Below, piece after piece: positions 1-53,758 of a stretch of 53,758 nucleotides of DNA. The notes under the pieces are model-generated. The model had not been told where the DNA came from, did not search any database, and saw only the letters and a program-made list of their open reading frames with translations. Source of the stretch: Antrodiella citrinella (Eukaryota; Basidiomycota; Agaricomycetes; Polyporales; Steccherinaceae); the NCBI GenBank assembly GCA_004802725.1, contig SGPM01000181.1, forward strand, positions 1-53,758, written 5' to 3'. Each line of letters opens with the position of its first letter. Position 1 is the stretch's first letter. The position numbers and the translations under genes are program-made.

Positions 1-511
1 CGGACATTCTCGGACCTATTTCGGGCCTCTCCCTTACACTCCTTTCTACGTTCGAGTACCTCGGCCTACCTCTACGACTCCTCCCCAAACACCCTTACGT
101 GGTACCCCTCTGCCAGGAGTTCTCCCATTGTTGGGTGTGTTCTCCCGCGCTTAGGAGCCCATCCGGTGCATCATCGCTGCCTCCACACCAGGATTGTGGC
201 AGTTGCTAGAAGACCTAATGTCTGCTACTCGTCGTCGGAGCCCTCGCCGTGGCAAGATTGCAGTCACACCAAGTGTCTATCTTATACCAGACCAGCTCCC
301 CGACAACGAAGAGGATCTATGGAGGGAAGTGGATGGACCTGTGCCTAAAACAGCAGAGGCTGCTCGTATACGTGCCGCGAAGAATGCCAAACGGCGTGGT
401 CTTATGCCGAATACTCGCTCTCCTTCCGCGCGAATCTTGTCCAGTGTTGGTATTTGTGTATCGTTCGATGAGGTCATAGTACGTTCCGTGGATCCGATTG
501 ATAGAAACTGA
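1..511 (+). CDS. 3' end of an unrecognised protein-coding gene (partial)
   Basis: An open frame up to position 98 can be joined by an intron (99-154, ending ..CTTAG) to an exon 155-511 that ends in TGA. The join keeps phase and bypasses the TAG at 152. The last exon encodes about 118 residues, basic in its middle part, with no domain I recognise. Only the 3' end lies in the window, so neither start nor function can be given. The donor (GTGGTA) is weak, so the exon join is tentative, while the open frame 155-511 itself looks coding. The next gene starts 585 nt downstream on the same strand. Confidence 0.4.
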
Positions 512-1095
512 TAGATGGATGCGGTGAGGAGGGATCAGATTTGTCGTGTACGCAGGAAGAGTCGTGTCCATCTGTTGTCTGAAAACAGGGGGTATGTCGA
601 CCCGAAACGGACGTATGTCATTAAAATATTGTTTCAGCGTTTATAATTTCCGCTTGCACCTCATACATTTGAGAGTCCGAGAGATCCAAAATGCGACCCT
701 GACTTTGTTTGTAAATGTTTTGTGCCAGTCGCTGCAGGGAGGTAGTTGGGGAGAGTTGGGAAGGGGGGATCATGTGCGCGAAGCTTAGGTAATTCGCATA
801 GATGAAACGGATTAGATCAGATTGAATATAATCTACATAATCCGCATGTCCTCTCCCCCTTCTACCTCCCGCAGCGATGGGTAGGAGTCTGCGCTACCGT
901 ACGCTGGCGCGAAGACGATAATCTGTCACTCTGCTCGTGCCTCGCTTACGTAACAGATAGATAAGTGTGCGAGAAGTATTGTAGCGCCCAAACATGTTTA
1001 GGCGCTTCCTTGGGTCTTGGTGGTTACTGTTTAACTGTCACAGTCGTGGAGGCCGACCTTTTCTGTCAATGAGCTCCTTTTTTCAATGATTCTTC
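512..1095. other. intergenic region
   Basis: No convincing exon was found. An 80-codon open frame (546-788) has no domain and no fungal coding character. The stretch probably holds the 3' UTR of the upstream gene and the promoter of the CCCH/AAA+ gene. A pyrimidine-rich stretch precedes the start codon at 1096. Confidence 0.5.
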
Positions 1096-4000
1096 ATGTC
1101 GATTCCGGATCCCCCATGGAAGCTCAGGAGTATGTATTCTTTGTTCAGAAAACATACAAAGGCTCGCTCTCACACCAGTCGTCACAGCGCGACCATGTCC
1201 CTTCTACTCGCAAGGGCGCTGCCTCTTCTCGGACTCGTGCAACTTCCTTCACGATGCTAAAATCAAAGTCAAGGGACCAATCTACGATGTATCCTCGATG
1301 TATGATCCCGTAGAACGCGTCGCTAGTCCACCTAGTATCCAGGTCAGCGGTGTTGCTACGCCCCCTCCGCGTACGTCTTTGGACGACATGGTACAGTCAT
1401 TTCGGTCTCCACCTCGGTCACCCAGGATGTCCAGTTTGCTCTTAGCGTTGGGAGATGCTATAGAAGTTGAGGAGGAGCCCAGTTGGTCGAATGCTCCTAC
1501 GGTGTTGGATGAGTTGGTGAACATGGTTGATGGGAAGGATGTCGAGGATGAGAGGCTAGTGGTTGAACGCGAGTTCATGCAAAGTCCACTCGTGGCAGAC
1601 TCAGAGAGCAAACGACCAGAGTTTATTCTTGTCAAGAATACAGAAGCACCACTGGTCCCGGTGCCCATTCGCGAACTCGAGGTCAAAGGCGACTCACAGA
1701 TGCTACCAGAAGAGACCGCAGAGCTCCCACGGAGAGAGTTCCCCCTCTTAGAGAATTCAGAAGATGGTTCTCCGGCTCTTGAGCTGATAGCAGAACCGAA
1801 CGTCTTGGGACAAGATGAGACCAAGACCTCGGTGACCGCACGGCCGACGACACCTTCTGTTGAAGTGAACACAGCCATACTGAGAGGTGAAGGTAGTCTT
1901 CTATCACCCATCGAGATTAGGTTGGCTGCTCCTCGTGCTGTACCTCTCGAGTCATTAGAGTCTATGTCTTCCACAAGAGAGGACTCTATCGACTCCGGGT
2001 ACGCTGACAACTGGACTGGGCCCACTCCACTCGCTATATCACCTCCTCACAGCGAGAGGCGATTTTCTACGCTGAGCATCCTCTCTTCTCCATTCGGCAC
2101 ACCGTCTTCACGTGTCATCTCCCCCACATTTGGCCCAGCGACTTCCTCAGGGTGGCCGGCAACGACACTGTTTTCTAGCGGTCCTAATGGTTTCGAGGAC
2201 GAACGCACGGATGTTGCAGAACATAACTCGGAAGCAGCAGCCGCGTTCATCAACGATTTGGATAGCCCCTCGGATTATCAACGTCGTCAGAGCACATCTT
2301 CCCTTGGCAGCTCGAAATCCGTTGTGATAGATGTAGAGGACACTGTGCGACCTCCGCTTACCTCTTCACTTCATGACGAAGGATTTGACGAGTCTTTGCC
2401 ATTCGACGAGAACGCCGCAGAATTAGCGTATGTGTTAGATTCAGACGACACCCGGCATCCCCACCAGGCCTTCACGGATGCCCATGTCGTCACTTCACCT
2501 ATGACGAGCGTCGACCTTCTACACCAGAGTTTCCCGGATGATCTCGGGCTCGCCTCTGGTCAGGAGAATATCCTATATACGTCTGCTACCTACCATTTTC
2601 CTTCCGCAGAGATAGTTGCACCACTCCTTGCAGAATCCACGTACCACTCGCATCAAGCCTTCACGAAGACCACAGATACTATCGTTACCTCTCCCTTGGA
2701 TACAAAGCAAGTTGAAGCTGACCTGACACCCCGATATGTAGTCGACGATGACCAACCAGTCCACATGACCCCGCCCAGTGCTGTGGTGCAGCCGAGCAAC
2801 CTTCTAGGCGTAGACCGAACGCTGGAGGCACACGATAGCACCGAGACGCCTTCTAGCGAGCCGTTTGCACTTGTCGACAATCACGTTGTACAAGCTCACA
2901 GCCCTTTGGATGATCCTTCGGTATTCTCCCAACCTATCAGCGACGTTGAAAATACGTCTCCAGGAGAAGAGTCCTACAGAGCGTCCTACATAGTCGGTTC
3001 TTCGCCGGATGATGATCCAGACACCAGCGGAGAACTTGTATCGTCGAACGCACCATCTCCGTTCACTAACGTCATCGAAGAGGACGATACGGATGGACCT
3101 GATGAGCCTGTCTCTCTTGCGTACTCTGATCCTGATGAGAGTGCGCCAAACATTTACGACGAATACTACTCTTCTATTCCTATTTCCCCTGCTGGATCGT
3201 ATGCTTCCTTCGCTCACGCCTTTCATGACGAGTACCCTCTCACCACTTCCACCCCTGTCAGTCGAGCACCCACTCCTTCGTCGTCTCGTACTCCGGTCTT
3301 TTCTCCTCCCGGCCAACCTAGTCCGTATTCATCCTCTGTCCGAAATTTCTCTGCACCATTCAAACTAGACTCTTCGCCTTCTCCTCATTTATCGCCTGGC
3401 TCAGCGTCTGCCATTTCTCGTCCACCTTCGCAGCTTGGTTCTGCGAAGTCGCATATGAAACCCCTCATGTCTTCTTCTCCTGTTGCTTCACAATCTCCCA
3501 TTGAAACCCCTTCATCTGCTACTTCGACCAAGGTGCCCTTCGGATTTAGGCATTCTATGCGGGCACGCTCGCGGGAATCTTCAATCAGCTCCCTCCGAAC
3601 TTTTGGTACTACTTCAGATGGCGCGCGCCGTCGCCCCTCCCGCATTGACTGGTCTTTCGCACCCGAGCATCAGCAACTCGGCTGGATCTTCACACACCAG
3701 AGAATCTGCTTTACTTTCACCTGCTCTCGTTCGCTCTGCAAGTCCTAGAAGGCTCAAGCCCCTTCGTTTGGTATGTATCTTTCTTTGCGCAAGATGATTA
3801 CTCAGACTGACAACTCTACAGTCGTTGATACTCAATTCGTCGTCGGCAACTCTTCCCTCTTCGTCGTCTGCTTTCCCGCCATCTCTGACTACTGCTAACA
3901 CTGGTCAGTAAAATTGCATCTCCCTGAAGTTTTTTTTTACCTTGACCACCTGCTTCTTTCAGCATCAACTCGTACGCCATTATCTCCCGCTGTATCATCG

Positions 4001-5978
4001 GATTATTCTATCTCTAATAATATATTGGTGAGAATATGAACGCTATTCAAGTCCTGCGTTCACGCTGATCATTGTCCTTCAAGCTCATGTCGCCACGCTC
4101 AAGCTCGATACCCGACCTTGATACCGAACTCGCCGGTCAACCACGTTCTGCCCCTGCAATGGATCATTGCCCTTCCATACCCCCTACGGATGCTATTACC
4201 CGTCGCCAGTCTTGGCAACACAGAGTATCTCGGGATTTCGACTCTAAACAATCGTCCTCGCGGCGTTCGTCGCTTGCGAATATCCCACCTTATATCCGCC
4301 CCTCAAGCAGTCTCTCTGAGCAATTGGTATCTCTGAGCGAAGAGGAGGAAGTTGATTTCGCTCCGCAATACGACGACTATGTCGCTGCAGATGAGATGGA
4401 TGACACCATTCGCGGTGACGCTCTGTTAAGTTCCCGCCCGCCTTCCGTTATGCGATCACCCGTTCACGCCATTGCGACTCCTCGGCCCACGCTCTTGTTT
4501 GCTATTGCGAGCGACGACATCAGCGAAGTTCGCCGCGTCCTGGAAAGTGGCGAATCCGGACCCAACGACGACGTCGGCCCACAGTCCGCCCTGGCGTTCG
4601 CAGTAACTACCACCCAACTGAAACACAAACAAGATATTATCAAGCTCTTGCTTGCGCACGGCGCGAACCCGTCGGGCCTGCTGAATGCTCTTCGAAGTCG
4701 TGCTACCTCTCGGTCAGTCTCTCCGTCAGAGAGTCAACCTGGCGGGAAAACACCCGCGGAACCTGCTTTGTTGGAGAATTTGGATCCTGCGACAAGATAC
4801 TTCATTTCTCGAGCTGAGGCTCCGCAAACTCGACGCGCGTCAGCTTTGATCCATCGATCATTCTTCCGCCCGTTGACCAAGGTGAGGTACGACATGATTG
4901 GACAAGACCGAGCCCTCGAACAGTTGTTCCGTGTGTTGAGTATGCCGTCTGCTGCCCCGATCGTGGTTTTGCTATGTGGTGAGTGGTGGTATACACGCAC
5001 AGCTGTTTGCGAGTAATTTGTTAATTACCGAATGATAGGTCCAAGTGGGCATGGAAAGAGCTTGTTAGCGCGAAGATGTAAGCCCTCTTTTCATTTCCCA
5101 GGCGGTACTTCTGACTGATGAGGTGATGACGCAGTTGGTTCCCTCCTCGACGTGCCCACGCATACGGTCAATATGACGACGCTTAGCTCAACACATGATA
5201 TCTGGCGTAGCTACTCAATGAGTCCATTCGAGGTATGACCCCAACGCCCACGCCTCAATATTTATTGATCATATTGCTAAGGTTGCTTCTCAGGAGCCAT
5301 CCTCATCGACGTTGGGCGATTTCCTTACCGAACATCAGAGAAAGCGTTGCGTCGTTGTGCTTGATGTGAGTCAGTATCTGGTCTGGATTGATGGACGCTA
5401 AAGTATTGCTGTGACTCTAGGAAATCGAGAAGGTAGAGGACGAAAAGTATCTATCTTCCCTCTTAATGCCGTGGGAACTTGGTCGATGTTCCTTCGGTGC
5501 TGGACAACGACATGTCGACGTGTCGAAGGTGATATGGTTGGGTACTTCTAACATTGGACATGATCTCGTCTTTGAACATCAAGCTCAGCGGGTAGCTCCC
5601 GAGGCGCCAATGACCCGAGAGGAATACGTCGACCTCATGGGTATGCTACGGCCACAAGTCTCCGATCGCCTTGGAGTGAGTGTCTATCTGTCCTACTGAA
5701 AGGCAATGAATCACTGACGCCATGCTACTCTACCCCACTCGTAGCCATCCCTCCTCTCACGGGTCACGACTGTGCTTCCATTCGTTTCTTTCTCAGATGA
5801 GGAGAAGATGGCCATTGCTGCAGAAGCGCTGCATTCGTTGACTGGAGAAGGACCTGCCTTACCTGCCGCGACTGTAGAGAAACTTGTCAAGGATTCTTTG
5901 CAGGAATATGTGCCTGCTGAAGGCGCGAGGTCTTTATATCGTGCTGTGTCGAATTTGTTACTGGATACAATTCATTGA
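1096..5978 (+). CDS. CCCH zinc finger / disordered / ankyrin / ClpB-like AAA+ ATPase protein
   Basis: Ten exons: 1096-1129, 1179-3770, 3822-3903, 3963-4027, 4084-4978, 5039-5077, 5135-5232, 5294-5365, 5421-5675, 5745-5978 (about 1,454 aa). The short first exon is needed to reach a CCCH zinc finger, CPFYSQGRCLFSDSCNFLH (C-x7-C-x5-C-x3-H), near residue 16. About 850 Ser/Pro/Asp-rich, probably disordered residues follow. Exon 5 carries ankyrin-like helices (LLLAHGANPSG). The C-terminal AAA+ module has Walker A GPSGHGKS, Walker B CVVVLDEIEK, a sensor-like WLGTSN and a ClpB-type C-terminal small domain. Ankyrin plus a single AAA+ module resembles animal Skd3/CLPB; an N-terminal RNA- or DNA-binding finger would be unusual there. 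One extra base near 3634-3660 must be skipped to stay in frame, which may be a sequencing error. Substrate and location are unknown. Confidence 0.8.
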
Positions 5979-6532
5979 CATCTACAGTATCCCATCCGTC
6001 AAATTGACGAGTCGGTTGAGTGTGATTGGCATATTCCGTCATCGCCAAAACTACCCATGAGACTCAGCTTGGAACGAGGGTGCTGATTTCAGAAATTGTG
6101 GCGTGCACTGGCTCAATCTTTGCTGCCAGCACTGGCCGGAGTGACACTGCAACTTCATCGGAAATCCTGGGAATTGCGCGCAGGCGCGGTTTCCGGGGTC
6201 CGTTGCCGATCCTTTTTCAAGGCACCCGACCCTAATTAGGGAATTGCATTTCCATCTTCGGAAATCCGGTTGATGCTCATCAGTGTCTTGCTCTGGAGCG
6301 TGAAACATATCAGGCTGGCGACAAAGGCTGTTCGCTGTTGCTGATGCGATATATTGACGACCAGGAGCCTGCATCACAATAAGCGGACATATAACGATGG
6401 CGGAGGCCTCGTCGCCGATCCATCTTCTTTCTTCTTCCTTTCCTCTCTCTCCTTTGCGTTCGTTTCTGCTTCTTGGACGACGAAATCCTTTCCTTTCCTT
6501 CATATATCATATCCCCTTTATCTTTCTCAGTA
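5979..6532. other. intergenic region upstream of the first SH3 gene
   Basis: Open frames here (for example 6051-6503 on the minus strand) are low-complexity shadows without a domain. A pyrimidine-rich stretch of TTC and TTTC runs at 6424-6530, just before the start codon, is typical of fungal promoters and leaders. No other element was recognised. Confidence 0.5.
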
Positions 6533-7688
6533 ATGGTCATGTCTAACATTCATCGTCGTTCTGGTTCCTCCATGCGTCGGCAGGTTGTGCGCGATTTCTC
6601 GCCGCGAGTGGTTGATCCCTCTTCTACCACGTCTGCGACGGCTGGGTTGGTCGGTCGGGAAGACTCTTCAGATGTATCCAATCCTCTCCCGACTTCTGTG
6701 AAAGCTTTAGCGGCCGTAATGGTGATTTTTGGGTTGATCATTATCGGTGCGTTTCTTTTGTAGCAACTTTTTCTGGAAATTGCTCATTGAACCGTTGGCT
6801 TTCAGGTATTGCGGCGTGGAGGATTGGAAGGTGCAGACGTCAGAAGTTGCGGGCTCGTATGGCTGCATCTCAGCGTATGAGTCGGTACGTTGCCGAGAAA
6901 CCCGCAAACGCGATTCAAGTCAACTTTGACACGATGATTGGAGACGAAAAGAACTCGTATTTCCCTCTACCTGCCTTGCTTTCCCGACCTGAACCTGCCC
7001 ACGCTCCCAACAAGGCGATAAAGAAGGGTACAAACCGCTTCATCGGTAGTTTGAATATGGTTTCCAGCCAACTTGGCGGCAAGAACAGGTCTTCAAATCA
7101 CCTATCCTCCCCTCCTCCTCCGGTCCCTGCCAAGGAGGTTGTCCCCAGCATGCCCATTCCAGAGATCACCATATACCGCAAAACCTCCACCAGGTCGAAC
7201 AAGTCAGGCAGGGTAGACTTGCGCGTGGACGTAAATGCATCTGCGCTCACTGGACAAGCACTCGCTCTACAACTCCTTACTGCAAACACCGCCAACACTG
7301 CTACTCAGGTCCCCAGCCCGCGCTCGAGCTCCCAGCTTGACTCACCGCTCAAGAACATCCCCCTCACCGCTCGTCCGAAATCCGCCAAGACCCCCGGCGG
7401 AAAGAAACTGCCCCGTCTTATGCTCGTCACCGCCACCTTCATCCCGTCCTCCCCGACGAGCTGCTCATCAGGGTCGGAGAGACGCTGCGTATGATTGAGG
7501 AGTACGAGGATGAGTGGTGTTTGGCTCAGAGAGTTGGAAAATCAGATGCGGAGAAGGGAGTCATTCCCAGGTTCTGTCTTCAGGAGCGTGCGGAAATTCT
7601 CGGTCGCCCTTCCCACAAGAGGGGTAGATCCTCTGTGTCCTCTGCTTTCAACACTCCCTACACCCCTGCTACTGCCCTCCAGACGTAA
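6533..7688 (+). CDS. single-pass membrane protein with C-terminal SH3 domain (one apparent frame slip)
   Basis: Two exons, 6533-6746 and 6806-7688, with a GTGCGT..TTTCAG intron that splits the transmembrane helix (AVMVIFGLIIIGIAAW, residues about 58-73). No signal peptide is seen, so the short N-terminus is probably outside and the tail cytoplasmic. The tail is Ser/Pro-rich and ends in an SH3 domain (LPDELLIRVGETLRMIEEY, then EDEWCLAQRVG). The domain changes frame at 7448: the segment before it reads TATFIPS in one frame and the rest needs one more base in CCGTCCTCCCC. The neighbouring minus-strand SH3 protein reads TFIPTLPDELSI straight through, which supports a missing base. With the base restored the protein has about 365 aa; as written it truncates inside the SH3. 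The first ATG at 6533 was taken; 6539 is also possible. Probably a polarity or cell-wall scaffold (inference). Confidence 0.7.
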
Positions 7689-8568
7689 GACCAAGGGTCT
7701 CTTCTCGATCCCCACGGTTTCAAACCTCCACACCACCGGCATAAAGCGTATCGGGCGAACTTACGACTCACGACACCCTAGCACATGATCTCAAATTATG
7801 TGCTTTTGATATTTGGAACGAGCTTTCTGTTGCTCGCTTCCGTTTCGACTCGCAACGCACATCATTCATTTTGATGCAAACACCACCACCGATTGACCTA
7901 CCCTCTTTCTTCTATTCTTACAGATTATTTATTCTCTTCTTTGTACGTACGATCGCTTCATATCCTACATAAATACCTCACTGACTTTGAGAACTCTTAC
8001 ATGGCTCTTTCAGCTGAACATTTGTGAGACTTTTACCGTAATGGGCTATTTATCACTTCTTCCTTCTTCGCGCGGGGTAGCGTCTGGTCACGATTCCTTA
8101 TCCTCTTGCTGCCTCGCAGCACACCCAGTGCGGTGCAGGTGCACGCATTGGCAGGCATTTAATATATATGAGTACATAAACATAAATGCTATTCATGTCG
8201 AAAATCCTTCTTATACCCCCATTGACAGTGCTAGTCATCCATTATCGCCGCTGTTTCTTAGGTAGTTGGTGCATACGAGAAGTACTACTACTATCTCCCC
8301 ACAGACAGACGGTCGTTATGAACTTTCCTCATGTTTAATATCTGCCCCTTAAGGCTGTTGGATATGAAAGCTTTGGAACTGCATCGCACTGCCTGTATCA
8401 GTGTATGACCTCCAAGGTATCCAAATGAACGACCCTGTGCTCGTCGGCACCCTGTATAATCAACATATCCAAAACGCATCCCCTATGATCAACGTATGTA
8501 CTAGCCACTTACGCCACCCTGCGCGCGACAACATATGAAACACAGATAGATCATCGGTGTATCATTCA
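7689..8568. other. convergent intergenic region
   Basis: Lies between the ends of the plus-strand SH3 gene and the minus-strand P450 remnant. It is AT-richer, with short open frames lacking any domain; it probably holds both 3' UTRs. No RNA gene or repeat was recognised. Confidence 0.5.
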
Positions 8569-10830
8569 TTATTTCTGTCGTCTCGTAAACAAGGACGTCA
8601 CCTATAAATACAGCGAGAACATCAGCGATGCAATCCTGCACACCAATCACATCTTCGAGCTCACCAGTAAGTACCGTAATCTCCAACTTGGGATGCAATA
8701 CCCTCTTCTCCCATTCCTTCGCGCTTTCACCCTGCCTCAGTTTGATATCCACTTTCCAATCGCGCAACAACAACGTGAGCCAACACACCGCTTCTAGTAC
8801 CGAGGGCAAACTTCTTCCCAAGACAGGTGCGCGGTCCCGAGCTGAATGCAATAAAGGTGTCCATGGCAGGGGAAGGTGGGACGGAAAGGTCTTGAGATGC
8901 TGCCCACCGAGTCGGCATGAACGTGTTGGGGGATGGGAAATGGCGAGGGTGCGGCCCATAAAGTGTCAAATGTGATATTCAATATTCGACACTGCGGCAA
9001 CCTGTCATGAACTGAATAGAGAAGTACTCACAAGCTCCGATGGTGTCCATCACGACTATCGTCCCTTTGGGAACATGCAGGACATCGCTCGTCGGGGTAA
9101 GGCGTGGCGCACGCAGGACGCTATCCGTCTCTGTTTGCCGCATGGTGATCCATGCGGGAGCTGCAGAAGCACGGTCAATTTGGACTTACGAAAGTGGATT
9201 GTTAAGTACGGCGAGACTTACGATAGATCCTGATGACCTCATAGAAGCAATGAAGAACGGGGGTCAACACGCTGTAATCGTCGTAGGTCTTGTCAAAGAT
9301 CAGCAGATCGTCGAACATTGTTCGGAGTTGGACTCTTACAGGTTCGGAGTCCCCAATAACAGATCGGATGTGTTTCACGATGCGATCCTGTTCTTCCGGT
9401 AGCTCGCCAAGAAGGCCAGGGTCAACACCAGAGAATGTGCCGTTGTCTCATGCTGGCTCCCCAAACATCACGGTGATACATACAAAACGCGAAAACAATC
9501 TGAGAGACTTACACCAGCAAATAAAAATATGAACAAATGCCCCGTGATTTCTGAGATATCCAATCCCTACGTGCCTTCATCTTCACTCGCAGCCACGAAC
9601 CTCCCAAACACGTTATTGCTCGCCTTGCTCACCGCGCCGTCGATATCAGCGGAAAGCTCGACCTTCTTGGCAGTGATCTCATCGTACAGGAACTTCTCAA
9701 AAATCTCGTAAGCTGCGCCGACGGGTTTCAACCTGTATCTTAATCAGCCTACCGTGACCATGCATGATAGAATGTAAAAGGAACTTTACGCGGGTATGAG
9801 GCACAAGAGGAACTTGGGAACGAAAATGCGTTCATATAGGTGTGAGCTGACGATGGCGAGAGTCTCATCTATTAGGTTAGCGTTCCTCGTCGTGTCTTGT
9901 ACCCAGTCTAGCTACTAAATGTTGAAGCCACAAGCGGCGATCACCAACAGCGCGACCTGTCAAGAGGAGATGATTCAACTCTCAATCAGGAGAAGATGTC
10001 AGAGGTGGTATAGGCGAAGCGAACTCACTCGAGTAGTGACGTGATTGAAAGACGGGAAGTAGTTCTGTTCCGACTTCCAGTCTGCGCTGCCCATCATCTC
10101 TTGATAAGCTCTCGTAGCCACTTCCCATACATTGGCAAATCTAAAGAGGTCGGATCACCAACAGGAAGACAAGATAAGTCTACTATAGAAAGGCGACTCA
10201 CGTCTGGTTGTCGAACGCCGGCGCAGCGATCTTCCTGTGTCTTCTCCACCGTGACGACGGAGGGTTGGACGCTACGATGTTCTTCAAGTTGCCCATACAG
10301 CTAAATCCCGGACCACCCATCAGGACAATCTCCCAGAGTCTAGCTGGGAAACTCACTCGAGTGTGAGGATCCTCTGAGGATTCACCCACGCACTGAGGTC
10401 GTTCAACACATCCTTGAAGGCTTCTGGGTAGGATAGGAGCAATGCAGGGTCCCCGATGAAGATAAGCACAATCTGACTTGCGCGAGCCGTACACTATAAC
10501 TCAAGTCAGTCCTCGCGTTCGCTGTGTGATTCTGGTACGGAAACGTACGGATCTCGGTCGTGTTCCACGTGAGGTACGAGCCGGGGTTCCACCATCCTCT
10601 GGGTATGATGAGCCCTCCTAGCACCGAAAAAGGGTCGACGAGACAGTACAGCTTAGGTATTTGTCGGAACGACTGTAGCAGCAGGCCGCTATGCTTATCA
10701 GAACTTATCGACAAGTTATAAAATGAACAACATAACGCACCCGAAGAGATGTAACCAACTTATGAGCCCTCCACATGACGTACCCCGTGACGATGCCCCA
10801 GAGAGACACGATTGACCATAGTGACGGCAT
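8569..10830 (-). pseudogene. decayed cytochrome P450 monooxygenase
   Basis: The exon order of a fungal microsomal P450 can be followed from the start at 10830 (N-terminal anchor, VSLWGIVTGYVMW) to a stop at 8569. Landmarks are helix C (RWRRHRKIAAPAF), the I-helix (FLFAG in 9513-9527, then HETTAHS from 9452 after a 60-nt intron), the K-helix region (HCFYEVIRIY) and the haem loop FSSGPRTCLGKKFA with its cysteine. The frame is broken several times: two adjacent in-frame TAG codons at 9912-9917, TAG at 9567-9569, one base missing near 9398 (TACCGG) and one extra base near 8804 (GGG). The second-to-third exon join near 10493-10549 is also out of phase. The last exon, 8569-8601, is joined through an intron 8602-8674. 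Haem, membrane and reductase contacts would be those of class II P450s; the substrate cannot be told. With three stops plus frameshifts this is most likely a pseudogene. Confidence 0.8.
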
Positions 10831-12192
10831 GACACTTGCGAAAGGGCAAAAAACCAAGCATATCTGGTTCAAACCATGATCGCCGACGACTCAAGCAAGG
10901 AGCTGTTTATAACTAGCTCAACTGCAACTGCAAGTGTAAGTGGGCGGCGAGCGCCACGCTTTGGGTCAACGCCACCCGCTGGTGTGTATGGCGTTCTGGG
11001 GGATAGATAAAGCGCACTCAAAAGTACCTAGATAAAGTGGGAGTGTTCTTCAATCATTATGTGAAACGATCTGAGGTGTCGACACTTGGTCGTGGACGAA
11101 CTCACGACGACCGCCACGACTGAGGTGAAACCCTTGCCTTCAGAGCTGCATGAAAATCCAAATCAGGTTATGGTGAGTATGATAGAAGCATATCAAGACG
11201 TACCAGTACCAAGATATCGTCAAAGGTAGGTAGAACGAAATATGAAATCAGCGTACATACGCCGGCTTTCGCACATGAAGACAGGATCAGTCGGCGAACC
11301 GCAGGGCTACAAATCCACTGCGAGCCACTGCGTTCAAGTAGTATGCGGGAGTCTGTAGCTGCGTGTAGTATGAATTAGCGGGTATGTATGTATTGTGCAT
11401 GTGGTTTTGCTCTACCTAGGTAGTCTTTGTACTTAGCAAAACCAGGTTGAAGTTGAACAGCCCGCAGAGACGAGGGAACGCAAGAGTGCCTTGTACCCAT
11501 ACCCATCCTATCCTTTTCCGTCGCGAGTGGTGATATTTGCTGAGTAGACAGACCCCTCTGTGAAGCTCGGAGTCAGTATAGTCAACATATACTAGGTCGA
11601 CCTAGGAAGTGCTTGAACGCAGTGAGTACAGCAACCCAGCACACAGATAGCGTGACATGCATCCATTGCAAAGAACTTCAGCGATATCGACAGGTGGGTG
11701 TGAGGCGGGGAGGAGGGTACACAGGTTACTACAAACCTAGCATGAAGGAGGTGTAGCTTCACGCCAAGACATAAGTATATAATGGCAAAACCCAGAAGGA
11801 AAAGAGGACGAGGAAACCACAAACACAAACTGCAAAAACCAACAGCACTTGGCCCCCCCTTAAGAAAGTTTAAAAGGGAGGAGCAGCCATCTAAACAGCG
11901 ACAACAGCCACAGAGGACTGCGACAACAGGCGTAAAAGGGGAACTATGTATCAAGAGCAAGGGTATCAAACAAAGGCGTAGTATGTGCAAGGGAAGCGCG
12001 CGGAGTAAATATTGTGGGTAGATACGCTGTGATAAAGATAGTAGCCAGACACATGAGAAGAGGGGAGGAAAGCCGGGCCCTCTAGCGATTGGTTTCGCGA
12101 TGAACAGGAAGGACGCGAACAAACAATACTAAGTACAACGTCTGAGCTCATTTGTGTGTTGCACAGACAACAGACATACGCACTTGACTTAT
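10831..12192. other. intergenic region (P450 upstream side, SH3 gene 3' side)
   Basis: No exon with a recognisable domain was found. A 176-codon hydrophobic open frame (11592-12122, minus strand) lies directly downstream of the minus-strand SH3 gene and most likely is its 3' UTR or chance. Nothing else was identified. Confidence 0.45.
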
Positions 12193-13371
12193 TCAAGCTC
12201 GCATCGCTGCTGCACCTTGCGGGCTAGTAGCATACAAACTACTGGCCCGACGCGACATCCTCCAATCTCCAGTACCCTGACCCATGTAACCCATCGACGA
12301 GGTGCTATGGCGCAACTGCGACCTGTCGAGGCATTCTAGCGGTACAACACCTTGGTCATTCCTGGTGTTGGCGCACAAAGCCCATCCATCATCGAATTCT
12401 CCAAGGACGCGTACAAGTTCTCCCGTAGTGATGGAAAGCTCATCAGGCAGGGTGGGGATGAACGTGCACTTGACATAAGCGTAGACAGTGTTGTTCGTAT
12501 CTACGGCCGGAGTGAGCGTGACTGCAGGAGAACCCATGGCAGGCTGGAGGGTGGGTACGGGAGACTGAATGACCGGAATAGGTGGCGGAGAAACCAACGG
12601 AGCTGCCGAGTTGGGGGAGGGCGGTGGCAGGTTGTTGTAGCTCGTAGGCGGGGGAGGTGGCATAGGGAAGGAAGACAACACCTCTGTGGAAGCGGGGGCT
12701 GAGCTCATTTCCTTCTTCTCGGGGGGCGGCGGGGGTATATCACCATACACCTCGGATTTCTCGTTTGCGTACGTAGTTTCTGGGACAAAGCCAGTTTTCG
12801 GGTATAAGTTGTTGCCCCAAGTGACCCGCTGCTGTTTACGCTTGCGCAAGAACTGCTTACGCACAAAGAAGAGCGCCACGGCAATGCCAACGATGAGGAA
12901 GGCAGCGACGATGCCACCAATGGCACCTCCGGAGAGACCCTTGGACGACGCGAGAGCCCCAGATGGGACTCCATCGCCAAGAGAAGTTGCACTCGAGCTG
13001 ACAGGAGGAGACGCGAGTGGCGTGGACGTAGGCAAAGGCGAAGACGTGGGGGAAGCGGGTGGCTGAGAGGCCGGGGGAGAGCTGGAGATTGGTGTGGAAC
13101 TGCTAGAGCTCGACGACGTGGTTGCAGGGACGACGGGAGAAGGCGATGGGCTGGGTGTTGGTGTGGCCGTAATGGGTATTGCGACACTGAGAGTCTCGGT
13201 CTCGAGGACGGTCGTATGGTCCATCTTGAACGTCTCAGTGACCGTGACCTCGGTGACGGTGAAGCCAGCAGGGACGGGGTTGCCGCCGTCGATGACGCCG
13301 CCAAGGTGCTGACGTTTAAAGAGACGTCTGTGTTGGACCCGTTCTACGGGATGATTCTTGATGTTGTGCAT
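12193..13371 (-). CDS. single-pass membrane protein with Ser/Thr/Pro stalk and C-terminal SH3 domain
   Basis: One uninterrupted exon, about 392 aa from the ATG at 13371; longer in-frame upstream codons are Arg/Ser-rich and look like 5' UTR. Residues about 20-170 are rich in Ser, Thr and Pro, as in O-glycosylated wall-sensor stalks. A transmembrane helix follows (IGGIVAAFLIVGIAVALFFV) with a basic stop-transfer sequence (RKQFLRKRKQQ). The cytoplasmic tail is proline-rich and ends in an SH3 domain (YVKCTFIPTLPDEL, then GWALCANTRNDQGVVP). The architecture is like fungal sensor/scaffold proteins of the Fus1 or Mid2 kind; the exact role is inference. It is related through the SH3 domain to the gene at 6533-7688, and the P450 remnant lies between the two. 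Confidence 0.8.
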   Translation of the reverse strand: MHNIKNHPVERVQHRRLFKRQHLGGVIDGGNPVPAGFTVTEVTVTETFKMDHTTVLETETLSVAIPITATPTPSPSPSPVVPATTSSSSSSSTPISSSPPASQPPASPTSSPLPTSTPLASPPVSSSATSLGDGVPSGALASSKGLSGGAIGGIVAAFLIVGIAVALFFVRKQFLRKRKQQRVTWGNNLYPKTGFVPETTYANEKSEVYGDIPPPPPEKKEMSSAPASTEVLSSFPMPPPPPTSYNNLPPPSPNSAAPLVSPPPIPVIQSPVPTLQPAMGSPAVTLTPAVDTNNTVYAYVKCTFIPTLPDELSITTGELVRVLGEFDDGWALCANTRNDQGVVPLECLDRSQLRHSTSSMGYMGQGTGDWRMSRRASSLYATSPQGAAAMRA

Positions 13372-13499
13372 GGCTGGTAGTGCTTTGCGGGCGTGAAAAG
13401 GAAAAGAACGTGGGGGAACCCTTGGGGTCGTGAGGGCGGAGGACACACAGAGAGCGCTTCGTCGTCGTGGACGTTGAGAACAAGAGCAGAACAGAGGAC

Positions 13500-13541
13500 G
13501 ACGACGACGAGCACGCTGAGACAGACGACGACGACGACAGT
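13500..13541. repeat. GAC-type trinucleotide tracts in the 5' region of the SH3 gene
   Basis: Short runs of GAC/ACG triplets (for example 13498-13508 and 13524-13537) lie upstream of the SH3 start codon. On the minus strand they read as GTC runs that give a spurious Val-rich open frame resembling a signal peptide. Confidence 0.5.
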
Positions 13542-13615
13542 GCGAGTTTGATGGCAACAGCTCAAAACGCGACTGTCACAACAATCATTGAGACACGGTC
13601 ACATCACAGTACATC

Positions 13616-15177
13616 ATGGTCACGGATCATCTAGATCTTCAACTTGAGACCATCCAAGCAACTCCGAGTCGTACCCATGAATTCGACGTCTCTTTCGTAC
13701 CCAGGCAAATCGCCAGACCTCGGGAACTTATGGACATGATCGTCGACCACATGGGCTCAGACAAAATCTCCCTCGCCACCTGTTCCCTCCTTTCACGTCG
13801 TTGGCACCTCTGCGCTCTCCCCAGTCTCTTCCAAAATCTCACCATCCATGTCCAAGAGACAAAACGGAACCATCCTTTCGAGCACTTTAGCCACTCACTG
13901 GACGCATTTGCCGCGTTCTTGGCTTCAGATGACGCTTCCTCGAAAGTGCTCGCCACATACGTCAGACACTTACGCGTCGTGGGAGGCGGTACTAAAGATG
14001 TTTCTTACCCTTTGTTGCCTTCAAGAGCGCACGGTACGGATGAGGCTGTGGATAATCCCAGACGACGCGTAACCGTCGAATCTTTCGCACCCATCTTCGC
14101 CAAGTTAGACCTGGAGTCTTTCAGCTCAACTGGTGTATTGTTCAGCAGTTGCTCTCCGACTGCGTTGGACATGTGCAGATCACGGTACCCTACCGTGAAA
14201 AGTCTCCAGCATCTCACCCTGGAAGACACCTGTATGTACCCACCCGCGGCGGACGATAAGGAGGCCCTTGCCCAATGTCCCCTGGTACAATTTTTGAACA
14301 TGTTCGCTGAAGTACTCGAGTTCGAGATTTGCGATGTGTTCTTCTCGTTCGATACGGCGGGCCTGTTCTATCCCGATGCTACCTTCGACTCGTTATACTA
14401 CGCGTCATACTGGGATGATCCAGCGAACGCGTTGACGGCTGCTTCGAACATTACCGGGACCAGCCATGTGGAACGTTTTTCTGCAAAATTGAAGGTCATG
14501 GCAGCCAATGAGGATGTCTTGGAGATCCTCAGGCTGTCGACAGTACTTTGTCACACATTGCGGCATCTGGAAATCTCGAGCGAGAGAGGCTCAACTTTTC
14601 GTGAGATATTGCAGAAAGTCGGACATCACCTTACGCACCTGCATGTCTCTCTGGAGTATTATCCTAGGCGTTGGGATGACGAAGCTGTACGTCGGTATTT
14701 AACCACTTTCCTGCAACAGCGAAAAGCTCAATATGTTGGACAGGATTACTTCGGTGTATCACAGTGCACGAGGCTATCTACATTCCACATCACAGTGTAC
14801 GCAGCTCTGCACAACGTGGAATTCCAGCTTCCATTCGTCTGCGATGACGTCACCAACATCGTCTTCCACTTGCCGACATCTATCTCCAAGTTCAAGATCG
14901 AGCTCATCTGCGAGACCTCATACGAAGGTTACCTTGGGAGGATATAGAAACTCAACTGTGTTCGCGGCACATAGCAGACGTCAAGGTCGAATTTACCAAC
15001 AGATACAACGACGATGGTGTCAATTTCAATACGGAGATTGAGTTGGCGAAGGAGTTTTTGCCTCGGTTAAGGGATTTGAACGTTCTAACGGTGTGTGGTA
15101 GGTCACTGGCCATATTCTGGAGGAAATGATCAATGACCCAAATTTTCACAGGTCCGGACGAGGAGGTAACATCGTGA
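13616..15177 (+). CDS. F-box protein, copy 1 (one apparent frame slip near the 3' end)
   Basis: Exons 13616-14686, 14744-15097 and 15152-15177, about 483 aa if one base is restored near 14917. The F-box is at residues 36-80 (ARPRELMDMIVDHM, then TCSLLSRRWHLCALP) and would bind Skp1 in an SCF ubiquitin ligase. The remainder is a leucine-rich-like substrate region without clear repeats. Comparison with the minus-strand copy at 17177-18830 shows three things. An intron 14687-14743 is conserved although it is 57 nt and free of stops. The C-terminus continues past the apparent stop at 14947 (RRLPWEDIETQL). A last intron, 15098-15151, leads to the end CGPDEEVTS. The slip sits in TACGAAGG, where TACCGAAGG would keep the frame. 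Without correction the protein ends at 443 aa. The target is unknown. Confidence 0.75.
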
Positions 15178-15690
15178 GGGATGTTGTCTAAAGCGTGGAT
15201 CAACATGAAGGTGTTGAATGGATTGGACCCTGTTTTATCCACCATGCTCTTTTGTTGACGGCTTTCAGCATGATACACTGAAGCTGGCTCCATCCTTGAC
15301 ACCCACACCACTGCAGTGACTACTTCAACTTGTCGAATCATTCTCTGAGCTATGCCCGGGCCGGTCGATCAGACTGACGCGTCTTCCATTATGTGGCGTC
15401 ACCGTCTTGGACGTGTCCATCCCGTCTCCGGACGACCGAACGCGCCGCATCGTGTTATACATGTCCGTTATTGCGAGTCGCATCTTCTCTATAACATCAG
15501 GAAGGGAGTCTGTTGTGACCAACGGCGCGTCGCCGGACGTTGCACCGGGTGATCGTGTTCTGACCGCGTACTTTTGGGTTTTGACAGGCAATTTACTGAG
15601 GAAGCTTCTCTTTCTGGCTCCCGTCATATATAAACGTGAACTTATCCTCTTATCCCCCTCCCCACTCTTCTCTCCCTACACTCATCATCC
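15178..15690. other. intergenic region between F-box copy 1 and the ankyrin-family pseudogene
   Basis: A 100-codon minus-strand open frame (15325-15627) and an overlapping plus-strand frame have no recognised domain and no splice support. Probably 3' UTR plus promoter; nothing firm is seen. Confidence 0.4.
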
Positions 15691-17013
15691 ATGTCGAATC
15701 CTACTACGCCAGCGAAGACAGAGGATTTCGCCCTCGCCATCGGCATGGAGGACGAGCCCTTCAGCAGCACAAGGAAGGTCGCTCGAATCGGCTTGGAACC
15801 GGACATCGGGAACGAGGCGAGGCTTAAGGCGAAGGAGGCCGACGCAGCTAAAGTAGCACGGGCAACGCCGGATTCTTGTGATGATTACGACGAGGATGGG
15901 GACGATGATGATGAAGACGAGGATGAGGATGAGGATGAGGATGAGGAGGGACGTTCGATCCGCTTCAAGTTTCATTGCGGACAACCTCCCTCTCAAGCAC
16001 GCGATCGCTGCAAGTTCCAGAAGCGCATCCGCAGACTTCGCGGGCATGCCTATCGACCAGTTCATCAGGCAGTACCACTCCTCGAACCCTGATAGCATCC
16101 ATCAACAAGACGACATGGGTTTGACGCCTCTCCACGCCGCTGCGATGTTCATGAACCCGTTGGCTGTCGAGGCACTTTTGCAACCCGAAATTTCCGGCAC
16201 CGAGACAGATCTCAAGAGATGTGATAATTTGTTGACAATCACACCGCTTGGTATCTTGGAGTTCAATTTGACGGGCGGTGCTAGTTTTGGCAGGGAGTAT
16301 GGGACGAGCGAGCCGTATCCGATCGCAGGGCTGCATTGCGCCTACCTGCTGTGGATGAACACGTGGAGATGAAGAGGTGGGGATGCACCTGCGACAGGTG
16401 TACTGACGGGTGGCTCAGTCCGAGGATGCGATACAGGCTGCTCAGTACGTTTCTGATGTCCTTCTCGGGTTCTTTGAACCACAGTCGCTGACGCTTGCTC
16501 TTGTTATTAGGCACCTCTGAGATTATCTTCGACTCGATGTCGATGCCCCTAGAACTGCTGCGCTTCATGACCAATCCCAGCCCGTCGCACATGGCCTTGG
16601 CGATGAGTCTATACTATCTTCCTCCTCGCCTCTGGCCCAGCATCAATCCGCCCTTCGTGTACGCATATATGGCGGTCCTTCAAGGTTTTCAACAAGCCTG
16701 CCGCGACCCCACCGCCGTGCCCACCCCTCGCATCGTCGCAGCCCTCTCCGTGGGAGCGCACTATTACTTCCGGGGAGGTGGACGCGTTGAGTACGTGTTG
16801 GATCATATCGAGAGCTACGCGATGGAGGAGAGTCCGCTGGGCAACTCGGACGAGGGATGGGATGACGTGCACGAAGAACTGGTGGCAGAGGGAAACGAGC
16901 ATGCCTTGGAGTATGAGCGGATGCCGGAGTGCGCGAACGATTTGAACTTTGAGCTGGTCAGGCAGCAGATGGGCCTTACGGAACAGATGGGTCCGTATTT
17001 TCACGAAATGTAG
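15691..17013 (+). pseudogene. GNAT/ankyrin/CTC-C family member lacking the GNAT domain, frame broken twice
   Basis: The N-terminus (MSNPTTPAKTEDF, EARLKAKEADAAK) matches the intact copy at 19576-21593. After a long Asp/Glu tract, however, it passes directly to the ankyrin part (LPLKHAIAASS, MGLTPLHAAAMFMNPLAVEA), so the whole acetyltransferase-like segment is missing. The frame changes near 15950, right after the GATGAG microsatellite. It changes again near 16345, where the segment before the cysteine motif is also shortened. The motif itself (WGCTCDRCTDGWLSPRMRYR) is perfect. It is followed by the family intron (16445-16510) and an intact last exon with the tail CANDLNFELVRQQMGL. Either a decayed copy or a shortened gene with sequencing errors; a pseudogene is more likely because domains are missing too. 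Confidence 0.7.
15901..15950. repeat. GATGAG/GACGAT microsatellite coding for an acidic tract
   Basis: Tandem GAT, GAC and GAG triplets encode a run of Asp and Glu in the ankyrin-family copy at 15691. The intact copy has only a short acidic stretch at the same place, so the tract expanded here. The reading frame is lost immediately after it. Confidence 0.8.
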
Positions 17014-17176
17014 TCGCTTTTGGAACCGAAGTGCCGCCTTGCTAATGTAGGCTTTCATCCCAGTTGTGTTCCCAAAAAGCAAACAAGCCGACGCTCATAC
17101 AATGGCACAAGTACCAGTGGAGAGACGCTTTGCCAATTGATCTTAGCCACTAGTTACAGCAAACCGTGACAACAAC

Positions 17177-18830
17177 CTACGACTCAACCTGTTCGGGAGG
17201 AACTATGAAAGGCTTGGATTACTACTAGTTTGAACGCGTCAGAAGAGAGCTGACTCACCGCATACCACCAGGACATTCGACGCTCTCAACAGCGGCAACT
17301 TCTCCTTGACAAACTCAGGCTCTTTATCGAACACCACACGGTCCTCATTCCTCAACTTGAATTCGTAAGAAAGTGAAAACTCGATCTTGACGTCCGCTAC
17401 GCCTCGCGAACTCAGTTGTGCGTCTATGTCGGCCCAAGGTAATCCGCCCAGATACAGTTCAGAGCGTTCGTGGTGACCCGGACTGTAAACAAGGTTGAAA
17501 TCGAACTGAGAGAGCGTGCGTGGGAGATTACAGATGATGTTGGTGGTGGCATCGCAAACGCGTGGAAGCTGTATGCCTATGCTATGGAGAAGCACTGATG
17601 ATGTGAGACAGAACGTTGAGAGCATGGTGCATATAGATACCCCGTAGTGATCCTGGACGCAATTTGGATTTTAGACTGACTGGTCTACAAGACTAGTCAT
17701 AGAAGGAAACAAAACGTACGAGTTCGTCATCCCACCGCGTAGAATAGTCCTGGAGGGTGATATGTAGGCGCGCGAGGTGATGTCCGACTGACTTCAACAT
17801 TTTGCGACAATATGGGCCCATCTCCTTCGACAGCTCTAGATATCGCAGCTGACACAAGGCATTCGACAGCCTGAAGATATCCAAAATATCCTCATGGCTG
17901 TCCCCATGATCCAACGTTGAACATAATCGTCCGACCAAGAAAGAGCTGCTGACGCTCGACGCGGCCAATAACGCATGCGCTGGGTCGTCCCAGTATGCAC
18001 TGTACACTTGACCGAACAACTGACCATCCAGGTCTCTCCAAAAGTACACGTCGCATATCTCGAAGTCGACGACTTGGTCAAACATGTTCAAGAACTTGTA
18101 CGAGAGGGCACACGGTGAGAGCATCCTCATCTTCGTCGTCGTCGTCGTCGTCGTCGTCGGTGTCGTCGTCATTGTTGTCTTCGTCTAAGTCGTCATCGTC
18201 CGAGTCGTCTTCGTCTCCATCTTCATCCTGTTTTTCTTTTTCTTCGTTCTCTTCTTCTTTCAGTGCCCTTGTCAGTGCGGCTAGTGGGTAGATACAAACA
18301 TCATCCAACCGGAGGAGGCGCAATTTCTTTGGAATGGGATGTTGTGATGCGTATACGGCCTTGAACGCTTCTGGCAAGCAACTGGTGAGATATGCGCCGC
18401 TCAAGCAGAAGGAGTCTAGGTTCAACTTGTCGATGATGGAGAAGAGACACTCCACGTCTACCGGACGGTTGGAATAGAACCCGTTTCCCACAACGCGAAG
18501 GTGCTTGACGTATGCGACCAGCACTTTTGACTCGAAGGCACCGTCAGAAGCCAGCAGTCCAGCGAGCGCATCTAGTGTGTGATCCGAGGTCCAATTACAA
18601 GGAGGCGTTTTCACCATGTCCTCGATATAGACAGTGATGCTCCGGAAGAGTTTGGGGAAGGTAGAGGAGCTCCAACGATGCGACAGCAAGGAGCAGGTGG
18701 TGAGGGTGCTTTTGTCTGAGCTCATGTAGTTGACGACCATGTCCATAAGTTCCGGAGGTAGGATAGTCTCTAAAGCTCTGCCCGAGCGTAGAGAGGTCGA
18801 TGTCACTGGCAGTGCCAGTGGCATGGTCAC
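17177..18830 (-). CDS. F-box protein, copy 2, with a large acidic insertion (one apparent frame slip)
   Basis: Exons 17720-18830, 17259-17652 and 17177-17202, about 509 aa after skipping one base near 18088. The F-box is at residues about 21-65 (LPPELMDMVVNYM, TCSLLSHRWSSSTFP). Relative to copy 1 it carries an inserted run of about 45 Asp/Glu-rich residues just before the conserved CPLVQ segment. Right after that insertion the frame changes: GTACAAGTTCTTGAAC here against GTACAATTTTTGAAC in copy 1. Intron 17653-17719 has the same position as in copy 1. The last intron, 17203-17258, gives the ending CVPPEQVES, matching CGPDEEVTS and CASDVEVAR in the other copies. It probably acts, if intact, as an SCF substrate receptor with an unknown target. 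Confidence 0.7.
18133..18220. repeat. GTC/TCG trinucleotide tract coding for poly-Asp
   Basis: A run of GTC and TCG triplets (18133-18160, continuing imperfectly to about 18220) encodes the Asp/Glu-rich insertion of F-box copy 2 on the minus strand. It is a microsatellite-driven expansion, because copy 1 lacks it. Confidence 0.8.
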
Positions 18831-19130
18831 GATTATTTTGACTCTCGAAGATGCCTAGTTGCGAATGAAAAGAAGACGTGAGCCTGCGTGAACGATGAGA
18901 AAATTCAAAGAGGTCTGGGCGCGTTAGATTCAAATTTCCGCTTCCAGCCACTCACAAAATCGAAAGTTGAAAGGGCTGCACACGGTGACACACCGTCGCA
19001 TGCATAGTCCGACGTCGACCGTTGTAGGCTCTAGGAGACTAGTAGTAGGAGGCGGCGTATTGGTTGCGTATTGGCGCTCAATGCCAAGTTCGGGCTCCGA
19101 CTCAGAGTCCGTCGCTGACCATCGGATTGA
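18831..19130. other. spacer between F-box copy 2 and the F-box fragment
   Basis: Promoter side of the minus-strand F-box gene. Short open frames only; no N-terminal F-box sequence belonging to the downstream fragment is visible here. Confidence 0.45.
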
Positions 19131-19416
19131 CTCGAAATTGTCAACTTACCAGAGTTGTATTCACGAAGGTTACCCTGGGACGATATAGACGCACAACTGA
19201 GTGCGCGGCACATATCGGACGTCAAGGTCGAGTTCACCGACGGACAAATCGTCGGTGGTGCTTCCCTCAACAACGAGATTCAGGTGGCGAGGGACAGGTT
19301 GCCTCGGTTAAGGGCTCTGAAAGTTGTGACGGTGTGTGGTAAGTCATCCTGGCTCCGGATTGACCAAACTAGTGATACAAACTTTCACAGCTTCAGATGT
19401 AGAGGTAGCACGTTAG
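19131..19416 (+). pseudogene. C-terminal fragment of an F-box protein, copy 3
   Basis: Only the last part of the F-box family is present. The frame opens after a TGA at 19128-19130 and reads LYSRRLPWDDIDAQLS and DVKVEF, up to CG at 19338. An intron, 19339-19390, sits at the same place as the last intron of copies 1 and 2 and is followed by the ending ASDVEVAR and TAG at 19414-19416. The F-box and the central part are absent. A truncated duplicate, presumably non-functional; its sequence shows the correct frame for the slip in copy 1. Confidence 0.8.
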
Positions 19417-19575
19417 AAGTGTATGCGCAGTGGTAAGGTCTTCACGTGGGGAGGGGATCGAACCCTATAGACACCAACGTGATTTGGGGACCAGGGGAAA
19501 CCTAAAGCTTTTGATTTAGAGTACTGTACAAATTGAACGATCCACAAACACGGTCTTCAAAGCGACTACGGGCAG

Positions 19576-21593
19576 CTACACCCCGAACAATCGCTGCATC
19601 TCATCAAAGTACGGGCCCATCTTTTTCGGAAGACCCATCTGCTGCCTGACCAACTCGAAGTTCAAATCATTCGCGCAATCCGGCATCTGGCTATACGCCA
19701 ACGCCTCTTCATCGCCCTCTTCAGCTTGTTCATCCTGCAGACTGTCCCACTCGTTGTCGCCTAGCGGACTCTGGTCGTTCGCGAAATGCTCGATGTAGTC
19801 CAGCGCGTACTCCACCCGCCCGTCTTTCTGGAAGTAGTAGTGCGCATCAGGGCCGGCGAGGGCTCGGACGACTGCAGGGGTGGGCGTAGTTGTCAAGTCG
19901 CGGCAGGCCTGTTGGAAGCCCCTCACGACCGCCATGTAGGAGTACGCGAAGAGCGAATTGATCTTGGTCCAGAGGCGGGGAGGGACGTAGTCGAGACCTA
20001 CGCTGGAGGCGATGGTCATCGGGTCCATGGGGGCTAACTTGTTCTCCGATATGAAATCGGGAACCATGTCGTGGATGAGCTCAGACGTGCCTGGACACGG
20101 AATTAGGTGATGGGCATAGAAATGGACGATGGGCATAGAAATGGACGGTCAACGTACAGAGCAGCCTATATCGCATCCTCGGGCTGAGCCATCCGTCCGT
20201 GCACTTGTTGCAAGTACAACCGAACCTCTTCATCTTCACGTACTCCTCCAGGGTACCCACTGGCTCGGCCATGGCCTTCCGCAACAGATACGCGCACTGG
20301 AGTCCTTCATCCGGATACGGGTCGTTGCTCCTCTGCAGCATCACCGCCTTGAACTCCGCATTGTTCCTCATGCTTGCCTCCAGGACCTCAAGCGGTGTTT
20401 TGCCATTCACATTGTCCCGCCTATTGAGATCAGACTCAGCACCAGCGATCTCAGGTTTCAAGAGCGTCTCAACAGCCAACTTGTTCATGAGGCCGGCAGC
20501 AACATGAAGAGGCGTCATACCCGAGTCGTCCTGCTGGTGGATACCACCAGGGTTGGTTGCGTGGTAGCTCACGATGAACCGGTCGATGGATGTTCCTCCA
20601 ATGGATCCGCCTCCCGAACTGGCACCGATCGCATGGTGGAGAGGGAGGTTGGCGGCAACATTCGGTTGCGCCCTGGCTACGCGCGGCCTGAGCGGATTCA
20701 TTTCTTCCTCGGTCATGTTGTCGAAGCCGGAACGATCATTATGCGCGTCGCAGTCCACGTCATCCGATGCAGGGAGTTTTCGCGACGCGTGATTTGGGTC
20801 GTTGGCATAGGCAAAAAAGACAGTTCTACCAACGCGGCGGAAGGCGGCCTGGATAATGCGTAAAGAAAAAGTCTCATAGAACACCGAAGTAACGCACCTT
20901 GTGAAAGAATGACTCAAGTCGCTTGATTGCTTGCTTCTCTTGCGTGTCATTCATGTGCTCCCTGCCTTCGATGGGAATAGGCCATAACATGACGAAGTCC
21001 TTCTGGCCGATATCCTTCGATTTGAGAAACTGTTCCAGCATCCAAGTCCCAAGTCCCTGGCCACGATACTGAAAAGATTGGCCCTTGAGTGACATGACAG
21101 CAATATCTCGCGGAACACTCACCTCTTGTTCGACGCTGACAGTATCCAGATAGAATAGGGCACCTTTATTCACTTCTCGCCCGAAGCACCCAGTACCCTT
21201 GTGATGGTCGCTGTCCATAAATTCACGCTTGAGAAACCCGTTGTTATCGAACAGTCTCACAGAGAACTCGTTAAGTTCGCTCGACTCTTCGTCCATGATA
21301 GAAAGGAAATCGCCTCGACACAAATGACGGTGGACACAGATACCCGACATGTAAGCAAGGGAATGGATGCGTTCCTCTTCTGGCTCGTCTTCTTCGTCGT
21401 CCCAAGGATCCGACGTTGCCTGTTCTGGCTTTAGTTTTGCCGCATTGACGGCCTTCGCCTTCAGCCTGGCTTCCTTTTCAGTGGCGAATTCCACGTCGAC
21501 CCGAACGAACTGCATTCCGACACTTTCATAATGGTCCTTGATGCTGATGGTGAGGGTGCAGTCCTCGATTTTCACTGGCTTAGGATTGGACAT
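19576..21593 (-). CDS. GNAT-like acetyltransferase / ankyrin / CTC-C motif protein (most complete family member)
   Basis: Exons 21123-21593, 20898-21068, 20158-20848, 19576-20090, exactly 615 aa. Residues 1-75 are acidic. Residues about 85-215 look like a GNAT fold: a beta strand (GALFYLDTVSV) followed by the acyl-CoA loop motif YRGQGLGTWMLEQF, split by a 54-nt intron directly before YRG. Ankyrin-like repeats follow (LPLHHAIGASS, GMTPLHVAAGLMNKLAVETL, NGKTPLEVLEA; residues about 280-390). Then come the cysteine motif GCTCNKCTDGWLSPRMRYR (about 424) and a helical tail ending CANDLNFELVRQQMGL. It reads cleanly, with no slip. Intron 21069-21122 is a multiple of three and stop-free, so an unspliced reading also exists. 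Function is unknown; acetyl transfer to a protein or small molecule is inference from the fold. The ATG at 21593 matches the start of the copy at 15691. Confidence 0.8.
20109..20146. repeat. 19-bp perfect tandem duplication inside an intron
   Basis: The unit gatgggcatagaaatggac occurs at 20109-20127 and again at 20128-20146, within the last intron (20091-20157) of the GNAT/ankyrin gene. It lengthens the intron without touching its ends. Confidence 0.9.
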
Positions 21594-22227
21594 GGTGATG
21601 AGCGTAGAGAAAGAGGAGTGAGGGGAGACAAAGGGGAAGAAGTTCGCGGTTATATAGAGCGGAAGTATCCCTAACACGCATAGGGGCGCGTGTCTCAGTG
21701 TCGTCATGTCAGGAATTACGGGCCAGTAGACGTGTCGACGATGATATTTCGCAGCTGGTATACATGCCAACATTATCATCTTATGGTCGAGGTACATACA
21801 CTGTGGCTAGGGAGTCAACGATGGTATTCGAAAAATTGCTCGTGTAGGAGAACGTATACCGTGTTCCGACGCGTCGTGAGTCACGTCAGGCTCATTAGGC
21901 TCCTCAACACGCAGCTTGATATCCTCTTTCTACGGTCCCAATACAAGATCCAAGTTCCTCGTCGTCGTCAAGGTCGTTCAAGATCAACAGAGGCTAAGGC
22001 GAAGCCACTTCGGGTATTAGTAGCGCCCACATTTGATGTTTGTATGCGAGTAACAATCGGAGTCTGAAGTGAGCATAGAAGCACTGTAAGCGATGTTAGT
22101 GTGTGTTTGTATTGGGCTTGAAGCGAAATTTGGTATTTGGGTGAGAGTGTGTCTCGTCGTCCACGTCCACCACCGACGCTTTCGTTTCATCCCTCCTCAC
22201 CGTCCCTTACGTCCTCCAACTACTGAA
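21594..22227. promoter_or_regulatory. divergent promoter region (GNAT/ankyrin gene and septin)
   Basis: This 634-nt interval separates the minus-strand family gene from the plus-strand septin gene and must hold both promoters. The sequence near the family gene (GTTATATAGAGC, 21649-21660) contains a TATA-like element about 60 nt from the start codon when read toward the minus-strand gene. No other motif is firm. Confidence 0.4.
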
Positions 22228-23580
22228 ATGGCCACCCCCGCTGAGGAAATTCGCGCCAACTCCTATGTCGGTTTCGACACCATCACACAGCAGATTGAGC
22301 ACAAGCTCTTGAAGCGTGGTTTCCAGTTCAACGTGATCGTCGTTGGTACGTCGTCTAGCCCCTTATGCTGCCTCTTGAATACGCATCTGACCGCGAAATG
22401 GTCCTTTTCTTTGCTTGCGTTGGCTGCTCTCCTTACAAATAGGTCAAACAGGATTGGGAAAGTCGACACTGATTAATACCATTTTTGCGTCGCATTTGAT
22501 CGACTCGAAGGGACGTTTGGAGTCGGATGAGCCTGTCAGGCAAACAACGGAGATTCACCCTGTATCGCACGGTAAGCACATGCTGTCTTGCGTAGTACTG
22601 CCCGTGTCGCTGATTGATATGTCGTGCCCGAAGTTATCACCGAAAATGGCGTCAGGCTGCGCCTGAACATCGTTGACACGCCAGGGTACGGAGACCAAGT
22701 GAACAACGAGAACTGGTGAGTCGAGCTTCCTATTTGGATACAACATGCATTCCCCCATTCGCTCGCTTCCCAAAACTAATCGCCACCCGTCAGCTGGGAC
22801 CCCATCATCAAGTACATCAAGGACCAGCACAGCGCGTACCTCCGCAAGGAGCTGACCGCCATGCGTGACCGTCACATCCAAGACACCCGCATTCACTGCT
22901 GTCTGTTCTTCATCAACCCCACCGGCCACTCACTTCGTGCAATTGACATCATCGTCATGAAGAAGCTCAGCGAGGTCGTCAATGTGGTGCCCGTCATTGC
23001 CAAGTCGGACAGCTTGACGTTTGAGGAGAGGGAGGCTTTCAAGCTCAAGGTGCGTTTCTCGCATTCCCATCTTGAAGGACGATGCACTAAATGACGTGTT
23101 GGTAGATTCGGGCTGAGATGGTCTACCACAACATCCGCCTTTATCCTTTCGACACTGAGGAGAACGATGATGAGGAAATCCAACTCAATGAGAGCATCAG
23201 GGTAAGCATTGCCTTTCCCCTCAAAAGCAACGTTCCTTACTTATTATGGCGTACAGAACATGATTCCGTTCGCCATCGTCGGTTCCGAGCGCAATGTCAT
23301 CATTGACGGCAAGTCCGTCCGTGGCCGCAAGAACCGATGGGGAGTTGTCAACGTCGAGGATGAGAAGCACTGCGAGTTCGTCTACCTTCGGAACTTCCTG
23401 ACAAGGTATGTCTCTCCTCGTGTACTCTTGCATTTCTGGTCGTTTACCTTCCAAAACAGAACGCACCTGCAAGACCTCATCGAGACGACTGCCCAGATCC
23501 ACTACGAGGCGTTCCGCTCAAAACAACTTCTGGCCCTCAAGGAGCAGACCAACCCGCGCCCGGCCGCAAACATGGCGTAA
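22228..23580 (+). CDS. CDC10: septin, CDC10 class
   Basis: Seven exons: 22228-22345, 22443-22571, 22634-22715, 22794-23049, 23106-23201, 23257-23405, 23460-23580, giving exactly 316 aa. The N-terminus (NSYVGFDTITQQIEHKLLKR) and the absence of a C-terminal coiled coil are typical of the CDC10 class. The GTPase domain shows the P-loop GQTGLGKST (residues 40-48), DTPGYGD (G3), AKSD (G4) and the septin unique element (GRKNRWGVVNVE, HCEFVYLRNFL). Septins assemble into hetero-oligomeric filaments at the bud neck, hyphal septa and tips. The gene is intact and conserved although it lies inside the fast-evolving F-box/ankyrin cluster, with family members on both sides. A TAA directly after NMA is taken as the end. 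Confidence 0.93.
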
Positions 23581-24252
23581 GTGGTCGGTACTATCCGCCA
23601 CAAAAGCCCCTACTCTACGCTGCTTGCGCCTCCTTGATACCCTCACTTATTGCGCGTGGATTTGGATACTGGATATGGACAGCGCACCGTTGCCAGGTCT
23701 CCCTTGCCCTCCCCTTCCTGTCTTGCTCGTCGCTCGTTGTTGTTTTCCCTTTGTGTTGGTCGAGTATAACGCATACCCAGCTCCGCCCTTTCTTGAGCTC
23801 GCGCTGTCGCGCTTTTCTGATTTGATACGTCGGTCTCGTTTATTTGTCACTCTACGCTCCTTACCTCCTCTAATCCAATGGTCGTTTTTGCGATGCGGCT
23901 GTTACCAAACAAGTTTCATGCTTGCTGGTGTGCATATAGCGCAGCAACACAGCGGAAGGCGGCTGTAATGATTCTCGTCAATTTCTGCCTATGTGCTCTC
24001 CTAGTTAAGTGGCCGACGCTTCGACTGATATAAGGTATTTGATTTGAGCCTGACATTTCTCGTCTTCGTCTAGATAAGAAACTTATAGGGTGACACTTCA
24101 AACCACTTCAAACTCGTTCAGGTTGATTGGATGCTGGCTATTAAGCAAAGGTTTGGGTTCTCTCTCGAGGCTACTCTGGCGGATTTATGTACGTAACGCA
24201 AGTGACTCGGACGAATACTTCGCCCCAGGCTTTCATCCCCTCCTCCACTACG
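23581..24252. other. septin 3' region and upstream side of the next pseudogene
   Basis: Open frames running on from the septin gene (for example to 23968) are pyrimidine-rich and without domain, fitting a 3' UTR. No exon, repeat or RNA gene was recognised. Confidence 0.45.
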
Positions 24253-25578
24253 ATGTCCAGCCTGGTGTCCCTCTAAGATTGTGTCGTCACTATCAAGCTT
24301 GAAGACCATTCTGAGTCGGACGCCATGCAGTATGCGACAATCGACGTGCAATTGCGCGACCACTCTCGTCTCGTCGCCTCCATGAAAGGCGTGTGTATTA
24401 ACCGCAAGAAGTGCAAAAACGAATTCCACGATATAATGGACTGCGAATCCCTGCAACTCTTTAAATTTTCTCTTCTCTTCAGCAACGCCAATGGGCGATT
24501 ATTGAAGCAGCACATCGAGCTGCAGAAAGGGACTGGGTGCTTCGGAGGAGAGGTGAACGAAGGCTTACTGTTCTACTTGGACACGATCACCGTCAAAGAT
24601 GAGGTATGTTTCTCGCAATGCACTTAGATTACTCATGATTTTTATGCCGTATCGTGGACATGGCTTAGGGACATGTATGCTGCAACATTTCCTCCAATCT
24701 CGACACGTTGGACAGAGAGACTTCGTTATGCTGTTGCCTTTCCCCATTGAGAATGAATTTTCACTTGGTCATGCGCAGAGAGAAGCCGACATCACGAGGC
24801 TCGAATCGTTCTATCGCAAGGTATGTAGCTCTCGCATGCTCGTTCATCGTTTATACACAGATTCTTCCCTCGCTAACACCATCATCCAGTCTGGTTTCCG
24901 CCGTCTCGCCAAGACAAACTACCTCGCGTATGCCAAAGACCCCGCGCATCCTTCACGCAAGCTTCCAGCGGCCAATGACGCGACCGCCGAGATAGTTTTC
25001 TCTTCGGATGGGTGCACTTGCAATCAGTGTACCCGAGGGTGGTTTTCTAAGAGGATGCGAGCCGGGCTTCTGCGTAAGTGTATCCTAAATGTCGTGTGTT
25101 CTAGTCCGAGCAATTCAACTCATGTCTGGTCACCTTTATCTTAGTGGAGGCCTGCGTGATTCGCGAGATGATATACCAGGAGCCGGAGACAAGCGTGGTC
25201 TTCGTTGAGTGTCTTCCGCCACACCTGCGGAGCATCCTCTTGACGCAGCGGCTCGTCGACGCGTTGTCCGCCGTCGTCTCGGGATTTATACGCGCCTGCG
25301 AAGCCCCGAACCTCGTGCCCAACGCAGTTCATGTCGCGGCGCTCGCGAGGCCCGAAGCTCGGTTCTTCTTTCATAACGGGGGGAAAGCGTACCATGTGAT
25401 GGAACACATCGAGCGCACTGCGGAAGAGGGTAACGCGGAAGAGGGTAGTATGGACAACTGGTCCGAGTCACGCGACGGATGGGATGAGGAGTGGGATGCG
25501 TTACCGAGGTGCGCCAATGATCTCAACTTCGGCTTGCTCCGACAGGGGATTGGGCTCGAAACGTTCCAGATAAATTAG
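24253..25578 (+). pseudogene. GNAT/CTC-C family member without ankyrin repeats, with nonsense codon and lost splice site
   Basis: Family sequence starts at the ATG 24253 but meets TAA at 24274 in codon 8, where the intact copy has Glu. Beyond it the frame continues (VVTIKLEDHSES, then KGTGCFGGEVNEGLLFYLDT). The intron before the GNAT loop has a proper donor after DE (GTATGT at 24604). Its expected acceptor before YRGHGLGTCMLQHF reads CG instead of AG. Later introns, 24821-24889 and 25074-25144, look normal. The ankyrin region is missing: RKLPAANDA is followed directly by GCTCNQCTRGWFSKRMR. The last exon is open to TAG at 25578 with the tail CANDLNFGLLRQGIGL. A shorter product from the ATG at 24325 cannot be excluded, but the combination suggests a pseudogene. 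Confidence 0.7.
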
Positions 25579-25929
25579 ACTGCTCGCGGTATACTAGCTG
25601 AGTTCCGGCTCGCAGTTCGCTGTGCGTACTATGCAAACAACCTGCCCTGTTTTCTGCATCTACAGTCATTGTACTGCGGTGCTCCTGGTTCCCACACATT
25701 GGTCATGCCATTGCATTCTCTCCAAGACTAGTGTCACCTGCAACATATTCCGTATCAAGTTTGCATACAACCCGCATCACATCTGGTTCTAGACTAATGG
25801 ATAACATATCGGTGAGACCGCGAGAGGGTCCTCCTCCTCCTCCTCCTCCTCTCTACACCACCCCACGAGGCACGTCTTTCCCTGTCTGTTCATGAGGCGC
25901 TCCCGCCGACTTCGTCTCCATGCGTTACG
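25579..25929. other. spacer with TCC microsatellite
   Basis: No exon is seen. A perfect TCC run lies at 25829-25851. The downstream family fragment begins near 25930 without its N-terminal domains. Confidence 0.5.
25829..25851. repeat. (TCC)n microsatellite
   Basis: About seven perfect TCC units, non-coding as far as can be seen, just upstream of a truncated family copy. Confidence 0.9.
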
Positions 25930-26508
25930 CAGCATACTTCCAGCGACCGACGACGAGATGGATACGATGACATGCACTTGTTCGCAATGCACGGAAGGAT
26001 GGTTGTCCCCTGTAATGCGTTATGGTCTGTCTGGTGAGTCTACCTTAACGCCGGATCCTGACCTTTCGAGTACTCACTTCTCCCTCTTCTTATAGGGGAG
26101 GCCGCGGTCATGACCGAGGAGCCATCCGTTGCAATTACTAGCATGGTGCTGGGTAATTTTATTCCAGCTGGACATCCAGTGCGAAACAGGGCCATGAATA
26201 CGTCGAAGTTCGCGAAATCATTGATGGCCGTATTCGAAGGCTTCATCAAAGTCTGCGATACCACGAACGACATCCCCACTCCTGCCCGCGTCGAGGCTCT
26301 GGCTGGTGCCAAAGCGAAGTGCTTCTTCGAGGTTGGAGGGAAGGTACAGTGGGTGATGAAGTATGTTGAGAGCAGTGCGGACCTGCAGTACGCGTCGGGT
26401 TGTAATTACATGCCACCAGGTTTCGATCCTAGCTTGCCGACGTGCACGAATGATTTGAACTTCAGCCTTGTTCGCGAAAAGTTGTGTCTTGGGGAACGAG
26501 CATTTTAG
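25930..26508 (+). pseudogene. C-terminal fragment of the GNAT/ankyrin/CTC-C family
   Basis: The homology starts at SILPATDDE (the equivalent of RKLPASDD in the intact copy), goes straight to the cysteine motif CTCSQCTEGWLSPVMRYG, and lacks both the GNAT and the ankyrin parts. The family intron follows at its usual place (26034-26095). The last exon is intact and ends with CTNDLNFSLVREKLCL and a stop at 26508. A plus-strand start codon lies at 25891, so a short protein of about 185 aa (motif plus tail) could be made. As a gene it is a truncated duplicate of the type seen at 24253. Confidence 0.65.
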
Positions 26509-26709
26509 GTTGTCCAAATTTGTGATCCATCGAACATCGAACCTATGAAAAATCCTTTGCCTGCCTGGCTATGACTGCCAGACTGGTGCCAGTGCAAATA
26601 GCGAAAGGCATTCTGCGCCATGATCCTGTAATCTTCGAGATTGTCAGAAATTGCAATAATATTGAAATGACATATAGGGAAGGGACAGAAGTACACAAAC
26701 ACAGAAGCC
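26509..26709. other. short convergent spacer
   Basis: A 201-nt AT-rich interval between two converging family members. It probably holds both 3' UTRs; no other signal was found. Confidence 0.5.
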
Positions 26710-28661
26710 CTAGTGATACGGACCCATCTTATCGGATAACCCCAGCTTCCTCCTCACCATAACAAAGTCCAACTCGTTCTCGCATTTAGGCAACGCCACC
26801 CATTTGTCGTGCGCCTCGCCCATGATGGGGTCCGCCATACTGTCGTCGAACTCGTTATCCACCAACTTGCTCTCGTTCTTCGCGCCGCTCACCACCAAGT
26901 CCACGGCGTACTCGGTCTTCGCGCCCTGCTCGATGTACGGCCTAGGGTTGCCCATAACGTTCGCAGACTGAAGAGCGATAAGTGGGGTGGGTACCATGCT
27001 CGGGTCCTCGGTGCAGCAGATAAGGTATATGACTTGAACCACGTCTCGGTAGGATTCCCACAACTCGCGAGTGATGTCTTTGCGAATGCGAGCAGGCATG
27101 TAGTCCAGACCAATGCCATTCACGAGATCCATTTCAGTGGCGCGCCCTGGGTGGAAGGAAGGCCGGGAAAGGGACATCATGTCGTGGAGCGACGCGCCTT
27201 GGCCTGCGAGTCACGAAAGCGTCAACATCTGAGCTGGCGAGTCGTAAATCGGATATACGTACACGCAATCCTGAATCGCATACGAGGACTCATCCAGCCA
27301 TCTATGCACGCTCCGCAGGTACAACCCCACTTTCTCTTCGTGATGTATTCCTGAAAAGTGCCGACGTTTTCGTTTTGCGCTTTCTCAAAGGTCCAAGCGA
27401 TCTCTAATGACTGATCAGGGTGGCCGCTCCATCGTCCATGCCGCATCTCTTCCTGTCGCCTTTGTCGCCCCATGATCTCCGCGATGAACTCATACGGCGT
27501 CATCCCGTCCGTGTTGTCTCTCTTAGTCAAGTCCTCACGGGCGCCGAGCTCGAGCAAGGTCTTGACAGAGAGCAAGTCGCTGTACATCGCCGCAGTATGA
27601 AGCGGCGTGAGGCCTCTGTGATCTTGCTCGTGAAGTTTGGCAGGGTTACGAGAGCAGCATTCTCTGATAGATACGTCGATGGGCTTCATTTGTCTGTCTT
27701 TGAGGGCACCTTTGAGGGTGTAGTGCCTGATTGCGTTGTGAAGGGTGTGCATCTCGGACTCGCTGGTGACCATCTCGGCATGCAGGATCTTCATCAAGAA
27801 CAGCTGCTCAGATTTGTCCGGCGCACCCACTAGATAGAGTGTTTCGTTGCTGCCTGGTTCATTATCGGGTGACAAATGACGAGAGGGATGGTTAGAGTCG
27901 AAAGAGCAGATCATGCAGGATGTCCTGCCAATCCGGCGGAAGTGGTTCTAAAGAACAGGAATGAGGATGTAGAATGATCGCAAGGAAACACAACTGACGC
28001 GATGAAGGAAAGCAATCTGGCTGATACGTTGTTCCTTCTCAGATAGGTTCGTCTCAGGGTCGTGCTCGAGCAACTCGTTCGCGACCAGAAAGTCCGCTGG
28101 TCCGAAACGGTCAGATTCCAACAGCTTTTGAACCATCAAGCTACAGATGCCAACGCGTCTATACTAAAAGGAAAATGAGAACGAGCTGCTGGAAAGATAT
28201 CAAAGAGCAGACTTCAGGAGGGACACGAACGGTGTCAAGAAGGATCAGGGACCCTTTGTCCAACTCCCTGCCCCAGCAGCCAGACCCCTTATGATGTGGA
28301 TGCTCGACGAGTTTGGTCTTGACGAAACCGTGCTTGTCAAATATTTTCGACCACTGGCAGGAAGATGGCCAGTGGCTTTTTCTGTCTGGTGAAAATTCCA
28401 CCGATGACATGACATGTTCTACCCCATGTTCATCAAGTCTACGGCATCCATGGGGATAAAGGATGAGGCCTTTGATCGAGCCAACTACATTGCCTCGAGC
28501 CTGCGGTTGCTTAGCGCACGTTGTATATGTTATCAACTGAACGCACATACCTTGGCGGTCACTGTCAGATACTCCAAAGCCAAGCGATAGTCAGACGAAG
28601 ATTGAACACCAATGTCCACTGAGCATTCGGCGGGTCTAATTGTTGAGTCCACGGACGGCAT
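26710..28661 (-). CDS. divergent, full-length GNAT-like / ankyrin / CTC-C family member
   Basis: Exons 28551-28661, 28213-28500, 27999-28163, 27263-27947 and 26710-27203 sum to exactly 580 aa. The order is as in the copy at 19576: N-terminal part, strand GSLILLDTVRV, intron, then YRRVGICSLMVQKLLE where the others have YRGxGLG. The acyl-CoA loop is therefore degenerate (RRVGIC), and catalysis is doubtful even though the fold is probably kept. Ankyrin repeats follow (RGLTPLHTAAMYSDLLSVKT, DGMTPYEFIAE), then the cysteine motif WGCTCGACIDGWMSPRMRFR and the tail CENELDFVMVRRKLGL. All family introns are present and the frame is clean. It is the most diverged of the five copies, pointing to an older duplication. 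Function unknown. Confidence 0.78.
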
Positions 28662-28952
28662 GGTGGTAGAAGCATCAGAGTCAAACGGCGTTATATAGCA
28701 ACTCGACATAGGAGTTGGCGTCGCGGATACCCTGTTCTGGTCGAGAACGCGGAATCGTATCTTGAGTGCCTACAATCCAATAATACTATACCTCGTGTGT
28801 TCTTGGCAAGTCCCAAATACTTTATTCGACCGAGCCTGGAGGGTCCACCGTCCGATTCCTGGCAGGAGAAATGGGCGTCTATGACGTCATACACCGCGGT
28901 TTTATTTGTTTCTCCCTCTCTCTCCCTATAACTCGTCAACGCGGTTTCGAAC
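28662..28952. promoter_or_regulatory. divergent promoter (ankyrin-family gene and small acidic gene)
   Basis: A 291-nt interval between two divergent start codons. The minus-strand gene has a TATA-like GCTATATAACG about 30 nt upstream of its ATG (28690-28700). No other element is clear. Confidence 0.4.
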
Positions 28953-29491
28953 ATGTCACAAATTAGCAACTCACAAACTGAAAGATCAGACACAAGTGAG
29001 TCTCATCTGTTCCTTGGCGCCGCGTCCTAGATAGCTCAGGCGCGCGCACTCTGGCGGAACCCGCAATCATACCCACAGTAGGACGCGTACAGGACACCAG
29101 CTACCACTCTGCGCCCTCCAAAGACTCCACAGCACTCGAAACCGACCCGACACGCGAATACGGCGACTTCGACGCAGGCGACCACGTTGGTCGGCACGCT
29201 GACGTCGATGCGGGTGCGATCCATGCAGACCGCGACCGCGACGCGGGCCTGAATGACCCCACAACTCGAGAGGAGGTAGCGGAGGAGAGCAACTTCGGTG
29301 GAGAGAATACAGATTATGGTGATGTGGTGTCGCCGGAGGATGATGATGAACGGTATGGAGAGGCGTTGCCCGCTGAGATGGGTGGGACGGGTGAGGGAGG
29401 GGCGGAAGGATACGAGGATACGATTGGGGATGGGGAGCCTGTGGATGTCGGTGATACGCAAGCTATATTCCCTGGGTCGGATAGATGGTAA
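28953..29491 (+). CDS. small acidic hypothetical protein
   Basis: Two exons, 28953-28995 and 29040-29491, with a 44-nt GTGAGT..CTCAG intron, encode exactly 164 aa. The first exon starts MSQISNSQTERSDT. The rest is rich in Asp, Glu and Gly (for example VVSPEDDDERYG, GEPVDVGDTQAIFPGSDRW), without membrane segment, signal peptide or known domain. It is probably intrinsically disordered. The splice keeps phase, and the gene fills the whole space between a divergent promoter and the convergent F-box/WD40 gene 88 nt away, which supports it as a real gene. I do not recognise a family. Confidence 0.65.
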
Positions 29492-29579
29492 TACATACTG
29501 CCGGGGCGAGGGTCTACCACTCGTGCCAGCATTAGTCGAACCAAGCCTTGTGATAAGCAATGTTTTATTTCCGTATCGA

Positions 29580-31660
29580 CTACAATGCAACGAACGAAGT
29601 GTCGATTCCACGAGAAAAGTCCCAAATACAAATGCGCTGTTGAAGGTGAGTAAATAAGCACACATCCATGGAGGCAAATGCACACGAGTAACTCACCTGA
29701 TCCTCTCCACATGAAATAATCTAGAGAACGTCGAACGTAAGTAGACGTTTAGCTCAGAACTCCCGAGAGCTCACCTTGGTATGGTCGAAGCCAACACAGA
29801 AAACCCGCCCAGTATGTCCGCCCGTCAAATCCGCAACGAGTGCACCCGTCGGTCGGTCCCACACCTTCACCGTGAAGTCATAGCTACCACTAACGACGAA
29901 CTCGCTATTCAGACACACGCTCCGCACTAGCTCTTGATGTGCTCTCCTACGGAGCGCGGACTGTTGCGGTGGGGAGGAGACCACGGCACTCCCACATGCC
30001 TCGCACATGCCGCCAGCGGTGAGGGTTGGTGTGCGGTGACTGGGATCGGCGTCGGGAGAGGTGCACCAGCCTTGGGAGGTGGTGATATCAAGAAGCCGGA
30101 GGTGTTTGTCGGAGGACCCGGATAGGACGTAAGGAGGCTTGAAGTCAATAGAGGCAATGCTACGACAAAAGTAAGCGTGCCTTCATTCGAGTTCAAATAG
30201 GACACGCACCCTCTACCGTGATGATCTACAAAAGTATGCAGGAGCTTCCCGTTGTTGGCATCCCAAAGACGCATGGAACGATCCCCAGAAGCAGATACGA
30301 TGTAGTCTCCAGAGATTGAGACTGCGTTCACGGCAGCACGATGTTCTTGCAAGACGTGCCGTAACTTCAAATTCGGCATCGAGTATATTCGCATAGTGCG
30401 GTCTGCACTTGCGTAAGTGAGAGTGAGAATGCAGAACTTATGAGATGCTCACCTTTCGAACAAGTCACTATCCGATGATCGTCGAATCTAACGCAAAGAA
30501 CGCTATCTTCGTGGTCCGTCAATACCTTCACCAACTCGTCCTCCGCCAAATTCCACACAATCACCCGCCGATCACTCCCTCCACTTGCTAGCCAGCCGTT
30601 ATGCACGCAGATACTGAGCACGCTGCCCTGGTGTATACCTTCAAAGACACGAATCATCTTCCCCGTCGCCAGGTCCCACTCTCGTATTGACTTGTCCTTG
30701 GACCCAGTGAACAGCACTTGTTGGCCAGTGTCGGGATAGGTATACATCTGAAGACAGTATATGGTGCTGGTATGGCCGTCCTGGGGCGACCCACGCGTTT
30801 GCAGGTATGTCAAGTTGTAAGTGCCGTTGCGGATACGTGCCTGCAGACGTATGTGCGTCTGGAACAGCAGCTTGTAGTCTGGTTCCAGATTTCGAGACGA
30901 TGGGAGAGTGGAGGGAGCAGAATGTCGCATGCGGTTACGGAGTTGACGGGAGTGAACTGATGGCGGGAGGGAGACATGTCCTGAATGGCTTGACGACGAT
31001 GCGTAGCTGGAGTCGGTGAACATGGACATGAACCCGGAGTCGTCGTACATATTGTCGTGTAGCAGGTCCTCGATCGTATCATCGTCATCGTCCGCTTCTT
31101 CCTCGTCTCCCATCCCCTCGTCGTCCGAGTCGACCTCCATGTGGGGCTGTAAGTCGAAGCTGGGCAATCGTGGCTTGTTCCGCCATTCCCACTTCTTCTC
31201 CGCGCACAGCCGCCGCCAGAGAAGTTGGTCGCTAACGAGGAAGTTCCAGCGCCTGCTCACGAGCGAGCACGCGACGAGAGACTGCCATGGGAGGTAAGAG
31301 TAGACTTGGAGCGCGACTTCGTCAGGTAGGAGCTGTAAGTCTGGTATGAGATACAGTCTGAAGAGTGAGACCAATGCTGTATTCACCCCGACAACGTCCA
31401 GTTGCAGCAGCGGCACAATGTTCCGCTGGACTGTCGCAACACTCGAGCGAGGTAACGACTTGAGCAATTCATACACGAGATCTGACGACGAGAAAACGGT
31501 CAACGTCGGTCCCTCGTAGACTTGAATATTGTTGTTACATACCTTCACGTTCGCGAACGGACATCATACCGAGCAACAGGTCTTGCCTGCTGCTTCTCGT
31601 TGCCCTCCGCATCGCTTCGACGTCGTTGTCTGTGAATCCCTCGTCGTCGAGGGTGATCAT
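29580..31660 (-). CDS. F-box/WD40-repeat protein (SCF substrate receptor)
   Basis: Six exons: 31543-31660, 30453-31481, 30210-30402, 29775-30159, 29697-29720, 29580-29636; exactly 601 aa. The F-box lies at about residues 91-135 (LLPDEVALQVYSYLPWQ, CSLVSRRWNFLVSD). An acidic spacer and then WD40 repeats follow (TGSKDKSIREWDL, ASGGSDRRVIVWNL, VSASGDRSMRLWD, VSGSYDFTVKVWD) up to the last strand CGEDQRICIWDF. A 24-nt micro-exon (29697-29720) is needed to complete the last repeat. Cdc4/Fbw7-, Met30- and Pop-type proteins share this architecture and present phosphorylated substrates to SCF ubiquitin ligase. Which orthologue it is cannot be settled from sequence alone. Unlike the other F-box genes here it is not part of the duplicated family. 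Confidence 0.88.
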
Positions 31661-31912
31661 GGCACGGAGCAGGAGAGACTGGAACGATGTGGCCGTCGTC
31701 GGAGTTCAAGATTGGTGGCCAGCACACGAATGTTTCTTTCAGACTCGCAGCGCTACAGCAGGCGCTTCTTACTCTCACAGATACCACCACGACGTCGATC
31801 ACCAAGTCTATCCAGAGTCTATCATAGCATTGGCGGGTTTCAAGTGATTCAGGTGCGTGCCCGACGCGATTTCTAGTCGAGCTGACCAGATGCTGACATC
31901 CATGCAATTCAG
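31661..31912. promoter_or_regulatory. divergent promoter of two F-box genes
   Basis: A 252-nt interval between divergent start codons of the F-box/WD40 gene and the F-box gene at 31913. Open frames across it (for example 31545-31922, minus strand) are shadows. Confidence 0.4.
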
Positions 31913-33238
31913 ATGAACGCACTGCCGCAAGAGCTCGTGGACCTCGTATTCAAATTCGCTCCCATAGATCCCACAGGATGGAACACATACAATGATGAAC
32001 GGCACTTGCTCGCATGTGCGTTAGTGTCTCGCTCCTGGTGCCGCGCGACCAGACGCAATGTCTGGCGGCAAGTTGATGTTGATACGCGCGATCTCCCTGG
32101 TTTTTTTGCGCTACTCGACAATCCTCTCCAAACCTTGACCGCCAACATCAAGAGCTTGAGTATCTCACCCCACGGAGACGACGAGCGCGATCTCAGCATG
32201 GTTCAAATCAACCAGCTACTCGCAAAGTTACTTGCCTTGCGCTCCTTGTCCCTTCATGATGTAGCTTTTGATCAGGGTGCCTCCGATGACTCAGAGGACG
32301 ACGTGAAACCGCGGAGCCTTCAATACCTTGGGCTTAGGGAAGTCCAGTTTCTGCGACCCGCTGGGTCGGACGACCTGCTCGCAAAATTCTTCGGTCTCTT
32401 CTCCGAGGTGCACCACCTCAAAATGAGAGCGATACGAGATCACAAGGACACTTCTCACCCTGCGCCGACGCTGCCCTTACCACTCGTCGTCCACATGCTT
32501 CATTTCGAAGACGTATTCCACCCGCTCGAGGAGCCTGTTCGTCTCACATTGCTGCCATGTGTTCGTCTACGCGAGAACGGGATTCTCCATCTACACTGTG
32601 GTGGTTTATCGTTGTGCGCCTTCGTCCGAGACTTCGGGAAAAACGCAGCTAGTCTCAGGATTCGGACCCAACCATCTGAACATTTTGGTGCATATCATGC
32701 ATGTCTCTTTGTTTGCAATGATCACTGATGACTGTCATACCCAGAACATCATCTGGACCTTTCGGGCTGTCATCGTCTTGTCGTCCTGCACTTGAAACTC
32801 AACTCGAGAAGGCCCGATCTCAATATCCGGAAAGTCCAGTATCTCGCACGCACGCTGGGCACTCTTTCCATCATCGAGCCGATGAAGTTCAGGATCAAAA
32901 TCGAGCTTGAACTCATCTTTGACTCAAACGGTGTCCTTGGAGTCAAGAACGCCGACAACATCAAGCATGACTTGAATCGCATAGACGCACGCATCGCGAA
33001 GGAGAGAGACGTGAAAATGGAAGTAGTCTTCTTCTCCCGTGTTCAGACGGTGCTGGCAACGCTGCTTCCGCACCTAAGGGAGGCACCTGCGAGCTATACT
33101 GGTACAGAGGATTTCGCGCACGAGCATCTTCCACGTCTCTGGAAGAGGCGAGTGCTCAAAATGTCTGCATTGCGCGCGTATGTGTATCTCGACAGATATC
33201 CGGTCTGGGACGACGACTACTCTGACTACTCGGATTGA
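31913..33238 (+). CDS. F-box protein (separate subfamily)
   Basis: Two exons, 31913-32687 and 32745-33238, exactly 422 aa. The F-box is at the very N-terminus (LPQELVDLVFKFAPID, then LLACALVSRSWCRATRRNVW). The middle is leucine-rich-like (SLSLHDVAF, LQYLGLREVQFL), as in many Agaricomycete F-box proteins. The intron 32688-32744 has a GTGCAT donor and CCCAG acceptor. It was chosen because it restores the frame into HLDLSGCHRLVVLHLKLN and avoids the stop that follows in the unspliced reading. It has no close similarity to the three clustered F-box copies at 13.6-19.4 kb. Substrate unknown. Confidence 0.75.
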
Positions 33239-33302
33239 CCATGTAGTTCTTGTATATTACTTCTCCTCAGTTGCGTGGGTTTTTTCTCCCATGTATGACT
33301 CA

Positions 33303-33603
33303 TCATGTACGAGTCAAAATATCGCGTCGCTGTACAGAATAAACAGCAGATGTTGTGAGAAGCAAGGAGCTGTTTGCGGCAACACTAGTGAGGTCCACAA
33401 CTACCAGCGCTAAATCGAAACCAGCTTTTTGACCGCGACCGTCTCCAGCGTGGATTGAGTAATTTGCGAACCTACTCACCCTCTTTAGCACTGTACTGCT
33501 TCTCATCATCAGAGGCTCTCGGCGTATCCTTCTGCTCTGAATTACGTCTGATCGTGGATCCACTGCGGTGCCTATAGGGCAAACTGTTAGAAGGGAGATC
33601 CAT
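33303..33603 (-). CDS. possible small protein gene (81 or 76 aa)
   Basis: The ATG at 33603 opens an exon, 33480-33603 (MDLPSNSLPYRHRSGSTIRR..), with a strong GTGAGT donor. It joins in phase to an exon ending at TGA 33303 that encodes a hydrophobic stretch (DLALVVVDLTSVAANSSLLL). Two acceptors 15 nt apart, AAAAAG at 33425-33430 and GATTTAG at 33410-33416, both keep the frame and give 81 or 76 aa. The total is a multiple of three. The gene would be divergent from the helicase gene (148 nt) and convergent with the F-box gene (65 nt). No family is recognised. The splice consistency favours a real gene, but chance cannot be excluded. Confidence 0.45.
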
Positions 33604-33750
33604 AGTGGGTTGGGAGACCTATGTGAAAAGATTGCTTGAACCCATTGTATTCTTAACTGTAGGTCAGTTTATTTCTGCCACGAATGCTCTGTCTTCTCAC
33701 ATTCTTTTTTACCGACATCGACTCTTACTACTGACACGTAGACTCGGAGA

Positions 33751-36700
33751 ATGGCAACATCGACATCGACAGCGGCTATTTTCGACGACGCCGAAGTTGC
33801 CCCGCAATGTTTCGCAGCGCAGTGAGTAGTTGTTTAGCTCAAGTATCAGGATACGCCCATACTCCTCACTAACGTTCACTCAACTTCAAGGATCCATTCT
33901 CTGCTCCCTGCCGGCACTGTCAGCCTCCGCGTCGCCCCAGGCGTCACAGGCCTGCCAGTAGGCAGACTCTCCGCTACGCATGCCGAACTCGCTCAATTCG
34001 CAGACGTCCAAGATGCGGCATTCTTCCTTCAAGCCATCTTCTTCCTCGTCAAACACGAGTTCGTCGCCATTCAGTGCGCAGCAGCGCAAGTCGTGCTGGG
34101 CGGTCCCGGTTTGCTACGGATACTTGTTCGGATCTATCTGATTCCGTACGACCTCCCGAACGTTGGAGGTCGGCTGCGCGTCCATGTAAGAGAGCAGAAG
34201 GTCTTACCTATGGCGCGTAAACAGCTGCATGCTCTTTTAGCTTGTGTTTCTCGGAATCGGCAAGAGTGGGATGGTGATCTATGTCATCCGTCAAGACTCT
34301 TGTCGGAGCCGTTCCTCACTAACGACGTGGTAAGTGAATCTACGTCTACACTTGTGATTCACAGAGCCTTGTTTTGACTGGTATGGCAATAGGATAATAG
34401 CACCATGGCAGAACTCTACAGTACTTTAGACTCGCCAAACCCAGTTGATCCTCCCATTCAGCTGAACGACCTGTTGAACGACGGCCGGCTCCTCGGGATG
34501 CGAACCACCCTGTATCCTTACCAATGCCGATCCGTGGAGGCGATGATATGTCGCGAGCTCAAGCAGCATGCGGTCCCCAATCCGCTTTACATCCCGGTCC
34601 ATGGCGTCGACGGCTCGCACCAGTACTATCTGCAGCCCGGAACACTGGAGATTTTGAGCACACAGCCTATTGTTCCGTCGAGCAAGGGCGGCATGCTTTG
34701 TGAGGAACTTGGTAGCGATCCATTTGCGATGTTCCTATCTGTCGAGCTCTCGCTGACCTGTACTTCAGGGACCGGGAAGACCGTCATGGTCTTGGCTCTC
34801 ATCCACGCCACGCTACACCAACTTCCGAAGCCAGAGGTATCTCCACTAAGTGACTGCGCAGTACTCACACCTCTGTCTCTCCGGGCTTTCTCGCTCACCG
34901 ACGACGTCTGCGCTCGCCAACTAGGCAATGTCCGTACTCCACCCTCTCCGTTCATACCCTCCCTGCGCGAATTCTTGATACAATACTGCACGACCCAGCC
35001 TATCGGTCTCAGTATCCAACAATTCCAAGATGCCATCCCCGACCAACAGCTCGCTCTCGCTCTAACCCGAAATGTTCCTTTCTATTTCCACTATGACGCC
35101 GACGCTACGGTATTCTCTTCAGGACGTGCCAGTGGCCAGAGGCGGAGAACGGAGCCGACTCCTCAGAAATTGTTCATCAGCGCGGCGACTCTGGTGGTGG
35201 TTCCCTCCAATTTGTTGAACCAGTGGCAGAATGAGATCTATAAGCATTGCGACGACTCGTTTCGCTGTTTGATGGTCCGAGACAGTGCACCTTTGCCTGC
35301 AGGAGTCGTTTTGGCGAAGTCTTATGATGTGAGTGCCAGTGTTTTTGTGTGTGCAGTGTGCGTGTGCGTGAACAGAAACTCATTTTGCATCCAGATCATC
35401 CTTATGAGCCATTCCAGTAAGTTTGTATGGCTCCATTGTCGTCCTTCTGTTGATGTTTCGTTCTAGGGTTCTCTGCTGAGGCATCAAAAGGCAAGGCTTC
35501 CCAGCAGCAGAAATGGACTATCTGCAAATGCCCCTCTATCCATCCCAAGATCAGAGTCCCTGACTGTCAGTGTCATACTCAGTCAGCCCTCTCACCTCTT
35601 CTACATATTAGATGGAAAAGACTTGTGGTTGATGAAGGCCATGTGTCTTCTAACATCACTGGGAACCTGACCTCATTTGCAAAGATGTTGAGTGTAGAGA
35701 GGAAGTGGCTTGTCACTGGCACTCCTACTAGTATGTGCCTTTGTTCTGGTGGTTTAGCATCACTCTGATTATTCTCTGCAGCTAACCTCATGGGGTTGAA
35801 GTTTGGAGATGGCACTCAGTCAGAGCTGCAGTACCCAGATGAACCTGCTATTGATCAGGTAACTCCATCCTTTGAAAGCCCTCAGTGTGAAATCCTGGAC
35901 TGATCCATTCTTGAACAGCTTCAGTATCCAGACCCATCTGTTGACTCCAGCTTCTCCCTCACCTCTCAAGCTTGGACTCCAGCTGATAGAGAAGACATGA
36001 AGAAGCTTGCCAACATGATGACCCATTTTCTTGAGATTGATCCTTTTGCATCTGACTCCAAGATGTTCACCACTCATGTGATAGCACCCTTACTGGACAG
36101 TGCAGGTCCTAGGCCTGGTTCCATTCAGGTACTGAAGCAGGTCATGAACATGGTCATGATCAGACATAGGTAAGCTTCAATAATTCTTAACCTTGGTAAA
36201 CTATTTTGTTGACATTGATTGCTCGCAGGAGTGATGATGTTGAGGCAGATATCCTCTTGCCTGTGATGAAACATGAGACTGTTCTGCTAGATCTGGAGGA
36301 GTATGGGGTGAGAAGCTACAACATGTTGCAGGCAGCTATCACCATCAATGCAGTTGATTCAGAAAGAAAGGACATAGTATGTGACATTTGTCTCACAAAT
36401 CCCTATCCTTGAATTGCTCACACTATCCATAGGACTATCTCTTCAATTCCAGAGTATGTGATTACCCACAGTTATCCATTTCTACTGACTGATTTGTCTT
36501 CAGAATAGAGGTCATCTTTTGCAAACTATTGAAAACATGTCTCAGTAAGTATCTGAGTCTCTCTATTCATGGTTCTTCATGAGCTCACCAACTCTTGGCA
36601 GAGCTATGTTCTGGCATAGAGATGAAGATTTGATGAATATCAATGAACTGTTTGCAAGAAAGGATACATACAAGGAGAAAGCTCAGACAAGTGATTGGGT

Positions 36701-37992
36701 CTCCACCCAGGATCAGGCACTTCTGGATCAAGCCATATCTGTGATGTGAGTTGCCACAGCTCCACCTTCTGAAGTCCTCAGCTCATGCTCAACTATTCAT
36801 AGTGAAGATGCCATGGCCAACTCTATCTGGAAGGCCCTGAATCAGCATATCTTTGTCTACCATCAAGTGGCTGGCATCCCTCCAACATTCACTGGTGAAG
36901 GTGGCTGGGCTGAGAAGATACCCCCAAGAGTCTCATCATCTGAAGACTCCCTGGTTTTTTGCACACCAGAATGGCTGGTGAAAGCCCCAAAGGAAGAGCT
37001 GGTGGACCTGCTTGACAGATCTCAGCCTGGTCCAGTCATACGAAACTCGACGTCTTCGAAGCTGAATTATATATTGAAAGAGGTCAGTCTGCTTATAGCT
37101 CGCAACAAGAGGTCCATGCTGAGGGTGTCGCAGGTCATGACACATGCAAAGGAGGACAAGATCCTCATCTTCTCAAAGTCCCCGCTAACGTTGGCGTACA
37201 TCGCCGAATCTCTGGAACTCCTCAAAGTCAAGTCGTTGATCTTCACGTCGAAAGTCCCGCTCAGAGAGAGGGAGCAAAACGTCACGACGTTCGAAACATC
37301 AGACCTCTATAGAATATTCTTGATGGAGCTGAAGCACGGCGCGCGTGGACTGTAAGCCATCATTCGATACTTGAACAGAGATATAACAGCTGACGACTTA
37401 CCCACAGGAATCTCATCACTGCGAGTCGCGTTATATTCTGCGAGCCCGTATGGCAGGCAGATGTTGAGACGCAGGCCATCAAGGTCCGTGATATACGTGT
37501 GTGTCGAGACCTCAAGACGCAGCTAATTCGCGTTGAATTTTAGCGAGTGCATCGTATAGGACAAACGAAGCCTGTTCAAGGTGAGTAACAGTCTCATTGA
37601 TTAGACTGTCTTTATAATTCACCCACGGTGTCATCCAGTCAAGACATTGGCCATCCGCTCAACGTTTGAAGAGCTCATGCTTTCGCAAAGGCAGAAGGGA
37701 GATAGCGAAGACGCTCCGAAACACACAAAGGCCGTCGCTGACGACCACACCATGAGGGATTTCATCGCCGTAAGTCACCTCTGAGCAGGATTGGCCGGAT
37801 GTGCTCGCTGACCGAATATGACAGAATCCCACTTTCTTGCCTATACCCACAACTGGAGCGGTGTCGATATCGAACGCGTCGATTGAGATCCCGCTTGTCG
37901 AGCCTAGAAAGTTGGATCAACGAGAAGCAGTCCCGGAGTCACTACCAGATCCACCGCCATTGAAGAAAGTCCGGATGGTACATTTTGCATGA
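33751..37992 (+). CDS. SNF2-family DNA-dependent ATPase/helicase-like protein
   Basis: Seventeen exons (33751-33821, 33891-34329, 34393-34711, 34769-35328, 35395-35416, 35467-35730, 35782-35858, 35919-36169, 36229-36376, 36433-36453, 36504-36544, 36602-36745, 36803-37351, 37408-37483, 37544-37580, 37639-37769, 37825-37992) give exactly 1,105 aa. SNF2 motifs are in order: P-loop EELGTGKT (about 277, made by splicing a 57-nt stop-free intron 34712-34768), [12 protein letters not shown] (Ia), VVDEGH (II, about 526), LVTGTPT (III), a helicase C half ([13 protein letters not shown]) and [12 protein letters not shown] (VI, about 995). This suggests a nuclear remodeller or translocase. The part from 35461 to 37040 is almost free of CpG, unlike both ends, yet frame and splice sites are intact. 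Confidence 0.88.
35461..37040. other. CpG desert inside the SNF2-family gene
   Basis: Counting by eye, these 1,580 nt contain one CpG (36224-36225). The 240 nt to the left (35041-35280) contain 18 and the 240 nt to the right (37081-37320) contain 15. TpG and CpA are abundant. The block spans six complete exons (the sixth to twelfth exons except the partial thirteenth), parts of others and all introns between them, so it is not explained by amino acid or codon choice. Frame and splice sites are intact, and both edges are abrupt; the left edge lies 6 nt before an exon start. Confidence 0.9.
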
Positions 37993-38313
37993 ATTGGCGC
38001 GAGAACAGATTTGAAGAGTCTTGAGCTGTACATATGTATCCATGTTTCCGCGTTGCATGCAGTGTATCCTGCAGATAGATATAGACGCAAAGAAATCAAT
38101 GTGTAGAATAGAGTGACAGTCCATCGTGGTGAAGAGCGAAGGCGATCGACGCGTCTGACTCTGAGTGCTCGGTCGGAAAGCGGTGGAAAGTTCTGGAGAG
38201 CGCGCCGACTGACAGCATACATAATCCTCCCTCTTCCTCTTGCCTTGAACCTCGATTTTTCTCTCATCTCGTTCTCATATTCTGTTCCTCTACGTCGTCT
38301 AGTGTTGTCAACG
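37993..38313. promoter_or_regulatory. intergenic region / Aha1 promoter
   Basis: A 321-nt interval between two plus-strand genes. A pyrimidine-rich stretch (38226-38290) precedes the Aha1 start codon, as is common in fungal leaders. No other element was recognised. Confidence 0.45.
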
Positions 38314-39835
38314 ATGGCGTCGATCCCGCAGCCCATGGCTCCGACCACTGCAAACTGGCACTGGAAGAACAAAAATGTGACGCCATGGGCAAAGTCATGG
38401 TTTGAGCGCGAATTGGTCACCGTCTCGGTCGATGGCGATGGCGAGGAGCAAGCTGAGATTTCAGAAGTGACTTACATGGAGGGAGATGTCGAATTGGGTC
38501 AGCGAAAGTCCAAGTGCGTACTCTGATTTTGTCCAGACGAGACTAGATTGGAATTCATATACATCCTCCCTCTCATCTCCGGATATCTTCCACGTCAATC
38601 TTCAACACCTACCATGTTTTACCAGACTCATCACCATATACGATTGCAAGGTCGAGCTGAAGTGGAAGGGCACCGCGTCCGATGGTACGGCTGTCGAGGG
38701 CAAACTGACTATTCCTGAGGTATCGCATGAGATCACCTTGGATGGTCTTTCGGATTATGTCGTACGTCTCTGTCTCTTCTTCAGATAAAAGCCTTGCTCA
38801 CGACTCACCTTTGTCAGTACGACTGGTCTCTCACCACCTCGTCATCTGGCCCCGTAGATGCAGTCTACAAACTGGCCCGATCCCGTCTGCCCGCCTTACT
38901 CGAAGCCAAGTTTACCCAGTTTGCCGCTGCCCTCGTCGACACGCATGGCAAGGATCTCCAGGTGAACAGTACCCAAACAAGTCGTACCGGAACACCTGCC
39001 CCTACTCCCGCCCCGTCCACGTCGACTTCAACTGCTCAGGCTGCCGCTGCCCCCGCTAAACCTGCTCCGAAGAAGGCTCCGGCTAAGCTGAACAGCTCCA
39101 CCGTCAAGGTGGACGCTACGTTCATGGCCTCTGCTGACGACTTGTTCTCTATCTTGACGGATGAGAAGAGGATACCTCAATGGACGCGTGCTCCTGCTCA
39201 GGTGAGCTTCCAGTCCTTTCATATGATCTCGTCTGAGTGATTGACTTGCTGGATGTAGTCCGCTGCTAAAGCCGATACGGAGTATTCCCTGTTCGGAGGA
39301 GGTGTGAAGGGCAAGTACATCCTCCTGTCGCCACCGAAGGAGATCATCCAGACTTGGGCACTGCAAAGCCCAACCTGGCCGGAGGGTAAATACTCCCCAC
39401 CTAGCCTCATTTACTACAATAAGCTAACGTGATGGGCTTGTAAGGCCATTCCGCTACCCTCACCACGACGATTGTCCAGTCGAGCGACTCCACCGCGGTC
39501 ACCTGGACCCTCGACGGTGTCCCCCTTGGCCTGGAAGACGAGATCACGCGCAACATCCAAGGATACTAGTACGTTGCACATGCGTCCCTGCCCGCCTCAA
39601 TTAAATCCTGACTTACGTTGTTTGCAGCGTTCACGGTCTCAAGTCCATCGGGTACGTCCAAGTCTCTCATTACACCCCCGCTCCTCCTGCTCCCCCATCG
39701 ACGAAACGCGCCTCGATGCGGTCGTCGTCTGCTCCGACTTCTTCTATCACGTCGTCGCCGCAGCCGTATGTCGCTGTCGCCGTTGCGGTGCTCGTGCTCG
39801 TAGCCGCGTTCACTCTACCATACGTCTACAAGTAA
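38314..39835 (+). CDS. AHA1: Aha1-type Hsp90 co-chaperone with predicted C-terminal membrane anchor
   Basis: Six exons: 38314-38513, 38626-38761, 38818-39201, 39259-39385, 39445-39568, 39628-39835; exactly 392 aa. The N-terminal Aha1 domain is clear (NWHWKNKNVTPWAKSWFE, then LITIYDCKVELKWKG). A Pro/Ala/Thr linker follows, then the AHSA1 domain (VDATFMASADDLFSILTDEK, VTWTLDGVPLGLEDE). Aha1 binds the Hsp90 middle domain and stimulates its ATPase. Known Aha1 proteins end shortly after the position of YVHGLKSIG. Here the frame goes on for about 60 residues into a Ser/Pro-rich spacer and a hydrophobic helix (YVAVAVAVLVLVAAFTLPYV) ending in YK, as in a tail-anchored protein. A strong GTACGT donor lies right after KSIG, so an alternative spliced end without the helix is possible. 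Confidence 0.88.
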
Positions 39836-40932
39836 ACACACACACGCACACACTGCATGCTGCCTCTTATGTTTCGCTGTCGTACACTCCACTCCGCCTT
39901 TCCATCTTTTTATTCTCTATTTTGTGTATAGAACCGCGCAATTGACGCTTCTTCCTTTCCCCTTTTCCGCGTGTTCTCTTACAGGCTGGGCACCGAACTG
40001 TGAAAAAGCCCTGTTCCGCCGACGTGTCGGATTCGGATGTTCTCGGGCTTTTCGTCTTGACCACTCACACGAAGACACGAAGCAAGGGGAAGGACGGTTC
40101 GGTTCGTTCACGTGGGCACCGTCGGGACTCGAATCCGCTGTGGGGTATCTACGTTCTCTCGGTGCCGTTGGGGTTGGGGAGGTTTAGAAGGGGTGCTACC
40201 AGTTAGAGCTGCTTGGGGGTTAGAAATTTAATGTACAGTAGAACAAACCGAAGAAGAGATGGAAAAACAATTGTTTTGCGTTGTACAGAAATATATACAT
40301 ACATGCCAAATAACGAAAGGGAAAGAGGAACATGTTATAGACACAGATGAGGTCGCAAAAAAGCGAAGCGCAACGAAAATGAAAGGAGGGGAACCTGAAC
40401 ATATGCGCACGTACGGCGTAACAGTACGATGTACAACAAGAACAGGTGTCTGTACGGGAAATAGATATATGTGGGGGATCGATATCCAAGAAGAAGCCAG
40501 TGTTCCAGCAAAATTTCATTAGAAGCCGTTACGGAATCCGCGATCCTAAGAACACACAGGTGAGATGTGGGCGAGAGGAAAATTAGAAGACGAGAAGCGA
40601 GAGACGGATAGTGGGCATAGGTGGATACAGGAGTTAGGGTGTGTGTGTGGAGAGAATGCGAACGTGAGGATAGTAGTAGATGAGCAGGCAGGCGGGCGGG
40701 GGAGAAGGAGCGGGCCACGATGCGGGTGGTAGGAAATTGTGAAGATAGGATGTAATAAAAGACGAAAAAAGTAGGTAGTAAAACAACATGGAAGCAAAGG
40801 GAATTAAGGGTAGAAGGGGGTAGGCATCTAACGTAAAAACATGTGTTCGTGAATCGTGGATGACCGACAACAGAGTGAGCGGGTGAGGAAGGGGTACATC
40901 AGATCAACATTCATTGCCATTGCAGATGCGGA
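39836..40932. other. convergent intergenic region
   Basis: About 1.1 kb between the converging Aha1 and P4-ATPase genes. The sequence is AT-rich near 40200-40520 and pyrimidine/purine-skewed. No exon with a domain, tRNA or repeat was recognised; it probably holds the two 3' UTRs. Confidence 0.5.
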
Positions 40933-43900
40933 TCATTGCGACGAATTTGGTGACGCAGGCGGGTGCCCCTCGTCGTCGTGGTTCACCAGCTCGTCCCGCA
41001 ACGGCGATGACATTGGTGGCTTCTTTCGCCGAATAGATCGCGGTAACGAGAAGTGCGGTACGAGCGACGAGGCATGCATTCGTCTCCGCTTCGTCGGCTG
41101 TCGCTCAATGTTCCGCTCCGACAAGTTGCTTTGCAGTCGCCTCAGCGCAGGGCCACTGTCTTCTTGGGCGAAGTCAAAGCCATGGCTGACGGATCGCATA
41201 CCAGTAGACATATCTGTCCGACTGCCGACAAAGGACGTGCGTTGGCGACGTATGCTGCTCGGCGACCGCTGGAGGTTCTTGAGCCCACCGTTCTGCTGAT
41301 CGCGCGTAAAGTCGCGGTTGGGATCGAGCTTGTGGAGGTACCGCACCCGGTCGATGTCAGACGGGAAGAAGATGAACTTGTACACCTTGGCAGCGACGCG
41401 CGGCATGAGAGCGAGAGGAATGACGAAGAGGATGCCCAACCAGAAGTACGCCGACAAGAACAGGTAGTGGTTGTTGCCGTAGATGGGGGTAGTGAACCAA
41501 CTGGGGGTAATCGCCGAGTAGACAGCCTGTTCGTCAAGTTAGAAACGTTAATGATGAATACTGACAGCATACACGTACAGTGTAGACCCATATGAACGCG
41601 ATTTCAATCCCGAGAGCCCAGAACACCCAACTAGTCCAAGTCGAGATGTTGATGCCGACAAACAGAGTAGCAACCATCGCAGCAGCAATAGCCATAGTCT
41701 ACAAACAGATGCAGAGTCGGAATACGTTCAAACACGAGCATAGATAATAGACATACCGTTGATCCCTCGTAAATGTAGGTATTGTAGCCATCCGTGCGAG
41801 TAGTATTTGTGAAGTACGTGTAGAGCAGGAAGAAGAAGATGACGGTGGCCTGAGTACCCATAAGTGTTTGCCCACGACTTCAAGGAAAAGATAACGTACC
41901 TGATACAATCCCTCAGTCATGTAGATAACGAATAACCTCATAGTGAAATATTCTCCCTGTCGCGAGTGACGGTATAACTCAGGAAGAGCCATCAAGACGT
42001 GGTCATCTGAAACCACTACATTCAGCAAGAATCATACAGTCGATGCCAGGTGAGTACTCACCGACGTTACGATCGAACAGACCCATGACAACGACAGGAG
42101 CGATCGTCCAGAACGAGTTCCAGAACAGGAGGTAGGTGTACTCGAAGACGCTGTGTACAGCATAAGCGGACGAACACGAGGAAGGTGGCAATACGAGAAC
42201 TTACTACTGGGAACTCCAGGCACAGTAGATCTGGAACCACCAGAGTACACCGATACACACGATGTTCTTGTAGAAGAAGTTGACGATCCTAAGAAAGCAA
42301 ATGGTTCAGCTCTTGATCTTCTGACTACCATATATGCGGCGTAGACTCACATGTTTCCATTCCTGCTATACGACCAATGACCATGGACGAGCAATAACCT
42401 CTTCAAGAAGCGGAACTAAAATCAACGAACATCAGCACGGCTTCCAATCCTCGCGAGCAAACAATAAATACGCACCTGCGCGATCGCATAATCTGACGAG
42501 TTGACAGCCTGCAGACCCTCTGCACCCGAGATACCGACACCGACATGCGCAGCCTGGATCATACTGACGTCGTTCGCGCCGTCGCCGATCGCGAGCGTCA
42601 TGCTTCCGAGACCGTCCTTGACGAGTTTAACGATGAGGGCCTTCTGTAGTGGGGAGACACGGCAGCAGATGACGGCCTCGCACTGAGTGGCCAGCTTCAG
42701 GAGCAGATGCTTGTGTTGCTCGTCGGCCAGAGCCTGCCATAGATCACAGTCAGTATGAACGAGATATGCACGGTAACAGAGGCGAACTCACATATCCGAG
42801 GGCGGCACCGTCGACGACCAGAACAGTTCCACCAGGCCGGTTACCATTATCCCTACCAACGATATCCGTGACGCCAGTATTGACACGCTGAAGCGGATAC
42901 TGCCCATGCGGGTTCGACACTGTCTGCATGTTCTCATGGATACCGGCCTCTTTGAGGATACCGCTCTCGGGGAAGAACTCTTCGACGGCACCAAGCAGCT
43001 GCGAGTACACAGGGCGGGAGTTGTCGTCGCCACCGCGAATAATGATGATGTTGTCTTCGCGGCCGATGAGGTTCGTACTGTGTCCGATAGCTACAACCGT
43101 GCGAGTCAGTCACTGTCGTAGTCCAAATTCGGCGCATGTACTCACCAATGGCAGTCTCCAACTTATCACCTGTAGCGACCCAGATCTTGATACCGGCGAT
43201 CTTGAGGTCAGCGATGGTCTCGGGCACGCCGTCTTGGAGACGATCCTCAATGGCAGTAGCACCAAGGAGTCGTAAATCGTGTTCCAGTTCGGCAGAGATG
43301 GCGAAAATCTGCTCTTCACGGTTATCCAGAGAAACGGAAGCCTCGGCGTAACGCTTAGCCCATTCATGATACTCCTCGTCTAAATAGTCAAGGCATTAGT
43401 TGTGAAGATAGGAGGAACGAAGAAATGAGACGAAATCGTACCTGGTACGACACGGAAAGCCAAAGTCAGCGTCCTCAACCCGTCGCTCGCAAACTCCGCC
43501 AGGTGATCCTCTGTCGCCTTCTTCATCTCATCGCCACCACGAATGAGCCTCTCAAAGATGACGTTGTCCGCGCCCTTCGTTAACAAGAAGATCCGCTTAT
43601 CGTCGTCCCCAAGCTTCCGAATAACCACGCTCATCCGCTTCCTCGTCGAGTTGAACTCCAGGACATTAAGGAGCTCGAACTGCTCAATCGAGTCCGAGAA
43701 CGGCGTGGAGAGCGACAGGACGTCGCGGTCGCGCCCGCGGAAGATGAACCCGACGTCCGCAGCAGCTTGTACGAGCGCCGCCTCGTCGGGGGACTGGGCC
43801 TTGTACTCAAGCTCACCGGTTTCCCGATCCACGGACGTCAACACCGTATGGCAAAGCGCCAACGTCTGCCAGAAGCCGTTCAAGTTCCGTGCGTGCGCCG

Positions 43901-46150
43901 AGTTGCTCGCGTTCTCGCCCGAGGCGTCGTCAATGTCCGCCTTCAGCTCCGAATCGCGGAAGTGCTGCAGGACGCCGTTGGACAGTTTGACCGTCGTGGC
44001 TTCTTTCGGGTCGGGTACGGCCAGCTTGTCCACGGACGGATGCGAACCTTCACCGCCCGAGGACGGTCGGGAGCTCGAGGCGGAGTCAGGACCGGGGGAA
44101 TCCTTGTCCTTGGTCAGATGTTCGACGGAGATATCGACTTCTTCAATCTTCGTGATTTCCTCGTCTTCATCCGGGGGCGGATCACCCCTGTATGCCTTGC
44201 CGCCGATGGAGCACTCACGGAAAACCATGGCGTTCTGGGTAAGGGTGCCCGTCTTGTCAGAGAAGATGTACTCTATCTGACCTAGGTCATCGGACAAGTT
44301 CCAGCTGCGAGCCAACGTAGGCTGGTCCGTCTTGGCGTAGAACATTTCGCGATCGAAGTAGATGAAAAGCGCCTGAACCGTGCGGACACCTTCGATGGAT
44401 ATGTACAGCGAAATGGGGACAATGTTCTGGAAGGTGATCAGCGCATAGATCGCAGTAATGAGACCGTTGATATGAGGGTTGTCGTCATCTTGTGTCGCTC
44501 TGAATTCCCAAGGGGCATTCTGCGAGAAGTACCGTTGCTCGAGAACAGCGTCGACGATACCACACACGATAGCCATGGCGGCCAAGATGATCAAGTTGAT
44601 AAACCTGTGCAAGGTCAGCAATGGAAAGATTGCAAAACATTGGCTGACAACTTACACCTGAGGATTCATCTGCCGTTCGACCTTGCTGCGCTTGCTAGGG
44701 GTGTCACCAGAGTTCATGACGATCTTAGTGTCTTCTCCGGTGTACATGACGACGCCGATAACCCAATCGGTGTTGCGCAACACAGTGCCGCGAAGTAGAA
44801 CTTGCTGCATGTCGATGGGGTACTTGTCCTCCTGGTCCAAAACCAAAGCGGCATTCAACTTGTACAAGTTCGTGTCGGGTCGGTCGCCGTCGATCCTGAA
44901 GGTGTTGTCGAGGTCCGAGCACGCTCTAGCTGTCCTGAGATGCGTGAGTTGGGGTACGGCGCTCCTCGACTTCAAATTCGTCTCGCCATCCAGGTTCTTC
45001 GTCTCGATGAATGCGACGTTCTCCTCTTCCGATGTAGCACAGATGAGCACGTCGGCGGGGATCGACTCGTTGTTCATGATCTTGACAAAGTCACCAACTT
45101 TCATGTCCTCCCAGGTAGTGAGCCTCCAATGCGGCCGCGTGCTCGAGTGGTGTCGGTGCAGCAAACCGCCCTCTCCCAACAGTATGTGATGTGCTTCCGT
45201 CCCCTCCACTACCTCCCCATCGTCGTACTCGATCCCGCTGACGTCCTCATAGTTGGGATCCGTGGGAATGCCCTCCGGCGGGGCGCCTGCCTCCAGCATC
45301 TCGACCTCTCCTGCAGACTGACCCTTGGTCTTCTTGGCTCCTTTCTTGCGACGGAAGCGCGGTTTGAAACCTTTCACAAAAGTCTTGCTCTTGGGTTCCA
45401 TTGGATTCGGATTTACCCACTCCTCGCCAGCGAGTACGCGGGTGACGGAGTAGTTGACAGCCCGGTCAGACTGATGCCGTTTGATGTCTTCGTAGCCATC
45501 CTTGACGGCGGTGATAGCGAGAACAACAAGCAAGGGGAGGATAACGAGACCCGGAGAGACGGTGGAAAATATTGAGAAGAATTGCAGGATAGCGATAGCC
45601 AGGAAGAAGCTACAGAAATGCAGGGTCAGCGCCCGTCAATATCACGCAACGAGATATTGAATGATTCGGTATTCCGCTGAACGTTTCATGCACGCCGCGC
45701 TGCGAAAACGCATCGTCCCACGGCACGTGATCAGGGAAGAATGAACAGGAGGCGTGTGTTATCCCTGATTTCCCTGACATGCATCACAACGAGGCGATGA
45801 ACGCATTGGAGTACGCAGGAGAATTACACCGCAGAAGGTGGAGGAAAGAAATGGGAGGGGTTTGATGAGAGAAGGGCGTCAACTCACACATTGGCTATCC
45901 TCCGAAACTGCTCCAGCAGATTACGCGGCAAAAATGTTATGACGGTGTACTTGGAAGTGATAACCTGGTTGGTGCAGAAGACGTGGTCCTTCAGTATGCG
46001 CTGTTTTTGGTCGTAATAGTCTGCGGGGAGAGACTGGTGGACGAAGACCGAGCGAGGAGGCCCGGCCAGCCGCTTCCTGGTGAAGAGGGACTCGACATTG
46101 AAGTCGGCAAACTTGTTGTACCAGACTGTGATGGAGTGGAAGGGCGACAT
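40933..46150 (-). CDS. P4-type ATPase (phospholipid flippase)
   Basis: Thirteen exons: 45898-46150, 44656-45609, 43442-44604, 43146-43379, 42792-43090, 42476-42733, 42351-42415, 42205-42288, 42063-42150, 41900-42006, 41758-41849, 41579-41698, 40933-41526; exactly 1,436 aa. The P4 signature is complete: PISL in the fourth membrane helix ([12 protein letters not shown]), phosphorylation site DKTGTLTQN (Asp about 519), [11 protein letters not shown] for nucleotide binding, [10 protein letters not shown] and [10 protein letters not shown] (about 1015). About ten membrane helices are visible. The sequence around the phosphorylation site ([20 protein letters not shown]) fits the Dnf1/Dnf2-like clade. 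Such enzymes move phosphatidylcholine, -ethanolamine or -serine to the cytosolic leaflet with a Cdc50-type subunit. The C-terminus is basic and Ser-rich. The first intron (288 nt) is far longer than all others. Confidence 0.95.
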
Positions 46151-47949
46151 TCAGAAGAACGTCGGGGACGACGCGCACGACGGCGGGGGGGTGGAAAGCA
46201 ATGCGAGAGCAAAGACGACAACGATGTGGACGAGAGAGAAACATTCACGGACCCAACGGCGGTACTTGACAGAGCCTGAGCCACCCGCGCTATGACTAAC
46301 TGCCGCTGACAAATTCCCGTCCCTCGCTTAGCGCCAGCGCCCCCTCCCTTCCCACTTGAGGCTCGTACCGTCGTCGTGTCGACCACCGTTGGGCACCGTC
46401 TAGACATATTGTGCTGTTGGATGACCCAGACGACGCAGAGACCCCCCGTGTTCAACGTCGTGGCTGCTCTGGGACTGTCGGCGAGCTTGGCTTGTACACT
46501 CGTAGCCTGCATCGCCTCTGATCGGGCTATTGCAACAGAAACGTTGGGAAGCAATTATTGCAACGGAACCTATTCCATTCCTTGAGAATGGATTCCTTGT
46601 ACCCTAGCCTACAGCTACTCGTACCGTCTCTCCACGTCGTCACCGCCATCTTTGTTACCGCTCTGCTTACATACCTCACGGGTGTACTCTTCAAATCCTC
46701 CGATCGTAGCTTTCCGGCCGGCTCGGACAATGCGAACTAGTAATCCACCACTCACGGAACTGTCATTACAGCGTAGTCGAACTCGCTGCTGCCTCTTGGC
46801 GTCCCAGTCGGAATCTCCATCAGTCCATCGAGTTTCCCTGGATGGTGAGTACAATCACTCATTTTCAGCCTTCTGCATACTCACATTTGATTTAGATGCA
46901 GCGTCGCAGTTAGCGAAGCTTGCTGCTGCTCGCCACCCACCCTGCACTAGATCGCCTTCGTATGTGCGCAGGGACACCCTTGGCCGTTCTCCGTGTCTGC
47001 TCCCATTCATCGATGCACGGTTTCGTTCCGTTCGACGTTCGTGGGATCTAATTATCACGAGTCCAGCTTATCAATCCACGCGAAACTCGTCGTGGCTGCG
47101 ATTGCGGATGTGGGTCCAACCCATATCGTGTGTGTGGACCCCCGATACCTCAATCGGAGTCCCCCGGATGCCTGCGGGCTCTCAGCTCTTGCATTCCATC
47201 GTTTTCATTGACTAGTACGAGCCTGGATTTGTATGCACTAATCCTGATACAGTTTGGTATTCTGATGAGTGGTTTATCACGCTCCGCGCACGCCTCGGAA
47301 GCGAACCATTGAAAAGAGCTCGGTGCATCAACACGTCGCTCAAAATCGTCCTCTCTTTCGACTCTAAATTTCTATTGGTGTGGCGTAATTGATCAGTATC
47401 GCGATCTAGGATGTTATACTGCTTCCGCGACGTTGTGGCGTTTTTGTCTTCTTATGACATCGTCAGCTGTCGGGCATGGTTTCGGAGCCTCGTTCGTTTT
47501 GCAAGTTCGGTTCACTGTCGTGGGTTTAGGCTCAAGGCTCGGAAGATGTAGGACGTCCCAGAGTTCGTATGAAGGATAGTTTACACCGCGCTGTGCATCT
47601 CAATCACGGCATGTCGTCTTCTCTCCATTTCATTCACTGCTTCCACATCAACAAATGCAGCAAGTAGGTCCCGTTTTGTCAACACGACACACGGGGAACG
47701 AAAGTGGTTCACGACCAACGCGTCTGTAGAGCCCCATCCTCGGCTGCGAACAACTTCGGTCTGGTTTATTCACTGGTAAGTCGCTCATGCTGTGTAGTAC
47801 TACCTGATGACGATATACTCATCAGAGCGACTCAGTTTACAAGAAAGTCCTCGACACCACATGGCCATGAAATGAGCCTCTGCATACGAACCGCATCCGA
47901 GTCATGACTCGGACGCTTGCAAGTAAAAGCGAATGGATGGGTAGGCGTG
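46151..47949. other. gene-poor region
   Basis: About 1.8 kb upstream of the P4-ATPase. A 61-codon plus-strand frame (46558-46740) has a hydrophobic stretch (VVTAIFVTALLTYLTGVLF) after MDSLYPSLQLL that could be a remnant of a membrane-anchor exon; it has no continuation I can follow. Other open frames (46652-47215) show no domain. No transposon ends, inverted repeats or RNA genes were recognised. Confidence 0.4.
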
Positions 47950-48640
47950 TAACTTGTCGACTTAGGATGCGCTACGCCTGTCGCATTGTGTTTTAGCGAT
48001 TCTGTATTGACTTCATCATTTCACGCCTTACGTACAGCACAGTGCTTTGGACAACCACTCAGTCAAGCAACGTTCTACCCGCTCTCTTTGAGAAGCCCTG
48101 AGCTTTTGCTCGAAGCTGGCCTTGGAGATGAAGCTGATATCGACATTTGGTGCGCCCGCCGGACATCTCGTTCATCATATCTCTTGATTGTATGCCTAGG
48201 CTTTCGAGCCGCTAACTGAGAAGAAACTATTCCGCGTGATGGACGTATGGAGTCCTGCATCACTCCGGATGGAAAGCCGACGTACATGACCTGCTTGCGC
48301 AGATGATGGAGATTACAACCGATGACTTCAGTATTGGTGGTGGTGCCGCGCTCAAGGACACTTCACGTAATTGGAATCAATTTTCGAACGACAGCGGTAC
48401 GCCTTTTCGTGATCTATGCGGTGAACAGTACTAACTCGTTCCTTAGGCAAACCACTTCATCCACCGCACCGCTCTCGTTTCCCCTTGAATCTCGAAACTA
48501 TGTTGGTGGACAGCTTGGCGGATCCGTATCTTGTTCAGCGCGCAGCTAGCTTTATTCGTGATTGTCTTGCTCTCGATCCCGCCACCCGTTGGCAGGCCAA
48601 GGAGCTCATTGACCACGATTCGCTGGACTCACTCGGACGC
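47950..48640 (+). pseudogene. remnant of a protein kinase (SRPK/CMGC-like C-lobe)
   Basis: Kinase landmarks appear in order but in different frames: LVDLGCATPV (the DLG form of the DFG motif, from 47951), FYPLSLRSPELLLEAGLG with DIDIWCA (activation loop and helix F, about 48069-48156), FEPLTEKKLF (48203), VHDLLAQMMEITTDDFSIG (about 48282-48340) and FIRDCLALDPATRWQAKELI (about 48553-48612). DLG, the RSPE box and the FEP and AQMME segments are like fungal SRPK-type kinases. No N-lobe with a glycine loop or catalytic lysine was found, and no single splicing pattern joins the pieces cleanly. Most likely a decayed, 5'-truncated kinase gene. Confidence 0.6.
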
Positions 48641-49039
48641 TCCGACGGAATTGGATCACAGAGGTGATCATGATAATGAATTGCCGCATTTTTGTACCAG
48701 TACCGCTACGGTGTATCGCAACTTGAGGTCTGAAACACTTACATCATCGATATCGCATGAAACTCGACTTTGTTCTGAGCAGGGCGAAATTTTATGTAGT
48801 CTGACATGCAGTGCGTGCTCAATCGTAATTTTGAGGCTCAGAGACGTCCGTGACAATGTGAACCTCGCCGTCGGACAAGCTCATATTATTTTGATATTCA
48901 GAGAGCTCTTCATATAATACACTAGAGGACGGTGCATTGAAAGCAAGTGTGAAAGACTCTGCATCGTAACTATCAATCATGGTCGTCACTGTGAAGGTCG
49001 TCGAGCACACAAAACCAATTACTTCTTGGCATATACAAA

Positions 49040-49140
49040 TCACTAAACCAGCAATGAGTCCGAGTCCTCAGCGTTTTGACAGTCACCCGCGTCAATGGAT
49101 CGAGCCGGAGACAAGTCTGAATGAAGTTGACGGTGTGCAT
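49040..49140 (-). pseudogene. short protein-kinase C-lobe fragment on the opposite strand
   Basis: The minus strand reads VNFIQTCLRLDPLTRVTVKTL, which matches the last kinase helix (compare FIRDCLALDPATRWQAKEL in the plus-strand remnant at 48553). Only this piece is recognisable. It points to two kinase copies, now decayed, in tail-to-tail orientation. Confidence 0.45.
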
Positions 49141-49498
49141 GGCTCGGACGTGCTCGGCATGCACTCTGCGAGTCTTTCCTGACTAGCGGACGCCACGGAT
49201 TACGACCTATGTGTAGAAAGTTACCTGACAGGACGTACATGTCGGGCTCTGGGGCGGCACCTCCGACTCGTCCGCAATCTTAAACCTGACAGACGAATAA
49301 ATGCTTCGACAGTTGATAGTATAATATGGATACAGGTAGAATGCAGTGATTCGCGACTCATGTTGTTGTTGTTGTTGTGGCTTACATGAAAGAATTGGAG
49401 AAAAGGGAAAAGAGGGAGAAACCACGTTCACCAATCAGAAATCATACTCATACATCGCTGCCACATCCCCATTCACTATCCTTAGCATCGTTGAAAAC
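49141..49498. other. spacer with (TTG)n microsatellite
   Basis: No exon is seen. A TTG/GTT run of about six units lies at 49361-49379. The interval is downstream of the DUF3429 gene and probably includes its 3' UTR. Confidence 0.5.
49361..49379. repeat. (TTG)n microsatellite
   Basis: About six perfect TTG units outside any coding sequence I can support. Confidence 0.85.
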
Positions 49499-50830
49499 TC
49501 ACTGGCCCTCGCCACCCTCCTTCTTCTGCTGCTTTTTGCGGATCACGACGTAGCTATCAGCTTGTTCGCCAGCTGGGACTGCCTCGATGTCGCCCTTGAC
49601 GAGACCTTCGCGATCGGGGTGGTGCTCCCTACGTTCTGCTCTGATCTGTGAGGCGAAAGGTACTTCGTGAGCATCCGAAAGGCAGTATGCGACTCGAGGA
49701 AAACGCACCATGTCAAGATCGTGTGACACCAATCCGTGTCCGCCGACAGGGCCCCAATAGCTCGTAGCAGCCAAAGAACCAATGATGCATGTCCCGACAA
49801 GGATAGACAAGTAGAAGCGGTACTGCGAGTACCACCTCGGAGCTACAGGACAGTGAGGAGTATGTCAGTCACGCTGTCGTGATATGTATTACGCAAAACA
49901 CGTACCCCATCCTGCGTTGGTAGCTTGCAAGTCGGCGTACCAGAGAGCAGTAAAGCCGACCCACTGGGCCATCAGAGCTTCCATGGGCATGAACGCGAGC
50001 GTAGACCAGCCCCAGATGACGGGAGCGGCACCAAGCGCAAGGCGCGAGTATCTACGCAGTTCAAAAGGATCAATTCCACAAGTTCGACAGACGAGACATG
50101 GTAGAATCTCACCCTTGGTGTCCGCCAAATCCAGAGAACTCGAATCCCCAGTGCAGAGCACCAAGGAAGGAGAGCATGACGGCACCGTACGTCATTTGCA
50201 AGCTGAGGGCTTGGTCAAGGACGGTGATGGCGACGCCAGGGTCGATGGTGCTTATGACGCCTGCGTACTTGCTTGTGAGTCCTTAGAGAAGGATATATAA
50301 ACAAAGACACGAACCTGTGGCAGCCATACCAGCCTGACGAGCCAGGTAAATCGTGGTAGCAGTCGCACCGAGATAAGGGAGACCTCCAGCAAGACCGAAG
50401 ACAATGTAAGGAGTTGGAACGGAGTGCGCAACGGCGTTCGTGATACCCAGCTGAGGATCCGTGTTAGCCTCCACGCCCGCTACCAGTGTGAACAACTTAC
50501 GAAGGTATCCTTGGTGGTCGGTGTCACCGCGTCGTCGTACACGTTCCCGCCGGCGATACTCTTGGCAAAGTCAGCAGTCGAGTTCCCAACCTCTTCCTTG
50601 ATGTTGGTGGCGGCATGATCGAACGACTGCGACCCGGGACGTCCAGAGACCTGGCTGGCGGCACCGCGAAAGAGAAGTTGAGCTCTAAGAGGAGAAAGAC
50701 GCGAGACCGGGTTGGGTTTTGCAGACAGGAGAGGGTTGGCTAGGCTAGAGGCAGAAGAGAAAGGACGCTGTCGAACAGAAAGGGAGGTCGTGCGCAGGGA
50801 AAGGCCTGCTTTGAAGGTGTGTGCGAGCAT
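49499..50830 (-). CDS. mitochondrial DUF3429 (TMEM69-like) membrane protein
   Basis: Six exons: 50501-50830, 50315-50450, 50113-50260, 49906-50051, 49709-49842, 49499-49645; exactly 346 aa. The N-terminus (MLAHTFKAGLSLRTTSLSVR) is basic and hydroxylated, without acidic residues for about 60 positions, as in a mitochondrial targeting sequence. Five hydrophobic segments follow. The block ALHWGFEF with PVIWGWSTLAFMPMEALMAQ and ALWYADLQATNAGWAPRWYSQYR is the signature of the DUF3429 family, which includes TMEM69. The tail is basic (RKKQQKKEGGEG). The role is unknown in the family; location in the inner mitochondrial membrane is inference. The last intron (49646-49708) is 63 nt and stop-free, so an unspliced reading stays open. 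Confidence 0.88.
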
Positions 50831-51318
50831 GATGGCTGGGTTGGAAGGGGTTGAGAGAGAACGATGGGTGCTCTTCACTCGTATTTATGTAGTTCCAACG
50901 TCGCCACCCCACGCCTAGTGACGTCATACCTTGCACAATAATGGGCGCTTATTCAAGTCGGTGGTTCGAATCCAGTTGATGTTGGTCCCGTCATCTGGGA
51001 GTACAAACATCTCAGTAAGAATCCTCATCAATATCTATAGGGTACTCTTTATCTCCCTGTAGAATAGTCAGACATAAGTAACATATTGAAGGTTAGGAAA
51101 GCACGTACTACCACGAAGCCTGCCTGAGCCCTCATTGCGTGCTTAGGAACTTCCTTCAACCTCGAGGCTCTCACCCATAACTCGTCTTTACGTGCTCTAC
51201 GTACGCGTGCGATGTCGTATCCTTCCATGGGTCGTACGTCTGGATGTAGTCTGAGAAAATTTTCGTGATCGGGCAACGTACGTGAAATAGAAGCTCCAGA
51301 AATCACCAACCGAGTGAA
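50831..51318. other. intergenic region with possible unassigned exons
   Basis: Promoter of the DUF3429 gene on its left side. On the minus strand, downstream of the gene at 51319, the reading VHSVGDFWSFYF, an intron-like GTACGT..CTCAG, and then YIQTYDPWKDTTSHAYVEHV look coding-like. They may be a further 3' exon pair or a remnant. I could not join them to a gene. Confidence 0.35.
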
Positions 51319-52174
51319 CTATAGTAGAACAAGAAAGATCACCACGACGTCGTCGGAATCCTCGGCGTCATCTGCTTTGGGCTTTCCCAACTCCTTCAGG
51401 TGCCAATCGACTCTGCGCCAAAGTTTACCATCCAAAGAGGCCATCCTACGGGGCAGAAAATATGAATGGAACGTTCACCATATTTGGAGAATCACAGTAC
51501 TCAGCCGTATGGGTTTGCCTTGGTTTGGCATCATACCACTTTTCAAACTCGTCGTGACATTCATCCACTGGCACAGCGGCGCCACTATCTTCTTGGACTA
51601 ACTTGACCTCTTGTTCCTCATACTTCGGCAGAATCTCCACCCGGAAAGGATCCGCGTCACTTTTATCTGGATCATTGGGGTTGTGACGACGTATGATCAG
51701 CTTCAAGATGCCAATTTTCCGAGGCACCTTGCTTGCGGTCCTTATTTTTCCTGAGCAATAAATCAACGACGAGCATAGAGGAAACAAACTATGCAGACTG
51801 GAAGACCTACCGACTGCAGCGAACGACCGAAACTGCATGTACCACGTCTTGCCTTTATCATCCTCCCATCCACGAATCTCAGCTGCCATGTCAGCCGGGT
51901 CAAGAACAGCGGTGTGCGCGATTGCCTCTCCGTCCCTGATGAAAAGTCCAGAAAACGGGAAGCCATGGCGCGCAGCGCCTTCATACGAAAACCTGCACTT
52001 GAAGAACGCGCCAGCTTCGGCCGGGATAAAGCAAGACACGACAGGCTTCTCTTTCTTGTTCATCGTTCGGACGACGTGATACTCGTCCAAAATCTTGTCT
52101 TTACCCCTGCGAGACGATAAGATGTTGGCCATAAACTTGATGTTTTTGTCGTTTTCATCGATATGTCGTGGCAT
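51319..52174 (-). CDS. hypothetical protein (possible DUF7918-type Agaricomycete family)
   Basis: Three exons, 51811-52174, 51501-51750 and 51319-51445, exactly 246 aa. The N-terminal half (VVSCFIPAEAGAFFKCRFSY, GLFIRDGEAI) reads like the beta-rich domain of a large uncharacterised Agaricomycete family (DUF7918), but I am not certain. The middle is charged. The third exon was found by splicing GTACTG..CCGTAG (51446-51500), which restores the frame into WRRVDWHLKELGKPKADDAE. The last residues are hydrophobic (VVVIFLVLL), which may mean that a further intron changes the true end. Function unknown. Confidence 0.6.
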
Positions 52175-53385
52175 CCTAGATGTACGTAGGAGGAGAGAAC
52201 AGCAAGGCTCGAAGCAAGGCTCGGACGACCTTCAAATAGCGACGTGAACTTCTGAAATCTCACACCATGCCTATAGTGACAGACACGAGGTAAGCTAACT
52301 GAAACAGGGAGTCTAGTAACCGAAATCATAATGCGCACTCACTTTCACTGACACATATCGGAACCGGGAATATTTGGAAATAGTATAACCACCAATGCAC
52401 TACAGCTGCCAGGTAATGATATCCTATTGGTTGGTCTGACACTGAGACCCAAAGAATAAATTGTGTAACACCGACTTTATACTCCAATCTTTGGTCGTGG
52501 CGAGCTCGTGTATATGACCGCGGCAACCGAAATATGGGCACAGATTGGCATGATTACCTACACCTTGCTACACCCTGAACATCGCACAGTGCCCCAGACA
52601 CCACGCGGAGGGCCACCGGAAACAGACGCGGAGTCGACGGGACGCATGAACTTGGATACACCATCCTGTCCAAACACCACAACCTGGTCGCAATCGATTT
52701 GAAAAGCAATACACACCTGCATTTGCAGTCGGCGTGCCAACACGTATAACAAGAAGATGGGCTTCCCTTTACAGTAAGCGGTATCGTCAGCAATACACGC
52801 GGAGGACTCGGAAGATTGTGAACGACGGAGACTGGACATACCAAGGTTGACCGAAGACGAGGGAAATGGGTCTGCGCTGATGTATCCAGTCGAGCATGGC
52901 TGGATAGCTAGTATGTATTCATCATGAACGAGGAGCGTGATAGTCATCGCCATGAGCATTCAAATTAACGTCGACTCAGACCACCGGAAGGTTGCGTGGC
53001 GTTGATTGTCGCATATTTCTTCAAAATGGTTTTGACCACATACCGTCACCTACATTTACACATGCTTGCAATTCGTAGAATGCTAGGTCCCTGGGCCTGG
53101 TGGCGAGAATAGTCTAAGTGAGGGAGACTCGGAAGAGAATGTTGAAATTAAACTGAATGAACTCCAGTCTGCAGACGGCCCGTGAATCCGGTTCAGTCTC
53201 CGCTTGATTTTCGAATGGTGCTGGCCAGCGCTCTGCAGAGTCTCGCTATTACCAGTGACACCAACTTGAAACCAACTGGAACCAGCTCAAAGCTAGGGTT
53301 ACGTTTGTCGAAGTACTCCGGACTATAGTCGTAAGGGATCTCAGTTTCGTTTATTCCACCATACTGACTTTTTGCTGCGGAGAAT
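52175..53385. other. gene-poor region with minus-strand open frames
   Basis: Minus-strand frames at 52558-52959 (start MLMAMTITLLVHDEY) and 52326-52541 contain hydrophobic stretches that may be remnants of a small membrane protein. No complete model or domain could be built. The right part (52980-53385) holds the promoter of the F-box gene at 53386. No repeats were recognised. Confidence 0.35.
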
Positions 53386-53758
53386 ATGACAGCTCATCGC
53401 GAAATTCGCTTGCCTCGAGAGCTCGTGGACTTCGTGGTCGGTCATTTAGGCAAGAAGGATTTGGCGAGATGTACTCTACTCTCCAGGCACTGGCATGCGT
53501 CCGCACTGCCTCGGTTATTTGCAGTGATCCAGATTGGCACCATTCGCCGCAAATCCCACTCGTCAGCAGTGGAACTGTATATCATGCATTTCCATTCACA
53601 TCCGCATCTCGCTCAATATGTCAAGGATATCACCATCCAGGGACAGAGGCTCAGTCTCTCTGAGCTGGACCATCTCTTGGCTCAATTGCCCGCACTGGAA
53701 TCATGCACATTGAAGTCCTCCGACATGGCGCCATGCTTGGAGGGCGTCTGTTTACGCG
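53386..53758 (+). CDS. F-box protein, 5' part (cut by the window end)
   Basis: An open frame from ATG at 53386 runs to the window end (124 codons) without a stop. The F-box is at residues 8-52: LPRELVDFVVGHLGKKDLAR and CTLLSRHWHASALPRLF. The following leucine-rich part (LSLSELDHLLAQLPALESC) is like other Agaricomycete F-box proteins. Its F-box (CTLLSRHW, ALPRLF) resembles the clustered copies (CSLLSRRW, ALPSLF) more than the gene at 31913, so it could belong to the same subfamily. The 3' part is outside the window. Confidence 0.75.
   Translation, partial: MTAHREIRLPRELVDFVVGHLGKKDLARCTLLSRHWHASALPRLFAVIQIGTIRRKSHSSAVELYIMHFHSHPHLAQYVKDITIQGQRLSLSELDHLLAQLPALESCTLKSSDMAPCLEGVCLR

Follow-up and report, generated by a model that had tools for sequence, protein, structure and literature searches.

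A segment of 1,580 nt (35461-37040) in the middle of a gene for a predicted SNF2-family ATPase of the polypore Antrodiella citrinella (contig SGPM01000181.1) contains, by direct count, a single CpG (observed/expected, o/e, 0.012), whereas the whole stretch of DNA analysed, 53,758 nt long and hereafter called the window, holds 3,665 CpG (o/e 1.02). At the mean rate of the window, the chance of encountering at most one CpG in 1,580 nt corresponds to log10 P = -44.7. We tentatively favour, with somewhat less than even confidence, an interpretation in which the segment is old, has sharp limits and probably served as a target of CpG methylation, its CpG having been purged by decay together with counter-selection.

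Table 1. Coordinates of the host gene, the CpG-free block and its exons
Feature	Position	Strand	Basis
Host gene, predicted SNF2-family ATPase, 18 exons, 1,088 aa	33751..37992	+	splice sites and homologues
CpG-free block, 1 CpG in 1,580 nt	35461..37040		direct count
Sole CpG inside the block, in intron 8 (36170-36228)	36224..36225		direct count and gene model
Intron 5; left block edge inside, last CpG 35459	35417..35466	+	gene model and CpG positions
Exon 6, DEGH and TGTP motifs, 0 CpG	35467..35730	+	gene model
Exon 7, 0 CpG	35782..35858	+	gene model and CpG positions
Exon 8, 0 CpG	35919..36169	+	gene model and CpG positions
Exon 9, 0 CpG	36229..36376	+	gene model and CpG positions
Exon 10, 0 CpG	36433..36453	+	gene model and CpG positions
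Exon 11, 0 CpG	36504..36544	+	gene model and CpG positions
Exon 12, 0 CpG	36602..36745	+	gene model and CpG positions
Exon 13; right block edge 37040/37041 inside exon	36803..37082	+	gene model and CpG positions

The block is bounded by CpGs at 35459 and 37041, with 4 CpGs packed into the 18 nt just to its right (37041-37058), and the neighbouring 240-nt stretches contain 19 (35041-35280) and 15 CpGs (37081-37320). A preliminary description of this DNA had reported a CpG desert with sharp edges inside an SNF2-family gene, covering exons and introns alike, with frequent TpG and CpA and with frame and splice sites intact. Our analysis bears this out, apart from the count for the left stretch, given there as 18. 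In 293,748 readable bases, drawn from the window and from 25 further stretches of 10 kb each, one of them nearly all N, the longest CpG-free run outside the block measured 568 nt and lay inside a multi-copy repeat; these stretches were chosen by contig number, 15 of the 25 being at contig starts, and therefore form a non-random sample.

The frame of the host gene is uninterrupted, its splice sites are intact and no stop codon occurs in the block. We assign its predicted product to the SNF2-family ATPases on the basis of SNF2-related and Helicase C domains scoring over the Pfam cut-offs (SNF2-rel_dom, PF00176, 119 bits, cut-off 24.9; Helicase_C, PF00271, 49.5 bits, cut-off 23.5). The Pfam and homologue searches were made with a 1,105-aa model, which includes one 51-nt intron (17 aa) absent from the 1,088-aa model of Table 1. 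Searches of solved structures and NCBIfam returned general SNF2 relatives only, the best PDB match being RAD5 (query, homologue P0002). The antisense strand of the block has no long open frame (longest stop-free stretch, 89 codons).

Both exons (0 CpG in 1,184 nt, against 165 in 2,083 nt of flank exons) and introns (1 in 396 nt, against 25 in 579 nt of flank introns) are depleted. Since the introns were cleared too, the pressure acts on DNA, which speaks against an effect on translation or on the mature mRNA. Selection against CpG at the codon or mRNA level in this part of the transcript would fit the exons, where avoidance goes with near-native codon use, but the cleared introns and a right edge falling mid-exon make it highly improbable. 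When the block protein was recoded with the codon usage of the flanks, 77.3 +- 6.4 CpGs were expected (minimum 57 in 2,000 draws) where none is observed. TpG and CpA are in excess (o/e 1.53 and 1.43 in the block, against 1.08 and 1.15 in the gene flanks), with strands balanced (TG 149, CA 141 in the block); per kb, TpG+CpA amounts to 187 in block exons against 131 in flank exons, with a small difference in introns (172 against 166).

Passive decay, in which the CpGs of a bounded methylated domain are deaminated to TpG/CpA while ordinary purifying selection acts on the protein only, accounts for this excess on both strands. It also agrees with the number of TpG at codon boundaries (55 observed; 54.8 +- 3.9 under decay, 47.3 +- 3.8 under pure avoidance), with the GC content of the block (0.465; decay predicts 0.463, and avoidance using the codon usage of the flanks 0.461) and with an arginine retention that is the lowest of the eight proteins compared. 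The codons, however, tell against it. Every arginine codon of the block is AGR (16/16, against 12/41 in the flanks, P = 5e-7), as is every one at conserved Arg columns (8/8 against 7/21, P = 0.002), whereas a passively decayed gene body should retain CpG where both possible changes would alter an essential residue. Deamination cannot convert CGN to AGR, and decay as the full cause is not supported. One-step decay leaves a mean of 11.3 CpG (minimum 6 in 2,000 draws), mostly at CGN arginines, and predicts an NCA share of 0.53 among NCN codons not before G, whereas the share observed is 19/71 (0.27) and plain CpG avoidance predicts 0.26. TG and TC are nearly 3 SD over the avoidance model and TA nearly 3 SD under it, so either decay has played a part or the model built on the flanks does not fit perfectly. 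Codon choice apart from CpG is close to that of the flanks (no significant difference at third positions outside CpG contexts: two-fold pyrimidine codons, P = 0.50; K/E/Q, P = 0.75; V/L/G, P = 0.09). Overall, the codons look more like the outcome of long CG avoidance than of simple chemical decay, and we consider passive decay on its own quite unlikely. The preliminary description had explained the composition by deamination of CpG to TpG: the boundary TpG and the two-strand excess agree with this, while the exclusive use of AGR, the lack of an NCA excess and an ordinary rate of CpG-type missense do not. Its alternative, a methylation domain with precise limits in which purifying selection operates, comes nearest to our interpretation, but the codons also call for selection against CpG itself.

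In simulations of CpG loss, all 16 arginines were assumed to be always present. With CpG mutability raised 100-1000 times and no selection, about 10-12 CGN codons remained and NCA was 0.50-0.54 at each of the time spans simulated, with a mean of 11-18 CpG left against 0 observed. Selection of 2Nes at least 6 per CpG over 3-8 neutral substitutions per site reduced CpG to 0.4-3.4 and NCA to 0.33-0.37, weak selection (2Nes 2) did not clear CpG, and complete loss of CGN takes long times in the model. Even the fitting simulations average an NCA above the 0.27 observed; in one series of settings that included selection, only 3-5 out of 40 runs got down to this value at t = 3.

The protein encoded by the block evolves at the pace of the flanks and is not accelerated: 134 of 165 conserved non-arginine columns are kept (flanks, 238 of 292), and CpG-type missense makes up 6 of 83 changes (flanks, 11 of 132). 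Arginine retention in the block is 8/14, against 10-14/14 in the other proteins compared, and is low in the flanks too (21/32); three of the six lost block arginines are explicable as single CpG transitions, likewise 6 of 11 in the flanks, and only 8 of the 16 block arginines sit at conserved Arg columns. Low retention in the block is also expected from decay of CGN codons.

A recent RIP- or MIP-like burst, set off by a duplication whose second copy has since been lost or is unassembled, would explain the sharp edges and the loss of CpG on both strands with a gain of TpG/CpA, the gain being clear in exons and small in introns, and this genome does have a CpG-poor multi-copy repeat. Moreover, the published assembly has 33 Mb in 1,228 contigs (PMC12878558), against the 30.0 Mb in 602 contigs searched here, and a copy in the difference of ~3 Mb would escape. 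We nevertheless hold such a burst to be very unlikely: the frame is undamaged, there are no stops, no excess of missense or NCA and no CGN, and the searches of the 30.0-Mb assembly with the block DNA and with the block protein each matched this locus only. With the full-length homologue P0002 as query of the assembly, the helicase domains of other SNF2-type genes were matched as well. Comparison of the block with the sampled stretches and the window flanks yielded only two matches, of 27 and 31 nt (E > 0.1). A search of plasmids gave no match, and the 6 and 56 pattern matches for DNA of relatives among viral and prokaryote contigs, respectively, included none from a relative.

Another possibility is replacement of the segment, by gene conversion or introgression, from a copy or a close relative in which it had been without CpG for a long time. 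Sharp edges, the right one mid-exon, and equilibrium-like codons would suit it. Steccherinum ochraceum, however, is the best of 59 homologues for each of the three segments examined, and in three segment trees (22 chosen homologues and the query) the nearest relatives of the block protein are also those of the flanks. A distant foreign origin, which was also considered, is thus not supported. As the block is single-copy in the 30.0-Mb assembly and shares its nearest relatives with the flanks, neither a distant donor nor a paralogue is supported; the branching of the query within its four-protein group varies among the trees, which would allow a donor of the same clade. Since non-CpG codon choice is near that of the flanks, and replacement merely shifts the question onto the donor, we judge it unlikely. 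Of the origins proposed in the preliminary description, a paralogue was searched for without success in the 30.0-Mb assembly, and introgression or conversion would point to a donor of the same clade; its view that misassembly is unlikely holds. Although the assembly was built from short Ion Torrent reads (PMC12878558), frame, splice sites and homology cross both edges and the nearest relatives are the same throughout, and an assembly artefact or contamination is scarcely credible.

The genome has a second CpG-poor block, with 5 CpG in 2,067 nt, inside a gene for a cytosine methyltransferase (at C21) whose C5-methylase domain (PF00145) is over the cut-off, two pieces upstream having no Pfam match; from motif reading, we tentatively take this gene to be of DNMT1 type. 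A DNMT5-like gene (at C164) shows PF00145 (36.5 bits) and PF00176 (70.5 bits), which fall in different frames on one strand of L037, and a RING match of 23.7 bits, under the cut-off of 27.9. Tet/JBP matches are also present in the genome. In the interpretation we favour, we infer that CpG methylation was directed at the segment in the past and perhaps is today. Small RNAs may have guided it there, or else a duplicate that once existed, e.g. a copy on a mobile element, and the block edges would be the limits of the targeted segment. Methylation would be maintained by DNMT5- or DNMT1-type enzymes and methylated CpGs would mutate fast; those surviving would be counter-selected, either because methylation lowers expression or because damaged alleles arise again and again from CpGs located in essential codons. 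In Pleurotus, gene-body methylation is reported to accompany lower expression, and genic siRNA clusters to be highly methylated (PMC5974365); against our interpretation, one account describes gene-body methylation as largely lost in fungi (PMC13297926).

A bolder proposal, which we regard as doubtful, is that this genome bears CpG-free "armour" blocks in the cores of some genes, among which is a cytosine-methyltransferase gene: segments repeatedly targeted by methylation would have been recoded by selection and so become immune to silencing and methylation-driven mutation, the protein remaining unchanged. CpG depletion is usually taken as a passive scar of methylation. The codons of the block separate two forces that are difficult to distinguish, the mutability of CpG when methylated and selection acting against CpG, with its own flanks as a built-in control, making this intact-looking helicase gene a natural test case for how methylation may shape genes. 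Two blocks in one 30-Mb assembly, one in a methyltransferase gene, offer a handle on whether genes can escape methylation by target loss. No earlier report of CpG-free blocks in intact fungal genes was found among the papers listed in literature searches, as judged by titles and the beginnings of abstracts, which is weak evidence of absence.

In animals and plants, gene-body methylation depletes CpG in transcribed sequences under purifying selection; here, in contrast, depletion is near-total and restricted to mid-gene, and the window as a whole has a CpG o/e close to 1. RIP is expected to give sharp borders where a duplicate sets the target, but the block has no duplicate in the 30.0-Mb assembly and no stops, and its protein is conserved. 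Basidiomycete transposons are described as showing CpG-signature decay through a MIP-like process involving the Masc2/DNMT1 class (PMC4352252). The block shares with them the loss of CpG and gain of TpG/CpA on both strands, in a genome with cytosine-methyltransferase genes, and differs in being part of a single-copy intact gene with undamaged coding, in the removal of CGN and NCG as well, and in its sharp mid-gene edges. Finally, in Cryptococcus, DNMT5 is reported to have maintained CpG methylation over 50-150 million years (PMC13297926), and the DNMT5-like gene found here could likewise keep a bounded domain methylated.

Direct counting bore out the CpG desert described preliminarily at 35461-37040 of the window; this interval contains a single CpG. 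This block belongs to a gene on the forward strand, an SNF2-family ATPase by Pfam (33751-37992; 18 exons and 1,088 aa in the gene model), whose frames and splice sites are all intact. The block exons (1,184 nt) are without CpG, whereas the flanking exons (2,083 nt) have 165; its introns hold 1 in 396 nt and the flanking introns 25 in 579 nt. Under flank codon usage, 77.3 ± 6.4 CpG would be expected in the block coding sequence. Because the introns are also cleared, the pressure acts on DNA. TpG (149) and CpA (141) are both raised, and about equally, so that both strands are affected; RNA editing, or any other process confined to one strand, would not be expected to do this. Intron TpG+CpA is hardly higher per kb in the block than in the flanks (172 vs 166); base composition alone predicts a lower block value than observed.

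Edges and location of the near-CpG-free blocks
Feature	Location	Context	Strand	Basis
Left edge of block	window 35459 (last CpG)	within intron 5
Right edge of block	window 37041 (first CpG)	mid-exon 13; three further CpG by 37057
Second near-CpG-free block	assembly G000, contig C21 2436-4502 (stretches L038 1836-3000, L039 1-902)		gene on -	CpG count

The top protein match of the host gene is its own public model, P0001 from Antrodiella citrinella. By our reading, this model lacks part of the block (the exon portion carrying the DEGH and TGTP motifs) and is fused with the downstream gene (PF08327/PF09229 domains) over 33751-39835, a region that would then hold two genes, P0001 running from one into the next. 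In the alignment, the two nearest homologues carry about 95-100 aa of linker ahead of the helicase C domain, which the host protein lacks; the gap falls at 36940-37040, immediately left of the right edge.

Rarity was assessed in the window and 25 stretches of 10 kb (one almost all N) picked by contig number, 15 of them at contig starts, giving 293,748 readable bases or about 1% of the genome. The longest CpG-free runs are the two halves of the block (815 and 763 nt), followed by 568 nt inside a multi-copy repeat (L014 2565-3313, contig C30; 2 CpG in 749 nt). This repeat has 12 matches, including five near-full-length copies at 99-100% identity, query copy included; its depletion is probably older than its spread, since the copies look young yet the copy read is CpG-poor. 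Three other SNF2-type loci and a DNMT5-like gene have longest runs of 74-91 nt. The second block was found in L038 and L039 (C21:601-4560), which were chosen for methyltransferase function, so the frequency of such blocks is not inferable from it. It contains 5 CpG in 2,067 nt, where its base composition would predict 105.7, and adjoins DNA with 186 CpG in 1,835 nt (o/e 1.17); upstream, the block extends at least to the limit of the stretch read. The gene is an intact-looking cytosine methyltransferase (PF00145), which we take from its motifs to be DNMT1-type, and the frames read run without stops through the methylase motifs. Arginine is encoded by AGR in 10/11 cases in the four block pieces read, against 4/10 in the three flank pieces found. 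In contrast to the first block, TG and CA are unbalanced between the strands here (149 TG and 230 CA on the plus strand). Searching with 1,164 nt of this block gave a single location.

Replacement of the first block by gene conversion or introgression had also been proposed. DNA and protein searches of the genome (30.0 Mb, 602 contigs, the window being C92) found one place each and no second copy. Among 59 homologues, Steccherinum ochraceum ranks first in N flank, block and C flank alike (identity 52.8%, 54.4% and 76.8%, the last over 95 columns). Trees of the three segments, each with 22 homologues, all group the host gene with the homologues P0003, P0002 and P0010 (SH-aLRT 100 in the N-flank and block trees, 94 in the C-flank tree), with a branching order that varies within this group. 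The same nearest relatives in block and flanks leave a distant donor unsupported. Conserved non-Arg columns are kept in 134/165 cases in the block and 238/292 in the flanks, and by this comparison the block protein evolves at flank pace. Conserved Arg columns are kept in 8/14 and 21/32 cases, the block value being the lowest among eight proteins compared (others 10-14); a single CpG transition could explain 3/6 losses in the block and 6/11 in the flanks.

Decay of CpG to TpG, formerly offered as the explanation of the composition, does not fit completely. All 16 block arginines are AGR, against 12/41 in the flanks (P = 5e-7), and no C-to-T or G-to-A change within the CpG of CGN yields AGR. Among NCN codons without a following G, the A share (NCA) is 0.27, compared with predictions of 0.53 under one-step decay and 0.26 under CpG avoidance; both tests speak against plain decay. 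Some decay is favoured by the TG and TC excess and by codon-boundary TpG (55; 54.8 predicted by decay, 47.3 ± 3.8 by look-ahead avoidance). The GC content (0.465) is compatible with both, and CpG-type missense shows no excess (6/83 changes at 277 block sites vs 11/132 at 473 flank sites).

Codon evolution was simulated on the block protein, allowing synonymous steps only and applying the codon preferences of the flanks; a first set had 12 runs per setting and a second set 40. With CpG mutability raised x100-1000, a mean of 11-13 CpG remain in the first set, mostly CGN, with NCA at 0.50-0.54 at each time tried; 14-18 remain with lower transition bias (second set). Selection per CpG removes both the leftover CpG, mostly CGN, and the NCA excess, slowly because CGC and CGT require two steps. 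With 2Nes = 50, 8-14 of 40 runs have lost every CpG at three neutral substitutions per site; at 2Nes 6-8 clearing takes about eight substitutions per site, and 2Nes 2 is insufficient. Cleared runs have a mean NCA of 0.33-0.37, above that observed. In this model, raised mutability combined with selection comes nearest overall to the block (x100, 2Nes 8, t = 3: CpG 2.7, NCA 0.33, boundary TpG 50.9). Dating by these runs is loose because amino acids are held constant and conserved Arg columns hold only 8 of the block's arginines.

From its gene content, the genome appears equipped for CpG methylation, with the DNMT5-like gene on C164 (its methylase, SNF2 and weak RING matches share a strand) and the further cytosine-methyltransferase gene on C21. 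Seven Tet/JBP dioxygenase matches, two above cut-off, lie on C470, C486 and other contigs; 5mC oxidation may thus be possible in this species. Our best reading of the block, offered tentatively, is that CpG was purged over a long time from a segment at which methylation was directed: such a segment would lose CpG through mutation, the remainder would be removed by selection, and sharp edges would follow if siRNA or a former duplicate had set the target. DNMT1-RFD and DNMT5 are described as maintaining CpG methylation in basidiomycetes (PMC13297926), where transposon decay with a CpG signature is known (PMC4352252). In Pleurotus, genes with body methylation show lower expression, and siRNA clusters within genes are highly methylated (PMC5974365).
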